A stretch of 44,943 bases of DNA, taken from contig NZ_JAFAGT010000075.1 of assembly GCF_019237615.1 (NCBI RefSeq), forward strand, positions 1-44,943, written 5' to 3'. Below the pieces are notes generated by a model that had not been told where the DNA came from, did no database searches, and saw only the letters and a list, made by a program, of their open reading frames with translations. The translations under genes were made by a program, and so were the position numbers. Positions 1 through 44,943 of the stretch are shown one piece after another. The stretch is from Roseateles sp. (GTDB lineage Bacteria; Pseudomonadota; Gammaproteobacteria; Burkholderiales; Burkholderiaceae_C). How positions within the stretch are numbered: the stretch's first letter is position 1; each line of letters opens with the position of its first letter.

Positions 1-55
1 GCCACCCTCGAATTCGTCGCTTTCGCAATTCATTCGTCAGCAGCAAAGAGGCGGG

Positions 56-84
56 ATTTTGATCCGCTTTCGCAGCGTCGTCAA
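56..84 (-). promoter_or_regulatory. rRNA-operon type promoter (P2-like) reading left
   Basis: On the minus strand there is TTGACG (79-84), a 17-base spacer and CAAAAT (56-61), followed by a GC-rich discriminator (CCCGCC), as in stringently controlled promoters. An A-tract-rich stretch at about 85-112 lies just upstream, like an UP element. The following leader (CTCTTTGCTGCTGACGAA, about 36-50 onward) resembles the start of Burkholderiales rRNA leaders. A 16S rRNA gene is expected beyond the left edge but is not in the window. Positions 121-420 otherwise hold no gene that I can support. Confidence 0.55.
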
Positions 85-231
85 GTACTTTTTGAAGATT
101 TCTTTTCGAATCCCCTCGGCACCCAACGAGCAACTCCAGCCCGCCCCCAGGCCTCTCAGCCCGGCTTCGCTTCCCACCTGCCGCACGCCCCTTTCGGTTC
201 GCGCTGCGCTTTGTGATCAGCGAAGCCCGCT

Positions 232-261
232 ACTGTAGCACAGGATTTTTGGGCCGCGCAA
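232..261 (-). promoter_or_regulatory. Strong sigma70-type promoter reading out of the left edge
   Basis: On the minus strand there is TTGCGC (256-261), an 18-base spacer and TACAGT (232-237). The -10 box is preceded by TGC, which fits an extended -10. No gene on this strand lies between here and the window edge, so it would drive something beyond position 1. With the second promoter about 170 bases downstream it makes a tandem arrangement typical of stable-RNA operons. The boxes are seen; promoter activity is inferred. Confidence 0.5.
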
Positions 262-357
262 GACTTTCTGCGTCGACGCCTGGAGATTCGCCGGGGCCGC
301 CTGGCCGGCGCCCCCTCTACCCCTCTACATAGAGTGGCTTGGATCTCCCGGCGTCAC

Positions 358-382
358 CTGCCCGGTTTCGTGCGCCGGGCAG
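358..382. terminator. Hairpin downstream of the TctA gene, possible terminator
   Basis: An 8-bp perfect inverted repeat, CTGCCCGG (358-365) and CCGGGCAG (375-382), with a 9-base loop, lies 39 bases past the stop of the TctA gene. No T-tract follows on either strand, so it is not a canonical intrinsic terminator. It may protect the 3' end or act with Rho. Confidence 0.3.
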
Positions 383-420
383 CTTGAATACCGAGCGACT
401 CCGGCGCCGCAGCAGCCGCC

Positions 421-1932
421 TCAGGTCTCTTCCTGGAAAGCCTCCTCACGCTTGCTCTTGATGGACGGCAGCATCACGACCACGATCATCAGCGCCGCCG
501 CGATCAGCAGGCCTGCCGACAGGGGGCGCGTCAGGAAGGTGCTCCAGTCCCCGCGCGCCAGCAACAGGGCCCGGCGCAGGTTCTCCTCCATCATGGGTCC
601 CAGGATGAAGCCAAGCAGCAGCGGCGCCGGTTCGCAGCTCAGCTTGTAGAAGACATAGCCCAGCAGCGCGAAGACGGCCGTCAGATAGACATCGAAGCTG
701 TTGTTGTTCAGTGTGTAGGCGCCGATGCAGCAGAACACGACGATGGCCGGGAACAGGAAGCGGTAGGGCACCGTCAGCAGCTTGATCCAGATGCCGATCA
801 GCGGCAGGTTCAACACGATGAGCATCAGGTTGCCGACCCACATCGACGCGATCAGGCCCCAGAAGAGCTCGGGATTGCTCGCCATGACCTGCGGGCCGGG
901 CTGTATGCCCTTGATGGTCATGGCGCCCACCATCAACGCCATCACGGCATTGGGCGGGATGCCCAGCGTCAGCATTGGGATGAACGACGTCTGGGCGCCG
1001 GCGTTGTTGGCGCTTTCCGGCCCGGCCACGCCCTGGATGGCGCCCTTGCCGAAGGGCACGCGCGGACGGCGCACGGCCTTCTTCTCCAGTGTGTAGGCGG
1101 CAAACGAGGCCAGCAACGCGCCGCCACCGGGCAGCACGCCGAGGATGGAGCCCAGCGCCGTGCCGCGCACGACGGAGGGCCAGGCCTCCTTGAAGTCCTC
1201 GCGCGTGGGCCACAGGCCTTTCACCTCCTTCACGAAGGTCTCGCGGTGCTCCTCGGGCTGGCCCAGGTTGGCGATGATCTCGCCGAAGCCGAACACGCCC
1301 ATCGCGATGACGACGAAGCCGATGCCGTCGGCAAGGTCGGGGATGTCGAAGGCGTAACGGGCGCTGCCGGAGATCACGTCGGTGCCGACCTGCCCCAGCA
1401 GCAGGCCCAGCACGATCATCGCGATCGCCTTGAGCAGCGACCCCGACGCCAGCACCACGGCACCGACCAGGCCCAGCACCATCAGCGAGAAATACTCGGC
1501 CGAGCCGAACCGGGCGGCCAGCTCGGTCAGCGGTGCCGCGAAGGCCGCGATGATGATGGTGCCGACGCAGCCGGCGAAGAAACTGCCAAGGCCGGCGGCG
1601 GCCAGCGCCGGGCCGGCGCGCCCCTGGCGCGCCATCTGATAGCCATCTATGGCCGTCACGACCGAGCTCGATTCGCCCGGCACGTTGATGAGGATGGCCG
1701 TCGTCGAGCCGCCGTACTGGGCCCCGTAATAGATGCCGGCCAGCATGATGAGGGCCGGTGTCGCGTCCAGCGTGTAGACGGAGGGCAGCAGCATCGCGAT
1801 AGTCGCGACGGGCCCCAGGCCGGGCAGCACGCCGATCAGCGTGCCCAGCACGGCGCCGAAGAAGGCATAGACCAGGTTCTGCAGGCTCAGCGCCGTCTGG
1901 AAGCCCAGGGCGAGATTGTTCAGCAAGTCCAT
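421..1932 (-). CDS. tctA: Tripartite tricarboxylate transporter, large permease subunit (TctA family)
   Basis: The 503-residue protein is a multi-spanning inner-membrane permease of the TTT family, which imports carboxylates by secondary transport together with a small membrane subunit and a periplasmic binding protein. Family signatures are the N-terminal GVLPGLGP motif (about 34-41) and the PGESSS motif in GSTTAILINVPGESSS (about 75-90), with a second half repeating the fold (SILGVLPGGG, TLGIPPNAVMALM). The length matches the family. I chose the start giving MDLLNNLALGF; in-frame codons upstream run into the preceding gene. It lies 11 bases after the TctB gene and is surely co-transcribed with it. 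No TctC binding-protein gene is in the window, so the substrate cannot be read from context. Confidence 0.93.
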   Translation of the reverse strand: MDLLNNLALGFQTALSLQNLVYAFFGAVLGTLIGVLPGLGPVATIAMLLPSVYTLDATPALIMLAGIYYGAQYGGSTTAILINVPGESSSVVTAIDGYQMARQGRAGPALAAAGLGSFFAGCVGTIIIAAFAAPLTELAARFGSAEYFSLMVLGLVGAVVLASGSLLKAIAMIVLGLLLGQVGTDVISGSARYAFDIPDLADGIGFVVIAMGVFGFGEIIANLGQPEEHRETFVKEVKGLWPTREDFKEAWPSVVRGTALGSILGVLPGGGALLASFAAYTLEKKAVRRPRVPFGKGAIQGVAGPESANNAGAQTSFIPMLTLGIPPNAVMALMVGAMTIKGIQPGPQVMASNPELFWGLIASMWVGNLMLIVLNLPLIGIWIKLLTVPYRFLFPAIVVFCCIGAYTLNNNSFDVYLTAVFALLGYVFYKLSCEPAPLLLGFILGPMMEENLRRALLLARGDWSTFLTRPLSAGLLIAAALMIVVVMLPSIKSKREEAFQEET

Positions 1933-1943
1933 GGCGCCCGCCC

Positions 1944-2408
1944 TCAGCCGGTGAAGTAGACGGGCCAGAGCGGGATGGTCAGCTTCAGGCCCAGGATGAA
2001 CAAGGCCCAGCTGCCCACCGTCAGCACGACGCTGCTGACCATTGCGTCGCGCCAACGGAATTCGTCACCGGCCAGCGCCGACAACGCGATGAGCAGCGGC
2101 AGCGTGCAGGCCAGGCCCAGGCGCGGCAGGGCGAGGCCGAACAAGGCCACGGCCGCGACGATGGTGACGAGGGGCCGCCAGGCGATGGCGCCAACGGGGT
2201 CTCCGCCTTCGGACTCCAGCGTCAGCGCCTTGAACAGCACCAGGCCGCCCAGCAAGGCCAGCAGGATGCCCAGCCCGAACGGGAAGTACCCCGGGCCGGG
2301 CCGGGCCGACGTGCCGAAGGCGTACGCGGTCGCGCCCCAGGCAAACACCACGCCCGCCACCAGGAACATCAGCCCGGACCAGAAGTCCCGCTGGCTCTTG
2401 ATCTTCAT
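1944..2408 (-). CDS. tctB: Tripartite tricarboxylate transporter, small membrane subunit (TctB family)
   Basis: The 154-residue protein has four hydrophobic segments (about 11-29, 43-62, 77-97 and 120-145), the size and layout of TctB. The segment PGPGYFPFGLGILLALLGG is the usual TctB signature after the first helix. It works with the TctA subunit in the inner membrane. Its gene is 122 bases downstream of the GspE-like gene and 11 bases upstream of the permease gene. The 122-base gap is long enough for its own promoter, but I see no clear boxes. Confidence 0.88.
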   Translation of the reverse strand: MKIKSQRDFWSGLMFLVAGVVFAWGATAYAFGTSARPGPGYFPFGLGILLALLGGLVLFKALTLESEGGDPVGAIAWRPLVTIVAAVALFGLALPRLGLACTLPLLIALSALAGDEFRWRDAMVSSVVLTVGSWALFILGLKLTIPLWPVYFTG

Positions 2409-2530
2409 CGTCAGTCGCCTCCGGCGCGCCGGAGGCTGCGCTGTAAGTTGCGCGGCGATTCTGGCAGTGGCCCCAGGGCCGCCCGACTGTGGATTACACG
2501 TAAGGCCGCCGAGGCCTGCCCGCCCCAGCC

Positions 2531-4312
2531 CTAGCCTTCCCAGGCCGGTGTGCTGCGCAGCACTTCCTCCACCGTCGTGACGCCTTCGGCCACCTTCATC
2601 GCGCCTGCCAGGCGCAGCGGGCGCAGGCCCTCCTGCACGGCCTGCCGACGCAGGGCTGCCAGGTCGCCCACGGCGCCCTTGACACCTTCGCTCACGGTCA
2701 GCAACTCATAGAGACCGGCACGGCCACGGAAGCCGGTGTTGCGGCATTCGAGGCAGCCCACCGGCTTGTAGGGCTTCACACCGCCGCCCAGGCGCCAGTG
2801 GCGCACCAGTTCGTTGAGACCCTCGCGCGTGACCAGCGGGTCGGGCTGCTTGCAATGCGGGCACAGCGTGCGCACCAGGCGCTGGGCCAGCACGCCGATG
2901 ACGGTGGCGCTGATCAGGTAGCTCGGCACGCCCAGGTCCATCAGCCGCGTGATGGCCGACACGGAGTCGTTGGTGTGCAGCGTGCTGAAGACGAGGTGGC
3001 CCGTCAGCGCGGCCTGGATGGCCATCTCGGCCGTCTCAAGGTCACGGATCTCGCCCACCATGATGATGTCCGGGTCCTGACGCATCAGCGCGCGCAGGCC
3101 CTCGGCAAAGCCGAAGTCCAGCACGTTCTGCACCTGGGTCTGGTTGAAGGCCGGCTCGATCATCTCGATCGGGTCTTCGATGGTCGTGACGTTGACCTCG
3201 TCGGTCGCCAGCCGCTTCAGCGTGGAATACAGCGTGGTCGTCTTGCCGCTGCCGGTCGGGCCGGTCACCAGGATGATGCCGTGCGGCTGCTTGACCAGGC
3301 CCTCCCAGCGGTCGGAGTCGTGCTGGCCGAAACCCAGCGACGACAGATCCTTGACCGCCGTGTCGGGGTCGAAGATGCGCATGACCATCTTCTCGCCGAA
3401 GGCGGTGGGCAGTGTCGACAGGCGCATCTCCACCTCGTCGCCGGCCGGGTTGCGCGTCTTGATGCGGCCGTCCAGCGGGCGGCGCTTCTCGACCACGTCC
3501 ATACGGCCCAGCAGCTTGATGCGCGAGGTCATCGCGCTCATCACCGTGGGCGGAAGCTGGTAGACCGTGTGCAGCACGCCGTCGATGCGGAAGCGGATGA
3601 CGCCCATCTCGCGGCGCGGCTCCAGGTGGATGTCCGAGGCGCGCTGGTCGAAGGCGTACTGCCACAGCCAGTCGACGACCTGCACGACGCCCTGGTCGTT
3701 GGCGTCGAGCTGCTTGTTGGTCCGGCCCAGCTCGACGAGCTGCTCGAAGCTCGCCACCTGGCTCTGCTCGCCGGCCTTGGCCGCGGCGCGCACCGAGCGC
3801 GCCAGCGTGAAGAACTCGGTCGTGTAGCGCGCGATCTCCAGCGGGTTGGCGACGACCAGCTTGATGGGCTTGCGCACATGCGACTCGATCTGCGCCACCC
3901 AGCTGGTCTCGAAGGGCTCGGACGTCGCGATGGTCACGTCGTTCACGCCGAACTGCACCGGCAGGCAGCGCTTGGCCTCCGCATAACCTATGGACATCAC
4001 GTCGCCGACGCGGCCCACGTCAACCTTCAGCGGGTCGATGCGCAGATAGGGCAGGCGGGCGCGCACGGCCAGCCATTCGGACAGGGCGTCCACGTCAAGC
4101 GGCTTGCCCGTCGACAGCCGCACCAGGCTGGCGTGTCCCAGGCGAACCAGTGGATGCAGCGAGCTGTCGCCCGCGGCGAAGCGCTGCTCGGTGCGCTGCA
4201 CCTGGGGTTCGTCGATGAGCCCGTCCTCCAGCAGCCAGTGCAGCAGCTGGCGCCAGTCCAGGCGGCCTTCGGTCTTGGCGGGAGGAACCGAGGGCTTGGG
4301 CTTGGTCGACAT
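2531..4312 (-). CDS. GspE/PilB-family secretion ATPase, orphan
   Basis: This 593-residue protein belongs to the type II secretion/type IV pilus assembly ATPase family. A T2SSE N-terminal domain comes first (GRLDWRQLLHWLLEDGLI and the following about 180 residues), then the ATPase core: Walker A GPTGSGKTTTLYS near residue 350, an Asp/Walker B region RQDPDIIMVGEIRD, and a His box (STLHTNDSVSAI). A zinc-binding tetracysteine is visible as CPHC near 485 and CLEC near 519. I chose the start giving MSTKPKPS, 11 bases after the preceding gene. No pilin, secretin or inner-membrane platform gene is nearby, so the complex it powers is unknown. Orphan copies in Burkholderiales are often called GspE or PilB from similarity alone. 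Confidence 0.9.
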   Translation of the reverse strand: MSTKPKPSVPPAKTEGRLDWRQLLHWLLEDGLIDEPQVQRTEQRFAAGDSSLHPLVRLGHASLVRLSTGKPLDVDALSEWLAVRARLPYLRIDPLKVDVGRVGDVMSIGYAEAKRCLPVQFGVNDVTIATSEPFETSWVAQIESHVRKPIKLVVANPLEIARYTTEFFTLARSVRAAAKAGEQSQVASFEQLVELGRTNKQLDANDQGVVQVVDWLWQYAFDQRASDIHLEPRREMGVIRFRIDGVLHTVYQLPPTVMSAMTSRIKLLGRMDVVEKRRPLDGRIKTRNPAGDEVEMRLSTLPTAFGEKMVMRIFDPDTAVKDLSSLGFGQHDSDRWEGLVKQPHGIILVTGPTGSGKTTTLYSTLKRLATDEVNVTTIEDPIEMIEPAFNQTQVQNVLDFGFAEGLRALMRQDPDIIMVGEIRDLETAEMAIQAALTGHLVFSTLHTNDSVSAITRLMDLGVPSYLISATVIGVLAQRLVRTLCPHCKQPDPLVTREGLNELVRHWRLGGGVKPYKPVGCLECRNTGFRGRAGLYELLTVSEGVKGAVGDLAALRRQAVQEGLRPLRLAGAMKVAEGVTTVEEVLRSTPAWEG

Positions 4313-4323
4313 CGAGGCGGGTC

Positions 4324-5097
4324 TCAGAGGGCGTTGAGGATGCTCATCGGCAGCGGCCTGACGAGCCTGAGCCATTTGCGGGCCGGCAGCTTGAAGCGCG
4401 ACTCGATGTTAGCCGCGCGCTGCTCCAGCACCTCGCGGTGCGGCACCTGCACACCGCGCGCCGCGACGACGACGGTATTGCCCTCCTTGGTGGGCGCCAG
4501 GCTCCAGACCTGGTCCGAGCCAAAGGCGCGGGCAATGCGCAGCGCGCTGCGCGCGAAGCTGGCGCTGCGTCCGAACAGGTTCACCGTCATCAGCCCGCCG
4601 TCGGCCAGCACGCCGCGGCAGGCGGCATAGAAAGCCTCGTCGTCCAGCACGGGCGCGGCGGCGTCGTGGTCGTAGAGGTCCACGTTGAGCACGTCCACCG
4701 TCTGCAGATGGGCGTCGTCCATGACCCAGCGCGCCGCATCCGCGTTGACGACGCTCAGCCGCGCATCGTCGGCCGGCAGCCGGAACCACTGCCGGCAGGC
4801 GGCGATGACCTCGGGGTTGATCTCCACGGCGGTGGTCTGCATCTTCAGCGAGCCATGGCAGAAGCGCGTCAGCGCCGCCGCCCCCAGCCCCAGCTGAACG
4901 GCATGCCCCTCGCCCAGCGCGGCCGGGTCACGCCACAGCATCCAGGCGCACATGCGCTGGATGTATTCGAGCTCCAGCTGGTCGGGCTTGCGTATGCGCA
5001 TCGCGCCCTGCACCCAGATCGAGTCCAGGTGCAGGAAGCGCACGCCGTCGAACTCGCTCAGCGTTGCCGGGCCCCAGGCCTGAGGCTTGGCCCTCAT
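4324..5097 (-). CDS. Spermidine synthase-like (class I methyltransferase fold) protein
   Basis: The 257-residue protein has the Rossmann core of polyamine aminopropyltransferases: a glycine-rich loop VQLGLGAAALTRF (about 68-79), the acidic cofactor residue in TAVEINPEVI (Glu about 92), and LNVDLYDHDA (about 137-146) where true spermidine synthases carry the catalytic Asp region. It lacks much of the N-terminal tetramerisation domain, so aminopropyl transfer is not certain; many such proteins are annotated only as spermidine synthase-like. Its start codon overlaps the stop of the amidohydrolase gene (ATGA at 5094-5097), which points to translational coupling. Confidence 0.8.
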   Translation of the reverse strand: MRAKPQAWGPATLSEFDGVRFLHLDSIWVQGAMRIRKPDQLELEYIQRMCAWMLWRDPAALGEGHAVQLGLGAAALTRFCHGSLKMQTTAVEINPEVIAACRQWFRLPADDARLSVVNADAARWVMDDAHLQTVDVLNVDLYDHDAAAPVLDDEAFYAACRGVLADGGLMTVNLFGRSASFARSALRIARAFGSDQVWSLAPTKEGNTVVVAARGVQVPHREVLEQRAANIESRFKLPARKWLRLVRPLPMSILNAL

Positions 5098-6515
5098 TGC
5101 GCCGCCACCCAGTCGCGCACCTCGGCCAGCATCGCGTCCAGGCGCTGGCGGTCCAGCAGCCGGCCGCGCGTCACGACGGCATCGATCTGGCGCGTCGCGG
5201 CGATGTCCTCGAGCGGGTTGGCCTTCAACACGACGATGTCCGCCACCTTGCCCCCGGCCAGCGCGCCGTAGCCGTCCTTGCCGAGGAAGCGCGGGCCGGC
5301 CACGACGGCCGAGCGCAGCGCCTGCGTCGGCGTCAGTCCGGAGCGCACGTAGACGGCCATCTCGTCGTGCAAGGCCTGACCGGGATAGTCGAAGCTGTTC
5401 AGGAAGCCTGCGTCCGTACCGGCGACGATCTCCACACCGGCCTCGGCCAGCAGCGGCAGCAGCCGCGCCGTCTTCTCGTAGCTCGCATGGCGGTAGGCGA
5501 TGGCATCCGGCCCGTCCAGCGCCGCGCGCTTGACGCGCCAGTCATAGGTCTGGCGCAGCTTGGGACCGATGTACTTCAGATAGTCGTCATTCGCGTGGTC
5601 GTCCTGGTCCAGATAGGCCGTGATGCGGATGACCGACAGCGTCGGCACGACGGCCGTGCCGCGCGCGGCCAGGCGCTTGAAGGCGGCGCGGGCCGTGGCC
5701 TCGTCGTAGCTGGCCAGGCTCTGCTCGGCGGCCGAGCGCGCCGTGAGGGTGCCGGCGGCCACCTGGGCCGTCAGCTCCGCCTCCTTGGGCGTGGCGGCGC
5801 GCAGCAGGTAGTTCAGGTGCTCCAGCGTGCCCAGGCCCGCCTCGGCCGCCTGGTCCAGCGTCACGGCGCCGTGCAGATGCGCGGAACTCGGCAGGCCGCG
5901 CGCCCTCGCCTGGCGCAGCGCGTCCAGGTAGATGTCGGCGCGCATCGTGTTCTCGGTGATCTTGACGAAGTCCGCGTGGTCATGGCGCAACTTGTCCAGG
6001 GCCTGGCCCACCTCCTGCGGCGTGCCGACCTCCTGCGTGCCCTTCCACAGCGGCTTGTAGCCCTCCAGCTTGGCGCCGGAGGCGAAGATGGTCGGGCCCA
6101 GCAGCTTCTTGGCGGAGATCTCGTCGCGCCACTGCAATACCGTGTCACTGAGGTCGCCGGCGCAGTCGCGCACCGTCGTGATGCCGTGCGCCAGGTAGAG
6201 CGGCAGCAGATGGCGGTTCTCCTCGATCAGCGCCTCTCCGCCACCGAAGTGGACATGGCTGTCCCACAGGCCCGGGATCAGGTAGCGGCCCTTGAGGCTC
6301 AGCGTCTGCCTGGCCTTGTAGCGGCCCAGCCGCTTCGCGTCGACGACGGCCACGATGCGGTCGCCGCGCGTGACGACGGCCTGGCCCGTCACGAGGCGGC
6401 CCGCGGCCACGTCGACGACGGTGGCATCGCGCAGGATCAGGTCGGCAGGGATGGCAGGCGCAGCGGCGACGCCGCCCGCCCAGGCCGCGATGGCGGCCAT
6501 GAACAGTCTCTTCAT
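5094..6515 (-). CDS. Exported amidohydrolase family metal-dependent hydrolase
   Basis: The 473-residue protein begins with a signal peptide (MKRLFMAAIAAWAGGVAAAP, cleavage near 19-22). It is an amidohydrolase-superfamily enzyme of the imidazolonepropionase/prolidase-like branch. Visible metal ligands are HVH (87-89), Lys in VKITE (about 185, the likely carboxylated bridging lysine), His in AHLHG (about 213-215), His in LEHLNY (about 233) and Asp in GTDAG (about 368). The C-terminal beta-sandwich is closed by GGKVADIVVLKANPLEDI. The substrate is unknown; related proteins cleave cyclic amides or Xaa-Pro/Xaa-Arg dipeptides. It is 9 bases downstream of the glycosylase gene and overlaps the next gene by four bases. 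Confidence 0.88.
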   Translation of the reverse strand: MKRLFMAAIAAWAGGVAAAPAIPADLILRDATVVDVAAGRLVTGQAVVTRGDRIVAVVDAKRLGRYKARQTLSLKGRYLIPGLWDSHVHFGGGEALIEENRHLLPLYLAHGITTVRDCAGDLSDTVLQWRDEISAKKLLGPTIFASGAKLEGYKPLWKGTQEVGTPQEVGQALDKLRHDHADFVKITENTMRADIYLDALRQARARGLPSSAHLHGAVTLDQAAEAGLGTLEHLNYLLRAATPKEAELTAQVAAGTLTARSAAEQSLASYDEATARAAFKRLAARGTAVVPTLSVIRITAYLDQDDHANDDYLKYIGPKLRQTYDWRVKRAALDGPDAIAYRHASYEKTARLLPLLAEAGVEIVAGTDAGFLNSFDYPGQALHDEMAVYVRSGLTPTQALRSAVVAGPRFLGKDGYGALAGGKVADIVVLKANPLEDIAATRQIDAVVTRGRLLDRQRLDAMLAEVRDWVAAQ

Positions 6516-6524
6516 GCGTGCATC

Positions 6525-7082
6525 CTAGGCCAGATACGGCGCCAGCCCGGCCCGCCACATGGCCAGCTTGTCGGCCAGGCTCAGGCCGGCATGGGCCGGG
6601 CTCGTGGACGGCAGGCGCAGCACCGGCTGGCCCGGCTCGCCCAGGGCCAGCAGCGTCTGCCGGTGGGCCAGCGCACCGTTGCAGGCGATGGCGCGCAACT
6701 CCGGCAGACGAGCGACGAGAGCGGCCAGGTCACTCGGCTCGGCGGCTTCTATGGCCGTGTCCAGGCTGCCCTCGCGGCGGCAGGCGGCCACGGCGTCCCA
6801 CAGCGCGACGCGGTGCCGCCGCAATGCGTCCAGGCGCTCGGCGTAGGGCAGCGCCGCCAGGTCGGCCTGGCCCAGCAGCGCGGCCATCAGCGGCCAGAAG
6901 GCGTTGCGCGGATGGGCGTAGTACTGCGCCGCCCGCAGCGAGGCCGCGCCGGGAAAGCTGCCCAGCACCAGCAGCCGGGCCCGCGCGTCGAACACCGGAG
7001 CCAGGCCCTGCAGCCGCGCGGGCTCGGGGTTTATGGGATTTGCATGGGTGGCACGGGGTTGAGAGGATGCGGGGGTCTTCAA
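6525..7082 (-). CDS. DNA-deoxyinosine (hypoxanthine) glycosylase, UDG superfamily
   Basis: The protein matches the hypoxanthine-DNA glycosylase family, which removes deaminated adenine from DNA. Motifs are LVLGSFPGAASL (catalytic loop), YYAHPRNAFWPLM, ALWDAVAACRREGSLD, IACNGALAH and the C-terminal LPSTSPAHA. The start is uncertain: there is no ATG or GTG in frame before LAPVFD, where an internal GTG is too late. The TTG at 7082 gives about 185 residues, close to the family size, but I see no ribosome site before it. That TTG lies only 12 bases from the divergent MscS start, so the two genes share one very short regulatory region. Confidence 0.82.
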   Translation of the reverse strand: MKTPASSQPRATHANPINPEPARLQGLAPVFDARARLLVLGSFPGAASLRAAQYYAHPRNAFWPLMAALLGQADLAALPYAERLDALRRHRVALWDAVAACRREGSLDTAIEAAEPSDLAALVARLPELRAIACNGALAHRQTLLALGEPGQPVLRLPSTSPAHAGLSLADKLAMWRAGLAPYLA

Positions 7083-7094
7083 AGGGAGTAACGA

Positions 7095-7907
7095 ATGATG
7101 AACACGGAAGCCGTCTGGCAGTTTCTCAGCACCCAGGGCGTGGACTTCGGGCTCAAGGTGCTGGCCGCCATCGCCGCCTGGGTGGTGGGCCGCTGGCTGA
7201 TCGCGCTGGCGCTGCGCGTCTTCACGGCGGCGCTGGCGCGCGGCCAGCGCATCGACTCCACGCTGGCGGCCTATCTGCGCTCCATCCTCAGCGTGCTGCT
7301 GAACGTCGTCCTCATCCTCGCGATCCTGGACATCTTCGGCGTCAAGACCACCTCCTTCGCCGCGTTGCTGGCCGGCGCCGGGCTGGCCATAGGCACGGCC
7401 TGGGGCGGGCTGTTGACCCATTTCGCGGCCGGCGTCTTCATGCAGGTGCTGCGGCCGTTCAAGGTGGGCGACTTCGTGCAGGCCGGCGGTGTGACCGGCA
7501 CGGTCACCGAGATCGGCCTGTTCGGCACGACGATCGCCACGCCCGACAACGTGCAGACCATCGTCGGCAACAACACCATCTTCAGCGGCGCCATCCAGAA
7601 CTTCTCCGCCCTGCCCCACCGTCGCGTGGACTGCCTGGCCAAGGTCGCCAACAGCGTGGATCCGCTGGACGCCATCGCGCGGCTGAAGCCCGCCATCGCC
7701 GCCATCCCCAACGTGATGGCCCAGCCAGCGCCCGACATCGAGATCCTGCAGTTCACGCCCGAAGGCCCGCTGCTGTGCGTGCGCCCCTACTGCCACACCG
7801 ACCATTACTGGCAGGTCTATTTCGACGTGCACAAGGCCGTCGTCGCGACCTTCGGCGCCGCCGGTTATCCAGTGCCCGAGACGCCTATCGCACCGCGCAG
7901 CCGCTGA
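7095..7907 (+). CDS. Small-conductance mechanosensitive channel family protein (MscS)
   Basis: The 270-residue protein is a compact MscS-family channel that releases solutes on hypo-osmotic shock. It has three N-terminal membrane segments (about 15-37, 60-82 and 85-120); the pore helix TM3 is the Gly/Ala-rich FAALLAGAGLAIGTAWGG. The beta domain follows (LRPFKVGDFVQAGGVTGTV, EIGLFGTTIATPDN), with IVGNNTIFSGAIQNFS, and a short C-terminal alpha/beta domain. A ribosome site GGGAG lies at 7084-7088. Two ATGs follow each other (7095, 7098); either can serve. It is divergent from the glycosylase gene. Confidence 0.92.
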   Translation: MMNTEAVWQFLSTQGVDFGLKVLAAIAAWVVGRWLIALALRVFTAALARGQRIDSTLAAYLRSILSVLLNVVLILAILDIFGVKTTSFAALLAGAGLAIGTAWGGLLTHFAAGVFMQVLRPFKVGDFVQAGGVTGTVTEIGLFGTTIATPDNVQTIVGNNTIFSGAIQNFSALPHRRVDCLAKVANSVDPLDAIARLKPAIAAIPNVMAQPAPDIEILQFTPEGPLLCVRPYCHTDHYWQVYFDVHKAVVATFGAAGYPVPETPIAPRSR

Positions 7908-7919
7908 CGCCGCCAGCCC

Positions 7920-8738
7920 ATGGCTGATCTCGTCGCCCGCGTCGCCGGGTTGTGGCGTTACCCGGTCAAGTCCTGCGCCGGCGAGGCCGTTGACGCGCTG
8001 GAGCTGGATGCCGACGGCCGGCCCGAGGGCGAGCGGGGCTGGGCCGTCGTTGATGCGGCCGGCGAGCTGAGCTGGATGGGCGCACAGCCACGCCTGGCCC
8101 TCGTGGCCGCCCGGCTGCGGGCCGACGGGCTGACGCTGCTGGCCCAGGGGCGCCTGCTGACCCTGGCAGCCGATGCCGGCGAGGCGGTCCAGATCCGCGC
8201 CTGGAACGGCGAACGCCAGGACTTCGACACCCTGCAGGCCTGGGACGCCGGCGACGACGCGGCCGCGCTGCTGCGCGCGACGACGGGTGCGCGTCTGCGC
8301 CTCGTGCGCCTGAGCGCCGCAGCCCGGCGCAGTCTGGCCCCGAACGCGCTGCACCTCGTCGGCGACGGCTCGCTACGCGCCTGGCGCGAAGCCCTGGCCC
8401 AGCCGCTGAACAAGCCCGCCGAACGCGCCCGGGCCAACCTGCTGCTGCGCGCCGAGGACGGCGGCGAACTGCCGCCCTTCATCGAGGACATCCTCGTCGA
8501 GGCCCGCGTCGCGGACGGACCGACGCTGCGCCGCACCTCCGCCTGCGTGCGCTGCACGGTGCCGGCCGTCGACCCGACCAGCGGCAAGCCCCAGCCTGCG
8601 GCGCTGGAGGCGCTGACCCTGCTCAGCACCGAGCGGGCACCCGGCGCGCCGGTGCAGTTCGGCATCTATGCCGGCGGCAGCGGCGGCCGACTCAGCGTGG
8701 GCGACCGCGTCGAGCTGACCCTGGACTTCGGCGAATGA
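7920..8738 (+). CDS. MOSC domain protein with N-terminal beta-barrel domain
   Basis: The 272-residue protein has the MOSC_N beta-barrel (LWRYPVKSCAGEAVDALEL at the start, then ERGWAVVD) followed by the MOSC domain, whose sulfur-carrying cysteine lies in RTSACVRCTVPAVD, near the end of FIEDILVEARV...LRRTSAC. Members are related to the C-terminal domain of molybdenum-cofactor sulfurase and include the YcbX/mARC family, which reduce N-hydroxylated compounds with a molybdenum cofactor. It follows the MscS gene by 12 bases and overlaps the next gene by four bases (ATGA at 8735-8738). Confidence 0.85.
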   Translation: MADLVARVAGLWRYPVKSCAGEAVDALELDADGRPEGERGWAVVDAAGELSWMGAQPRLALVAARLRADGLTLLAQGRLLTLAADAGEAVQIRAWNGERQDFDTLQAWDAGDDAAALLRATTGARLRLVRLSAAARRSLAPNALHLVGDGSLRAWREALAQPLNKPAERARANLLLRAEDGGELPPFIEDILVEARVADGPTLRRTSACVRCTVPAVDPTSGKPQPAALEALTLLSTERAPGAPVQFGIYAGGSGGRLSVGDRVELTLDFGE

Positions 8739-9121
8739 ACACCTTGTCCTCAATCATGAGGAGCATCGTCCTGCCCACCCTGCTCTGCGCTGCACTGGCC
8801 TGCCAGGCGGCCGGATCCGACACCGCGGTGGCCGAGCCCGCTGCCGGCCCCGCCTCGACGGTCATCAGCCCGCCCAAGGGCCGTTGCCCGCCCCCGCGCA
8901 TCGACAAGCTGAGAAAGATGCCCACCGGCGACTTCGACTTCGTCATCCGCTTCCTGGTCAGGGCCGACGGCAGCATAGAGAACGTCCGCGTGGAAGGTGG
9001 TCTGGCATCCCGGGATGCCAGGTACGTGGCCCGCGACCTGTTTGACGGCCTGCGCTGCCTGCCGGCCGAGGCCGATCAGGAATACGTGGCGAAATTCAGC
9101 ACCCGGATGGGGAGCTTCTAG
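8735..9121 (+). CDS. Small exported protein with TonB C-terminal-like domain
   Basis: The 128-residue protein has a signal peptide (MRSIVLPTLLCAALACQAAG from an internal Met at 8756, possibly the true start). After a Pro/Ala-rich linker comes a segment FDFVIRFLVRADGSIENVRV that resembles the energy-transducer TonB C-terminal fold (strand-turn-strand, then the RYVARDLFDGLRCLPA helix). It lacks a membrane anchor, so it is probably periplasmic and not a functional TonB. The start overlaps the stop of the MOSC gene, and its last 26 bases overlap the convergent tatD-like gene. Function unknown. Confidence 0.65.
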   Translation: MNTLSSIMRSIVLPTLLCAALACQAAGSDTAVAEPAAGPASTVISPPKGRCPPPRIDKLRKMPTGDFDFVIRFLVRADGSIENVRVEGGLASRDARYVARDLFDGLRCLPAEADQEYVAKFSTRMGSF

Positions 9122-9929
9122 CCAGCCGCGGCAAGGCCGCACGGGCATTGGCCGACGTGACGGCGGCGGCCTCCTCGAGCGTCCAGCCGCGCAGCACAGC
9201 CAGGCTCTTTGCGATGCGCGGCAGCTCGGCCGGCTCGTTGCGCGCCTGCCCCGGCGCCGCCTCGCGCTCCGCAGCCGTCTTGTAGAGCCAGTGCGGAGGG
9301 ATGTCGGGTGCGTCGGTCTCCATGACCAGCGCCGTCTCGGGCACGCTGGCCGCGATGCGGCGGATCTGCAGCGAGCGCTCGAAGGTCAGCGTGCCGCCAA
9401 GGCCCAGCTTGAAGCCCAGGTCGATGAAGGCCTGGGCCTGCTGCTCGCTGCCGTTGAAGGCGTGGGCGATGCCACCATGCGGGAACCCGACGCGGCGCAG
9501 GCCGGCCAGCAGCTTGTCGGCGCTCCGGCGCACATGCAGCAGCACCGGCAGACCGGCGCGTTTGGCGAGCTTGAGCTGCTCGACGTAGAAATGCTGCTGG
9601 GTGTCGGGATCGATGCCCGCGACGAAATAGTCCAGGCCGATCTCGCCTACGGCGACCAGGCGCGGGTCGGCGCGATGCATCTCCAGCGCCTGCGCAAGCT
9701 GGTCAAGGTCTCCCGTCGACGCCCGCATCACGCACAGCGGATGGATGCCCAGCGCGTAAGTGAAGTCGTGCTGGATGGCCAGCAGGCGCACGGCATCGAA
9801 ATTGCCTGCGGCGACGGCCGGGATGACGATCTGCGCGACGCCCGCGGCCCGGGCCCGCGCGACGACCGCGTCACGGTCGCCGTCGAACTCGGCCGCGTCA
9901 AGGTGGCAATGGGTGTCTATCCAGGGCAC
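9096..9929 (-). CDS. tatD: TatD family metal-dependent deoxyribonuclease
   Basis: The 277-residue protein carries all TatD motifs: DTHCHLD at 4-10 (metal ligands), GIHPLC, the glutamate in VGEIGLDYF, the histidine in PVLLHVR, HAFNGSEQQAQ, and METDAPDIPP near 210. The TIM-barrel hydrolase family has 3'-5' exonuclease activity and roles in DNA quality control. It closes the lolC-lolD-purU-Tdi1-tatD minus-strand run, 25 bases after the preceding gene. Its 3' end overlaps the convergent small exported-protein gene by 26 bases. Confidence 0.93.
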   Translation of the reverse strand: MPWIDTHCHLDAAEFDGDRDAVVARARAAGVAQIVIPAVAAGNFDAVRLLAIQHDFTYALGIHPLCVMRASTGDLDQLAQALEMHRADPRLVAVGEIGLDYFVAGIDPDTQQHFYVEQLKLAKRAGLPVLLHVRRSADKLLAGLRRVGFPHGGIAHAFNGSEQQAQAFIDLGFKLGLGGTLTFERSLQIRRIAASVPETALVMETDAPDIPPHWLYKTAAEREAAPGQARNEPAELPRIAKSLAVLRGWTLEEAAAVTSANARAALPRLARSSPSGC

Positions 9930-9954
9930 GGCGCAGCCTCAAGGGCCTGAGCGG

Positions 9955-10434
9955 CTATTCCAGCTTGACCGAGCCGATCGGCGCGCCAGCGGGCAGGTCC
10001 TTCACCTGTCGGTGGATCTGGCCCTGGATGGAGAAATGGACCGCCATGTCCGTCGGCTCGTAGTTGTCGGTGCTGAACGTGCCGCCCAGCACCGGGGGCT
10101 GGATGAAGCCCCACACCTGGCCCGGCGCAAGCGTGCGGCCGGCTGCCTTCAGCTCCGCAATGGCTTGCACGTCGAACCAGGCCCTGACGAAGCCACCGTC
10201 ATTGATCAGCTCACCGAACTCATCGGCGCTTTGGGCCACCTGCGTGAGCCGGCCTTCGCCGGCATCCAGCAGATGGACGGAGCCATCCTCCAGGTCCTGC
10301 ACGAAGGCATTGCCGATTGCCGCGAAGAGGATGGGCAGCCGGTGCTCGCCGATCAGCCAATGCCATTCGACCAGCAGGCTCTCCCGCTGTTCGACGTCGA
10401 AATCCGCCGCCAGATCGTTGAACGTGATCGCCAT
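9955..10434 (-). CDS. GAD-like/DUF1851 (T6SS immunity Tdi1-type) domain protein
   Basis: The 159-residue protein shows the DUF1851 pattern: PILFAAIGNAFVQDLEDGSV followed by HLLDAGEGRLTQVAQSADEFGELI. Proteins of this type include Tdi1, the immunity protein for a type VI secreted DNase, but most copies have no proven partner. The start giving MAITFNDLAADFD is preceded by AGGC-type sequence at about 10440-10445. No effector gene lies beside it; it is embedded between purU and tatD, 20 and 25 bases away, so it is probably co-transcribed with housekeeping genes. Family placement is moderate and function is unknown. Confidence 0.6.
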   Translation of the reverse strand: MAITFNDLAADFDVEQRESLLVEWHWLIGEHRLPILFAAIGNAFVQDLEDGSVHLLDAGEGRLTQVAQSADEFGELINDGGFVRAWFDVQAIAELKAAGRTLAPGQVWGFIQPPVLGGTFSTDNYEPTDMAVHFSIQGQIHRQVKDLPAGAPIGSVKLE

Positions 10435-10454
10435 GGGGCCTGCCTCGTCATGCG

Positions 10455-11309
10455 TCAGCGGAACACCACCGTGCGGTTGCCGTTCAGCAGCACGCGATGC
10501 TCCGCATGCCACTGGATGGCCCGGGCCAGCGCCACGCACTCCATGTCGCGGCCAATGCCCACGAGTTGCTCGGGCGGCATGCTGTGGTCAATGCGGGCGA
10601 CCTCCTGCTCGATGATGGGGCCCTCGTCGAGGTCGCTGGTCACATAGTGGGCCGTCGCGCCGATCAGCTTCACGCCACGCTCGTAGGCCTGATGGTAGGG
10701 CCTGGCGCCCTTGAAGCTGGGCAGGAAGCTGTGGTGGATGTTGATGGCCTTGCCCGACAGGTCGCGGCACAGCTCGGGCGACAGGATCTGCATGTAGCGT
10801 GCCAGCACGACCAGGTCGATGCGGTTCTCGGCCACCACCTCGCGGATCTTGGCCTCCTGGGCCGCCTTCTGCGCGTCCGTGCCGCCCAGCAGCGGAAAGT
10901 GGTGGAAGGGGATATTGTGGGAGGCCGCGAGCTGGTAGAAATCGCGGTGGTTGGACACGATGGCCGGGATCTCTATGGGCAGATGCCCGGTCTGCACGCG
11001 GAACAGCAGGTCGTTCAGGCAGTGCCCCAGCTTGGACACCAGCAGCAGCACTCGGGTCTTGCGGGCGCGCGCCACCAGCTCCCAGTCCATGCCGAACTCG
11101 GCCGCCAGCGGCTGGAAGGCGGCCTGCAGCGCGGCCTCCTCGGCCCGGGCCTCGAACTCGATGCGCATGAAAAAACGCGCATGGTCCGCGTCGCCATGCT
11201 GGTGCGACGTGATGATGTTGCCGCCCTGATTCAGCAGCACGCCGGTGACGGCATGCACGATGCCGGCACGGTCGGGGCAGGAGAGCTTGAGGATGAAACG
11301 CGGGGTCAT
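10455..11309 (-). CDS. purU: Formyltetrahydrofolate deformylase
   Basis: The 284-residue enzyme hydrolyses 10-formyl-THF to formate and THF, balancing one-carbon pools and feeding formate to purine synthesis. An N-terminal ACT domain (ILKLSCPDRAGIVHAVTGVL, about 5-80) is followed by the formyltransferase domain. The catalytic Asn/His/Asp set is visible in AIVSNHRDF, INIHHSFLPSFKGARPYHQA and YVTSDLDEGPIIEQE. Length is normal. It lies 9 bases after lolD on the same strand. Confidence 0.95.
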   Translation of the reverse strand: MTPRFILKLSCPDRAGIVHAVTGVLLNQGGNIITSHQHGDADHARFFMRIEFEARAEEAALQAAFQPLAAEFGMDWELVARARKTRVLLLVSKLGHCLNDLLFRVQTGHLPIEIPAIVSNHRDFYQLAASHNIPFHHFPLLGGTDAQKAAQEAKIREVVAENRIDLVVLARYMQILSPELCRDLSGKAINIHHSFLPSFKGARPYHQAYERGVKLIGATAHYVTSDLDEGPIIEQEVARIDHSMPPEQLVGIGRDMECVALARAIQWHAEHRVLLNGNRTVVFR

Positions 11310-11318
11310 GCGGCGAAC

Positions 11319-11985
<667 letters not shown>

Positions 11986-11993
<8 letters not shown>

Positions 11994-13242
11994 AGCGCAG
12001 CGCCTCCGCCGGTTGCACGCGGCTGGCACGCCAGCTGGGGTAGAGCGTGAAGACCAGCGACAGGGCCAGCGACACCCCCACGATGGGGAGGATGTCGGCC
12101 GCCTGCGGGTCGCTGGGCATCTGGCTGATGAGGTAGACGCTGCCCGGCAGGAAGCTGGCATTCAGCAGATGTTCGATGGCCGGCACGATGACGTCGATGT
12201 TGAAGGCGATCGCCAGGCCCGCCACCACGCCGGCCAGGGTACCGATGACGCCGGACACCGCGCCCTGCACGATGAAGACGCCCATGATGGAGCGCGGGCT
12301 GGCGCCCAGGGTGCGCAGGATCGCGATGTCGCTCTGTTTGTCGGTGACCGTCATGATCAGCGTGGACAGCAGGTTGAACGCCGCCACGGCGACGATCAGC
12401 GTCAGCACGATGCTCATCATGCGTTTTTCGATCTGGACGGCGTCGAACCAGACGGCATTGGCGCGAGTCCAGTCGCTGACGCGGATGTCCGGCCCCAGGC
12501 GGCCGGACAGGTCCGCGGCCACGGTCCGGGCCTCGTTCACGTCGCGCAGCTTGAGCTGCACGCCGCTGGGGCCGCCGGTACGGAACAGCTTGGCCGCGTC
12601 GTCCACATGCACCAGGGCCAGGCCCGAGTCGTACTGGTAATGGCCGGAATTGAAGGTACCCACCACGTTGAAGCTCTTGAGCCGCGGCACCACGCCGGCC
12701 GGCGTGACCTGGCCGCCGGGCGCGACGACGGTGATCTTGTCGCCGATGCCCACGCCCAGCTGGCGGGCCAGCTCGCCCCCCAGCACGATGTTCCAGGCGC
12801 CCGGCTGCAACTGGGCGAAGGCGCCGTCCTTGAGCTGGGCTCCCAGGCCGGTCACCGTGGCCTCCTCGGCCGGCGAGATGCCGCGGATGATGGCGCCGCG
12901 CATGTCCTCGCCGCGGGCGATCAGGCTCTGGCTGGCGACGAAGGGCGCCGCGCCCACGACCTCGGGGTTCTGCCTGGCCTTGGCCGCCGTCGCCTGCCAG
13001 TCCGGCAGGGCCTGGCCGCCGGCGTCCAGCAGCTCGATGTGGGCGATGACGTTGAGCATGCGGTCGCGCACTTCCTTCTGGAAGCCGTTCATCACCGACA
13101 GCACGACGATCAGCGCCATGACGCCCAGCGCGATGCCCACCATGGACGCGCCCGAGATGAAGCTGATGAAGCGGTTGCGCCGCCCGCCGCGCCCGGCGCG
13201 GACGTAGCGCCAGCCGACCTGGAGTTCAAACGGCAGTGGCAT
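11986..13242 (-). CDS. lolC: Lipoprotein-releasing system transmembrane protein (LolC/LolE family)
   Basis: The 418-residue protein has the LolC/E layout: the N-terminal [18 protein letters not shown], a first membrane helix with [20 protein letters not shown] (about 27-46), a large periplasmic domain (about 50-270), and three C-terminal helices ([37 protein letters not shown] and the helix in [21 protein letters not shown]). One LolC/E-type gene per operon is usual in betaproteobacteria. I chose the start giving MPLPFEL; upstream in-frame sequence is antisense-type noise. The gap to the divergent histidine phosphatase gene is 88 bases. Confidence 0.92.
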
Positions 13243-13330
13243 GGAGCGGTGCAAAGGCGTGCGGCATGGGGCCGGGATGGTAACTGGCGGGGCGCCATGA
13301 CAATGACCCCGGCCCCTGCTTGAATTCGCA

Positions 13331-13855
13331 ATGAACGCTTTACTCGCCCTGATCTTCGCCATCGTCCTGGCCCTGCCCGCCCAAGCCATGCCCGACCTCG
13401 TCATCCTCGTGCGCCATGCCGAGCGCGCCGCCGAGCCGGCGGCCGACCCCGGCCTCACGCCCGCCGGCGAGCAGCGTGCGCTGGCGCTGGCCCAGGCGCT
13501 GGCCGGCACCCGGGTCGACGCCATCCTGACGACCCAGTTCCGCCGCACCCGCGACACCGCCGCGCCGCTGGCCCGGGCCCAGGGCGTCCAGCCACAAGCC
13601 ATAGAGGCCCGGCGTGGCGCCGCGGCCGAGCATGTGCAGGCGGTGGCCGACGCCGTGCGCGGGCAGGCTGGCACCGTCCTCGTCGTGGGTCACAGCAACA
13701 CGGTGCCGGCCATCCTGGCCGCGCTGGGCGGGCCGCGGCTGCCCGAGATCTGCGAAACCAGCTTCCACCACATCTTCCTGCTGCGCCCAGGTGCCGGCTG
13801 GATGCAGCTGGGCTATGGCGCCCCCGGCGTCGCTCCGGCCGCCGGCTGCCTGTAG
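13331..13855 (+). CDS. Exported histidine phosphatase family protein
   Basis: The 174-residue protein has a signal peptide (MNALLALIFAIVLALPAQAM) and a minimal phosphoglycerate-mutase-like fold: RHAER (catalytic His in VILVRHAERA, about 28-37), the Arg in FRRTRDTAAPL, and the second His in VVGHSNTVPAIL. It resembles SixA-like small phosphatases but is exported, so the substrate is probably a periplasmic phosphate ester. It is divergent from lolC. No clear ribosome site precedes the ATG. Confidence 0.82.
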   Translation: MNALLALIFAIVLALPAQAMPDLVILVRHAERAAEPAADPGLTPAGEQRALALAQALAGTRVDAILTTQFRRTRDTAAPLARAQGVQPQAIEARRGAAAEHVQAVADAVRGQAGTVLVVGHSNTVPAILAALGGPRLPEICETSFHHIFLLRPGAGWMQLGYGAPGVAPAAGCL

Positions 13856-14018
13856 TTCATTCTCGGGAGAGGCTCGCACAGCCCGGCCAATCCGGCGTAG
13901 GCTGCCACGGCTGCCGCTGACCCGGCAGCCCAGAGCGAGCCGGGCCGGCGCGCGGGACCCGCGACAGCCGCGGCCTCCACCACGGGGTCCCGGCGCAGCG
14001 ATGCGCGAGGAGACAGCA

Positions 14019-14312
14019 ATGGCGACCTATATCTGCCTGATGAACTTCACGGACCAGGGGGCACGCGCCATCAAGGAGACGGTGCTGCGCTCGGAGGCCG
14101 CCCAGAAGGCGGGCAAGGAGTACGGCGTCACCTTCAAGTCCGTCCACTGGACCCAGGGCGCCTATGACATCGTGATCGAGCTCGAAGCCAAGGACGAGGC
14201 CGGCATGATGGCCTTCGGCATGGCCATGGCCAGCCTGGGCTTTGTGCGCACGCAGACGCTGCGCGCCTACAACGCCAGCGAGACCAAGGCGTTCATCGCC
14301 AAGATGCCCTGA
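14019..14312 (+). CDS. GYD domain-containing protein
   Basis: The 97-residue protein begins MATYICLMNFTDQGARAIKE and contains the family signature TQGAYDIVIELEAKDEAG, the GYD-type motif, then MAMASLGFVRTQTLRAY. These small ferredoxin-fold proteins are widespread and of unknown function. The ATG at 14019 is preceded by GAGGAG (14006-14011), a strong ribosome site that decides this start over the in-frame ATG at 14001. It stands alone between the histidine phosphatase and a convergent gene. Confidence 0.82.
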   Translation: MATYICLMNFTDQGARAIKETVLRSEAAQKAGKEYGVTFKSVHWTQGAYDIVIELEAKDEAGMMAFGMAMASLGFVRTQTLRAYNASETKAFIAKMP

Positions 14313-14324
14313 GGGGGGGCGTCG

Positions 14325-14351
14325 GGCCATGGGCGGGCCGCGCCCATGGCC
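14325..14351. terminator. 11-bp perfect inverted repeat between convergent genes
   Basis: GGCCATGGGCG (14325-14335) and CGCCCATGGCC (14341-14351) form an 11-bp stem with a 5-base loop. It sits in the 44-base gap between the GYD gene and the convergent HDOD gene, so it could end transcription from both sides. There is no T-tract on either strand; the terminator role is inferred from position. Confidence 0.5.
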
Positions 14352-14356
14352 AGTCC

Positions 14357-15196
14357 TCAGTGGAGCATCTGTTCCACCTCGGCCGCCGGATCGCCGGCGG
14401 CGGCGACCCGGGCGGCCAGAAGCTCCAGATCCAGGTGCAGGTGCTCGATCAGCTCGGGCACCGCCATCTTCAACGCATGCACGGGTTCGTCGTGGTGCTC
14501 GGCCGCGTCCGCCAGCACCTCGGCCACGTGCAGCACGGCGGCGATCAGCGAGAAGGGGCGCACGTCCAGGGGCGCGTTGGCATCCCTGAAAGCCGCCACC
14601 AGAGCCCGCGGGAAATGCCAATGCGCGGCCAGCGAGGCCGTCACGTCGGCATGCGTGCAGCCGAAGCGGTGCTCCTCCAGCGAGAAGCGGCTGCCCGGCT
14701 CGGCGGCGTGGGCCTCGACATCGGCCACCAGATGCGGCTCGTCGATGGCCATCAGCAACTGGCCGGTGCGCAGCATCAGCCCGGCGAGGTAGGCGGTGTC
14801 GGCGGTGCCCGCATCGGTGCCCAGCATGCGGGCGAGGATGCGCGCATAGTTGGCCGTGGCCACGCTGTGGCGCCAGAAGCGCGCGCGGTCCAGGCCCTGC
14901 ACCCGCGGGAAGGCGCCGCTCAGACAGGCCGCCATGGCCAGATTGCGCAGCGTATCCAGCCCCAGCGCATGGGCCGCGTCGACGACGGTAGCGATCTGGT
15001 GCGAGGGGCTGTAGTGGGCCGTGTTCGCCAGCCGCAGCACGCGGGCGGTGAGCGTCGAGTCCTTCTCTATCAGTGCCGCGATCTGACCCAGGCCGACGTT
15101 GTCGTCGTCAAAGCTCTTGAGCAGCCGCGTGGCCACCTCGGGCATGGTCGGCAAGGCGCTGTGCTTGACGAAGAAACGCTCGGCGGCTGCGGTCAT
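14357..15196 (-). CDS. HDOD domain-containing protein
   Basis: The 279-residue protein is almost wholly one HDOD domain (about 10-210): LPTMPEVATRLLKSFDDDNV, IAALIEKDSTLTARVLRLAN, then FWRHSVATANYARILARM and AYLAGLMLRTGQLL. HDOD domains are HD-like but usually lack phosphohydrolase activity; they act in signalling. No GGDEF, EAL or receiver domain is attached. The C-terminal helix-rich tail (about 230-279) is not recognised. It is convergent with the GYD gene and stands 73 bases from the glycerate kinase stop. Confidence 0.85.
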   Translation of the reverse strand: MTAAAERFFVKHSALPTMPEVATRLLKSFDDDNVGLGQIAALIEKDSTLTARVLRLANTAHYSPSHQIATVVDAAHALGLDTLRNLAMAACLSGAFPRVQGLDRARFWRHSVATANYARILARMLGTDAGTADTAYLAGLMLRTGQLLMAIDEPHLVADVEAHAAEPGSRFSLEEHRFGCTHADVTASLAAHWHFPRALVAAFRDANAPLDVRPFSLIAAVLHVAEVLADAAEHHDEPVHALKMAVPELIEHLHLDLELLAARVAAAGDPAAEVEQMLH

Positions 15197-15269
15197 CGCG
15201 GACTCCTTCGGACGCTGGGGCGAGCCAGTCTAGGACGAAGGCTTTCGTGACGACAAGGCTTTGCCGGCG

Positions 15270-16556
15270 CTAAACGATCAGCAATGCACGGAAGTCGTTG
15301 ACGTTGGTGAAGCTGGGGCCGGACACCAGCAGGTCACCCAGCGGCGCGAAGAAGCTGGCGCTGTCGTGGGCATCCAGCAGGGCCTGCGGGTTCAGGCCCA
15401 GCGCGCGAGCGCGGGCGAGGCTGGTGGGCGTCAGCAGCGCCCCGGCATGCGGGCCGACGCCGTCGATGCCGTCGGTGTCGGCGGCCAGCGCGTGGACGCC
15501 CGGCTCGCCTTGCAGGGCCAGCGCGCAGCCGAGCAGGAACTCGGTGGCGCGGCCGCCCCGGCCGGCGGGCTGGCCGGCGTCCACGGTGACCGTGGTCTCG
15601 CCACCGGACAGAAGGACGCAGGGCTTTGCAAAGGGCTGGCCGTGTCGCGCGACGGCGCGTGCCAGGGCCGCGTGCATGCCGCCGACGACACTCGACTCGC
15701 CCTCGATCTCGTCGCTGAGGATGTGCGCCGCGATGCCCTGGACGCGGGCCGCCTCGGCCGCGGCCTCCAGGCTCAGCTGCGGCGTGGCCAGCATGACCAG
15801 CGCGTGGCCGGCCAGGCGCGGGTCGCCGGGCTTGGGCGTCTCGAAATCTTCAGACTCCAGGCCCGCGCGCGCGGCAGGCGGCAGCTCGACCCGATAGCGG
15901 CGGCAGATGGCCAGCGCGTCGGCGCAGCTCGTCGCATCGGCCACCGTGGGGCCGGAGGCAATGACTTCGGGCAAGTCGCCCGGCACGTCGCTGATGGTCA
16001 GCGTCAGCACGCGCGCCGGCGCGCAGGCGGCAGCCAGGCGCCCGCCCTTGATGGCGGAGAGATGCTTGCGCACGCAGTTCATCTCGGCGATGGTGGCGCC
16101 GCTGTGCAGCAGTGCGCGGTTGACGGCCTGCTTGTCCGGGAGCGTCAGCCCCGGCGCCGGCAGGCTCATCAGCGCCGAGCCACCGCCGGAGATCAGGCAG
16201 ATGACGAGGTCGTCCGCCGTGAGGCCCTGCGCCTGCTCCAGCAGCTTTCCGCTGGCGGCCAGGCCGTTGCCGTCCGGCACGGGGTGGGCGGCCTCGACGA
16301 CCTCCAGCCGGCGCGGCCTGTAGCCCGGCGGCACATGCCCGTAGCGGGTGATGACCAGCCCTGACAGCGGCGCGTCGACCGGCCACGCAGCCTCCAGCGC
16401 CTGCGCCATCGAGCCGCCCGCCTTGCCGGCGCCCAGCACCAGCGTGCGGCCTCGCGGGGGCGGCGGCAGCTTCGCGGCCAGCAACCGGTCCGGCAGCGCG
16501 CTCGCCACGGCCACGTCGTAGAGCTGGTTCAGCAGCGTGCGGGGGGCGACGCTCAT
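15270..16556 (-). CDS. ttuD: Glycerate kinase, type-2 (MOFRL) family
   Basis: The 428-residue enzyme phosphorylates glycerate. It has the N-terminal glycerate kinase domain (VLGAGKAGGSMAQALE at about 41-56; ICLISGGGSALMSLP near 118-132; NCVRKHLSAIKGG) and the C-terminal MOFRL region (CVLLSGGETTVTVD, GRGGRATEFLLG, ADTDGIDGVGPHAGA). It lies 11 bases downstream of the urate hydroxylase gene. That context fits the allantoin-glyoxylate-glycerate route, where glyoxylate from purine breakdown becomes glycerate. The family was once annotated hydroxypyruvate reductase. Confidence 0.9.
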   Translation of the reverse strand: MSVAPRTLLNQLYDVAVASALPDRLLAAKLPPPPRGRTLVLGAGKAGGSMAQALEAAWPVDAPLSGLVITRYGHVPPGYRPRRLEVVEAAHPVPDGNGLAASGKLLEQAQGLTADDLVICLISGGGSALMSLPAPGLTLPDKQAVNRALLHSGATIAEMNCVRKHLSAIKGGRLAAACAPARVLTLTISDVPGDLPEVIASGPTVADATSCADALAICRRYRVELPPAARAGLESEDFETPKPGDPRLAGHALVMLATPQLSLEAAAEAARVQGIAAHILSDEIEGESSVVGGMHAALARAVARHGQPFAKPCVLLSGGETTVTVDAGQPAGRGGRATEFLLGCALALQGEPGVHALAADTDGIDGVGPHAGALLTPTSLARARALGLNPQALLDAHDSASFFAPLGDLLVSGPSFTNVNDFRALLIV

Positions 16557-16567
16557 CGCGAGCGCGG

Positions 16568-17752
16568 TCAGGGTTGCCGGGCCCAGCGGCCGATCAGGGC
16601 TCGCTCGTCGTCGGTCATGCCGGTCGCATTGTTGAGCGGCATCGCGCGCTGCACGACCACCTGCTGATAGATCTGGGCCTTGTGCGCGACCAGCCCTTCG
16701 GCGCTGTCCAGCCGCACGCCCTTCTGCGCCGCCTCTCCGCTATGGCAGATGGCACAGCGCTGCGCCTCGACGGCCTGCACCTGAGCCAGCGTAACGGCAG
16801 ACGCGGCCGCTGCCGCGGGCTGCGGCCGGGGGGCCATCCAGGCGACAAGGCCGCCCAGCAGCACGAGGGCCAGCACCACCGCGCCCCAGCTGTTGACACC
16901 CTTGTGCCGCTTCACGAAGAAGATGCGGATGGCCACACCCGCGGCCATCAGTACGCACAGCACGGCCCAGTTGTACGGGTGCTGGTGCAGCATGCCGTAA
17001 TGGTTGCTGAGCATCGCGATCAGCACCGGCAGCGTGAAATAGGTGTTGTGCACGCTGCGCTGCTTGCCCCGCTGGCCATGGAGGGGGTCGACCGTCTCGC
17101 CGGCGCGCATCTGCGCGATGACCTTGCGCTGGCCGGGAATGATCCAGTGCGCGACGTTGGCCGTCATCATGGTCGCCAGCGTGGCGCCCACGATGAGGAA
17201 GGCCGCCCGGCCGGCGAACAGCTGGCAGGCCAGCCAGCTCGCGGCAACGACGAACACCGCCACGACCGCCATCACGCGACCATCGTTGCCGATGGCGCCG
17301 GCCCGGGTGCGGCCCAGCGTCTGGCAGGCGATGTCGTACACCGCCGTGCCGACGACGAGGAAGCCCAGCGCCGCCGCCACGGCCTGCCAGGGAGCGCCCC
17401 ATGCGTGCACGCGCGGGTCGATCAGCATCTGGCTGGCGTTGCAGAGGTAGAGCACGACGAACAGCGCGAAGCCGCTCATCCAGGTCCAGTAACTCTCCCA
17501 GTAGAACCAGTGCAGGTCCCTGGGCAGGTTGGCAGGCGCCACCAGGTACTTCTGCGGGTTGTAGAAGCCGCCGCCATGCACGGCCCACAGCTCGCCGTCC
17601 ACGCCCTTGGCCTGGAGGTTCTCCGCTTGCGGCTTGACGAGATGGTTGTCCAGCCAGACGAAGTAGAAGGACGCGCCTATCCAGGCGATGACGGTGATGA
17701 CGTGCAGCCAGCGCAGCAGCAGGTTGGCCCAGTCGAGCAGGTAGATGTCCAT
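16568..17752 (-). CDS. puuD: Urate hydroxylase PuuD with C-terminal cytochrome c domain
   Basis: The 394-residue membrane protein oxidises urate to 5-hydroxyisourate using a c-type haem rather than oxygen plus a soluble enzyme. The N-terminal urate-oxidase membrane domain holds about eight hydrophobic segments (LLRWLHVITVIAWIGASFYF first, then HWFYWESYWTWMSGFALF). The C-terminal domain (about 310-394) carries the haem motif CAICH near residue 340 and a downstream Met ligand candidate (AMPLNNATGM). I chose the start giving MDIYLLDWANL; the stretch before it is not coding. The downstream urate-pathway enzymes for hydroxyisourate and OHCU are not visible here. Confidence 0.92.
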   Translation of the reverse strand: MDIYLLDWANLLLRWLHVITVIAWIGASFYFVWLDNHLVKPQAENLQAKGVDGELWAVHGGGFYNPQKYLVAPANLPRDLHWFYWESYWTWMSGFALFVVLYLCNASQMLIDPRVHAWGAPWQAVAAALGFLVVGTAVYDIACQTLGRTRAGAIGNDGRVMAVVAVFVVAASWLACQLFAGRAAFLIVGATLATMMTANVAHWIIPGQRKVIAQMRAGETVDPLHGQRGKQRSVHNTYFTLPVLIAMLSNHYGMLHQHPYNWAVLCVLMAAGVAIRIFFVKRHKGVNSWGAVVLALVLLGGLVAWMAPRPQPAAAAASAVTLAQVQAVEAQRCAICHSGEAAQKGVRLDSAEGLVAHKAQIYQQVVVQRAMPLNNATGMTDDERALIGRWARQP

Positions 17753-17857
17753 GACGCGGTGGTGATCTCGATAGCCCCACCACGGCGGGTGCTGTGGGGC
17801 CCGGGGGTCGCGTCCACGGGCCGACGACACCCGACGCCGCTGCGACAGGGCGCCAGT

Positions 17858-18208
17858 TTATGCAGGCAGTGCCGGGATCTGCGCCAGCACCACCACCGCG
17901 ACGACCGCCGGCTGCTTGCCCGCGGCGCCCGGCACGCCGACGGGGCAGGCGACGCCGGCCAGGTCGACTCTGGCGCAGGCGATGGCGCCGAACTCCAGGC
18001 GCCCGCCGCCCAGCGTGCCGGCGACCGCGGCCACGCCCACGCTCGTCCAGGCCCCGACCTGGCGCGGCACGCTGCCGGTCCTGCGGGCGACGGTGACGAG
18101 GATGAGGGCCTCAACGGCCACGGTGGGTCCGGTGGCTGCACCGCGAAGCTGCGGCGTGTGCGGGCTCGCGTCGGCGCCGTCGAGCACGGCGTTTGTCGGT
18201 TTGCCCAT
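17858..18208 (-). CDS. Small Ala/Val-rich protein of unknown function
   Basis: A 116-residue open frame starts MGKPTNAVLDGADASPHTPQ and ends AVVAVVVLAQIPALPA. Codon use is strongly G/C at third positions with preferred codons (CTG, GTC, GCC), as in real genes here. I do not recognise the family. The first ten residues faintly resemble 5-hydroxyisourate hydrolase (MGKLTTHVLD), which would fit the place between puuD and puuE, but the rest does not match that enzyme and lacks its C-terminal YRGS motif. It occupies most of the divergent gap, leaving 105 bases before puuD and 32 before puuE. It may be a spurious frame. Confidence 0.35.
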   Translation of the reverse strand: MGKPTNAVLDGADASPHTPQLRGAATGPTVAVEALILVTVARRTGSVPRQVGAWTSVGVAAVAGTLGGGRLEFGAIACARVDLAGVACPVGVPGAAGKQPAVVAVVVLAQIPALPA

Positions 18209-18240
18209 GGATGGTCCGGTCCTTGGTACAAAGTGCAGGG

Positions 18241-19206
18241 ATGAGCACGCCCCACCAGCCCCGCTATCCCCGAGACCTCGTCGGCTACGGCGAGAACCCA
18301 CCCCATGCGCAATGGCCAGGCGGCGCGCGCGTTGCCGTGCAGTTCGTACTGAACTACGAGGAAGGCGGCGAGAACTGCGTGCTGCACGGCGATGCCGGCA
18401 GCGAGCAGTTCCTGTCCGAGATGGCCAATCCGGCCAGCTACCCGGCGCGCCACCTGAGCATGGAGAGCATCTACGAGTACGGCTCGCGCGTGGGCGTGTG
18501 GCGGCTGCTGAAGGAGTTCGAACAGCGCGCGTTGCCGCTGACCGTGTTCGGCGTGGGCATGGCGCTGGAGCGCCACCCCGACGTGACCCAGGCCTTCGTC
18601 GAGCTGGACCACGAGATCGCCTGCCATGGCTGGCGCTGGATCCACTACCAGAACATGGAAGAGGACACGGAGCGCGCCCACCTGGCCCAGGCCATGGCGA
18701 GCCTGAAGCGCCTCACGCTGGGCCGCGACCCGCATGGCCTGGGCTGGTACACCGGCCGCGACAGTCCCAACACGCGCCGCCTGGTGGCCGACTTCGGCGG
18801 CTTCGAGTACGACAGCGACTACTACGGCGACGACCTGCCCTTCTGGCTGCAGGTGCGCAGGACCAGCGGCGAGCTGGCACCACACCTGGTGGTGCCCTAC
18901 ACGCTGGACTGCAACGACATGCGCTTCGCACTGCCGCAGGGCTTCAGCCATGGCGAGCCCTTCTTCGAATACCTGCGCGACTCGTTCGACGTCCTCTACG
19001 CGGAGGGCGCCGAGAGCCCGAGGATGATGAGCATAGGCATGCACTGCCGCCTGCTGGGCCGCCCCGGCCGGCTGCGCGCACTGCAGAAGTTCCTCGACCA
19101 CATCGAAGCGCATGACCGCGTCTGGGTCTGCAGGCGGCTGGACATCGCGCGGCACTGGAAGGCGACCCATCCCTTTGATGCGCGCACCGCCTTCATCTGG
19201 GAATGA
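18241..19206 (+). CDS. puuE: Allantoinase, polysaccharide-deacetylase-fold type (PuuE)
   Basis: The 321-residue enzyme opens the allantoin ring to allantoate in the metal-cofactor-independent family related to polysaccharide deacetylases. Recognised segments are YPRDLVGYGENPPHAQWPGG at the start, FVLNYEEGGENCVLHGDAGS, ARHLSMESIYEYGSRVGVWR, the catalytic-site HEIACHGWRWIHYQ, and GWYTGRDSPNTRRLV. Length is normal. The ATG at 18241 is preceded by GCAGGG. It is divergent from puuD and completes two steps of urate breakdown in this locus. Confidence 0.93.
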   Translation: MSTPHQPRYPRDLVGYGENPPHAQWPGGARVAVQFVLNYEEGGENCVLHGDAGSEQFLSEMANPASYPARHLSMESIYEYGSRVGVWRLLKEFEQRALPLTVFGVGMALERHPDVTQAFVELDHEIACHGWRWIHYQNMEEDTERAHLAQAMASLKRLTLGRDPHGLGWYTGRDSPNTRRLVADFGGFEYDSDYYGDDLPFWLQVRRTSGELAPHLVVPYTLDCNDMRFALPQGFSHGEPFFEYLRDSFDVLYAEGAESPRMMSIGMHCRLLGRPGRLRALQKFLDHIEAHDRVWVCRRLDIARHWKATHPFDARTAFIWE

Positions 19207-19256
19207 TCCGACTCGGCCTGCTGCATGGCTGAGACGCCGGACCCTGCCTAGAATCC

Positions 19257-19655
19257 ATGCCCATGTCCGGCCTGCCGATCACGACCCGCACCGCCCGCCG
19301 CTCGGCGTGGTGGCTGGTGGCCGTGTTCCTGCTCGGCGTGCTGGCGCCCGGCCTCAGCGCGGCGCTGGCGCATGCGCGTGGCGACTTCTCGGCCTGGCAG
19401 GATGTCTGCCGCGCGCCGACCGCGACGAACGCGGCCAAGCCCCAGCCCATCGAGGCCGCGCTGGACCTGCTGGCCAAGGGCCATTGCCCGGCCTGCCATA
19501 TCGGCACGGCCGACCTGGCCAGCCCGCCGGCCGCCGCGGAACCGAACCTGCGCGACGACCTCGTGCTGGAAGCGCCCCAGCGCTTCTGGACCGCGCCTGT
19601 CACCGCCCACGCCTGGCGCCCCGCCAGCGCACGCGCCCCACCCGAGCGGGTCTGA
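19257..19655 (+). CDS. DUF2946-type small membrane/exported protein
   Basis: The 132-residue protein starts with a single hydrophobic segment (AWWLVAVFLLGVLAPGLSAA, about 17-36), then HARGDFSAWQDVCRA and the conserved GHCPACHIG (about 76-84). This pattern, a leader helix plus a Cys/His-rich hydrophilic segment, is that of the DUF2946 family, often found beside metal receptors. ATGs at 19257 and 19263 are both usable. A TAGAAT hexamer at 19249-19254 could be part of a promoter, though too close to the ATG for a normal leader. The genes for a TonB receptor and a YcnI-like protein follow. Confidence 0.72.
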   Translation: MPMSGLPITTRTARRSAWWLVAVFLLGVLAPGLSAALAHARGDFSAWQDVCRAPTATNAAKPQPIEAALDLLAKGHCPACHIGTADLASPPAAAEPNLRDDLVLEAPQRFWTAPVTAHAWRPASARAPPERV

Positions 19656-19814
19656 GACGGGACCGAGAGCTGGCCATGCGGCCGGTTCGACGCCCGTCCA
19701 AGGCTCGGCGGCGTGCCAGCCGTCGGGCCTGAGTCCCCTGCCCTGCCGAGGCTTCCGGCCTCGGCACCCGCCGCCGCCCACACCGGGCGCGACCGACTCA
19801 GATCCCGCCTCATC

Positions 19815-22226
19815 ATGATCCAGAAGACTGCCCTTGCGCGCGCGGCTGCGGCCTGCGCCGCGCTGCCACTGCTGGTGCCGGCCGCGGCCCGCGCCTGCGA
19901 CGACTGCGACTGCGGCGATGACGCGCCCGTCGCCATCACCGCCTCCGCCGGCGAACCGGCCCCCACGCCCACCCGCAACAAGCTGGCCCTGGTGCGGGTT
20001 CAGGGCGCTGCCCCCTCGTCGCTGCCCACCAACATCCCGACCACGCGCGAGACCGTCTCGCGGGAAGACATCGAGCGCGGCATCAACGCGACCGATGCCG
20101 AGGACGCGCTCAAGTACCTGCCCAGCCTGCTGGTGCGCAAGCGCTACATCGGCGACTACAACCACGCCATCCTGTCCAGCCGCGCCTCGGGCACCGGCAA
20201 CAGCGCCCGCTCGGCCGTCTATGCCGATGGCATCCTGCTGTCCAACTACCTCGGCAACGGCGTCGGCGGCCTGAGCTTCCCGCCGCGCTGGGGCCTCGTC
20301 ACGCCCGAGGAGATAGAGCGCGTGGACGTCATGTACGGCCCCTTCTCGGCCGCCTACCCGGGCAACTCGGTGGGCGCGGTGGTGGACTACCAGACGCGCA
20401 TGCCGACCCGGTTCGAGGCCCACGCCAAGCTCGGCTACAGCTCGCAGTCCTCCGACCTCTGGGGCGCGACGAAGACTTATCGCGCCTGGCAGGCCGGCGC
20501 CTCGCTGGGCGACCGCGCGGGCGCCTTCAGCTGGTGGCTCAACGTCAACCGAACCGACAGCGAGGGCCAGCCGCTGACCTTCGCGACCCGCCTGGCCAGC
20601 GCGGGCGGCGCCGTCACGCCGGGCAGCGGCGCGGTCCCGGTGACAGGCGCAGTGCTCCAGCCCAACAGCAGCAACCAGCCCTGGTACCTGATAGGCGCGG
20701 GCACGCGCTACAGCACCGTGCAGGACCACCTCAAGCTCAAGCTGGCCTACGACCTCAGCCCGACCCTGCGCGCCAGCTACCTGGTGGGCCTGTGGCGCAA
20801 CGACTCGGACGGCAACTCCGAGAGCTGGCTGCGCGACGCGGCCGGCAAGCCGGTCTATTCGGGCCCCATCGTCATCGACGGCAAGCAGTTCGCGGCACCG
20901 ACCGGCGGCGACTTCGCCCTCACGCGCGAGCAACTGCGCCACGTCATGCACGGGCTGTCGGTCAAGAGCCACGGCGGTGGCACCTGGGATTGGGAAGTCG
21001 CGGCCAGCCTCTACGACTACCAGAAGGACGACAAGCGCCAGAACGACGTGAACAACCGGCAGCCCGGCGCCTGGACGGGCGGCGCCGGCACGCTGGCCGA
21101 CGGCAGCGGCACGGGCTGGCACACGCTGGCCCTCAGGGGCATCTGGCGTCCCGCCGGCACGGGCCATGTCGTGGACCTGGGCCTGCAGCAGGACAGCTAC
21201 CGGCTCAGCTACCTGACCTCCAGCATCGCCGGCAACTACCTGAACGACGGCCCGGGCGCGCTGGCCAGCAGGGTCCAGGGCCGGACGCAGCTGCAGGCGG
21301 CCTACATCCAGGACGCCTGGCTGCCCGCCCCCGACTGGAGGGCCGTGCTGGGCCTGCGCGCCGAACACTGGCAGGCCTACGACGGCCGCACCGACTTCTC
21401 CGCCACGGGGACGCCGCCGCCCAGCGTCTATGCGTCGCGCAGCGAGAACTTCCTGTCGCCCAAGGCCGCGCTGTCCTGGCAGGCCGCGCCCGAGATGGTG
21501 CTGAAGGCCTCGCTGGGCCGGGCCGTGCGCATGCCCACAGTCTCCGAGCTCTACGGCGCCACGTCGACGGCGAACTCGCAGTACATCAACGATCCCGGCC
21601 TCAAGCCCGAGAAGTCCTGGACGGCCGAGCTGAGCGCCGAGTCCGCCTGGGGGCCGCTGCAATCCCGCCTCACCTTCTTCGCCGAGACGACGCGCAACTC
21701 GCTGTACTCGCAGACGGTGTTCGACACCGCCGCCAACCGCAACGTCAGCCGCGTGCAGAACATCGCCCGGATAGGTACCACCGGCCTGGAGGCGACGCTG
21801 GGCGCGACCGACTGGCTGCTCAAGGGGCTTGACCTGTCGACCAGCGTCACCTACACGGACTCGAAGATCAAGGCCAACGCCGGCTTCGTTGCCGTGCCGG
21901 GCGACACCGTCGGGCGCTGGCAGCCCAACATCCCGCGCTGGCGCGCCACGGCCCTCGCCAGCTGGCGCCTGGACGAGCATTGGAGCGCCAGCCTTGCTGC
22001 ACGCTACAGCGGCCGCCAGTACCGCACGCTGAACAATGCCGACGTGAACGGCTTCGCCTACATGGGTGTGAGCAAGTACGCCACGGCCGATGTGCGCCTG
22101 CTGTGGAAGATAGACCGCCAGTGGAGCGCCGCCTTTGGCATCGACAACCTGAACAACTACAAATACTGGAACTTCCACAACTACCCGCAGCGCAGCTACA
22201 TGGCCGAGCTGAAGTTCGATCTATGA
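19815..22226 (+). CDS. TonB-dependent outer-membrane receptor, probably for copper
   Basis: The 803-residue protein has a signal peptide (AAAACAALPLLVPAAARA, about 8-25), a Cys/Asp cluster right behind it (CDDCDCGDD, about 26-34), then the plug (TTRETVSREDIERGINATDA; SAVYADGILLSNYLG; VDVMYGPFSAAYPGNSVGAV) and the beta-barrel to the C-terminal YMAELKFDL. The Cys-rich segment could bind soft metals. The flanking DUF2946 and YcnI genes support copper, but the substrate is inferred. I chose the ATG at 19815, which places the signal peptide correctly. The last codons overlap the YcnI-like gene (ATGA). Confidence 0.9.
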   Translation: MIQKTALARAAAACAALPLLVPAAARACDDCDCGDDAPVAITASAGEPAPTPTRNKLALVRVQGAAPSSLPTNIPTTRETVSREDIERGINATDAEDALKYLPSLLVRKRYIGDYNHAILSSRASGTGNSARSAVYADGILLSNYLGNGVGGLSFPPRWGLVTPEEIERVDVMYGPFSAAYPGNSVGAVVDYQTRMPTRFEAHAKLGYSSQSSDLWGATKTYRAWQAGASLGDRAGAFSWWLNVNRTDSEGQPLTFATRLASAGGAVTPGSGAVPVTGAVLQPNSSNQPWYLIGAGTRYSTVQDHLKLKLAYDLSPTLRASYLVGLWRNDSDGNSESWLRDAAGKPVYSGPIVIDGKQFAAPTGGDFALTREQLRHVMHGLSVKSHGGGTWDWEVAASLYDYQKDDKRQNDVNNRQPGAWTGGAGTLADGSGTGWHTLALRGIWRPAGTGHVVDLGLQQDSYRLSYLTSSIAGNYLNDGPGALASRVQGRTQLQAAYIQDAWLPAPDWRAVLGLRAEHWQAYDGRTDFSATGTPPPSVYASRSENFLSPKAALSWQAAPEMVLKASLGRAVRMPTVSELYGATSTANSQYINDPGLKPEKSWTAELSAESAWGPLQSRLTFFAETTRNSLYSQTVFDTAANRNVSRVQNIARIGTTGLEATLGATDWLLKGLDLSTSVTYTDSKIKANAGFVAVPGDTVGRWQPNIPRWRATALASWRLDEHWSASLAARYSGRQYRTLNNADVNGFAYMGVSKYATADVRLLWKIDRQWSAAFGIDNLNNYKYWNFHNYPQRSYMAELKFDL

Positions 22227-22750
22227 AGACCCTCCTCACCGTCCCGCTGCTGGCGCTCGCCGGCGCCGCCCAGGCCCACATCACGCTGGACCAGCCCGAG
22301 GCGCCGGCCGGCAGCAGCTACCGCGCCGTCTTCAAGGTGGGCCATGGCTGCGAAGGCGGCGCGGCCACCAAGGCCATCGTCGTCACCCTGCCCGGGGGGC
22401 TGCGCGGCGCCCGTCCCATGCCCAAGCCCGGCTGGACGCTGACCACCCTGCGCCGTCCGTTGAAGACGCCCCTGGAGAGCCACGGCCAGCCCGTCACCGA
22501 CGAGCTGGCCGAGGTGCGCTGGACGGCCGACAGCGAGGCCAGCTATCTGCCCGATGCCTGGTACGACGAATTCATCCTGCGCGCCACGCTGCCGTCCGCG
22601 CCGGGCGAGCTGACCTTCGCGGTGCGCCAGGTCTGCACCCAGGGTGAATGGTTCTGGGCCGAGCTGCCGACGGCCGACAACCCGAAGCCACGCGCGCCCG
22701 CCGTGCGGCTGCGGGTGACGCCCACGCGCGCCGAAGCCCACGCCCACTGA
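22223..22750 (+). CDS. YcnI-like (DUF1775) copper-binding periplasmic protein
   Basis: The 175-residue protein has a signal peptide ending ALAGAAQA so that the mature chain would start with His (HITLDQPEAPAGSSYRAVFK). In the YcnI family that N-terminal His, with a conserved Trp/Glu pocket, binds Cu(II). Further family segments are FKVGHGCEGGAATKAI, PKPGWTLTT, EVRWTADSEASYLPDAWYDEF and VCTQGEWFWAELP. Unlike many homologues it lacks a C-terminal membrane helix; instead it ends EAHAH, a second possible metal site. Its start overlaps the receptor stop by four bases, which indicates coupled translation. Confidence 0.85.
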   Translation: MKTLLTVPLLALAGAAQAHITLDQPEAPAGSSYRAVFKVGHGCEGGAATKAIVVTLPGGLRGARPMPKPGWTLTTLRRPLKTPLESHGQPVTDELAEVRWTADSEASYLPDAWYDEFILRATLPSAPGELTFAVRQVCTQGEWFWAELPTADNPKPRAPAVRLRVTPTRAEAHAH

Positions 22751-22760
22751 AGCGAAATAA

Positions 22761-22779
22761 AGCCGGGACCGCCCCGGCT
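22761..22779 (+). terminator. Hairpin at the end of the metal-uptake operon
   Basis: AGCCGGG (22761-22767) and CCCGGCT (22773-22779) form a perfect 7-bp stem with a 5-base loop, ten bases past the YcnI-like stop. There is no clear T-tract after it (ATCGTGG follows), so termination strength is uncertain. Confidence 0.45.
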
Positions 22780-23130
22780 GATCGTGGCTTCGTTCACGGC
22801 CGGCTGCGCCGATGATTCATCCCGTCACCAGTGCACGGCCCCCGGCAACGTTGCGGCCCCTGGCGAGGCGGAACGCGATCCGCCCGCGACCACGAAAGCA
22901 CGAGATCCGGGCCTGCCCGCGTCACCTCCCGGTGTCGCTCCGCTGGCCGCCTGCGCTGTGATGCACGCCGCAGCCCCACGCCCCCTCGCGGGAGCGTCCC
23001 GGGCGGCGTGAAGCGCTCTTGCGCCCCGAACGGCTCACGCCGGGCGGGGCGTTTCCTTTGGACTCGAGCCGGGCTCATCCCGGCCGCCCTGCGACCCCGC
23101 TCGCCGAGGTCGCTGGTGGGCAGGAGCCCG
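22780..23130. other. Gene-free stretch with no identified function
   Basis: This gap lies between the convergent YcnI-like and delta-60 genes. Short open frames exist but have no recognisable protein features. A 6-bp stem (GCCGGG 23068-23073, CCCGGC 23079-23084) lies downstream of the delta-60 gene and might end it. I checked for the conserved cobalamin- and TPP-riboswitch cores on both strands and did not find them. Confidence 0.4.
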
Positions 23131-24792
23131 TCACAGCCAGTGACGCATCAGCACCACGTCGAGGTCGCTGCCGTTGGCCTCGCCGGCCTGAAGCACGCGC
23201 ACCGTGGGCACGCGCTCGTCGTGCTGCAGCGCCAGCGCGCGGCCGGCGTCGCTCTTGGTGCCGGCGGCCACCGGCGTGACGCGCAGGCCGCCGGGGCCGA
23301 AGCCGGTGTCGACGCTGCCATCGGCGTTCAGGCGCAGCAACACGGTGTCGGCGCTGGTGCCGAGGGTGTAGACCCAGCCGCCCAGCAGCAGCTTGCCGTC
23401 GGTCTGCTGCACGAGGGCCGTGGCCTCGTCCCAGTTGTCGGCATTGACGACGACCACGCTGCGGCCGCCGGAGCCGAAGCCGGCGTCCAGGCTGCCATCG
23501 GGCAGCAGGCGCGCGGCAGCAACATGGTGGTCGCGGTGGCCGGCCAGCACGAGCTTGTTGTCCGCCGTGACAACGATGCCGCGCGCCGCGCCTGTGACGC
23601 TGCCGAACAGGCCGTGCACGAGACCGGCCGTACCGAAGCCGGCGTCCAGCGTGCCGTCGTCGCGATAGGCAGCGGCGATGAAGTCGCCCTCGCCGCCGGC
23701 CGCGACGATGCGCGCGGCGCCGGCCACGGTCTGCAGCACCAGCGCGTAGACCGTCTCGCTCTTGCCGCCGGCGCCGATCGCGGTCAGCACCTTGCCGCCG
23801 TTGCCGAAGCCCGCGTCGAGACTGCCGTTGGGCAGGTAGCGGGCCAGCGCAAAATCGTTGCCCGTGGCGCCCTGGTTGCTGCCGCCGCCGAGCACGATCT
23901 TGCCGTCCGGCTGCAGCAGCAGCGCATAGGCCTTGTCGTCGCCGTTGCCGAAGGAGGTCGTCACGCGGCCGCCGGTGCCGAAGCTCGCGTCCAGCGTGCC
24001 GTCGGCGTTGTAGCGGGCCAGCGCGAAGTCGTAGCCGCTGGCACCCTGGTCGCTGGTGCCGGCGACGAGGATCTTGCCGTCGGGCTGCACGGCCACGGCC
24101 AGCGCCTCGCCGCTGCGGCTGCCGTTGTTGAACGCGGTGCCGACCCTGCCGCCGTTGCCGAAGCTGGTGTCCAGCCCACCGTCGCGCAGGTGGCGCAGCA
24201 GCATGAAGTCGGTGCCGGTGGCGCCGCCGCCGAACACGCCGTAGCCGACGACGACGGCCTTGCCGTCGGCCTGCACGGCGACGCCGCGCACATAGTCGTC
24301 CGTCAGGCCACCGGGCGTGATGAGGATGCCGCCGCCGAAGCTGGTGTCGATGTCGCCGGCCGCGCCGCGCACGGTGACGGTCAGCGGCTGGGTCTTGCTG
24401 GCGCTGCCACCGCTGCCCTTGACGGTGACGCCGGTGGGCAGCGAGTGCGGCGCCGTGGCGCCGGCCTGCAGCGTCAGCGTGCCGGTGTTGCTGCCGGCCG
24501 CGACGCTGAGGGCGGCGGCCGTCGCGCCGCTGGGCAGGCCGTCGGCGCTGAACTGGATGGCGTCGGTGAAGCCGGCCTCGCGCTGCACGGTGACGGCGAC
24601 CGTTGCCTGCCCGCCCTGCCGGACGACGGCCTTGCTGGTGTCGAGCGTGAAGCTGAAGCCGGCGGGTGGCGGCGGGGGCGGGCTGTCCGGCTTGCTGTCG
24701 GGCGCCGGAGTGGTGGTGCTGCCACCGCCACAGGCGGTCAGCGCGGCCGCGAGGAACAGCGGGAGTGCGGTGCGGAAAAGCGGGGAGCTCAT
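23131..24792 (-). CDS. Lipoprotein with delta-60 repeats
   Basis: The 553-residue protein starts with a lipoprotein signal (LFLAAALTACGGG; lipobox LTAC, Cys about 21), a Pro-rich linker (DSPPPPPPAG), an Ig-like or Calx-beta-like domain (about 45-145), then about seven delta-60 repeats. Each has a LARY/LLRxxxDGxLDxSFGxGG core such as LDTSFGNGGRVG, LDASFGTGGRVT and LDAGFGNGGKVL, paired with VAVQPDGKI-type strands. Such repeats form a beta-propeller-like surface domain. Function is unknown. It lies 17 bases downstream of the cytochrome c gene on the same strand, so the two are co-transcribed. Confidence 0.82.
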   Translation of the reverse strand: MSSPLFRTALPLFLAAALTACGGGSTTTPAPDSKPDSPPPPPPAGFSFTLDTSKAVVRQGGQATVAVTVQREAGFTDAIQFSADGLPSGATAAALSVAAGSNTGTLTLQAGATAPHSLPTGVTVKGSGGSASKTQPLTVTVRGAAGDIDTSFGGGILITPGGLTDDYVRGVAVQADGKAVVVGYGVFGGGATGTDFMLLRHLRDGGLDTSFGNGGRVGTAFNNGSRSGEALAVAVQPDGKILVAGTSDQGASGYDFALARYNADGTLDASFGTGGRVTTSFGNGDDKAYALLLQPDGKIVLGGGSNQGATGNDFALARYLPNGSLDAGFGNGGKVLTAIGAGGKSETVYALVLQTVAGAARIVAAGGEGDFIAAAYRDDGTLDAGFGTAGLVHGLFGSVTGAARGIVVTADNKLVLAGHRDHHVAAARLLPDGSLDAGFGSGGRSVVVVNADNWDEATALVQQTDGKLLLGGWVYTLGTSADTVLLRLNADGSVDTGFGPGGLRVTPVAAGTKSDAGRALALQHDERVPTVRVLQAGEANGSDLDVVLMRHWL

Positions 24793-24809
24793 GTCGGATC
24801 CTTGCCTTG

Positions 24810-25334
24810 TCAGTGCGATGGTGGCGCCAGCGGTGCTGGCACGCGGTTGTGGATGGGCGCCAGCGTGCGCAGGTAGGCGAACACGGCGCGGAGGTCGTCA
24901 TCCGTCATGTGGCCATAGGCGGCGGGCATGGGCGGCAGCAGCGGCCGCCCCCGGCCGAGGTGGCGGCCGCTGCGCAGCGTCTGCACGAAGTCCTGCTCGC
25001 TCCAGCGGCCCAGGCCCGTGTCAGGGTCGGGCGTCAGGTTGGCCGTGAAGCTGACGCCCCAGGGGCCGGCCCAGGCCGTGTTCGTCGCCGAGGACACCAC
25101 CAGCCACGGCCCCGCCGGCAACACCGGCACGGCCGGCATGGCGAGCGCCTGCGGGTGGCCGGCGAAGGCCAGCGCTTCGTCGGGCTCGGGACCGCGCGGG
25201 CCTGGTTTCAGCGGCGTGTGGCAGTCGGCGCAGCCACTGGTGGCAACGAGGTAGCGGCCGCGCTCGATGCGCTCGCGCGGCGCCGCCTGCGCGGCCGTCG
25301 CAAGCAGCAGCGCCAGAGGGATCAGCAGTTTCAT
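24810..25334 (-). CDS. Exported cytochrome c family protein
   Basis: The 174-residue protein has a signal peptide (MKLLIPLALLLATAAQAAP) and one haem c motif, CADCH, at about 34-38 in YLVATSGCADCHTPLKPGP. The segment FTANLTPDPDTGLGRWSEQDF and the C-terminal LPPMPAAYGHMTDDDLRAVF (sixth-ligand Met candidate, then the closing helix) match the small cytochromes that accompany dehydrogenases or serve as electron carriers. I chose the ATG at 25334, preceded by GGAGA. It leads the operon with the delta-60 lipoprotein and is divergent from the hemerythrin gene. Confidence 0.85.
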   Translation of the reverse strand: MKLLIPLALLLATAAQAAPRERIERGRYLVATSGCADCHTPLKPGPRGPEPDEALAFAGHPQALAMPAVPVLPAGPWLVVSSATNTAWAGPWGVSFTANLTPDPDTGLGRWSEQDFVQTLRSGRHLGRGRPLLPPMPAAYGHMTDDDLRAVFAYLRTLAPIHNRVPAPLAPPSH

Positions 25335-25383
25335 GGAGGTCTCCGTCGGGTGGAAGTGGCGGCACTGTGCCGAGCCCCCCTCA

Positions 25384-25451
25384 CGCCGCCATCGCTCCGA
25401 CGGGCCAGCACCGCGCGCCACGGGAGATGGCTCCTCGGAGCGATGGCGGCG
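25384..25451. repeat. Perfect 17-bp inverted repeat between divergent genes
   Basis: CGCCGCCATCGCTCCGA (25384-25400) and its exact reverse complement (25435-25451) are separated by 34 bases. They lie in the 167-base gap between the cytochrome c start (25334) and the hemerythrin start (25502). Two arms a few turns apart could be paired operator sites bound by one regulator, or a long RNA hairpin in either leader. Confidence 0.7.
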
Positions 25452-25501
25452 CGCGGGCGGGCCTGAACACTGGCGGCCTGTCCTCACACCTGGTGCCCAC
25501 C

Positions 25502-26179
25502 ATGAACACCCCGAATCGCCACGACCTCTACGCTCCCATCCACAAGGCCCTGCGCCTTTTCATGACCGACACGCTGGCGGTCATGGGCCGGCTGGACCTC
25601 GACGACCCGCAGGAACTGGCGGCGGGCCTGGCCCGGCTCGACGCGTTGCTGGACGCGGCCGCGCAGCACCTGCGTCACGAGAACGAGTTCGTGCACCCGG
25701 CGCTGGACGCGCACCGCCCCGGCACAAGCGCCACCATCGCGGCCGAGCACCGGGAGCATCTCGACGCCATCGCGGCGCTGCGCGCCGAGGCTGCCACGCT
25801 GCGCGCACTGCCCACGGCCGCCGCCGCGCACCGCCTCTACCGCCAGCTCGCCGCCTTCGTCGCCGAGAACTTCGAGCACATGGACGTGGAGGAGACCCGC
25901 CACAACCAGGTGCTGTGGGCTGCCTATGGCGACGTCGAGCTGCAGGCCATCGAGGGCCGCATCCATGCCCACGTCGGGCCGCAGGAGATGAGCGTGTGGC
26001 TGCGCTGGCTGATCCCGGCGCTGAACCCTGCCGAGCGCGCCGCGCTCATCGGCAGCCTGCCGCCCGAGGCGCAGGCGCCGGTGCTGGACTCGGCCCGGGC
26101 GCTGCTGGACGACATGGCCTGGTCCAAGCTGTGCCGCGCGCTGGGGCGGGCGCCGGTGTCAGGTCTGGTCGCGGCCTGA
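25502..26179 (+). CDS. Hemerythrin-like domain protein
   Basis: The 225-residue protein has the His/Glu iron-ligand pattern of a hemerythrin-like four-helix bundle: DLYAPIHKALR (about 8-18), LRHENEFVHPAL (about 58-69), AEHREHLDAI (about 81-90) and FVAENFEHMDVEETRHNQVL (about 118-137). The C-terminal third (EMSVWLRWLIPALNPAERAAL) is helical and specific to a subfamily. These proteins bind di-iron and sense or carry oxygen or NO. It is divergent from a cytochrome c gene, a plausible redox context. Its last 21 bases overlap the convergent methyltransferase gene. Confidence 0.85.
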   Translation: MNTPNRHDLYAPIHKALRLFMTDTLAVMGRLDLDDPQELAAGLARLDALLDAAAQHLRHENEFVHPALDAHRPGTSATIAAEHREHLDAIAALRAEAATLRALPTAAAAHRLYRQLAAFVAENFEHMDVEETRHNQVLWAAYGDVELQAIEGRIHAHVGPQEMSVWLRWLIPALNPAERAALIGSLPPEAQAPVLDSARALLDDMAWSKLCRALGRAPVSGLVAA

Positions 26180-27409
26180 AAGCAACTGCTCCAGCCGCTG
26201 CTCGCGCAGCCCATAGAAGCGCTTGATCTCGGCGATCTGTGCCAGCAGCTCGGGCCGTCGCGCGGCCAGCGCCTCGGCCGCGGCACCCTGCGCCTTCACG
26301 GCCAGGATCATCTTGTTCTTGCTGGTGTGCTCCAACGCGATGAACTCGAACACCTGGGTGCGGTAGCCCTGGCTCTCCAGCAGCAGCGCGCGCAGCGAGT
26401 CGGTCACCATCTCGGCCTCCTGGCCCAGATGGATGCCATGCTGCAGCATGGGCCGCAGCACGGCCGGCAACGTCATCTGCGGACGCAGCTCCTTGTGGCA
26501 GCAGGGCGAGCTCATGATGACGCGGGCGCCGGACTGCAGGCCGACGTGCAGCGCATGGTCGGTCGCGATGTCGCAGGCATGCAGCGCGATCATCACGTCC
26601 AGCGGCTGCACGGGCTGCGTCCTGACGTCGCCCTGATCGAAGCGCAGGCCGGTCAGGCCCTCGCTGTCGACGATGCCGCCGCACAGCCGGACCATGTCGT
26701 CACGCAACTCGATGCCGGTCACGCGTGGCGACAGGTCCCGGGACCGCAGCCAGTCGTGCACGGCAAAGGTCAGATAGCCCTTGCCCGAGCCGAAGTCGGC
26801 CACGCGCACCGGGCCCGCCAGCCCCGCCTCCTCGACGGCCGAGGACAGGATCTCGACGAAGCGGTTGATCTGCTTCCATTTGCGCGCCATTGCAGGCACC
26901 AGGGCCGGCTCGCCCTTGACGAGATGGGTCAGGCCCAGGGCCGACCAGACGGGGTGGGCGATGTCCAGCGGCCGCTGCTTGGCCTTGTCGTGGGCCGCCG
27001 CGGGCGGAGCCTCGGCGGCATCCAGGCGCGTCACGCGCAGCGTCTCGCGGCCCTTGCGGCTGACGGCGAACTGCACCTCCTCGGCCGAGGTATGCAGATG
27101 GGCGTTGCGAAAGCGCGCGCCCAGCAGGGCCGCGATCTCCGCCAGGCCCGCCTCGGGCACTTGGTTCTTGGTGACGTCCTTGGTGCGGTGCCGCCACAGG
27201 AAGCTCAGCTGGGCCTCGCCGCGCAGCTCGACCAGGCGCACGGTCAGGCGCTCGACCTCGTCTTCGCCGCCGACCGGGCCGGACAACAGCAACTTGCCGA
27301 ACTGGCCGCCGGCCAGGGCCAGGCGCAGCAGATGCAGAAAGCGCTCGCGGGCGGGCGCGGACGCGACGGGCGGCGGAGTGATCAGCGAGGTGAAGAGCGG
27401 TGCAGGCAT
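26159..27409 (-). CDS. Class I SAM-dependent methyltransferase (GSTCD-like)
   Basis: The 416-residue protein carries a C-terminal methyltransferase domain with motif I VADFGSGKGYLTFAVHDWL (about 213-231), the acidic IELRDD, and MIALHACDIATDHAL. SSPCCHKELRPQM near residue 295 is the hallmark of the bacterial/GSTCD-type family, probably RNA-directed. The N-terminal half (LFLHLLRLALAGGQFGKLLL region and FLWRHRTKDVTKNQ) is the family extension. I chose the start giving MPAPLFTSLI; an in-frame ATG at 27465 is possible. The substrate is unknown. Confidence 0.82.
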   Translation of the reverse strand: MPAPLFTSLITPPPVASAPARERFLHLLRLALAGGQFGKLLLSGPVGGEDEVERLTVRLVELRGEAQLSFLWRHRTKDVTKNQVPEAGLAEIAALLGARFRNAHLHTSAEEVQFAVSRKGRETLRVTRLDAAEAPPAAAHDKAKQRPLDIAHPVWSALGLTHLVKGEPALVPAMARKWKQINRFVEILSSAVEEAGLAGPVRVADFGSGKGYLTFAVHDWLRSRDLSPRVTGIELRDDMVRLCGGIVDSEGLTGLRFDQGDVRTQPVQPLDVMIALHACDIATDHALHVGLQSGARVIMSSPCCHKELRPQMTLPAVLRPMLQHGIHLGQEAEMVTDSLRALLLESQGYRTQVFEFIALEHTSKNKMILAVKAQGAAAEALAARRPELLAQIAEIKRFYGLREQRLEQLLSGRDQT

Positions 27410-27589
27410 CGGCCGGGATTGTCCCGGATCGCCCACGCCCCCCTTGTTCGCGGGAAAGATGTCCATTGCTGCACGAATCGCCCCGCCCTCCCCCTGCTGC
27501 GCGGGATGCACGACAGGGGGCTTCTTTCTTAGAGTCCCCCCTAACTTGAAGTTGATTTCTGACTTCCAGCTTTTCAGGGAACCCCGAAC

Positions 27590-28261
27590 ATGTCCAAGTC
27601 CTTGCGCCTCGCCGCCGTCACGCTGCTGACGGCCCTTGCAGCGTCGGCCCATGCCGACTTCGTCACCTCCAGCCAAGGGGTGGGTTTCAACCTTCAGACG
27701 CTGAACGCCAACACCTTCACGCTGGACATCCGGAACGCCAACCATGCCACCGGCAACTGGAGCTCCGCGACCAGCCTCGGCTACCTCGGCCTCAAGGGCC
27801 TGGGCAATCTGGCCGGCCTGACGGGCGTCAACGTGACCGTGTCGTCCAACGCCGGCGCGCCGGTCACCTGGACGCTGGCGTCCTTCACGGGCGAGCTGGG
27901 CGGCCAGGGCTGCAACAAGAACGCCAACTCCGGCGGCATCTGCCTGGATGGCCTGGCCAACCTGCCGCTGGTCAATGACCTGTTTTTCACCATCCAGCTG
28001 ATGGGCAGCGGCATCAACCTCACCACCGTCACAGCGCCGCAGCTGAAGGTCGGCTTCACCCAGGCGAACAACAGCAAGCCCGTGGGCGACCTGCTGTCGG
28101 TCACGATGGCCTATGTCCAGCCGACCGGCGGCGGCGGGTCCAGCGGCAGCCCCAACTCCGGCACCAGCGCCGGCAACAGCGTGCCGGAACCCGCCTCGCT
28201 CGCGCTTGCCGGCCTCGCACTGGCAGCGGTCGCTGCGACGCGCCGCCGCCGCCCCGCCTGA
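27590..28261 (+). CDS. PEP-CTERM sorting domain exported protein
   Basis: The 223-residue protein has a signal peptide (LRLAAVTLLTALAASAHA), a beta-rich low-complexity middle with many Asn/Thr, a Gly/Ser linker (GGGGSSGSPNSGTSAG), and the PEP-CTERM tail: VPEPASLALAGLALAAVAAT followed by RRRR. The tail is recognised by exosortase, which cleaves near the PEP motif and delivers the protein to the cell surface or matrix. The two Cys (GCNKNANSGGIC) may form a disulphide. It stands alone; no exosortase gene is in the window. Confidence 0.88.
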   Translation: MSKSLRLAAVTLLTALAASAHADFVTSSQGVGFNLQTLNANTFTLDIRNANHATGNWSSATSLGYLGLKGLGNLAGLTGVNVTVSSNAGAPVTWTLASFTGELGGQGCNKNANSGGICLDGLANLPLVNDLFFTIQLMGSGINLTTVTAPQLKVGFTQANNSKPVGDLLSVTMAYVQPTGGGGSSGSPNSGTSAGNSVPEPASLALAGLALAAVAATRRRRPA

Positions 28262-28517
28262 GGCCGGTCCCGGGCCACCCGCCCGGGGGGGCCGTATGGC
28301 TGCGGCCTCGCGCGCTCGCCGTCTCGTCTTGTCAAGCCTGACAGACGCCAGAATCACGATTTACAGATCCACACGAAAACACCGCTGCGAGCCGCCATTT
28401 CCCTTGCCATGAGCCTTCAGCCCCGCTGGCGCGTATACGGTGCCCCGTGGGGGCTTGTCGGACTTTCGAGCCTATCGCAGGGCGTAAGGAGCCGAGCCAG
28501 CAGGACTGCCCCCGCCG

Positions 28518-29300
28518 ATGAGCCGCTTCGTTGCTATCGATCGAGACACTGCCTATTTGCTGCCACCCTCGGTAGATGAATGGCTGCCCACTGATCATCT
28601 GGCGCGCTTTGTGGTTGAAGTCATCGACCGACTCGATCTGGATGAGCTGACCCGACAGTACTCGGGCAGAGGCTCCGCGGCCCATCATCCGGCGGTGTTG
28701 CTGGGGCTGCTGATCTATGGGTACGCCAACGGCGTGCATTCCAGCCGCAAGATCGAGCGGGCGACCTACGACTCGGTGGCGTTTCGCTACGTGGCGGCCA
28801 ACACGCACCCTGACCACGATACGCTGGCCACGTTCCGGCGGCGCTTCTTGAAGGAGATCGAGGCGCTGTTCGTGCAGGTGCTGGTGCTGGCGCGCGAGAT
28901 GAAGCTTCTCAAGCTCGGCCACATCGCGCTGGACGGCACCAAGATCAAGGCCAACGCGAGCAAGCACAAGGCCCTGTCGTGGGCGCACGTCAACAAGATC
29001 GAGGCGCAGTTGCGCCAAGAGGTGCAGACCCTGCTGACGCTGGCCGAGAAGAGCGACCGCGCGGGCGTGCCCGACGGCATGGACGTGCCCGCCGAGATCG
29101 CCCGGCGCGAGGATCGGCTGGCGGCGATCGCGCAAGCCAAGGCCAAGATCGAGCAACGTGGCGCCGAGCGCTACCTGGCCGAGAAGCAAGAGTTCGAGGC
29201 CAAGCAGGCCAAGCGCAAGGCTCAGCGCGACGCGGGCAAGAAGCCCCGCGGCACGGATCCCGAGCCGCCGACAGAAGGCCCCAAAGACAGAGCCCAATAG
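28518..29300 (+). pseudogene. Truncated IS1182-family transposase (N-terminal part)
   Basis: The frame begins MSRFVAIDRDTAYLLPPSVD and shows the IS1182/DUF772 N-terminal domain (HPAVLLGLLIYGYANGVHSS, DHDTLATFRRRF) and the first catalytic region KLGHIALDGTKIKANASKHK. It ends at PPTEGPKDRAQ, where intact family members continue with the rest of the DDE domain. The coding sequence is cut at 29298 by the IS630 element, whose first bases supply the stop (TAG). The missing C-terminal half is not found on the other side, so sequence was also lost. The left end of the element probably lies at about 28330-28500 but was not resolved. Confidence 0.85.
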
Positions 29301-30450
29301 TTCAGGGTGCGAGTCCGCAGGGCTCAAGTCCTGCGGGCTAGTTAGGTTTGCATTGGAGCGAGCAGTTGCGAGTTGCCCAGACGATTGAGCTGAGCCCGGA
29401 AGAGGAAGCAGAGCTGACGAAGCTGGCGCGCTCGAAGGTAACGAGCGTGAGGCTGGCGCAGCGCGCGCGCATCGTGCTGCTGGCCGCGAAGGGCCTGCAG
29501 AACAAGGACATCGCCGCTGAATTGGGGGTGGGTCGGGTGCAGGTGGCGCGCTGGCGGGATCGCTATGCGCAGGAGCGCCTGCAAGGCATCGAGCACGACC
29601 TGCCGCGTGGCGCGCCGGCGGTGAAGGTGGACGTCAACCGGCTGGTGGAGCTGACCACGCAGAGCACGCCCGAGGCGGCCACGCACTGGAGCACGCGCAA
29701 GATGGGGGCCGTGCTGGGCGTGAGCGCCAGCACCGTGATGCGGCACTGGCAGGCCAAGGGGCTGAAGCCCCATCTGCTGCGCGGCTTCAAGGTCTCGCGC
29801 GATCCCCGCTTCGTCGAGAGGCTCGAAGACATCGTCGGGCTGTACATGTCCCCGCCCGAGCATGCGCTGGTGCTGTGCTGCGACGAGAAGAGCCAGGTGC
29901 AGGCCCTGGACCGCACACAGCCGGGGCTGCCTCTGAAGAAGGGGCGCGCGCAGACGATGACGCACGACTACAAGCGCCACGGCACGACCACGCTGTTCGC
30001 GGCGCTGAACGTGCTCGACGGCCAGGTCATTGGCCAATGCCAGCAGCGCCACACCCATGCCGAGTGGCTGAAGTTCCTGCGCAAGATCGATCGCGAGACG
30101 CCCAAGGACAAGACGCTGCATCTGGTCGCGGACAACTACGCCACGCACAAGCATCCGGCGGTCCAGCAATGGCTGGCCGAGCATCCGCGCTTCAACATGC
30201 ACTTCACGCCCGCCTCGGCCTCATGGCTGAACATGGTCGAGCGCTTCTTCCGGGATCTCACGAGCGAGCGGCTGCGCCGCGGCGTGTTCGCCAGCGTGCC
30301 GGAGCTGGTCACCGCGATCGACGAGTACGTCGCTCATCACAACCATGCCCCCAAGCCCTTCATCTGGACCAAGAGCGCGCGCGACATCCTGCAGAAGGTC
30401 ATCGGCGCCAACCAGCGCTTAAGTTCCAAACAGAACAAAACGCTGCGCTA
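29298..30450 (+). mobile_element. IS630-family insertion sequence, complete
   Basis: The element is about 1.15 kb. The ends are imperfect inverted repeats: TAGTTCAGGGT at 29298 and, on the minus strand, TAGCGCAGCGT from 30450 (8 of 11 match). Both start with TA, the known target duplication of this family. It carries one transposase gene filling most of its length. A short 7-bp inverted repeat (CCGCAGG 29315-29321, CCTGCGG 29330-29336) lies in its left end. The left flank is the truncated IS1182 gene; the right flank is the 3' end of a histidine phosphatase gene. Confidence 0.75.
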
Positions 30451-30451
30451 G
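29348..30451 (+). CDS. IS630-family transposase
   Basis: The transposase of up to 367 residues has an N-terminal helix-turn-helix (AARGLQ-type region ARIVLLAAKGLQNKDIAAEL, then WSTRKMGAVLGVSASTV) and a DDE catalytic core: Asp in LVLCCDEKSQVQALD, Asp in HLVADNYATHKHP, and Glu in SWLNMVERFFRDLT. All three acidic residues are present, so it is probably active. There is no early ATG; the frame opens with TTG at 29348 or, more like family members starting MRVA, TTG at 29366. The stop codon (30449-30451) lies within the right end of the element. Confidence 0.88.
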   Translation: MHWSEQLRVAQTIELSPEEEAELTKLARSKVTSVRLAQRARIVLLAAKGLQNKDIAAELGVGRVQVARWRDRYAQERLQGIEHDLPRGAPAVKVDVNRLVELTTQSTPEAATHWSTRKMGAVLGVSASTVMRHWQAKGLKPHLLRGFKVSRDPRFVERLEDIVGLYMSPPEHALVLCCDEKSQVQALDRTQPGLPLKKGRAQTMTHDYKRHGTTTLFAALNVLDGQVIGQCQQRHTHAEWLKFLRKIDRETPKDKTLHLVADNYATHKHPAVQQWLAEHPRFNMHFTPASASWLNMVERFFRDLTSERLRRGVFASVPELVTAIDEYVAHHNHAPKPFIWTKSARDILQKVIGANQRLSSKQNKTLR

Positions 30452-31119
30452 GCGTGCGTCACCAGTCCGCGGGCGTCGGGGGCGTCCAGGTGAGGCAGGG
30501 TGTTGAAACTCACCAGGTGATGGCGCCTGGGGTTGAAGGCGAACTCGGTGACGGCAGAGTTGCGAATGCGCAGGTTCAGCTCCACGCAGCTCTCTGGCGG
30601 GCAGGCCAGCACCTGGCCGACGGCCGTCGCGATCGGCCCGCCGCTGGACACGATGAGCACATGCCTCCCCACGCCCACGGCCCTCGCGCGATCCAGCGCG
30701 CCAGCGATACCGGCCGAGAAGTCGGCATACGCCGGCATGCCCGCCGGCCGGCTCTCGCCGTGCATCCAGGCCAGCAGGCCCTGGCGCAGCAGGCGGAAAT
30801 GCTGCTTGACGGCCTCTGCGTCCGTCGGTGCGCCCAGCGGCTCGGGATGGATGGCTCTCACGACGGCCTCGCTGTCGTACTCGTTCAGCCCCGGCAGCGC
30901 GACCGCCGGCAAGTCCTCGCCATACCCCTCCACGAGGCCCGCCAGCGACTGCGCATGGCGGCGCAGCGTGCCCGTGAAGACGGCGTCGAAGCGCTGGCCG
31001 CGCTCGCGCCAGTAGACACCCAGGCGCCGGCATTGCTCGCGGCCCGTGGGGCTGAGTTGGTCGTAGTCGGCCGCGCCGAAGCTGGCCTGGCCGTGGCGGA
31101 CGAGATAGAGGCTTCCCAT
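30448..31119 (-). CDS. Histidine phosphatase family protein
   Basis: The 223-residue cytoplasmic protein starts MGSLYLVRHGQASFGAADYD, the RHG motif with the catalytic His near residue 9, and has TGTLRRHAQSL, the acid residue in LNEYDSEAV, and SSGGPIATAVG, where other members have a His (GH); here the second-His position reads SSGG, as in a known subset. An ATG four codons upstream (31131) is an alternative start. The stop codon TAG is formed at the edge of the IS630 element: CTAG at 30448-30451 gives stop codons to both genes. The C-terminus NTLPHLDAPDARGLVTHA looks native, so little or nothing was lost. Confidence 0.83.
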   Translation of the reverse strand: MGSLYLVRHGQASFGAADYDQLSPTGREQCRRLGVYWRERGQRFDAVFTGTLRRHAQSLAGLVEGYGEDLPAVALPGLNEYDSEAVVRAIHPEPLGAPTDAEAVKQHFRLLRQGLLAWMHGESRPAGMPAYADFSAGIAGALDRARAVGVGRHVLIVSSGGPIATAVGQVLACPPESCVELNLRIRNSAVTEFAFNPRRHHLVSFNTLPHLDAPDARGLVTHA

Positions 31120-31223
31120 GCGCCGGATCATCACGGCTGATGAGCCGTCCGCGTGTCGCGTCATTGACGGCAGCCCTCGGAAACCTAGCATCGGCCAACC
31201 ATCACCCGCTCGACGCGAGACCC

Positions 31224-31611
31224 ATGCGCACGCATCACATCACCATCTCCGCCCCGGGTCTGACACACGCTGCCGCGACGGCCCAGCCACCGGACACCGA
31301 GGGCGAATGGCTGGCCAGCTACTCCATGGGGGACAGGCAACGCCAGGCCGAGGTGATCTTCAAGGGCGACGCAGGCACCTGGATGTCATACAAGCAAGCC
31401 GCGCGGGATCGCATCCCCCCGCATCGGCCGGCGCATGCCCATGGTCGTGGAAAGCCGCGAAGGCGACGCGCTGCGGGTGCTGGCGAAGCAGTCGGCCGAG
31501 GTCACCGGATGCGCGGACCTCCGGCTGGAGTTGCGCACTGCGGAGGGTCGACTCGAAGGCACGGGGCGCATGGCCGAGGGCGAGACGCGCGTCGTGCTGA
31601 CGAGAAAGTAG
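31224..31611 (+). pseudogene. Small unknown gene broken by a frameshift at a C run
   Basis: The first part reads MRTHHITISAPGL to YKQAARDRIP in one frame. Beyond the six-C run at 31415-31420 the coding signal continues in the +1 frame as MPMVVESREGDALRVLAK to GETRVVLTRK, ending at 31611. With five Cs the two parts join smoothly (RDRIPRIGRRMPMVVES) into a protein of about 128 residues. I do not recognise the family; the strand pattern suggests a small beta-rich protein. The break may be a real mutation, a phase-variable tract, or a sequencing error. It lies between the histidine phosphatase (divergent) and a GNAT gene. Confidence 0.6.
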
Positions 31612-31633
31612 GCGCCCCGGCGCGGCCGCGAGA

Positions 31634-32095
31634 ATGGCGGCCATGACGCTTCGCATCGCCACGCGTGCCGACACTGCCGAACTCTGGCGCGTCCGCTACG
31701 CCGTCACAGAGAACACGCTGACGCCGGGCTGCATCTCGGACGCCGAGCTGCACGCCCATCTGGAAGACTTCGGCCGCGGCTGGGTCGTCGAGCTGGCCCC
31801 GCTCCCGGACCTGAGGATTGCGGGCTTCGCCATCGGCGACGCCCGCAACGGCAACGTCTGGGCCATGTTCGTGGACCCGATCTGCCACGGCCAGGGCCAT
31901 GGCCGCGCGCTCCACGACGCGATGGTCGGCTGGCTGTTCTCGACCGGCCTGCAGCGCCTGAGCCTGGGCACCCAGCCCGGCTCGCGCGCCGAAGCCTTCT
32001 ACCGCCGCGCCGGCTGGCGCGCGCTGCACATCGACGAACACGGCGAGCGCCGCTTCGAGCGCCTTGCCTCCGACTGGAACCCCGCCCATGCTTGA
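31634..32095 (+). CDS. GNAT family N-acetyltransferase
   Basis: The protein of about 153 residues (150 if the ATG at 31643 is used) has the GNAT fold: beta-strand GFAIGDARNGNVWAMFVDP followed by the acetyl-CoA binding loop CHGQGHGRALHDAMV (Q/R-x-x-G-x-G/A type, about 85-100), and the closing RAEAFYRRAGWRAL. The substrate is unknown. Its stop overlaps the start of the carboxylesterase gene by eight bases, so the two are likely co-translated. Confidence 0.83.
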   Translation: MAAMTLRIATRADTAELWRVRYAVTENTLTPGCISDAELHAHLEDFGRGWVVELAPLPDLRIAGFAIGDARNGNVWAMFVDPICHGQGHGRALHDAMVGWLFSTGLQRLSLGTQPGSRAEAFYRRAGWRALHIDEHGERRFERLASDWNPAHA

Positions 32096-32747
32096 AACCC
32101 ATGTCATCGAGACCGGCCCCGCGCCCCGCACGACGCTGATCGTGCTGCATGGCCTGGGCGCCGACGGCTTCGACTTCGTGCCCATCTGCAGCGAGCTGGA
32201 CCTGGGCCGCCTGGGCGCGGTGCGCTACATCTTCCCGCACGCGCCCGAGCGGCCGGTGACGATCAACGGCGGCCATGTGATGCGGGCCTGGTACGACATC
32301 CTCGGTACCGACCTCGCACGGCGCGAGGACGAGGCCGGGCTGCGCGCATCGCAGGCCGCCATCGCGGCGCTGGTCGACGGCGAGCGCCAGCGCGGCGTGG
32401 CGGCGGAGCGCATCGTCCTCGTCGGCTTCTCGCAGGGCTGCGCGATGGCGCTGATGACGGCGCTGCGCTATCCGGAGCGCCTGGGCGGCGTGGCGGGGCT
32501 GTCTGGCTATCTGCCGCTGACCGCGGCGACCGCGGCTGAGCGCTCGGCCGCCAACGCCGACCTGCCCGTCTTCATGGCCCATGGCACGCAGGACCCGGTG
32601 GTCGCCCCCGCGCGCGGCATGGCCGGCCGCGATGCGCTGCAAGCCCTCGGGTACGCGGTGGAATGGCATGACTACCCCATGCCGCATTCCGTCTGCATGG
32701 AAGAGATCCGGGACCTGAACGCCTGGCTGCTCAAGCAACTGGGCTGA
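32088..32747 (+). CDS. Phospholipase/carboxylesterase family alpha/beta hydrolase
   Basis: The 219-residue enzyme has the nucleophile elbow GFSQGCAMAL (Ser about 117), an oxyanion region VLHGLGADGFDF (about 19-30), the acid Asp in MAHGTQDPVV and the catalytic His in MPHSVCMEEI near the C-terminus. It belongs to the cytosolic YpfH/EstB-like branch with broad ester specificity. I chose the start giving MLETHVIETG, which overlaps the GNAT stop by eight bases; in-frame codons upstream lie inside that gene. Confidence 0.9.
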   Translation: MLETHVIETGPAPRTTLIVLHGLGADGFDFVPICSELDLGRLGAVRYIFPHAPERPVTINGGHVMRAWYDILGTDLARREDEAGLRASQAAIAALVDGERQRGVAAERIVLVGFSQGCAMALMTALRYPERLGGVAGLSGYLPLTAATAAERSAANADLPVFMAHGTQDPVVAPARGMAGRDALQALGYAVEWHDYPMPHSVCMEEIRDLNAWLLKQLG

Positions 32748-32804
32748 CATGACGGTCCTGATCCCGACGCTGCCGTCCGCCGGGCTGGGCGAAGATCGAT
32801 AAGC

Positions 32805-34004
32805 ATGGAGCGCCTTGCTGAACAGATCGTCGCCTGGCACAACCGCCACCCCCTTGCGCGTCGCATCGCCGTGGGCGACGTGCACACCGTGGGTGTGGTG
32901 GCCCTGCCCTTTGTACGCGCGTCCGCCGAGGCCGGCGGGCTGGTCGAGCCGGTCCTCACCGACGCCGTGACCTTCGACGAGCTCGCGGCCGCGCCACGGC
33001 CATCGACGCTGGCGCTGCTGTGGCGACGCTGGCGAGGGCTCCTCCGCCTGCCTGGCCGCAAGCCGCGCACGCAATGGCGCGCCTTCAGCGAGAAGTTTCT
33101 GCCCGGCACCCGCCTTGCCCGCGTCGAGCGGTTTGCGCTGGCGCATGGATTTGCCGAGGCGCCTGCCGCGCCCGAGGCCGCCCCCTCGCGCGTCGTCGTC
33201 GTCGACGAGCGGCTGGCTGCCGCCCACAGCGGCTGGCCCTTCGAGATCTATCTGATGACGGCGGGCGTCGACTTGGGCAGCCACCGCACGCGCGTGCTGG
33301 CCGGCCGCGGTATCCCGTCGGAGATTCTCGGCCGCCGGCTGTGGGACCCGCGCCGCCTGGGCGCGGCGGCCGCGCTGCTGGTGCTGCTGGCCCTGGCCGG
33401 CACCTGGATGCTGTGGCCGCGCCGTGTGGCTGAAGCCCTGCCGGCTCCTGCCCCGGCGGCCTCGATGCCCGTCCCGGCGTCCGCCGCGGTGCCGGAGATG
33501 CCGGTCCCGCCGGCCTCCGAGGCCGCATCGGTGCCGTCGACCGAGCCGGAGCCGGCCGCCAGCGAGCCCGACGCGGCGGCATCGCCGCCCGACATCCGCC
33601 CTCGCCTGGTGGAACGCGCCGAAGGCGCGAAACGGCCGCCGCTGCACGCGGCTAGACCGGCCGCGGTACCCGTCGCCAGAGCCCCGGCGCCACCCACGCC
33701 GGCTGCCAGCCTGCCCCCTCCGACCGACCCGCGCCTGGCCGGCATGGCCAAGTCGCCAGGGCAGTTCGTCGTCGCGCTCGTCGGCCCGCCGGGCAACAAG
33801 GCCGAGGCCGAGGCGCTGCTGAAGAAGATGCAGGCCGGTCTGACGGCCGTGTACGGCAGCCCGCAGTCCTTGCAGAGCGACATCGTCCAGACGCCCGAGG
33901 GCTGGCGCGCCACCGTCTGGCCCTTCCCGAGCCGCGAGGAGGCCCAGCTCATCAACGCAACGCTGGTGGCGCGCGGCCTCAGGACCAAGGCGGTGAACTT
34001 CTAG
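32805..34004 (+). CDS. Single-pass membrane protein with C-terminal SPOR-like domain
   Basis: The 399-residue protein has a cytoplasmic N-terminal part (about 1-183; it includes VAVGDVHTVGVVALPFVR and RVVVVDERLAAAHSGWPFEI), a single membrane helix (LGAAAALLVLLALAGTWMLW, about 186-205), a long Pro/Ala-rich periplasmic linker (about 210-310), and a C-terminal domain (about 320-399; GQFVVALVGPPGNKAEAEALL, QTPEGWRATVWPFPSREEAQ) that resembles SPOR/RlpA-type peptidoglycan-binding domains. A role at the cell wall or septum is possible. The N-terminal domain is not recognised. Its TAG stop shares the CTAG at 34001-34004 with the convergent gene. Confidence 0.7.
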   Translation: MERLAEQIVAWHNRHPLARRIAVGDVHTVGVVALPFVRASAEAGGLVEPVLTDAVTFDELAAAPRPSTLALLWRRWRGLLRLPGRKPRTQWRAFSEKFLPGTRLARVERFALAHGFAEAPAAPEAAPSRVVVVDERLAAAHSGWPFEIYLMTAGVDLGSHRTRVLAGRGIPSEILGRRLWDPRRLGAAAALLVLLALAGTWMLWPRRVAEALPAPAPAASMPVPASAAVPEMPVPPASEAASVPSTEPEPAASEPDAAASPPDIRPRLVERAEGAKRPPLHAARPAAVPVARAPAPPTPAASLPPPTDPRLAGMAKSPGQFVVALVGPPGNKAEAEALLKKMQAGLTAVYGSPQSLQSDIVQTPEGWRATVWPFPSREEAQLINATLVARGLRTKAVNF

Positions 34005-34444
34005 GGCCGGCGGCGGATGACGAAGGCGCGCTTGTCGCCGCCGTCGAAGCCGCAGCGCTCGTAGAACGCCCAGACGGCCGGGTCCTTGCGGCTGGTCGTC
34101 AGCACGACCTTGTAGCAGCCAGCCTTCCAGGCCTCTTCAAGCGCGTGCCGGATGACCGCCCGGCCATGGCCGCGGTCCCGGTGGTCGGCATGGGTGACGA
34201 CGTTCTCGATGACGCCGTAGCTGCGGCCGCCACGCGTCAGATTGGGGATGACGGCGAGGTTGCAGCTGGCGACGAGCTGCCCGCCGTCGACAAGCCCGAA
34301 ATGGCGCAGGCCCGGATGCGCAAACACGGCACGCACCGCCTCGGGTGCAGGCGGCGCGTCGCCGGCGTTCAGATGCTGATAGAGCTGAACGAGGGCGTCG
34401 AGGTCGGTGACGCCCAGGTCGCGCAAGGCGACCCCTCGCGTCAC
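34001..34444 (-). CDS. GNAT family N-acetyltransferase
   Basis: The 147-residue protein starts with GTG (MTRGVALRDLGVTDLDALVQ). The acetyl-CoA site is VIENVVTHADHRDRGHGRAV (about 79-98), and the C-terminal KVVLTTSRKDPAVWAFYERC is typical of the family. The GTG start overlaps the peptidase stop (GTGA at 34441-34444), which implies coupled translation with that gene. The acceptor is unknown. Confidence 0.85.
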   Translation of the reverse strand: MTRGVALRDLGVTDLDALVQLYQHLNAGDAPPAPEAVRAVFAHPGLRHFGLVDGGQLVASCNLAVIPNLTRGGRSYGVIENVVTHADHRDRGHGRAVIRHALEEAWKAGCYKVVLTTSRKDPAVWAFYERCGFDGGDKRAFVIRRRP

Positions 34445-36570
34445 TTGACCTCGAGCTTCATCGTGTTGGCGATGAAGGCCAGGATGTCGCTGCGCTCCTC
34501 GATGATCTTGGACGTGGGCTTGCCGGCGCCATGGCCGGCATTGGTCTCGATGCGGATCAGCTTGGGTGCCGGGCCGGTGTCAGCGGCCTGCAGCGTGGCG
34601 GCGTACTTGAAGCTGTGCGCCGGCACAACGCGGTCGTCGTGGTCGCCGGTCGTGATCAGCACGGCCGGGTACTTGGCGCCGCTCCTGATGTTGTGCAGCG
34701 GCGAGTAGGCGTACAACGCCTTGAACATCTCGGGGCTGTCCTTGCTGGTGCCGAAGTCGGTCGCCCAGGCCCAGCCGATCGTGAAGTTCTGGTAGCGCAG
34801 CATGTCCATCACGCCGACCTGCGGCACGGCGGCGGCGAACAGGTCCGGGCGCTGGTTGGTGACCGCACCCACCAGCAGGCCGCCGTTGGAGCCGCCGTTG
34901 ATGGCCAGCGTGGCGGGGCTGGCGACCTTGTTCTTGACCAGCCATTCGCCCGCGGCGATGAAGTCGTCGAAGACGTTCTGCTTGCGCAGCTTGGTGCCGG
35001 CCTCGTGCCAGGCCGAGCCGTACTCGCCGCCGCCTCGGATGGAGGCGATGACGTAGACGCCGCCCATCTTCAGCCAGGTGGCCGACGTGACGCCGTAGGC
35101 CGGCGTGATGGAGATGTCGAAGCCGCCGTAGCCGTACAGCAGCGTCGGGTTGCTGCCGTCGAACTTCAGGCCCTTCTTCGCGGCTATGAAGATGGGGAAG
35201 CGCGTGCCGTCCTTGCTCGTGACGAACTCGCGGCGGGTCTCGAACTCTTCGGTGTCGAAGGCGGTCTTGGGCTTCTTGAACGGCTCGATCTGACCGGTCG
35301 CGACGTCGTAGCGGTGGATCTCGGCCGGCGTCGTCAGGCTGGTGTAGCTGAAGAAGGTCTCCTTGCTGTTCCAGCGGCCGCCGAAGCCACCGGCCGTGCC
35401 GATGCCGGGCAGCGCCACCTCGGACAGGCGCTTGCCGTCGGCGCCATGCACGCGCACCAGCGTCGCGGCGTCGTGCAGATAGCTCAACAGATAGCGGCCG
35501 CCCACTGCCGAGGCGGCGGTCATCGCGTCGGGGCCTTCGGCCACCAGCGTCTCCCAGTTGGCCTGGGCGGGGTTCTTCAGATCGATGGCGACCAGCTTGC
35601 CGCGCGGCGCGCCCTTGTCGGTCTTGACAATGAGCTTGCCGCCGATCACGTTGACAGGCGTGTACTGCGCGTCGAAGCCCAGCGCGATGGGCTGGGGCTT
35701 GCCGCCCGCGTAGGCACCCTTGGGCAGGGGCAGCACCATGAGGCCGTTCTTGCTGCCGGCGCTCTTCCATATGCTGATGATCAGCAACTCACCGTCGTCG
35801 GACACCTGGGCGCCGAAGCCCCATTCCTTGTCCTCGCGGTTCTCGGTCACCAGCAGGTCCTCGCTCTGCGGCGTGCCGAGGCGGTGGTAGTACAGCTTCT
35901 GGAAGTAGTTGGCGCCGGTCAGCTTCTCGCCTTCCTTGGGCGCGTCATAGCGGGCGTAGAAGAAGCCCTTGCCGTCGGCCGTCCAGGTGGCGTTGCTGAA
36001 CTTGACCCATTCGATCTTGTCGGCCAGGTCCTGGCCTGTCGCGAGGTCGCGCACCCGCCAGCTCTGCCAGTCGGAACCGGCGCCTGCGATACCGTAGGCC
36101 AGCAGCTTGCCGTCACGCGAGGGCACGACGCCGCTCAGCGCGACGGTGCCATCCTTGCTCATCGCGTTGGGGTCCAGTGCGACGACAGGCGTGTCCTTCA
36201 GCGACTTGGCCCAGTAGTAGACGTTCTGCTGCTGCAGGCCGTCGTTGCGGCTCCAGAAATAGCGGCCACCCTCCTCGAAGGGGATGCCGAAGCGCTCGAA
36301 GTTGTAGAGCCCCGTATAGATGCGGCGCGCCGGAAGGCGCTGCGGCATCGCCTCGAGGAACTTGTCGGTAACCTCGTTCTGCTTGACGACCCAGGCCTTG
36401 GTTTCGGCGCTGTTGTCGTCCTCCAGCCAGCGGTAGGGGTCGGCCACCGAGGTGCCGTGGTAGGCATCGGTCTGCTCGACCTTGCGCGCGACGGGATAGG
36501 TCATCGTCTGGGCCTGGACGCCGCTGGCGAGCATGGCGGCGAGGGCGATGGCGGACAGGGTGAGCTTCAT
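34441..36570 (-). CDS. Prolyl oligopeptidase family serine peptidase (S9A), exported
   Basis: The 709-residue protein has a signal peptide (MKLTLSAIALAAMLASGVQA), the N-terminal family segment DAYHGTSVADPYRWLEDDNS, a seven-bladed propeller region (about 90-420) and the catalytic alpha/beta-hydrolase domain. The nucleophile is in NGGSNGGLL, the Asp in GDHDDRVVP and the His in NAGHGAGKP; all three are present. It cleaves short proline-containing peptides, here in the periplasm. I chose the ATG at 36570, preceded by AGGA. It lies 113 bases downstream of argJ and overlaps the GNAT gene. Confidence 0.93.
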   Translation of the reverse strand: MKLTLSAIALAAMLASGVQAQTMTYPVARKVEQTDAYHGTSVADPYRWLEDDNSAETKAWVVKQNEVTDKFLEAMPQRLPARRIYTGLYNFERFGIPFEEGGRYFWSRNDGLQQQNVYYWAKSLKDTPVVALDPNAMSKDGTVALSGVVPSRDGKLLAYGIAGAGSDWQSWRVRDLATGQDLADKIEWVKFSNATWTADGKGFFYARYDAPKEGEKLTGANYFQKLYYHRLGTPQSEDLLVTENREDKEWGFGAQVSDDGELLIISIWKSAGSKNGLMVLPLPKGAYAGGKPQPIALGFDAQYTPVNVIGGKLIVKTDKGAPRGKLVAIDLKNPAQANWETLVAEGPDAMTAASAVGGRYLLSYLHDAATLVRVHGADGKRLSEVALPGIGTAGGFGGRWNSKETFFSYTSLTTPAEIHRYDVATGQIEPFKKPKTAFDTEEFETRREFVTSKDGTRFPIFIAAKKGLKFDGSNPTLLYGYGGFDISITPAYGVTSATWLKMGGVYVIASIRGGGEYGSAWHEAGTKLRKQNVFDDFIAAGEWLVKNKVASPATLAINGGSNGGLLVGAVTNQRPDLFAAAVPQVGVMDMLRYQNFTIGWAWATDFGTSKDSPEMFKALYAYSPLHNIRSGAKYPAVLITTGDHDDRVVPAHSFKYAATLQAADTGPAPKLIRIETNAGHGAGKPTSKIIEERSDILAFIANTMKLEVK

Positions 36571-36683
36571 CGGACAGGATCCTGGATGCGGGAAAGCGGC
36601 GATTCTCGGCGCCGCCAGGCAGCCGGGCCGATGGTCATTCGATGTAACCCCTGACAGCACAAACCCGCAGGGGCGCGTCGGGG

Positions 36684-37913
36684 TCAGCTTCGGTAGTCGG
36701 CGTTGATGCTGACGTAGTCGTGGCTGAGATCGCATGTCCAGACGGTGGCGCTGGCGCCGCCGCGGTTCAGGCCCACGCGGATGGTGATCTCGCTCTGCTT
36801 CATGACGCGCTGGCCGTCCGCCTCGCTGTACTCGGGCCGGCGGCCGCCGCGCGTGACGACGTGAACGTCGTCCAGGTGCAGATCGATCAGGCCCTGGTCC
36901 AGGTCGGCGATGCCGGCATAGCCCACGGCGGCCAGGATGCGGCCCAGGTTGGGGTCACTGGCGAAGAATGCCGTCTTGACCAGCGGCGAGTGGGCGATGG
37001 CGTAGGCCGCCAGCTTGCACTCGGCCTCGTCACGGCCGCCCTCGACGGTGATGGTGATGAACTTGGTCGCGCCCTCGCCGTCGCGCACGATGGCCTGGGC
37101 CAGTTCCTGGGCCAGCGACACCAGCGCATCGCGCAACGTCTTGGCATCGGCGCTGTCCAGGGACGTGATCTCGGCATGCGTCGCCTGGCGGCTGGCGATC
37201 AGCATGAAGCAGTCGTTGGTGGACGTGTCACCGTCGATGGTGATGCGGTTGAAGGACGCGTCGGCAGCCTCCTTCACCAGCGGCTGCAGCAGGGCCGGCG
37301 CGATGTTGGCGTCGGTCGCGACGAAACCCAGCATCGTCGCCATATTGGGGCGGATCATGCCGGCCCCCTTGGAGATGCCAGACAGCGTGACGGGCGCGCC
37401 GCCGATCTCGATGCGGCGCGACGCGGCCTTGGGCAGCGTGTCCGTCGTCATGATGCCCGCGGCGGCCTCGGCCCAGTTGTCGGCCTTCAGCGCGGCCAGC
37501 GCCGCAGGCAGACCGGCGTTGATGCGGTCCACCGGCAGCGTCTCCATGATGACGCCGGTGGAGAACGGCAGCACCTGCTCGGGCGCGCAGCCGATCAGGT
37601 CGGCCAGGGCCTGGCAGGTCTTGCGCGCGCGGGCCAGGCCGTCGGCGCCGGTGCCGGCGTTGGCGTTGCCGGTGTTGATCAGCAGCGCGCGGATGGCCGA
37701 GCCGCCGGCCAGATGCTCGCGGCAGACCTGCACCGGGGCGGCGCAGAAGCGGTTGGTCGTGAACACGCCGGCGACGGCCGCGCCCTCGTCCAGGGCGATG
37801 ACGCTGAGGTCGCGCCGGTTGGCCTTGCGCACGCCGGCCATGGTCACGCCGAGGCGCACGCCCGGCACGGGCAACAGGGTGGCGGGATCGGGAGCGGAGA
37901 GATTGACGGGCAT
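36684..37913 (-). CDS. argJ: Bifunctional ornithine acetyltransferase/N-acetylglutamate synthase
   Basis: The 409-residue enzyme transfers the acetyl group of N-acetylornithine to glutamate in arginine synthesis. It is made as one chain that cuts itself before the Thr of the ATML motif in [19 protein letters not shown] (near residue 190). Other signatures are [30 protein letters not shown] and the C-terminal [15 protein letters not shown]. In related bacteria argJ is close to secA; here PEP-CTERM genes and an intron lie between them. Confidence 0.95.
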
Positions 37914-37986
37914 GGCGCGCGGGCTCGAGTTGAATGCAGCGCGCGGATTGTAGGAACCCGGCGAGACGGGTCGGCGCGCGATCAGG

Positions 37987-38322
37987 ATGGGGGGAGCCAA
38001 TGTCGGTCCGCCCCTCCCACGCCACCGGGCATGCGGGTCCGCACCAGGCGGTTCGAGCGCTTGAGGTCAGGAGAGTCGGGGCAAGCCCAGTCGGTCGAGT
38101 CAGGCGGTGGTAGGCACGTCGTTGAGAGCCTTGCGGTCATTGGCCCGCTCGCCCTGCTCGGCAGCGCCTTCTATGCGGTTCTTGTTCATCGGCTCGCGAT
38201 TCACGCTCCACGCTTCCTCCCCACATCCGGTCGCCCTCGTGCAGTTGCGCTTCACTTCGCTCGCTGTGACCAGCTCGCGGGAGGACTTGCACCTCCAGGA
38301 TGTGCGCCCATGCTGGGCGCAC
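37987..38322 (-). mobile_element. ORF-less group IIC intron (or deletion derivative)
   Basis: On the minus strand the sequence begins GTGCGCCCAGCATGGGCGCA, the group II 5' GUGYG start folded in the first hairpin, followed by GGAGGTGCAAGTCCTCC, both standard for the start of domain I. Near the 3' end is a domain V-like hairpin (about 38056-38022): GAACCGCC, GTGCG, a GACC loop, CGCAT and GGTGGCGTGGGAG. It is then closed by a domain VI-like stem GGGAG...CTCCC ending CAT at 37987. The length is only 336 nt, too short for a maturase, and no reverse transcriptase is encoded. It sits directly after the terminator of the PEP-CTERM gene, the insertion site of class C introns. Splicing ability is unknown; the exact ends are inferred. 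Confidence 0.75.
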
Positions 38323-38324
38323 CC

Positions 38325-38351
38325 AAAAACAAAGGCTCCCGAAGGAGCCTT
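38325..38351 (-). terminator. Intrinsic terminator of the PEP-CTERM operon
   Basis: On the minus strand AAGGCTCC, loop TTCG and GGAGCCTT (38332-38351) are followed by TGTTTTTG. This is a perfect 8-bp stem with a stable tetraloop and a T-tract, 29 bases past the stop of the second PEP-CTERM gene. The group IIC intron begins three bases after the T-tract. Confidence 0.9.
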
Positions 38352-38379
38352 GGCGCAAGGCCGTACGCGGCCGGTGCGT

Positions 38380-39054
38380 TCAGTGCACGCGGCGGCGACG
38401 CACCACCAGGCCGACAGCGCCGAGGCCGGCCAGCAGCAGCGCATAGGTCTCGGGCTCCGGAACCGGGTTGGCGACAACGAAGTCCTGGTACGTGCCGTTG
38501 ACCAGCTTAGTCAGCTGGTATTGGGCCGGGCCGCTGTAGTTGCTTGCGGCAAGCAGATAGGAGTTGGCCAGCGCGGCGAAGGATGCATCCTGCGCTTGCG
38601 TGCTGGTCTCGCTCAGATACCAGAACTGGAAGCTGCCGCCGGACAGGTCGAACTTCGCGGCGGGCGAGGTTTCTTCCATGATCTTCCAGACCGCGACCTG
38701 GAAGGCGGCCTTCTGCTCAGCGGTGGACACCGAGACGTAGCTGCTGGAGAACAGCGACTGCAGCAGGCCTTCCTGCTGAATCGTGAAACTGCCCTTGGTG
38801 TAGCTCAGGAAACCGGCCGAGCTTGGTGCATGCCCCTGGGCCAGCTCGACGCAGAAGGCCTCGAAGCTGCTGCCCTGGGTATTGACGAAGGTCATCGCGC
38901 CGGTCAGGTATCCGTTCTGTGTGCCGGAGGTCGTGGCGATGATGCCATCGGTCGACTCGTAGCGCACATCCCAGCTATCTGCATAAGCCGCGCCGCTGAG
39001 CGTCAGCGCGAGCATCGGTGCGATCAGCCAGTTCGTCTTCTTGCTTGTCATCAT
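38380..39054 (-). CDS. PEP-CTERM sorting domain exported protein
   Basis: The 224-residue protein has a signal peptide (WLIAPMLALTLSGAAYA, cut near 25), a thioester-domain-like middle (SFEAFCVELAQGHAPSSAGF, about 63-82; AAFQVAVWKIMEETS, about 115-129), and the tail VPEPETYALLLAGLGAVGLV followed by VRRRR. The CVEL plus QVAVWKIM pair is typical of PEP-CTERM proteins with a Cys-Gln thioester-type domain, so it may bind a surface covalently. It follows the other PEP-CTERM gene by 29 bases and is ended by a clear intrinsic terminator. Confidence 0.87.
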   Translation of the reverse strand: MMTSKKTNWLIAPMLALTLSGAAYADSWDVRYESTDGIIATTSGTQNGYLTGAMTFVNTQGSSFEAFCVELAQGHAPSSAGFLSYTKGSFTIQQEGLLQSLFSSSYVSVSTAEQKAAFQVAVWKIMEETSPAAKFDLSGGSFQFWYLSETSTQAQDASFAALANSYLLAASNYSGPAQYQLTKLVNGTYQDFVVANPVPEPETYALLLAGLGAVGLVVRRRRVH

Positions 39055-39083
39055 GATTGGAGACCGTCGAGGTTCGAAGGAGG

Positions 39084-39620
39084 TTAGCGGGCGATGCGGC
39101 GCCGGGCCAGTGCGAGCCCGGCCAGCGCCGTGCCGACCACGGCCAGCGAGGCCGGCTCAGGCAGGTCGTTGCTCGGGTCACCGAAGTTCACCGTCAGAGT
39201 GCCGCCGGCCTTGTCACTTGCCTGGCTACCGGCCACGGTGACGGTCCAGTCACCCGCGCTCAAGAAGACCGGGCTCCAGCTGTAGCTGGTGATGTATTCG
39301 GTGATCACGTGGCCCTTGACGACCTTGGACGACTGCTTCGTGTCGATGCCGGCGAAGCCGGTGCCGTCGGCACCCACGCTGAACAGGTATTGCGTGCTCC
39401 CGTTGCTGAGCAGGAATGAAATGATCGTCAGGTTGTCGGACGTGCTGCTGATGGACTGCAGCATGCCGGAGAAGCTGGCCGCCTGGTCCAGCGTGAAGCT
39501 GTAGCTCTGCGTGAAGGGGCCGGAGCCCGGCGTGAAGCTGCCGTTGACGGGCACCGGAGCGGCCGTGGCCACGCCAGTGGCCAGGGTCAGTGCGGAGAGA
39601 ACGGCGGTCAACGTCTTCAT
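39084..39620 (-). CDS. FxDxF-type PEP-CTERM exported protein
   Basis: The 178-residue protein has a signal peptide (MKTLTAVLSALTLATGVATA), a beta-sandwich-like middle with FTQSYSFTLDQAASFSGML and LSAGDWTVTVAGSQA, and the exosortase-type tail LPEPASLAVVGTALAGLALA followed by RRR. The overall pattern, including the FTLDQ segment, is that of the FxDxF PEP-CTERM family. It is the first gene of a two-gene PEP-CTERM operon, located between secA and argJ. Function beyond surface export is unknown. Confidence 0.83.
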   Translation of the reverse strand: MKTLTAVLSALTLATGVATAAPVPVNGSFTPGSGPFTQSYSFTLDQAASFSGMLQSISSTSDNLTIISFLLSNGSTQYLFSVGADGTGFAGIDTKQSSKVVKGHVITEYITSYSWSPVFLSAGDWTVTVAGSQASDKAGGTLTVNFGDPSNDLPEPASLAVVGTALAGLALARRRIAR

Positions 39621-39781
39621 GGCGGGCTTTCTGTTTCTCGTTCGAGCTCACCCGGAGGGCCACCGGGCACGGGCTGCACTCTAGGGGGCTAGACCCGATC
39701 GGCGCACCCCCCATGCATGTGGTCCGAGGCCGCGATTCGTGCGCAAACTCACGCCTAACCCTCAGGATGGGCGGCCCCAAC

Positions 39782-39806
39782 GAAAAACGGGCCGGCGATG
39801 CCGGCC
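39782..39806 (-). terminator. Intrinsic terminator of secA
   Basis: On the minus strand GGCCGGC, loop ATC and GCCGGCC (39790-39806) are followed by CGTTTTTCG. It is a 7-bp GC stem with a T-tract, 17 bases after the secA stop. Confidence 0.88.
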
Positions 39807-39822
39807 TGTCGAGGCAGCCGGA

Positions 39823-42567
<2,745 letters not shown>

Positions 42568-42733
42568 GCTGCGAAATGGTGTGCTGGCGGGCGCCGGCAT
42601 GGCCGGCCTGACCGGTGGAGGCGCGAATCTGGGGGCGTGGCGCGGCAATGCAAGGCGGGTTTGCCTGGCCGCGCAAAACGGCGCAGTTTAGCAGTGGGCC
42701 ATGTCCCGGGCGCCGGCTCACTACACTGCGGCC

Positions 42734-43072
42734 ATGTCCTCCGCGCCCCGCTACATCACCCCAAAACGCGTGCGCGCCACCGTACCCTCGCCCACGCCGG
42801 TGGCGGTGGCGCTGCGCACCCATGAGGGCCTGAACCAGCTCAGCGCCCGCCTTGAGGCCTCACGGCGCCGGCTGCGCGTCATCGGCCCGGCCCTGCCCGG
42901 CCATCTGCTGGCCAGCGTACAGCCCGGCCCGCTCGACGAGGATGGCTGGAGCCTGCTGGTCGCCAACGCAGCCGTCGCCGCCAAGCTGCGTCACCTGCTG
43001 CCACGGCTGGAGGCGCTACTCGGCCAGGCCGGCCTGCCCGGACGCATCCGCATCAAGCTGCTGCAGAGATAG
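42734..43072 (+). CDS. DUF721 (DciA-like) protein
   Basis: The 112-residue protein has the DUF721 domain (LNQLSARLEASRRRLRVIGPALPGHLLASVQPGPLD, then WSLLVANAAVAAKLRHLLPRLEALL). Family members related to DciA recruit or load the replicative helicase DnaB, and in Burkholderiales this gene is a regular divergent neighbour of secA. The ATG at 42734 gives MSSAPRYITPKRVRATV. The gene ends at 43072, where accessory DNA begins. Confidence 0.8.
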   Translation: MSSAPRYITPKRVRATVPSPTPVAVALRTHEGLNQLSARLEASRRRLRVIGPALPGHLLASVQPGPLDEDGWSLLVANAAVAAKLRHLLPRLEALLGQAGLPGRIRIKLLQR

Positions 43073-43283
43073 GCAAGCGAGCGCGCCGCGGGCAGCGAAA
43101 GCCGCTCGGCCAGCGCGCGCGCCGGATCGCCTCGGCACACTGCACTTCGGCGCCGAAGCTCTTGTGAAGTTCAGGGATTGACGTGCCGAGCTGAAATTGG
43201 ATCAGGCTGTTGGCCGTGGACGCGCTCCTCAGTGAGACACGCCCAGGCCACGCCCTCACTGGCTCATGGAATGAGCCAGCCAA
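43056..43283 (-). pseudogene. IS1595-family (ISXO2-like) transposase remnant
   Basis: The frame contains NSLIQFQLGTSIPELHKSFG, AEVQCAEAIRRARWPSGFRC and PR, matching the zinc-ribbon N-terminus of ISXO2-like transposases (FQxGxS, Cys-x-x-A, RWPxGFxCPxC). The second Cys of the zinc pair is lost where the frame runs into host sequence at about 43092. The rest of the transposase is absent. The frame upstream (MAGSFHEPV) is probably not transposase. Confidence 0.6.
43259..43279. repeat. Short perfect inverted repeat
   Basis: CTGGCTCAT (43259-43267) and ATGAGCCAG (43271-43279) form a 9-bp stem with a GGA loop. It lies between the IS1595 remnant and the RES gene. No T-tract follows on either strand. 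It could be a remnant of an element end. Confidence 0.5.
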
Positions 43284-43401
43284 CGCAGGTTTTCAATCAG
43301 GTGTCTTTCAGCATGAGAAACACCGCAGGCTCTGTTGAAAAAATCTGGAGGCAGGCCGCGCGAGGTACGGCTCAAAGCAGTTGCGACACTGCTCCCCTCA
43401 G

Positions 43402-44009
43402 TCAGGGCGCGACGCAGTCGATACAAACGGTGTTTCGCAGTCGCCGCAGCCCCGTCCAACCACAGAGACGGTAGTGGGCTGCGGCACCCAGCTTGCCCAT
43501 GGCCCGGTCGAACACCACGACCGCCTTGCGGTCGTTCAGTTGCCGGGAGACGTAACAAATCCCGTCCACCTGGTCGGGATGTGTGTGGACGGCTGCGGCC
43601 CGCTGCTGCGGCAAGTCGTAGGGCATGACCGTGGAAATCGAGCTGTCGCCGACGAGAACCTTCAACGCGGCCCTCGTGAAGTCGGCCAGCTTCAGCATAC
43701 TGCCCGCCGGAAAGCGCACCATCTGGCGCGACTCGAAGTCCGACTGGGCCACACCGAAGCGACCGCGCACGGGCATTTCGTCGTGAAGAACGGTCTCCGC
43801 GACTGCAGTTGGGACATCGAAGCCCAGGTAGCAGGTGCCGAAGACCTGCGCCGGTCGTCGAAGCGATTGGCTCCACTACGCCCGAAGTGAGGCTCGCCGC
43901 TGGTGTAACGAGAAATGCGATGGAGCTTGGTCGCGTCGACGTTCTTGATGCGGAGCTTGAGCTTCGCGAACTCCCCGGCCCCAGGCGGAGGCAGCAACTT
44001 GGTCACCAT
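43402..44009 (-). pseudogene. RES-domain toxin gene with a frameshift
   Basis: The first part reads MVTKLLPPPGAGEFAKLKLR to HFGRSGANRFDD from 44009. The RES domain then continues in another frame as AQVFGTCYLGFDVPTAVAET through GICYVSRQLNDRKAVVVFDR to CIDCVAP, ending at 43402. One missing base in a C-pair at 43853-43854 (CC for an expected CCC) restores one frame of about 202 residues (GANRFDDPAQVFGTCYLGF). RES toxins are NAD+-phosphorylases that deplete NAD+. The conserved Arg/Tyr/Ser region of the family (R...Y...S) is visible in HRISRY and ICYVSR. The gene starts three bases after the antitoxin-like gene. The break may disarm the toxin or be a sequencing error. Confidence 0.8.
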
Positions 44010-44012
44010 GCC

Positions 44013-44702
44013 TCAGCGTTCCGCATGCCCAGCGGCCGTCTGCTTCACCTTTTCGAAGTCGCCGTCCATCAGAGCCTGAAGAGGCGTGCGAGCGCGGCCC
44101 GAATGGGCCTTGGCCAACGAGCCCTTCGGCGTCATGAAGAACAGCCACTTGCTGCCACCAGAGAGGTCGCCCAGCAGCTTGGTCACTGCCTCAACCTGCA
44201 CACGCTCCAGCGAATCATCAAGGTAGAAAGCCGGGTAGGCTCGAATGCCACCTACCTCAAGATAGAACATGCGCTTGGCGGTGACGGCCTTGCTCAAGGC
44301 CTGCCGCGTGATGCCTGCCCGCTCCTGGAACTGGGCGCTCTCCAGCAGCGCCCCCTTTTCCAGCAACCCTTCGAAGGTTGCGCGCACATCGTCGCGAGCA
44401 GGTCCAGACGCCGGCTTCTTCACCGCGGCCACTTGCCGCGAAGGAGGCTTAACGGCCTGAGCGTCCGGCTCGACAGCACCTCGGAGTACCTGCAGCTTGG
44501 CGCTGATGTTGTCTGCGAGCTGGAACACCTTCTGAATTTCGCGGCGGGCCTCAGGCGCCAGGCGCTTTGCGCCACGGGGACGCTTAAATGCGGAATGTCG
44601 TTGTGTCTCGACCAATGCACGCTCGGTAGCGACGAGTTGGTCGAGCAACTTCTGAAGCCGATTGCGCTTCGGCTTGGTAACGGCTTGTGCAGTTGTAGAC
44701 AT
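44013..44702 (-). CDS. Antitoxin-like partner of the RES gene
   Basis: The 229-residue protein precedes the RES gene by three bases and would be its antitoxin. It has a basic, coiled N-terminal part (NRLQKLLDQLVATERALVE), a Lys/Ala linker (AVKPPSRQVAAVKKPAS), a winged-helix-like segment LESAQFQERAGITRQALSKA, and a C-terminal RES-binding-like domain: RMFYLEVGGIRAYPAFYLDD, then VTKLLGDLSGGSKWLFFMTP and TPLQALMDGDFEKVKQTA. The last two are typical of Xre/MbcA/ParS-type (DUF2384) antitoxins. It is longer than standard family members, about 140 residues. Autoregulation through the upstream 9-bp repeats is likely. Confidence 0.75.
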   Translation of the reverse strand: MSTTAQAVTKPKRNRLQKLLDQLVATERALVETQRHSAFKRPRGAKRLAPEARREIQKVFQLADNISAKLQVLRGAVEPDAQAVKPPSRQVAAVKKPASGPARDDVRATFEGLLEKGALLESAQFQERAGITRQALSKAVTAKRMFYLEVGGIRAYPAFYLDDSLERVQVEAVTKLLGDLSGGSKWLFFMTPKGSLAKAHSGRARTPLQALMDGDFEKVKQTAAGHAER

Positions 44703-44739
44703 GGAGAACTCCCGGACGCCCGTTCACAGCTCACGACAG

Positions 44740-44766
44740 CCATGTAAACCATGTCAACCATGTCAA
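44740..44766. repeat. Three 9-bp tandem repeats upstream of the antitoxin gene
   Basis: CCATGTAAA, CCATGTCAA and CCATGTCAA follow without gaps, and the first six bases of a fourth unit follow. On the antitoxin strand each unit reads TTGACATGG (the last TTTACATGG), so it also contains a TTGACA -35-like hexamer. The array is 38 bases upstream of the antitoxin start, where an autoregulatory operator is expected. Confidence 0.75.
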
Positions 44767-44806
44767 CCAAGAAAATGGGCAACACCAGTCGTGCTGGCGC
44801 CCCGGC

Positions 44807-44851
44807 GGCCACCCAAACTCCCCCACTGATGGCCACCCCAAATTCCCCCAC
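44807..44851. repeat. Near-direct repeat resembling IS21-family terminal repeats
   Basis: GGCCACCCAAACTCCCCCAC (44807-44826) and GGCCACCCCAAATTCCCCCA (44831-44850, followed by C) are 20-21-base copies with 24-base spacing, separated by TGAT. Such GGCCACCC...CCCCCA repeats are typical of IS21-family ends in Proteobacteria. No istA or istB gene is in the window, so this may be the edge of an element lying to the right, or a remnant. Confidence 0.4.
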
Positions 44852-44943
44852 CCCGGCGCCGTCGCGATGACGAGCTGAGGTCGCCGCACGCGGCGCCGGG
44901 CTGACCCGGCAGGACGTTACTTTGCGCCCCCTCTGAAGCCGAG

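What the first reader, a model, noticed from the sequence alone, without database searches (positions are those of the whole stretch)
37987..38322. A 336-nt group IIC intron without a maturase gene behind a terminator
The minus strand starts GTGCG, carries domain I-type GGAGGTGCAAGTCCTCC, and ends with a domain V-like hairpin and a domain VI stem closing at CAT. It has no reverse-transcriptase frame. Class C introns insert directly after intrinsic terminators, and this one begins three bases after the T-tract of the PEP-CTERM terminator. Small ORF-less group IIC introns are rare; if it still splices in trans it would be of interest.
Basis: partly seen in the sequence, partly recalled or inferred. 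Interest (0 to 1): 0.75.

Follow-up and report, generated by a model that had tools for sequence, protein, structure and literature searches.

The report
Gutted group IIC intron behind terminator
A mobile self-splicing intron landed behind a gene's transcription terminator and later lost its middle, including its maturase gene and part of its RNA core, so it is most likely a fossil rather than a working miniature intron.

Summary

It is not a complete ORF-less intron. One internal deletion, within the 11-nt stretch 38134-38124 that both sides resemble, joins the EBS1 hairpin of domain I to the last codons of the maturase gene. The 3' end of domain I (about 55-65 nt), domains II and III and nearly all of the maturase are gone. 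Domains V and VI remain (own covariance model: 76.1 bits, E 2.6e-18), with one mismatch in domain V. The maturase tail carries a nonsense codon.

The host genome holds a related full-length intron with an intact maturase (C62). Of 33 both-ended copies examined (a biased sample, window included), 14 have a shortened or lost ORF. No other copy with this junction was found; 14 of 18 congeners show the terminator without an intron.

Best reading: a dead insertion, ordinary for this family.

The parts
38332..38351 (-). intrinsic terminator hairpin (AAGGCTCC-TTCG-GGAGCCTT) of the upstream PEP-CTERM gene; the insertion target
   Evidence: fold (-16.6 kcal/mol for the 45-nt exon); a like hairpin, without intron, upstream of argJ in 14 congeners (read by eye)
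38323..38331 (-). 5' exon: T-rich tail and IBS1 (TTGG at 38326-38323)
38135..38322 (-). intron 5' end and domain I up to the EBS1 hairpin
   Evidence: 86% identical to positions 1-197 of a full-length relative; 95% to own copy C29; RF02001
38140..38143 (-). putative EBS1 (CCAA): four pairs with IBS1 TTGG in a register shifted by one; 3 of 5 in the register of the relatives
38124..38134 (-). deletion junction, within GCAAGGCTCTC; relatives have GCAAAGCTCTC in domain I (L118, L110) and GCAAAGCCCTC in the maturase tail (L110, L117), so the exact point is open
38067..38126 (-). remnant of the last codons of the maturase gene (LNDVPTTA*LDRLGLPRLS*), with an in-frame nonsense codon
   Evidence: local alignment score to the ORF tail 26 against 15 at most in 500 shuffles
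38022..38051 (-). domain V hairpin with one U.C mismatch (column pair 12-31)
37984..38018 (-). domain VI stem; bulged A kept
37981..37983 (-). intron 3' end (GAT)

Best explanation
This is a relic of a group IIC (class C) retro-intron. A full-length copy, related to C29 of the same genome, reverse-spliced directly behind the PEP-CTERM terminator upstream of argJ, guided by EBS1-IBS1 pairing and the terminator hairpin (inferred from the family pattern). One internal deletion, probably across a short imperfect repeat, then removed the 3' end of domain I, domains II and III and all but the last codons of the maturase (shown by homology; that the deletion followed the insertion is inferred). Domains V and VI and both ends remain, but the ribozyme core is incomplete, so it should neither splice nor move, with or without the maturase of C62 in trans (inferred). 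As it lies between genes behind a terminator, nothing needs it to splice (inferred).
For: Two homologous blocks only: positions 1-197 and 1750-1850 of the 1883-nt intron of G016. The stretch after the junction aligns with the maturase tail (score 26; shuffles mean 8, maximum 15) and not with domain I 3' (7; mean 6.6) or domains II-III (7; mean 7.4), and GTARAT, seen in domain I 3' of many copies, is absent. The tail reads LNDVPTTA*LDRLGLPRLS*, against LNGVLTIAWFDRLGLPPLS* (L109) and LNRVLTIAWFDRLGLPRLS* (L110). Rfam domain I score 32.7, against 88.9-114.2 for 12 of the 14 RF02001 hits in 20 related loci; the other two score 46.7 and 39.9. No excess folding (z -0.20; one control relative z -4.30). 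The own genome holds other damaged copies (C90 lacks its 5' end, C29 most of the ORF). 14 of 33 both-ended copies, window included, have a shortened or lost ORF.
Against: Both intron ends, the bulged A and 19 of 20 domain V/VI pairs survive. The 5' part lies on a short end branch (0.014), so there is little sign of point decay there. The domain V mismatch position is also unpaired at separate sites in the own genome (C90 and C68, C.C) and in L165 (C.C) and L137 (U.C), so it need not be lethal. No RNA or splicing data exist.
Confidence: 0.9

Rival explanations
1. A functional small ORF-less group IIC intron, spliced and moved in trans by the C62 maturase.
For: Intact maturase in C62 (470 aa, RVT_1 and GIIM), intact ends, terminator site, domains V and VI. 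ORF-less IIC relatives do lie at different sites.
Against: Domain I 3' end, domains II and III are missing. No second copy of this form seen: apart from the window itself no alignment (20 genomes) or (399 genomes, best two candidates each) covers both blocks (some end or start within about ten bases of the junction, where the two sides resemble each other), and an exact 30-mer scan of genome contigs found 0.
Confidence: 0.04
2. A bipartite intron: the missing domains are supplied by RNA of another copy (trans-splicing as in organelles).
For: Trans-splicing group II introns exist in organelles (PMC4424553, passages); C62 in the same genome carries the missing parts.
Against: No interrupted gene here needs splicing; I saw no split partner, but did not search for one; no second copy was found.
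Confidence: 0.02
3. The deleted intron is kept because it insulates or separates argJ from the upstream gene.
For: It lies between the terminator and the argJ start; G016 carries an independent insertion at the same terminator.
Against: 14 of 18 congeners have the terminator without any intron, so it is not required.
Confidence: 0.04

Closest known systems
Class C / group IIC bacterial introns (those that insert behind intrinsic terminators)
   Same: 5' consensus, terminator target, short EBS1, domains V and VI; the C62 relative encodes an RT-maturase in which Pfam showed only RVT_1 and GIIM
   Different: maturase gene, domain I 3' end, domains II and III deleted
T. [quoted passage not shown] PMC2882425, passage)
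   Same: internal deletion from domain I into domain IV
   Different: another kind of group II intron and host (recalled); here the deletion reaches the end of the maturase gene
T. elongatus ORF-less TeI3 introns (PMC2882425, passages)
   Same: remnant of the maturase C-terminus, related maturase elsewhere in the genome
   Different: those share one deletion in 17 copies and mobility assays were run on some; this one is single and lost ribozyme domains

Membership tests
group IIC (class C) intron | 5' consensus GUNYGCCNRGCAUGG | tested here: met
   window 38322-38308 GTGCGCCCAGCATGG; consensus from PMC4028801
group IIC (class C) intron | insertion directly after an intrinsic terminator | tested here: met
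   a hairpin stands next to the insertion in 24 of 24 copies with a recognised 5' end, window included (read by eye; no random control; the tail of L071 has no T-run)
group IIC (class C) intron | EBS1 complementary to IBS1 | tested here: inconclusive
   family: 101 of 120 positions paired, 68.6 +/- 4.3 when exons are shuffled, 0 of 10000 as high; window itself 3 of 5, or 4 contiguous in a register shifted by one
group IIC (class C) intron | EBS3-IBS3 pairing (class C uses EBS1 and EBS3; PMC3522654, passage) | not tested
   EBS3 was not located; that it lay in the deleted end of domain I is recalled
group IIC (class C) intron | domains V and VI with bulged A | tested here: met
   76.1 bits; 19 of 20 pairs
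group IIC (class C) intron | complete domain I, domains II and III | tested here: not met
group IIC (class C) intron | maturase without endonuclease domain (in a relative) | tested here: met
   C62: RVT_1 and GIIM are the only Pfam families at E up to 0.001; the window copy has only the tail
functional ORF-less intron mobilised in trans | complete ribozyme | tested here: not met
functional ORF-less intron mobilised in trans | same ORF-less form at more than one site | tested here: not met
   none found, within the limits of those searches
functional ORF-less intron mobilised in trans | splicing in vivo or in vitro | not testable with these tools
   needs RNA

The most novel reading that the evidence does not exclude
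The gutted copy still reacts because another copy's RNA supplies the end of domain I and domains II and III, which would make it a bacterial bipartite group IIC intron, fed by a family that keeps shedding ORF-less derivatives.
Probability: 0.03. Interest if true: 0.75.

Novelty: new member of a known kind. Interest (0 to 1): 0.27.

Why it matters
[quoted passage not shown] It matters as a caution that an ORF-less intron must be checked for its ribozyme domains before trans-splicing is proposed. It also led to relatives that do look like non-autonomous IIC introns, on which trans-mobilisation by a class C maturase could be tested directly.

Tried and rejected
Rejected: 'the bases after the junction are foreign filler'; comparison with relatives showed that they are the maturase tail. 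Corrected on re-check: I first set the junction overlap at three bases (CTC); one search shows an 11-base stretch that fits both sides with one or two mismatches, so the point is open. Rejected: 'the G016 intron at the same argJ terminator is the full-length ortholog of this insertion'. It sits two bases off, has another EBS1, and groups with L118 (97/86), while the window groups with C29 (98/91). Inconclusive: whether the copy is a mosaic. Its 5' part is nearest to C29 (95%), but its 3' part is nearer to copies of other species (93% over 90 nt with L118, against 86% over 88 nt with C29). Led nowhere: an exact scan for the junction (0), Rfam for domain V (no hit), a pair count on the Rfam domain I alignment (33 of 48 pairs in the window, 41 of 48 in L112; not used, because the window's 3' strand is maturase sequence forced onto the model), and a search of 399 genomes of the order for the ORF-less domain IV (0; no positive control among them). 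Literature searches: (one search found no paper holding all four of its terms); of the papers I saw listings, abstract starts and passages, none whole. The 2008 survey of ORF-less introns (PMC2525955) is not held, so I cannot say whether the ORF-less IIC lineage is in print.

Full report
What is there. On the minus strand, window 38322-37981 (342 nt) is a group IIC-type intron copy. It begins GTGCGCCCAGCATGG, fitting the class C consensus quoted in PMC4028801 (passages). Rfam finds group-II-D1D4-3 at 32.7 bits, just over the gathering score of 32. The upstream gene 38380-39054 carries a PEP-CTERM motif and the downstream gene 36684-37913 is argJ.

Domains V and VI. Rfam gave no domain V/VI hit here (E up to 5) nor in 20 related loci at gathering threshold. 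I therefore built a model from 21 copies of other genomes, leaving out the own-genome copies. Their 20 pairs hold in 99.3% of cells, with two pairs changed on both sides; for two of the five measures (pairs with a change on both sides, further pair types) the shuffles do as well as the data (351/500 and 332/500), for the other three 0/500. The model hits the window at 76.1 bits, E 2.6e-18, next best 14.3 bits. Own copies score 101.7 (C62), 98.1 (C29), 83 (C68), 82.1 (C90), 68.6 (C11) and 52.8 (C5); a search of the whole genome adds one in C13 at 44.1 bits, 8 in all with the window. The window has a U.C mismatch at a pair that 20 of 21 relatives form. The exception, L137, has the same mismatch; own C90 and C68, and L165, have C.C there, so it is not proof of death.

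What is missing. Against the full-length intron of G016 (1883 nt) only positions 1-197 and 1750-1850 match by BLAST. The stretch between is the maturase C-terminus: it aligns with the ORF tail (score 26, shuffles at most 15) but not with domain I 3' or domains II-III, and it reads LNDVPTTA*LDRLGLPRLS*. The junction lies within GCAAGGCTCTC at 38134-38124: relatives have GCAAAGCTCTC there in domain I (L118, L110), and two (L110, L117) have GCAAAGCCCTC in the maturase tail; seven other tails looked at do not have it whole. In G016 the Rfam domain I model ends at intron position 253 (L122 522-693, intron from 441), so about 55 to 65 nt of domain I are lost; domains II and III, which I place between there and the ORF, are absent too. 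The 342-nt RNA folds like its shuffles (z -0.20, 39 of 100 at least as good).

Insertion. For 24 copies with a recognised 5' start and EBS1 motif (24 of the 34 rows; 10 rows without a start were dropped), the 45-nt exon folds into a hairpin next to the insertion in all 24, read by eye and without a random control. EBS1 pairs with the copy's own IBS1 at 101 of 120 positions, against 68.6 +/- 4.3 when exons are shuffled among copies (0 of 10000 as high). The window is among the poorest fits (3 of 5; two others have 3 and one has 2), or has 4 contiguous pairs if its EBS1 is read one base earlier.

Empty sites. ArgJ was found in 19 of 20 genomes of the genus, own included. Of the 18 others, 14 show the terminator without an intron, 1 (G016) carries a full-length intron at the same terminator, and 3 do not show this terminator in the stretch printed (read by eye). 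The G016 insertion looks independent: offset by two bases, another EBS1, another branch.

Relatives. Matches were found in 7 of 20 genus genomes and 46 of 399 family genomes (at most two candidates scored in each), own genome included in both. The own genome has one intact maturase (C62, 404.3 bits), plus a partial one at a contig start (C5, 148.6) and a remnant (C90, 31). Among 33 both-ended copies in the loci mapped, window included, 19 have an ORF of 420 aa or more and 14 do not; one of the 14 still has 392 aa. The sample is biased: several loci were fetched because they looked short. Copies with one end only, or cut by contig edges, are not in the 33.

Five ORF-less relatives (L179 Cupriavidus campinensis plasmid, L180 and L185 Rhizobium plasmids, L148 of G369, L158 of G277) share 71-88% identity over about 640-750 nt in the five pairs compared. 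In L180/L185 and L179/L148 the homology begins and ends at, or within three bases of, the intron; in L180/L179, L180/L148 and L158/L148 it overruns by 11, 7 and 16 bases on the 5' side. Beyond that the flanks did not align. L179, L180, L148 and L158 match the first 332-390 and the last 58-92 positions of the G016 intron, which I read as domains I-III and V-VI; L185 was compared with L180 only. All five share a domain IV without RT that forms 66 predicted pairs, 22 with changes on both sides (shuffled mean 10.0, 0 of 500 as high; slid controls at most 6). The structure was predicted from these same five sequences, which favours it, and its covariation energy term was not favourable (+0.6). L180 folds well beyond shuffles (z -4.30, 20 shuffles). 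A maturase over the family cut-off was found in 2 of the 5 genomes or records searched (G369 and the L180 plasmid); G277 had none, and for the three plasmids only the plasmid record was searched. This suggests a non-autonomous IIC intron lineage. The domain I tree does not group L148 with L158, so domain IV or domain I may have been exchanged. I could not establish whether it is published.

Verdict. The finding is a correctly spotted group IIC intron copy, but a gutted one. Trans-splicing is not supported.

Noticed in passing
L179:601-1248, L180:601-1229, L185:464-1086, L148:1934-2606(-), L158:406-1120(-): ORF-less IIC introns with apparently complete domains I-III and V-VI and a shared structured domain IV without RT, with differing flanks: a likely non-autonomous, trans-mobilised lineage.
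   Followed up: partly
L182:604-1086 (E. coli plasmid NZ_CP122941.1); L186, L187: Another ORF-less relative in E. coli: at least 80% of it in 33 of 5426 genomes. The three copies that I opened lie at one site, between a phage holin family gene and a serine acetyltransferase gene.
   Followed up: partly
L122:441-2323 (G016): A full-length intron with maturase at the same argJ terminator in a congener. Its 3' end lies 8 nt upstream of a TTAGAAT motif also seen before argJ in some other congeners, so intron DNA may form the upstream part of the argJ promoter.
   Followed up: partly
L109:487-744 (G002): An even smaller gutted copy (258 nt): domain I cut after about 81 nt and joined to the maturase tail.
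   Followed up: partly
L027, L109, L110, L124, L127, L165, L168; window 38134-38124: Deletion junctions where the two homologous blocks overlap by 7 to 17 nt, suggesting short direct repeats; the window's 11-nt stretch is alike. 3' breakpoints seem to cluster near reference positions 1450, 1560 and 1695.
   Followed up: no
window 38057-37981, own C90 and C68: Three own-genome copies at different sites have the sixth pair of domain V broken.
   Followed up: no
own genome C5, C32, C68 (contig ends): Contigs break inside intron copies, so the number of full-length introns and maturases in the genome may be undercounted.
   Followed up: no
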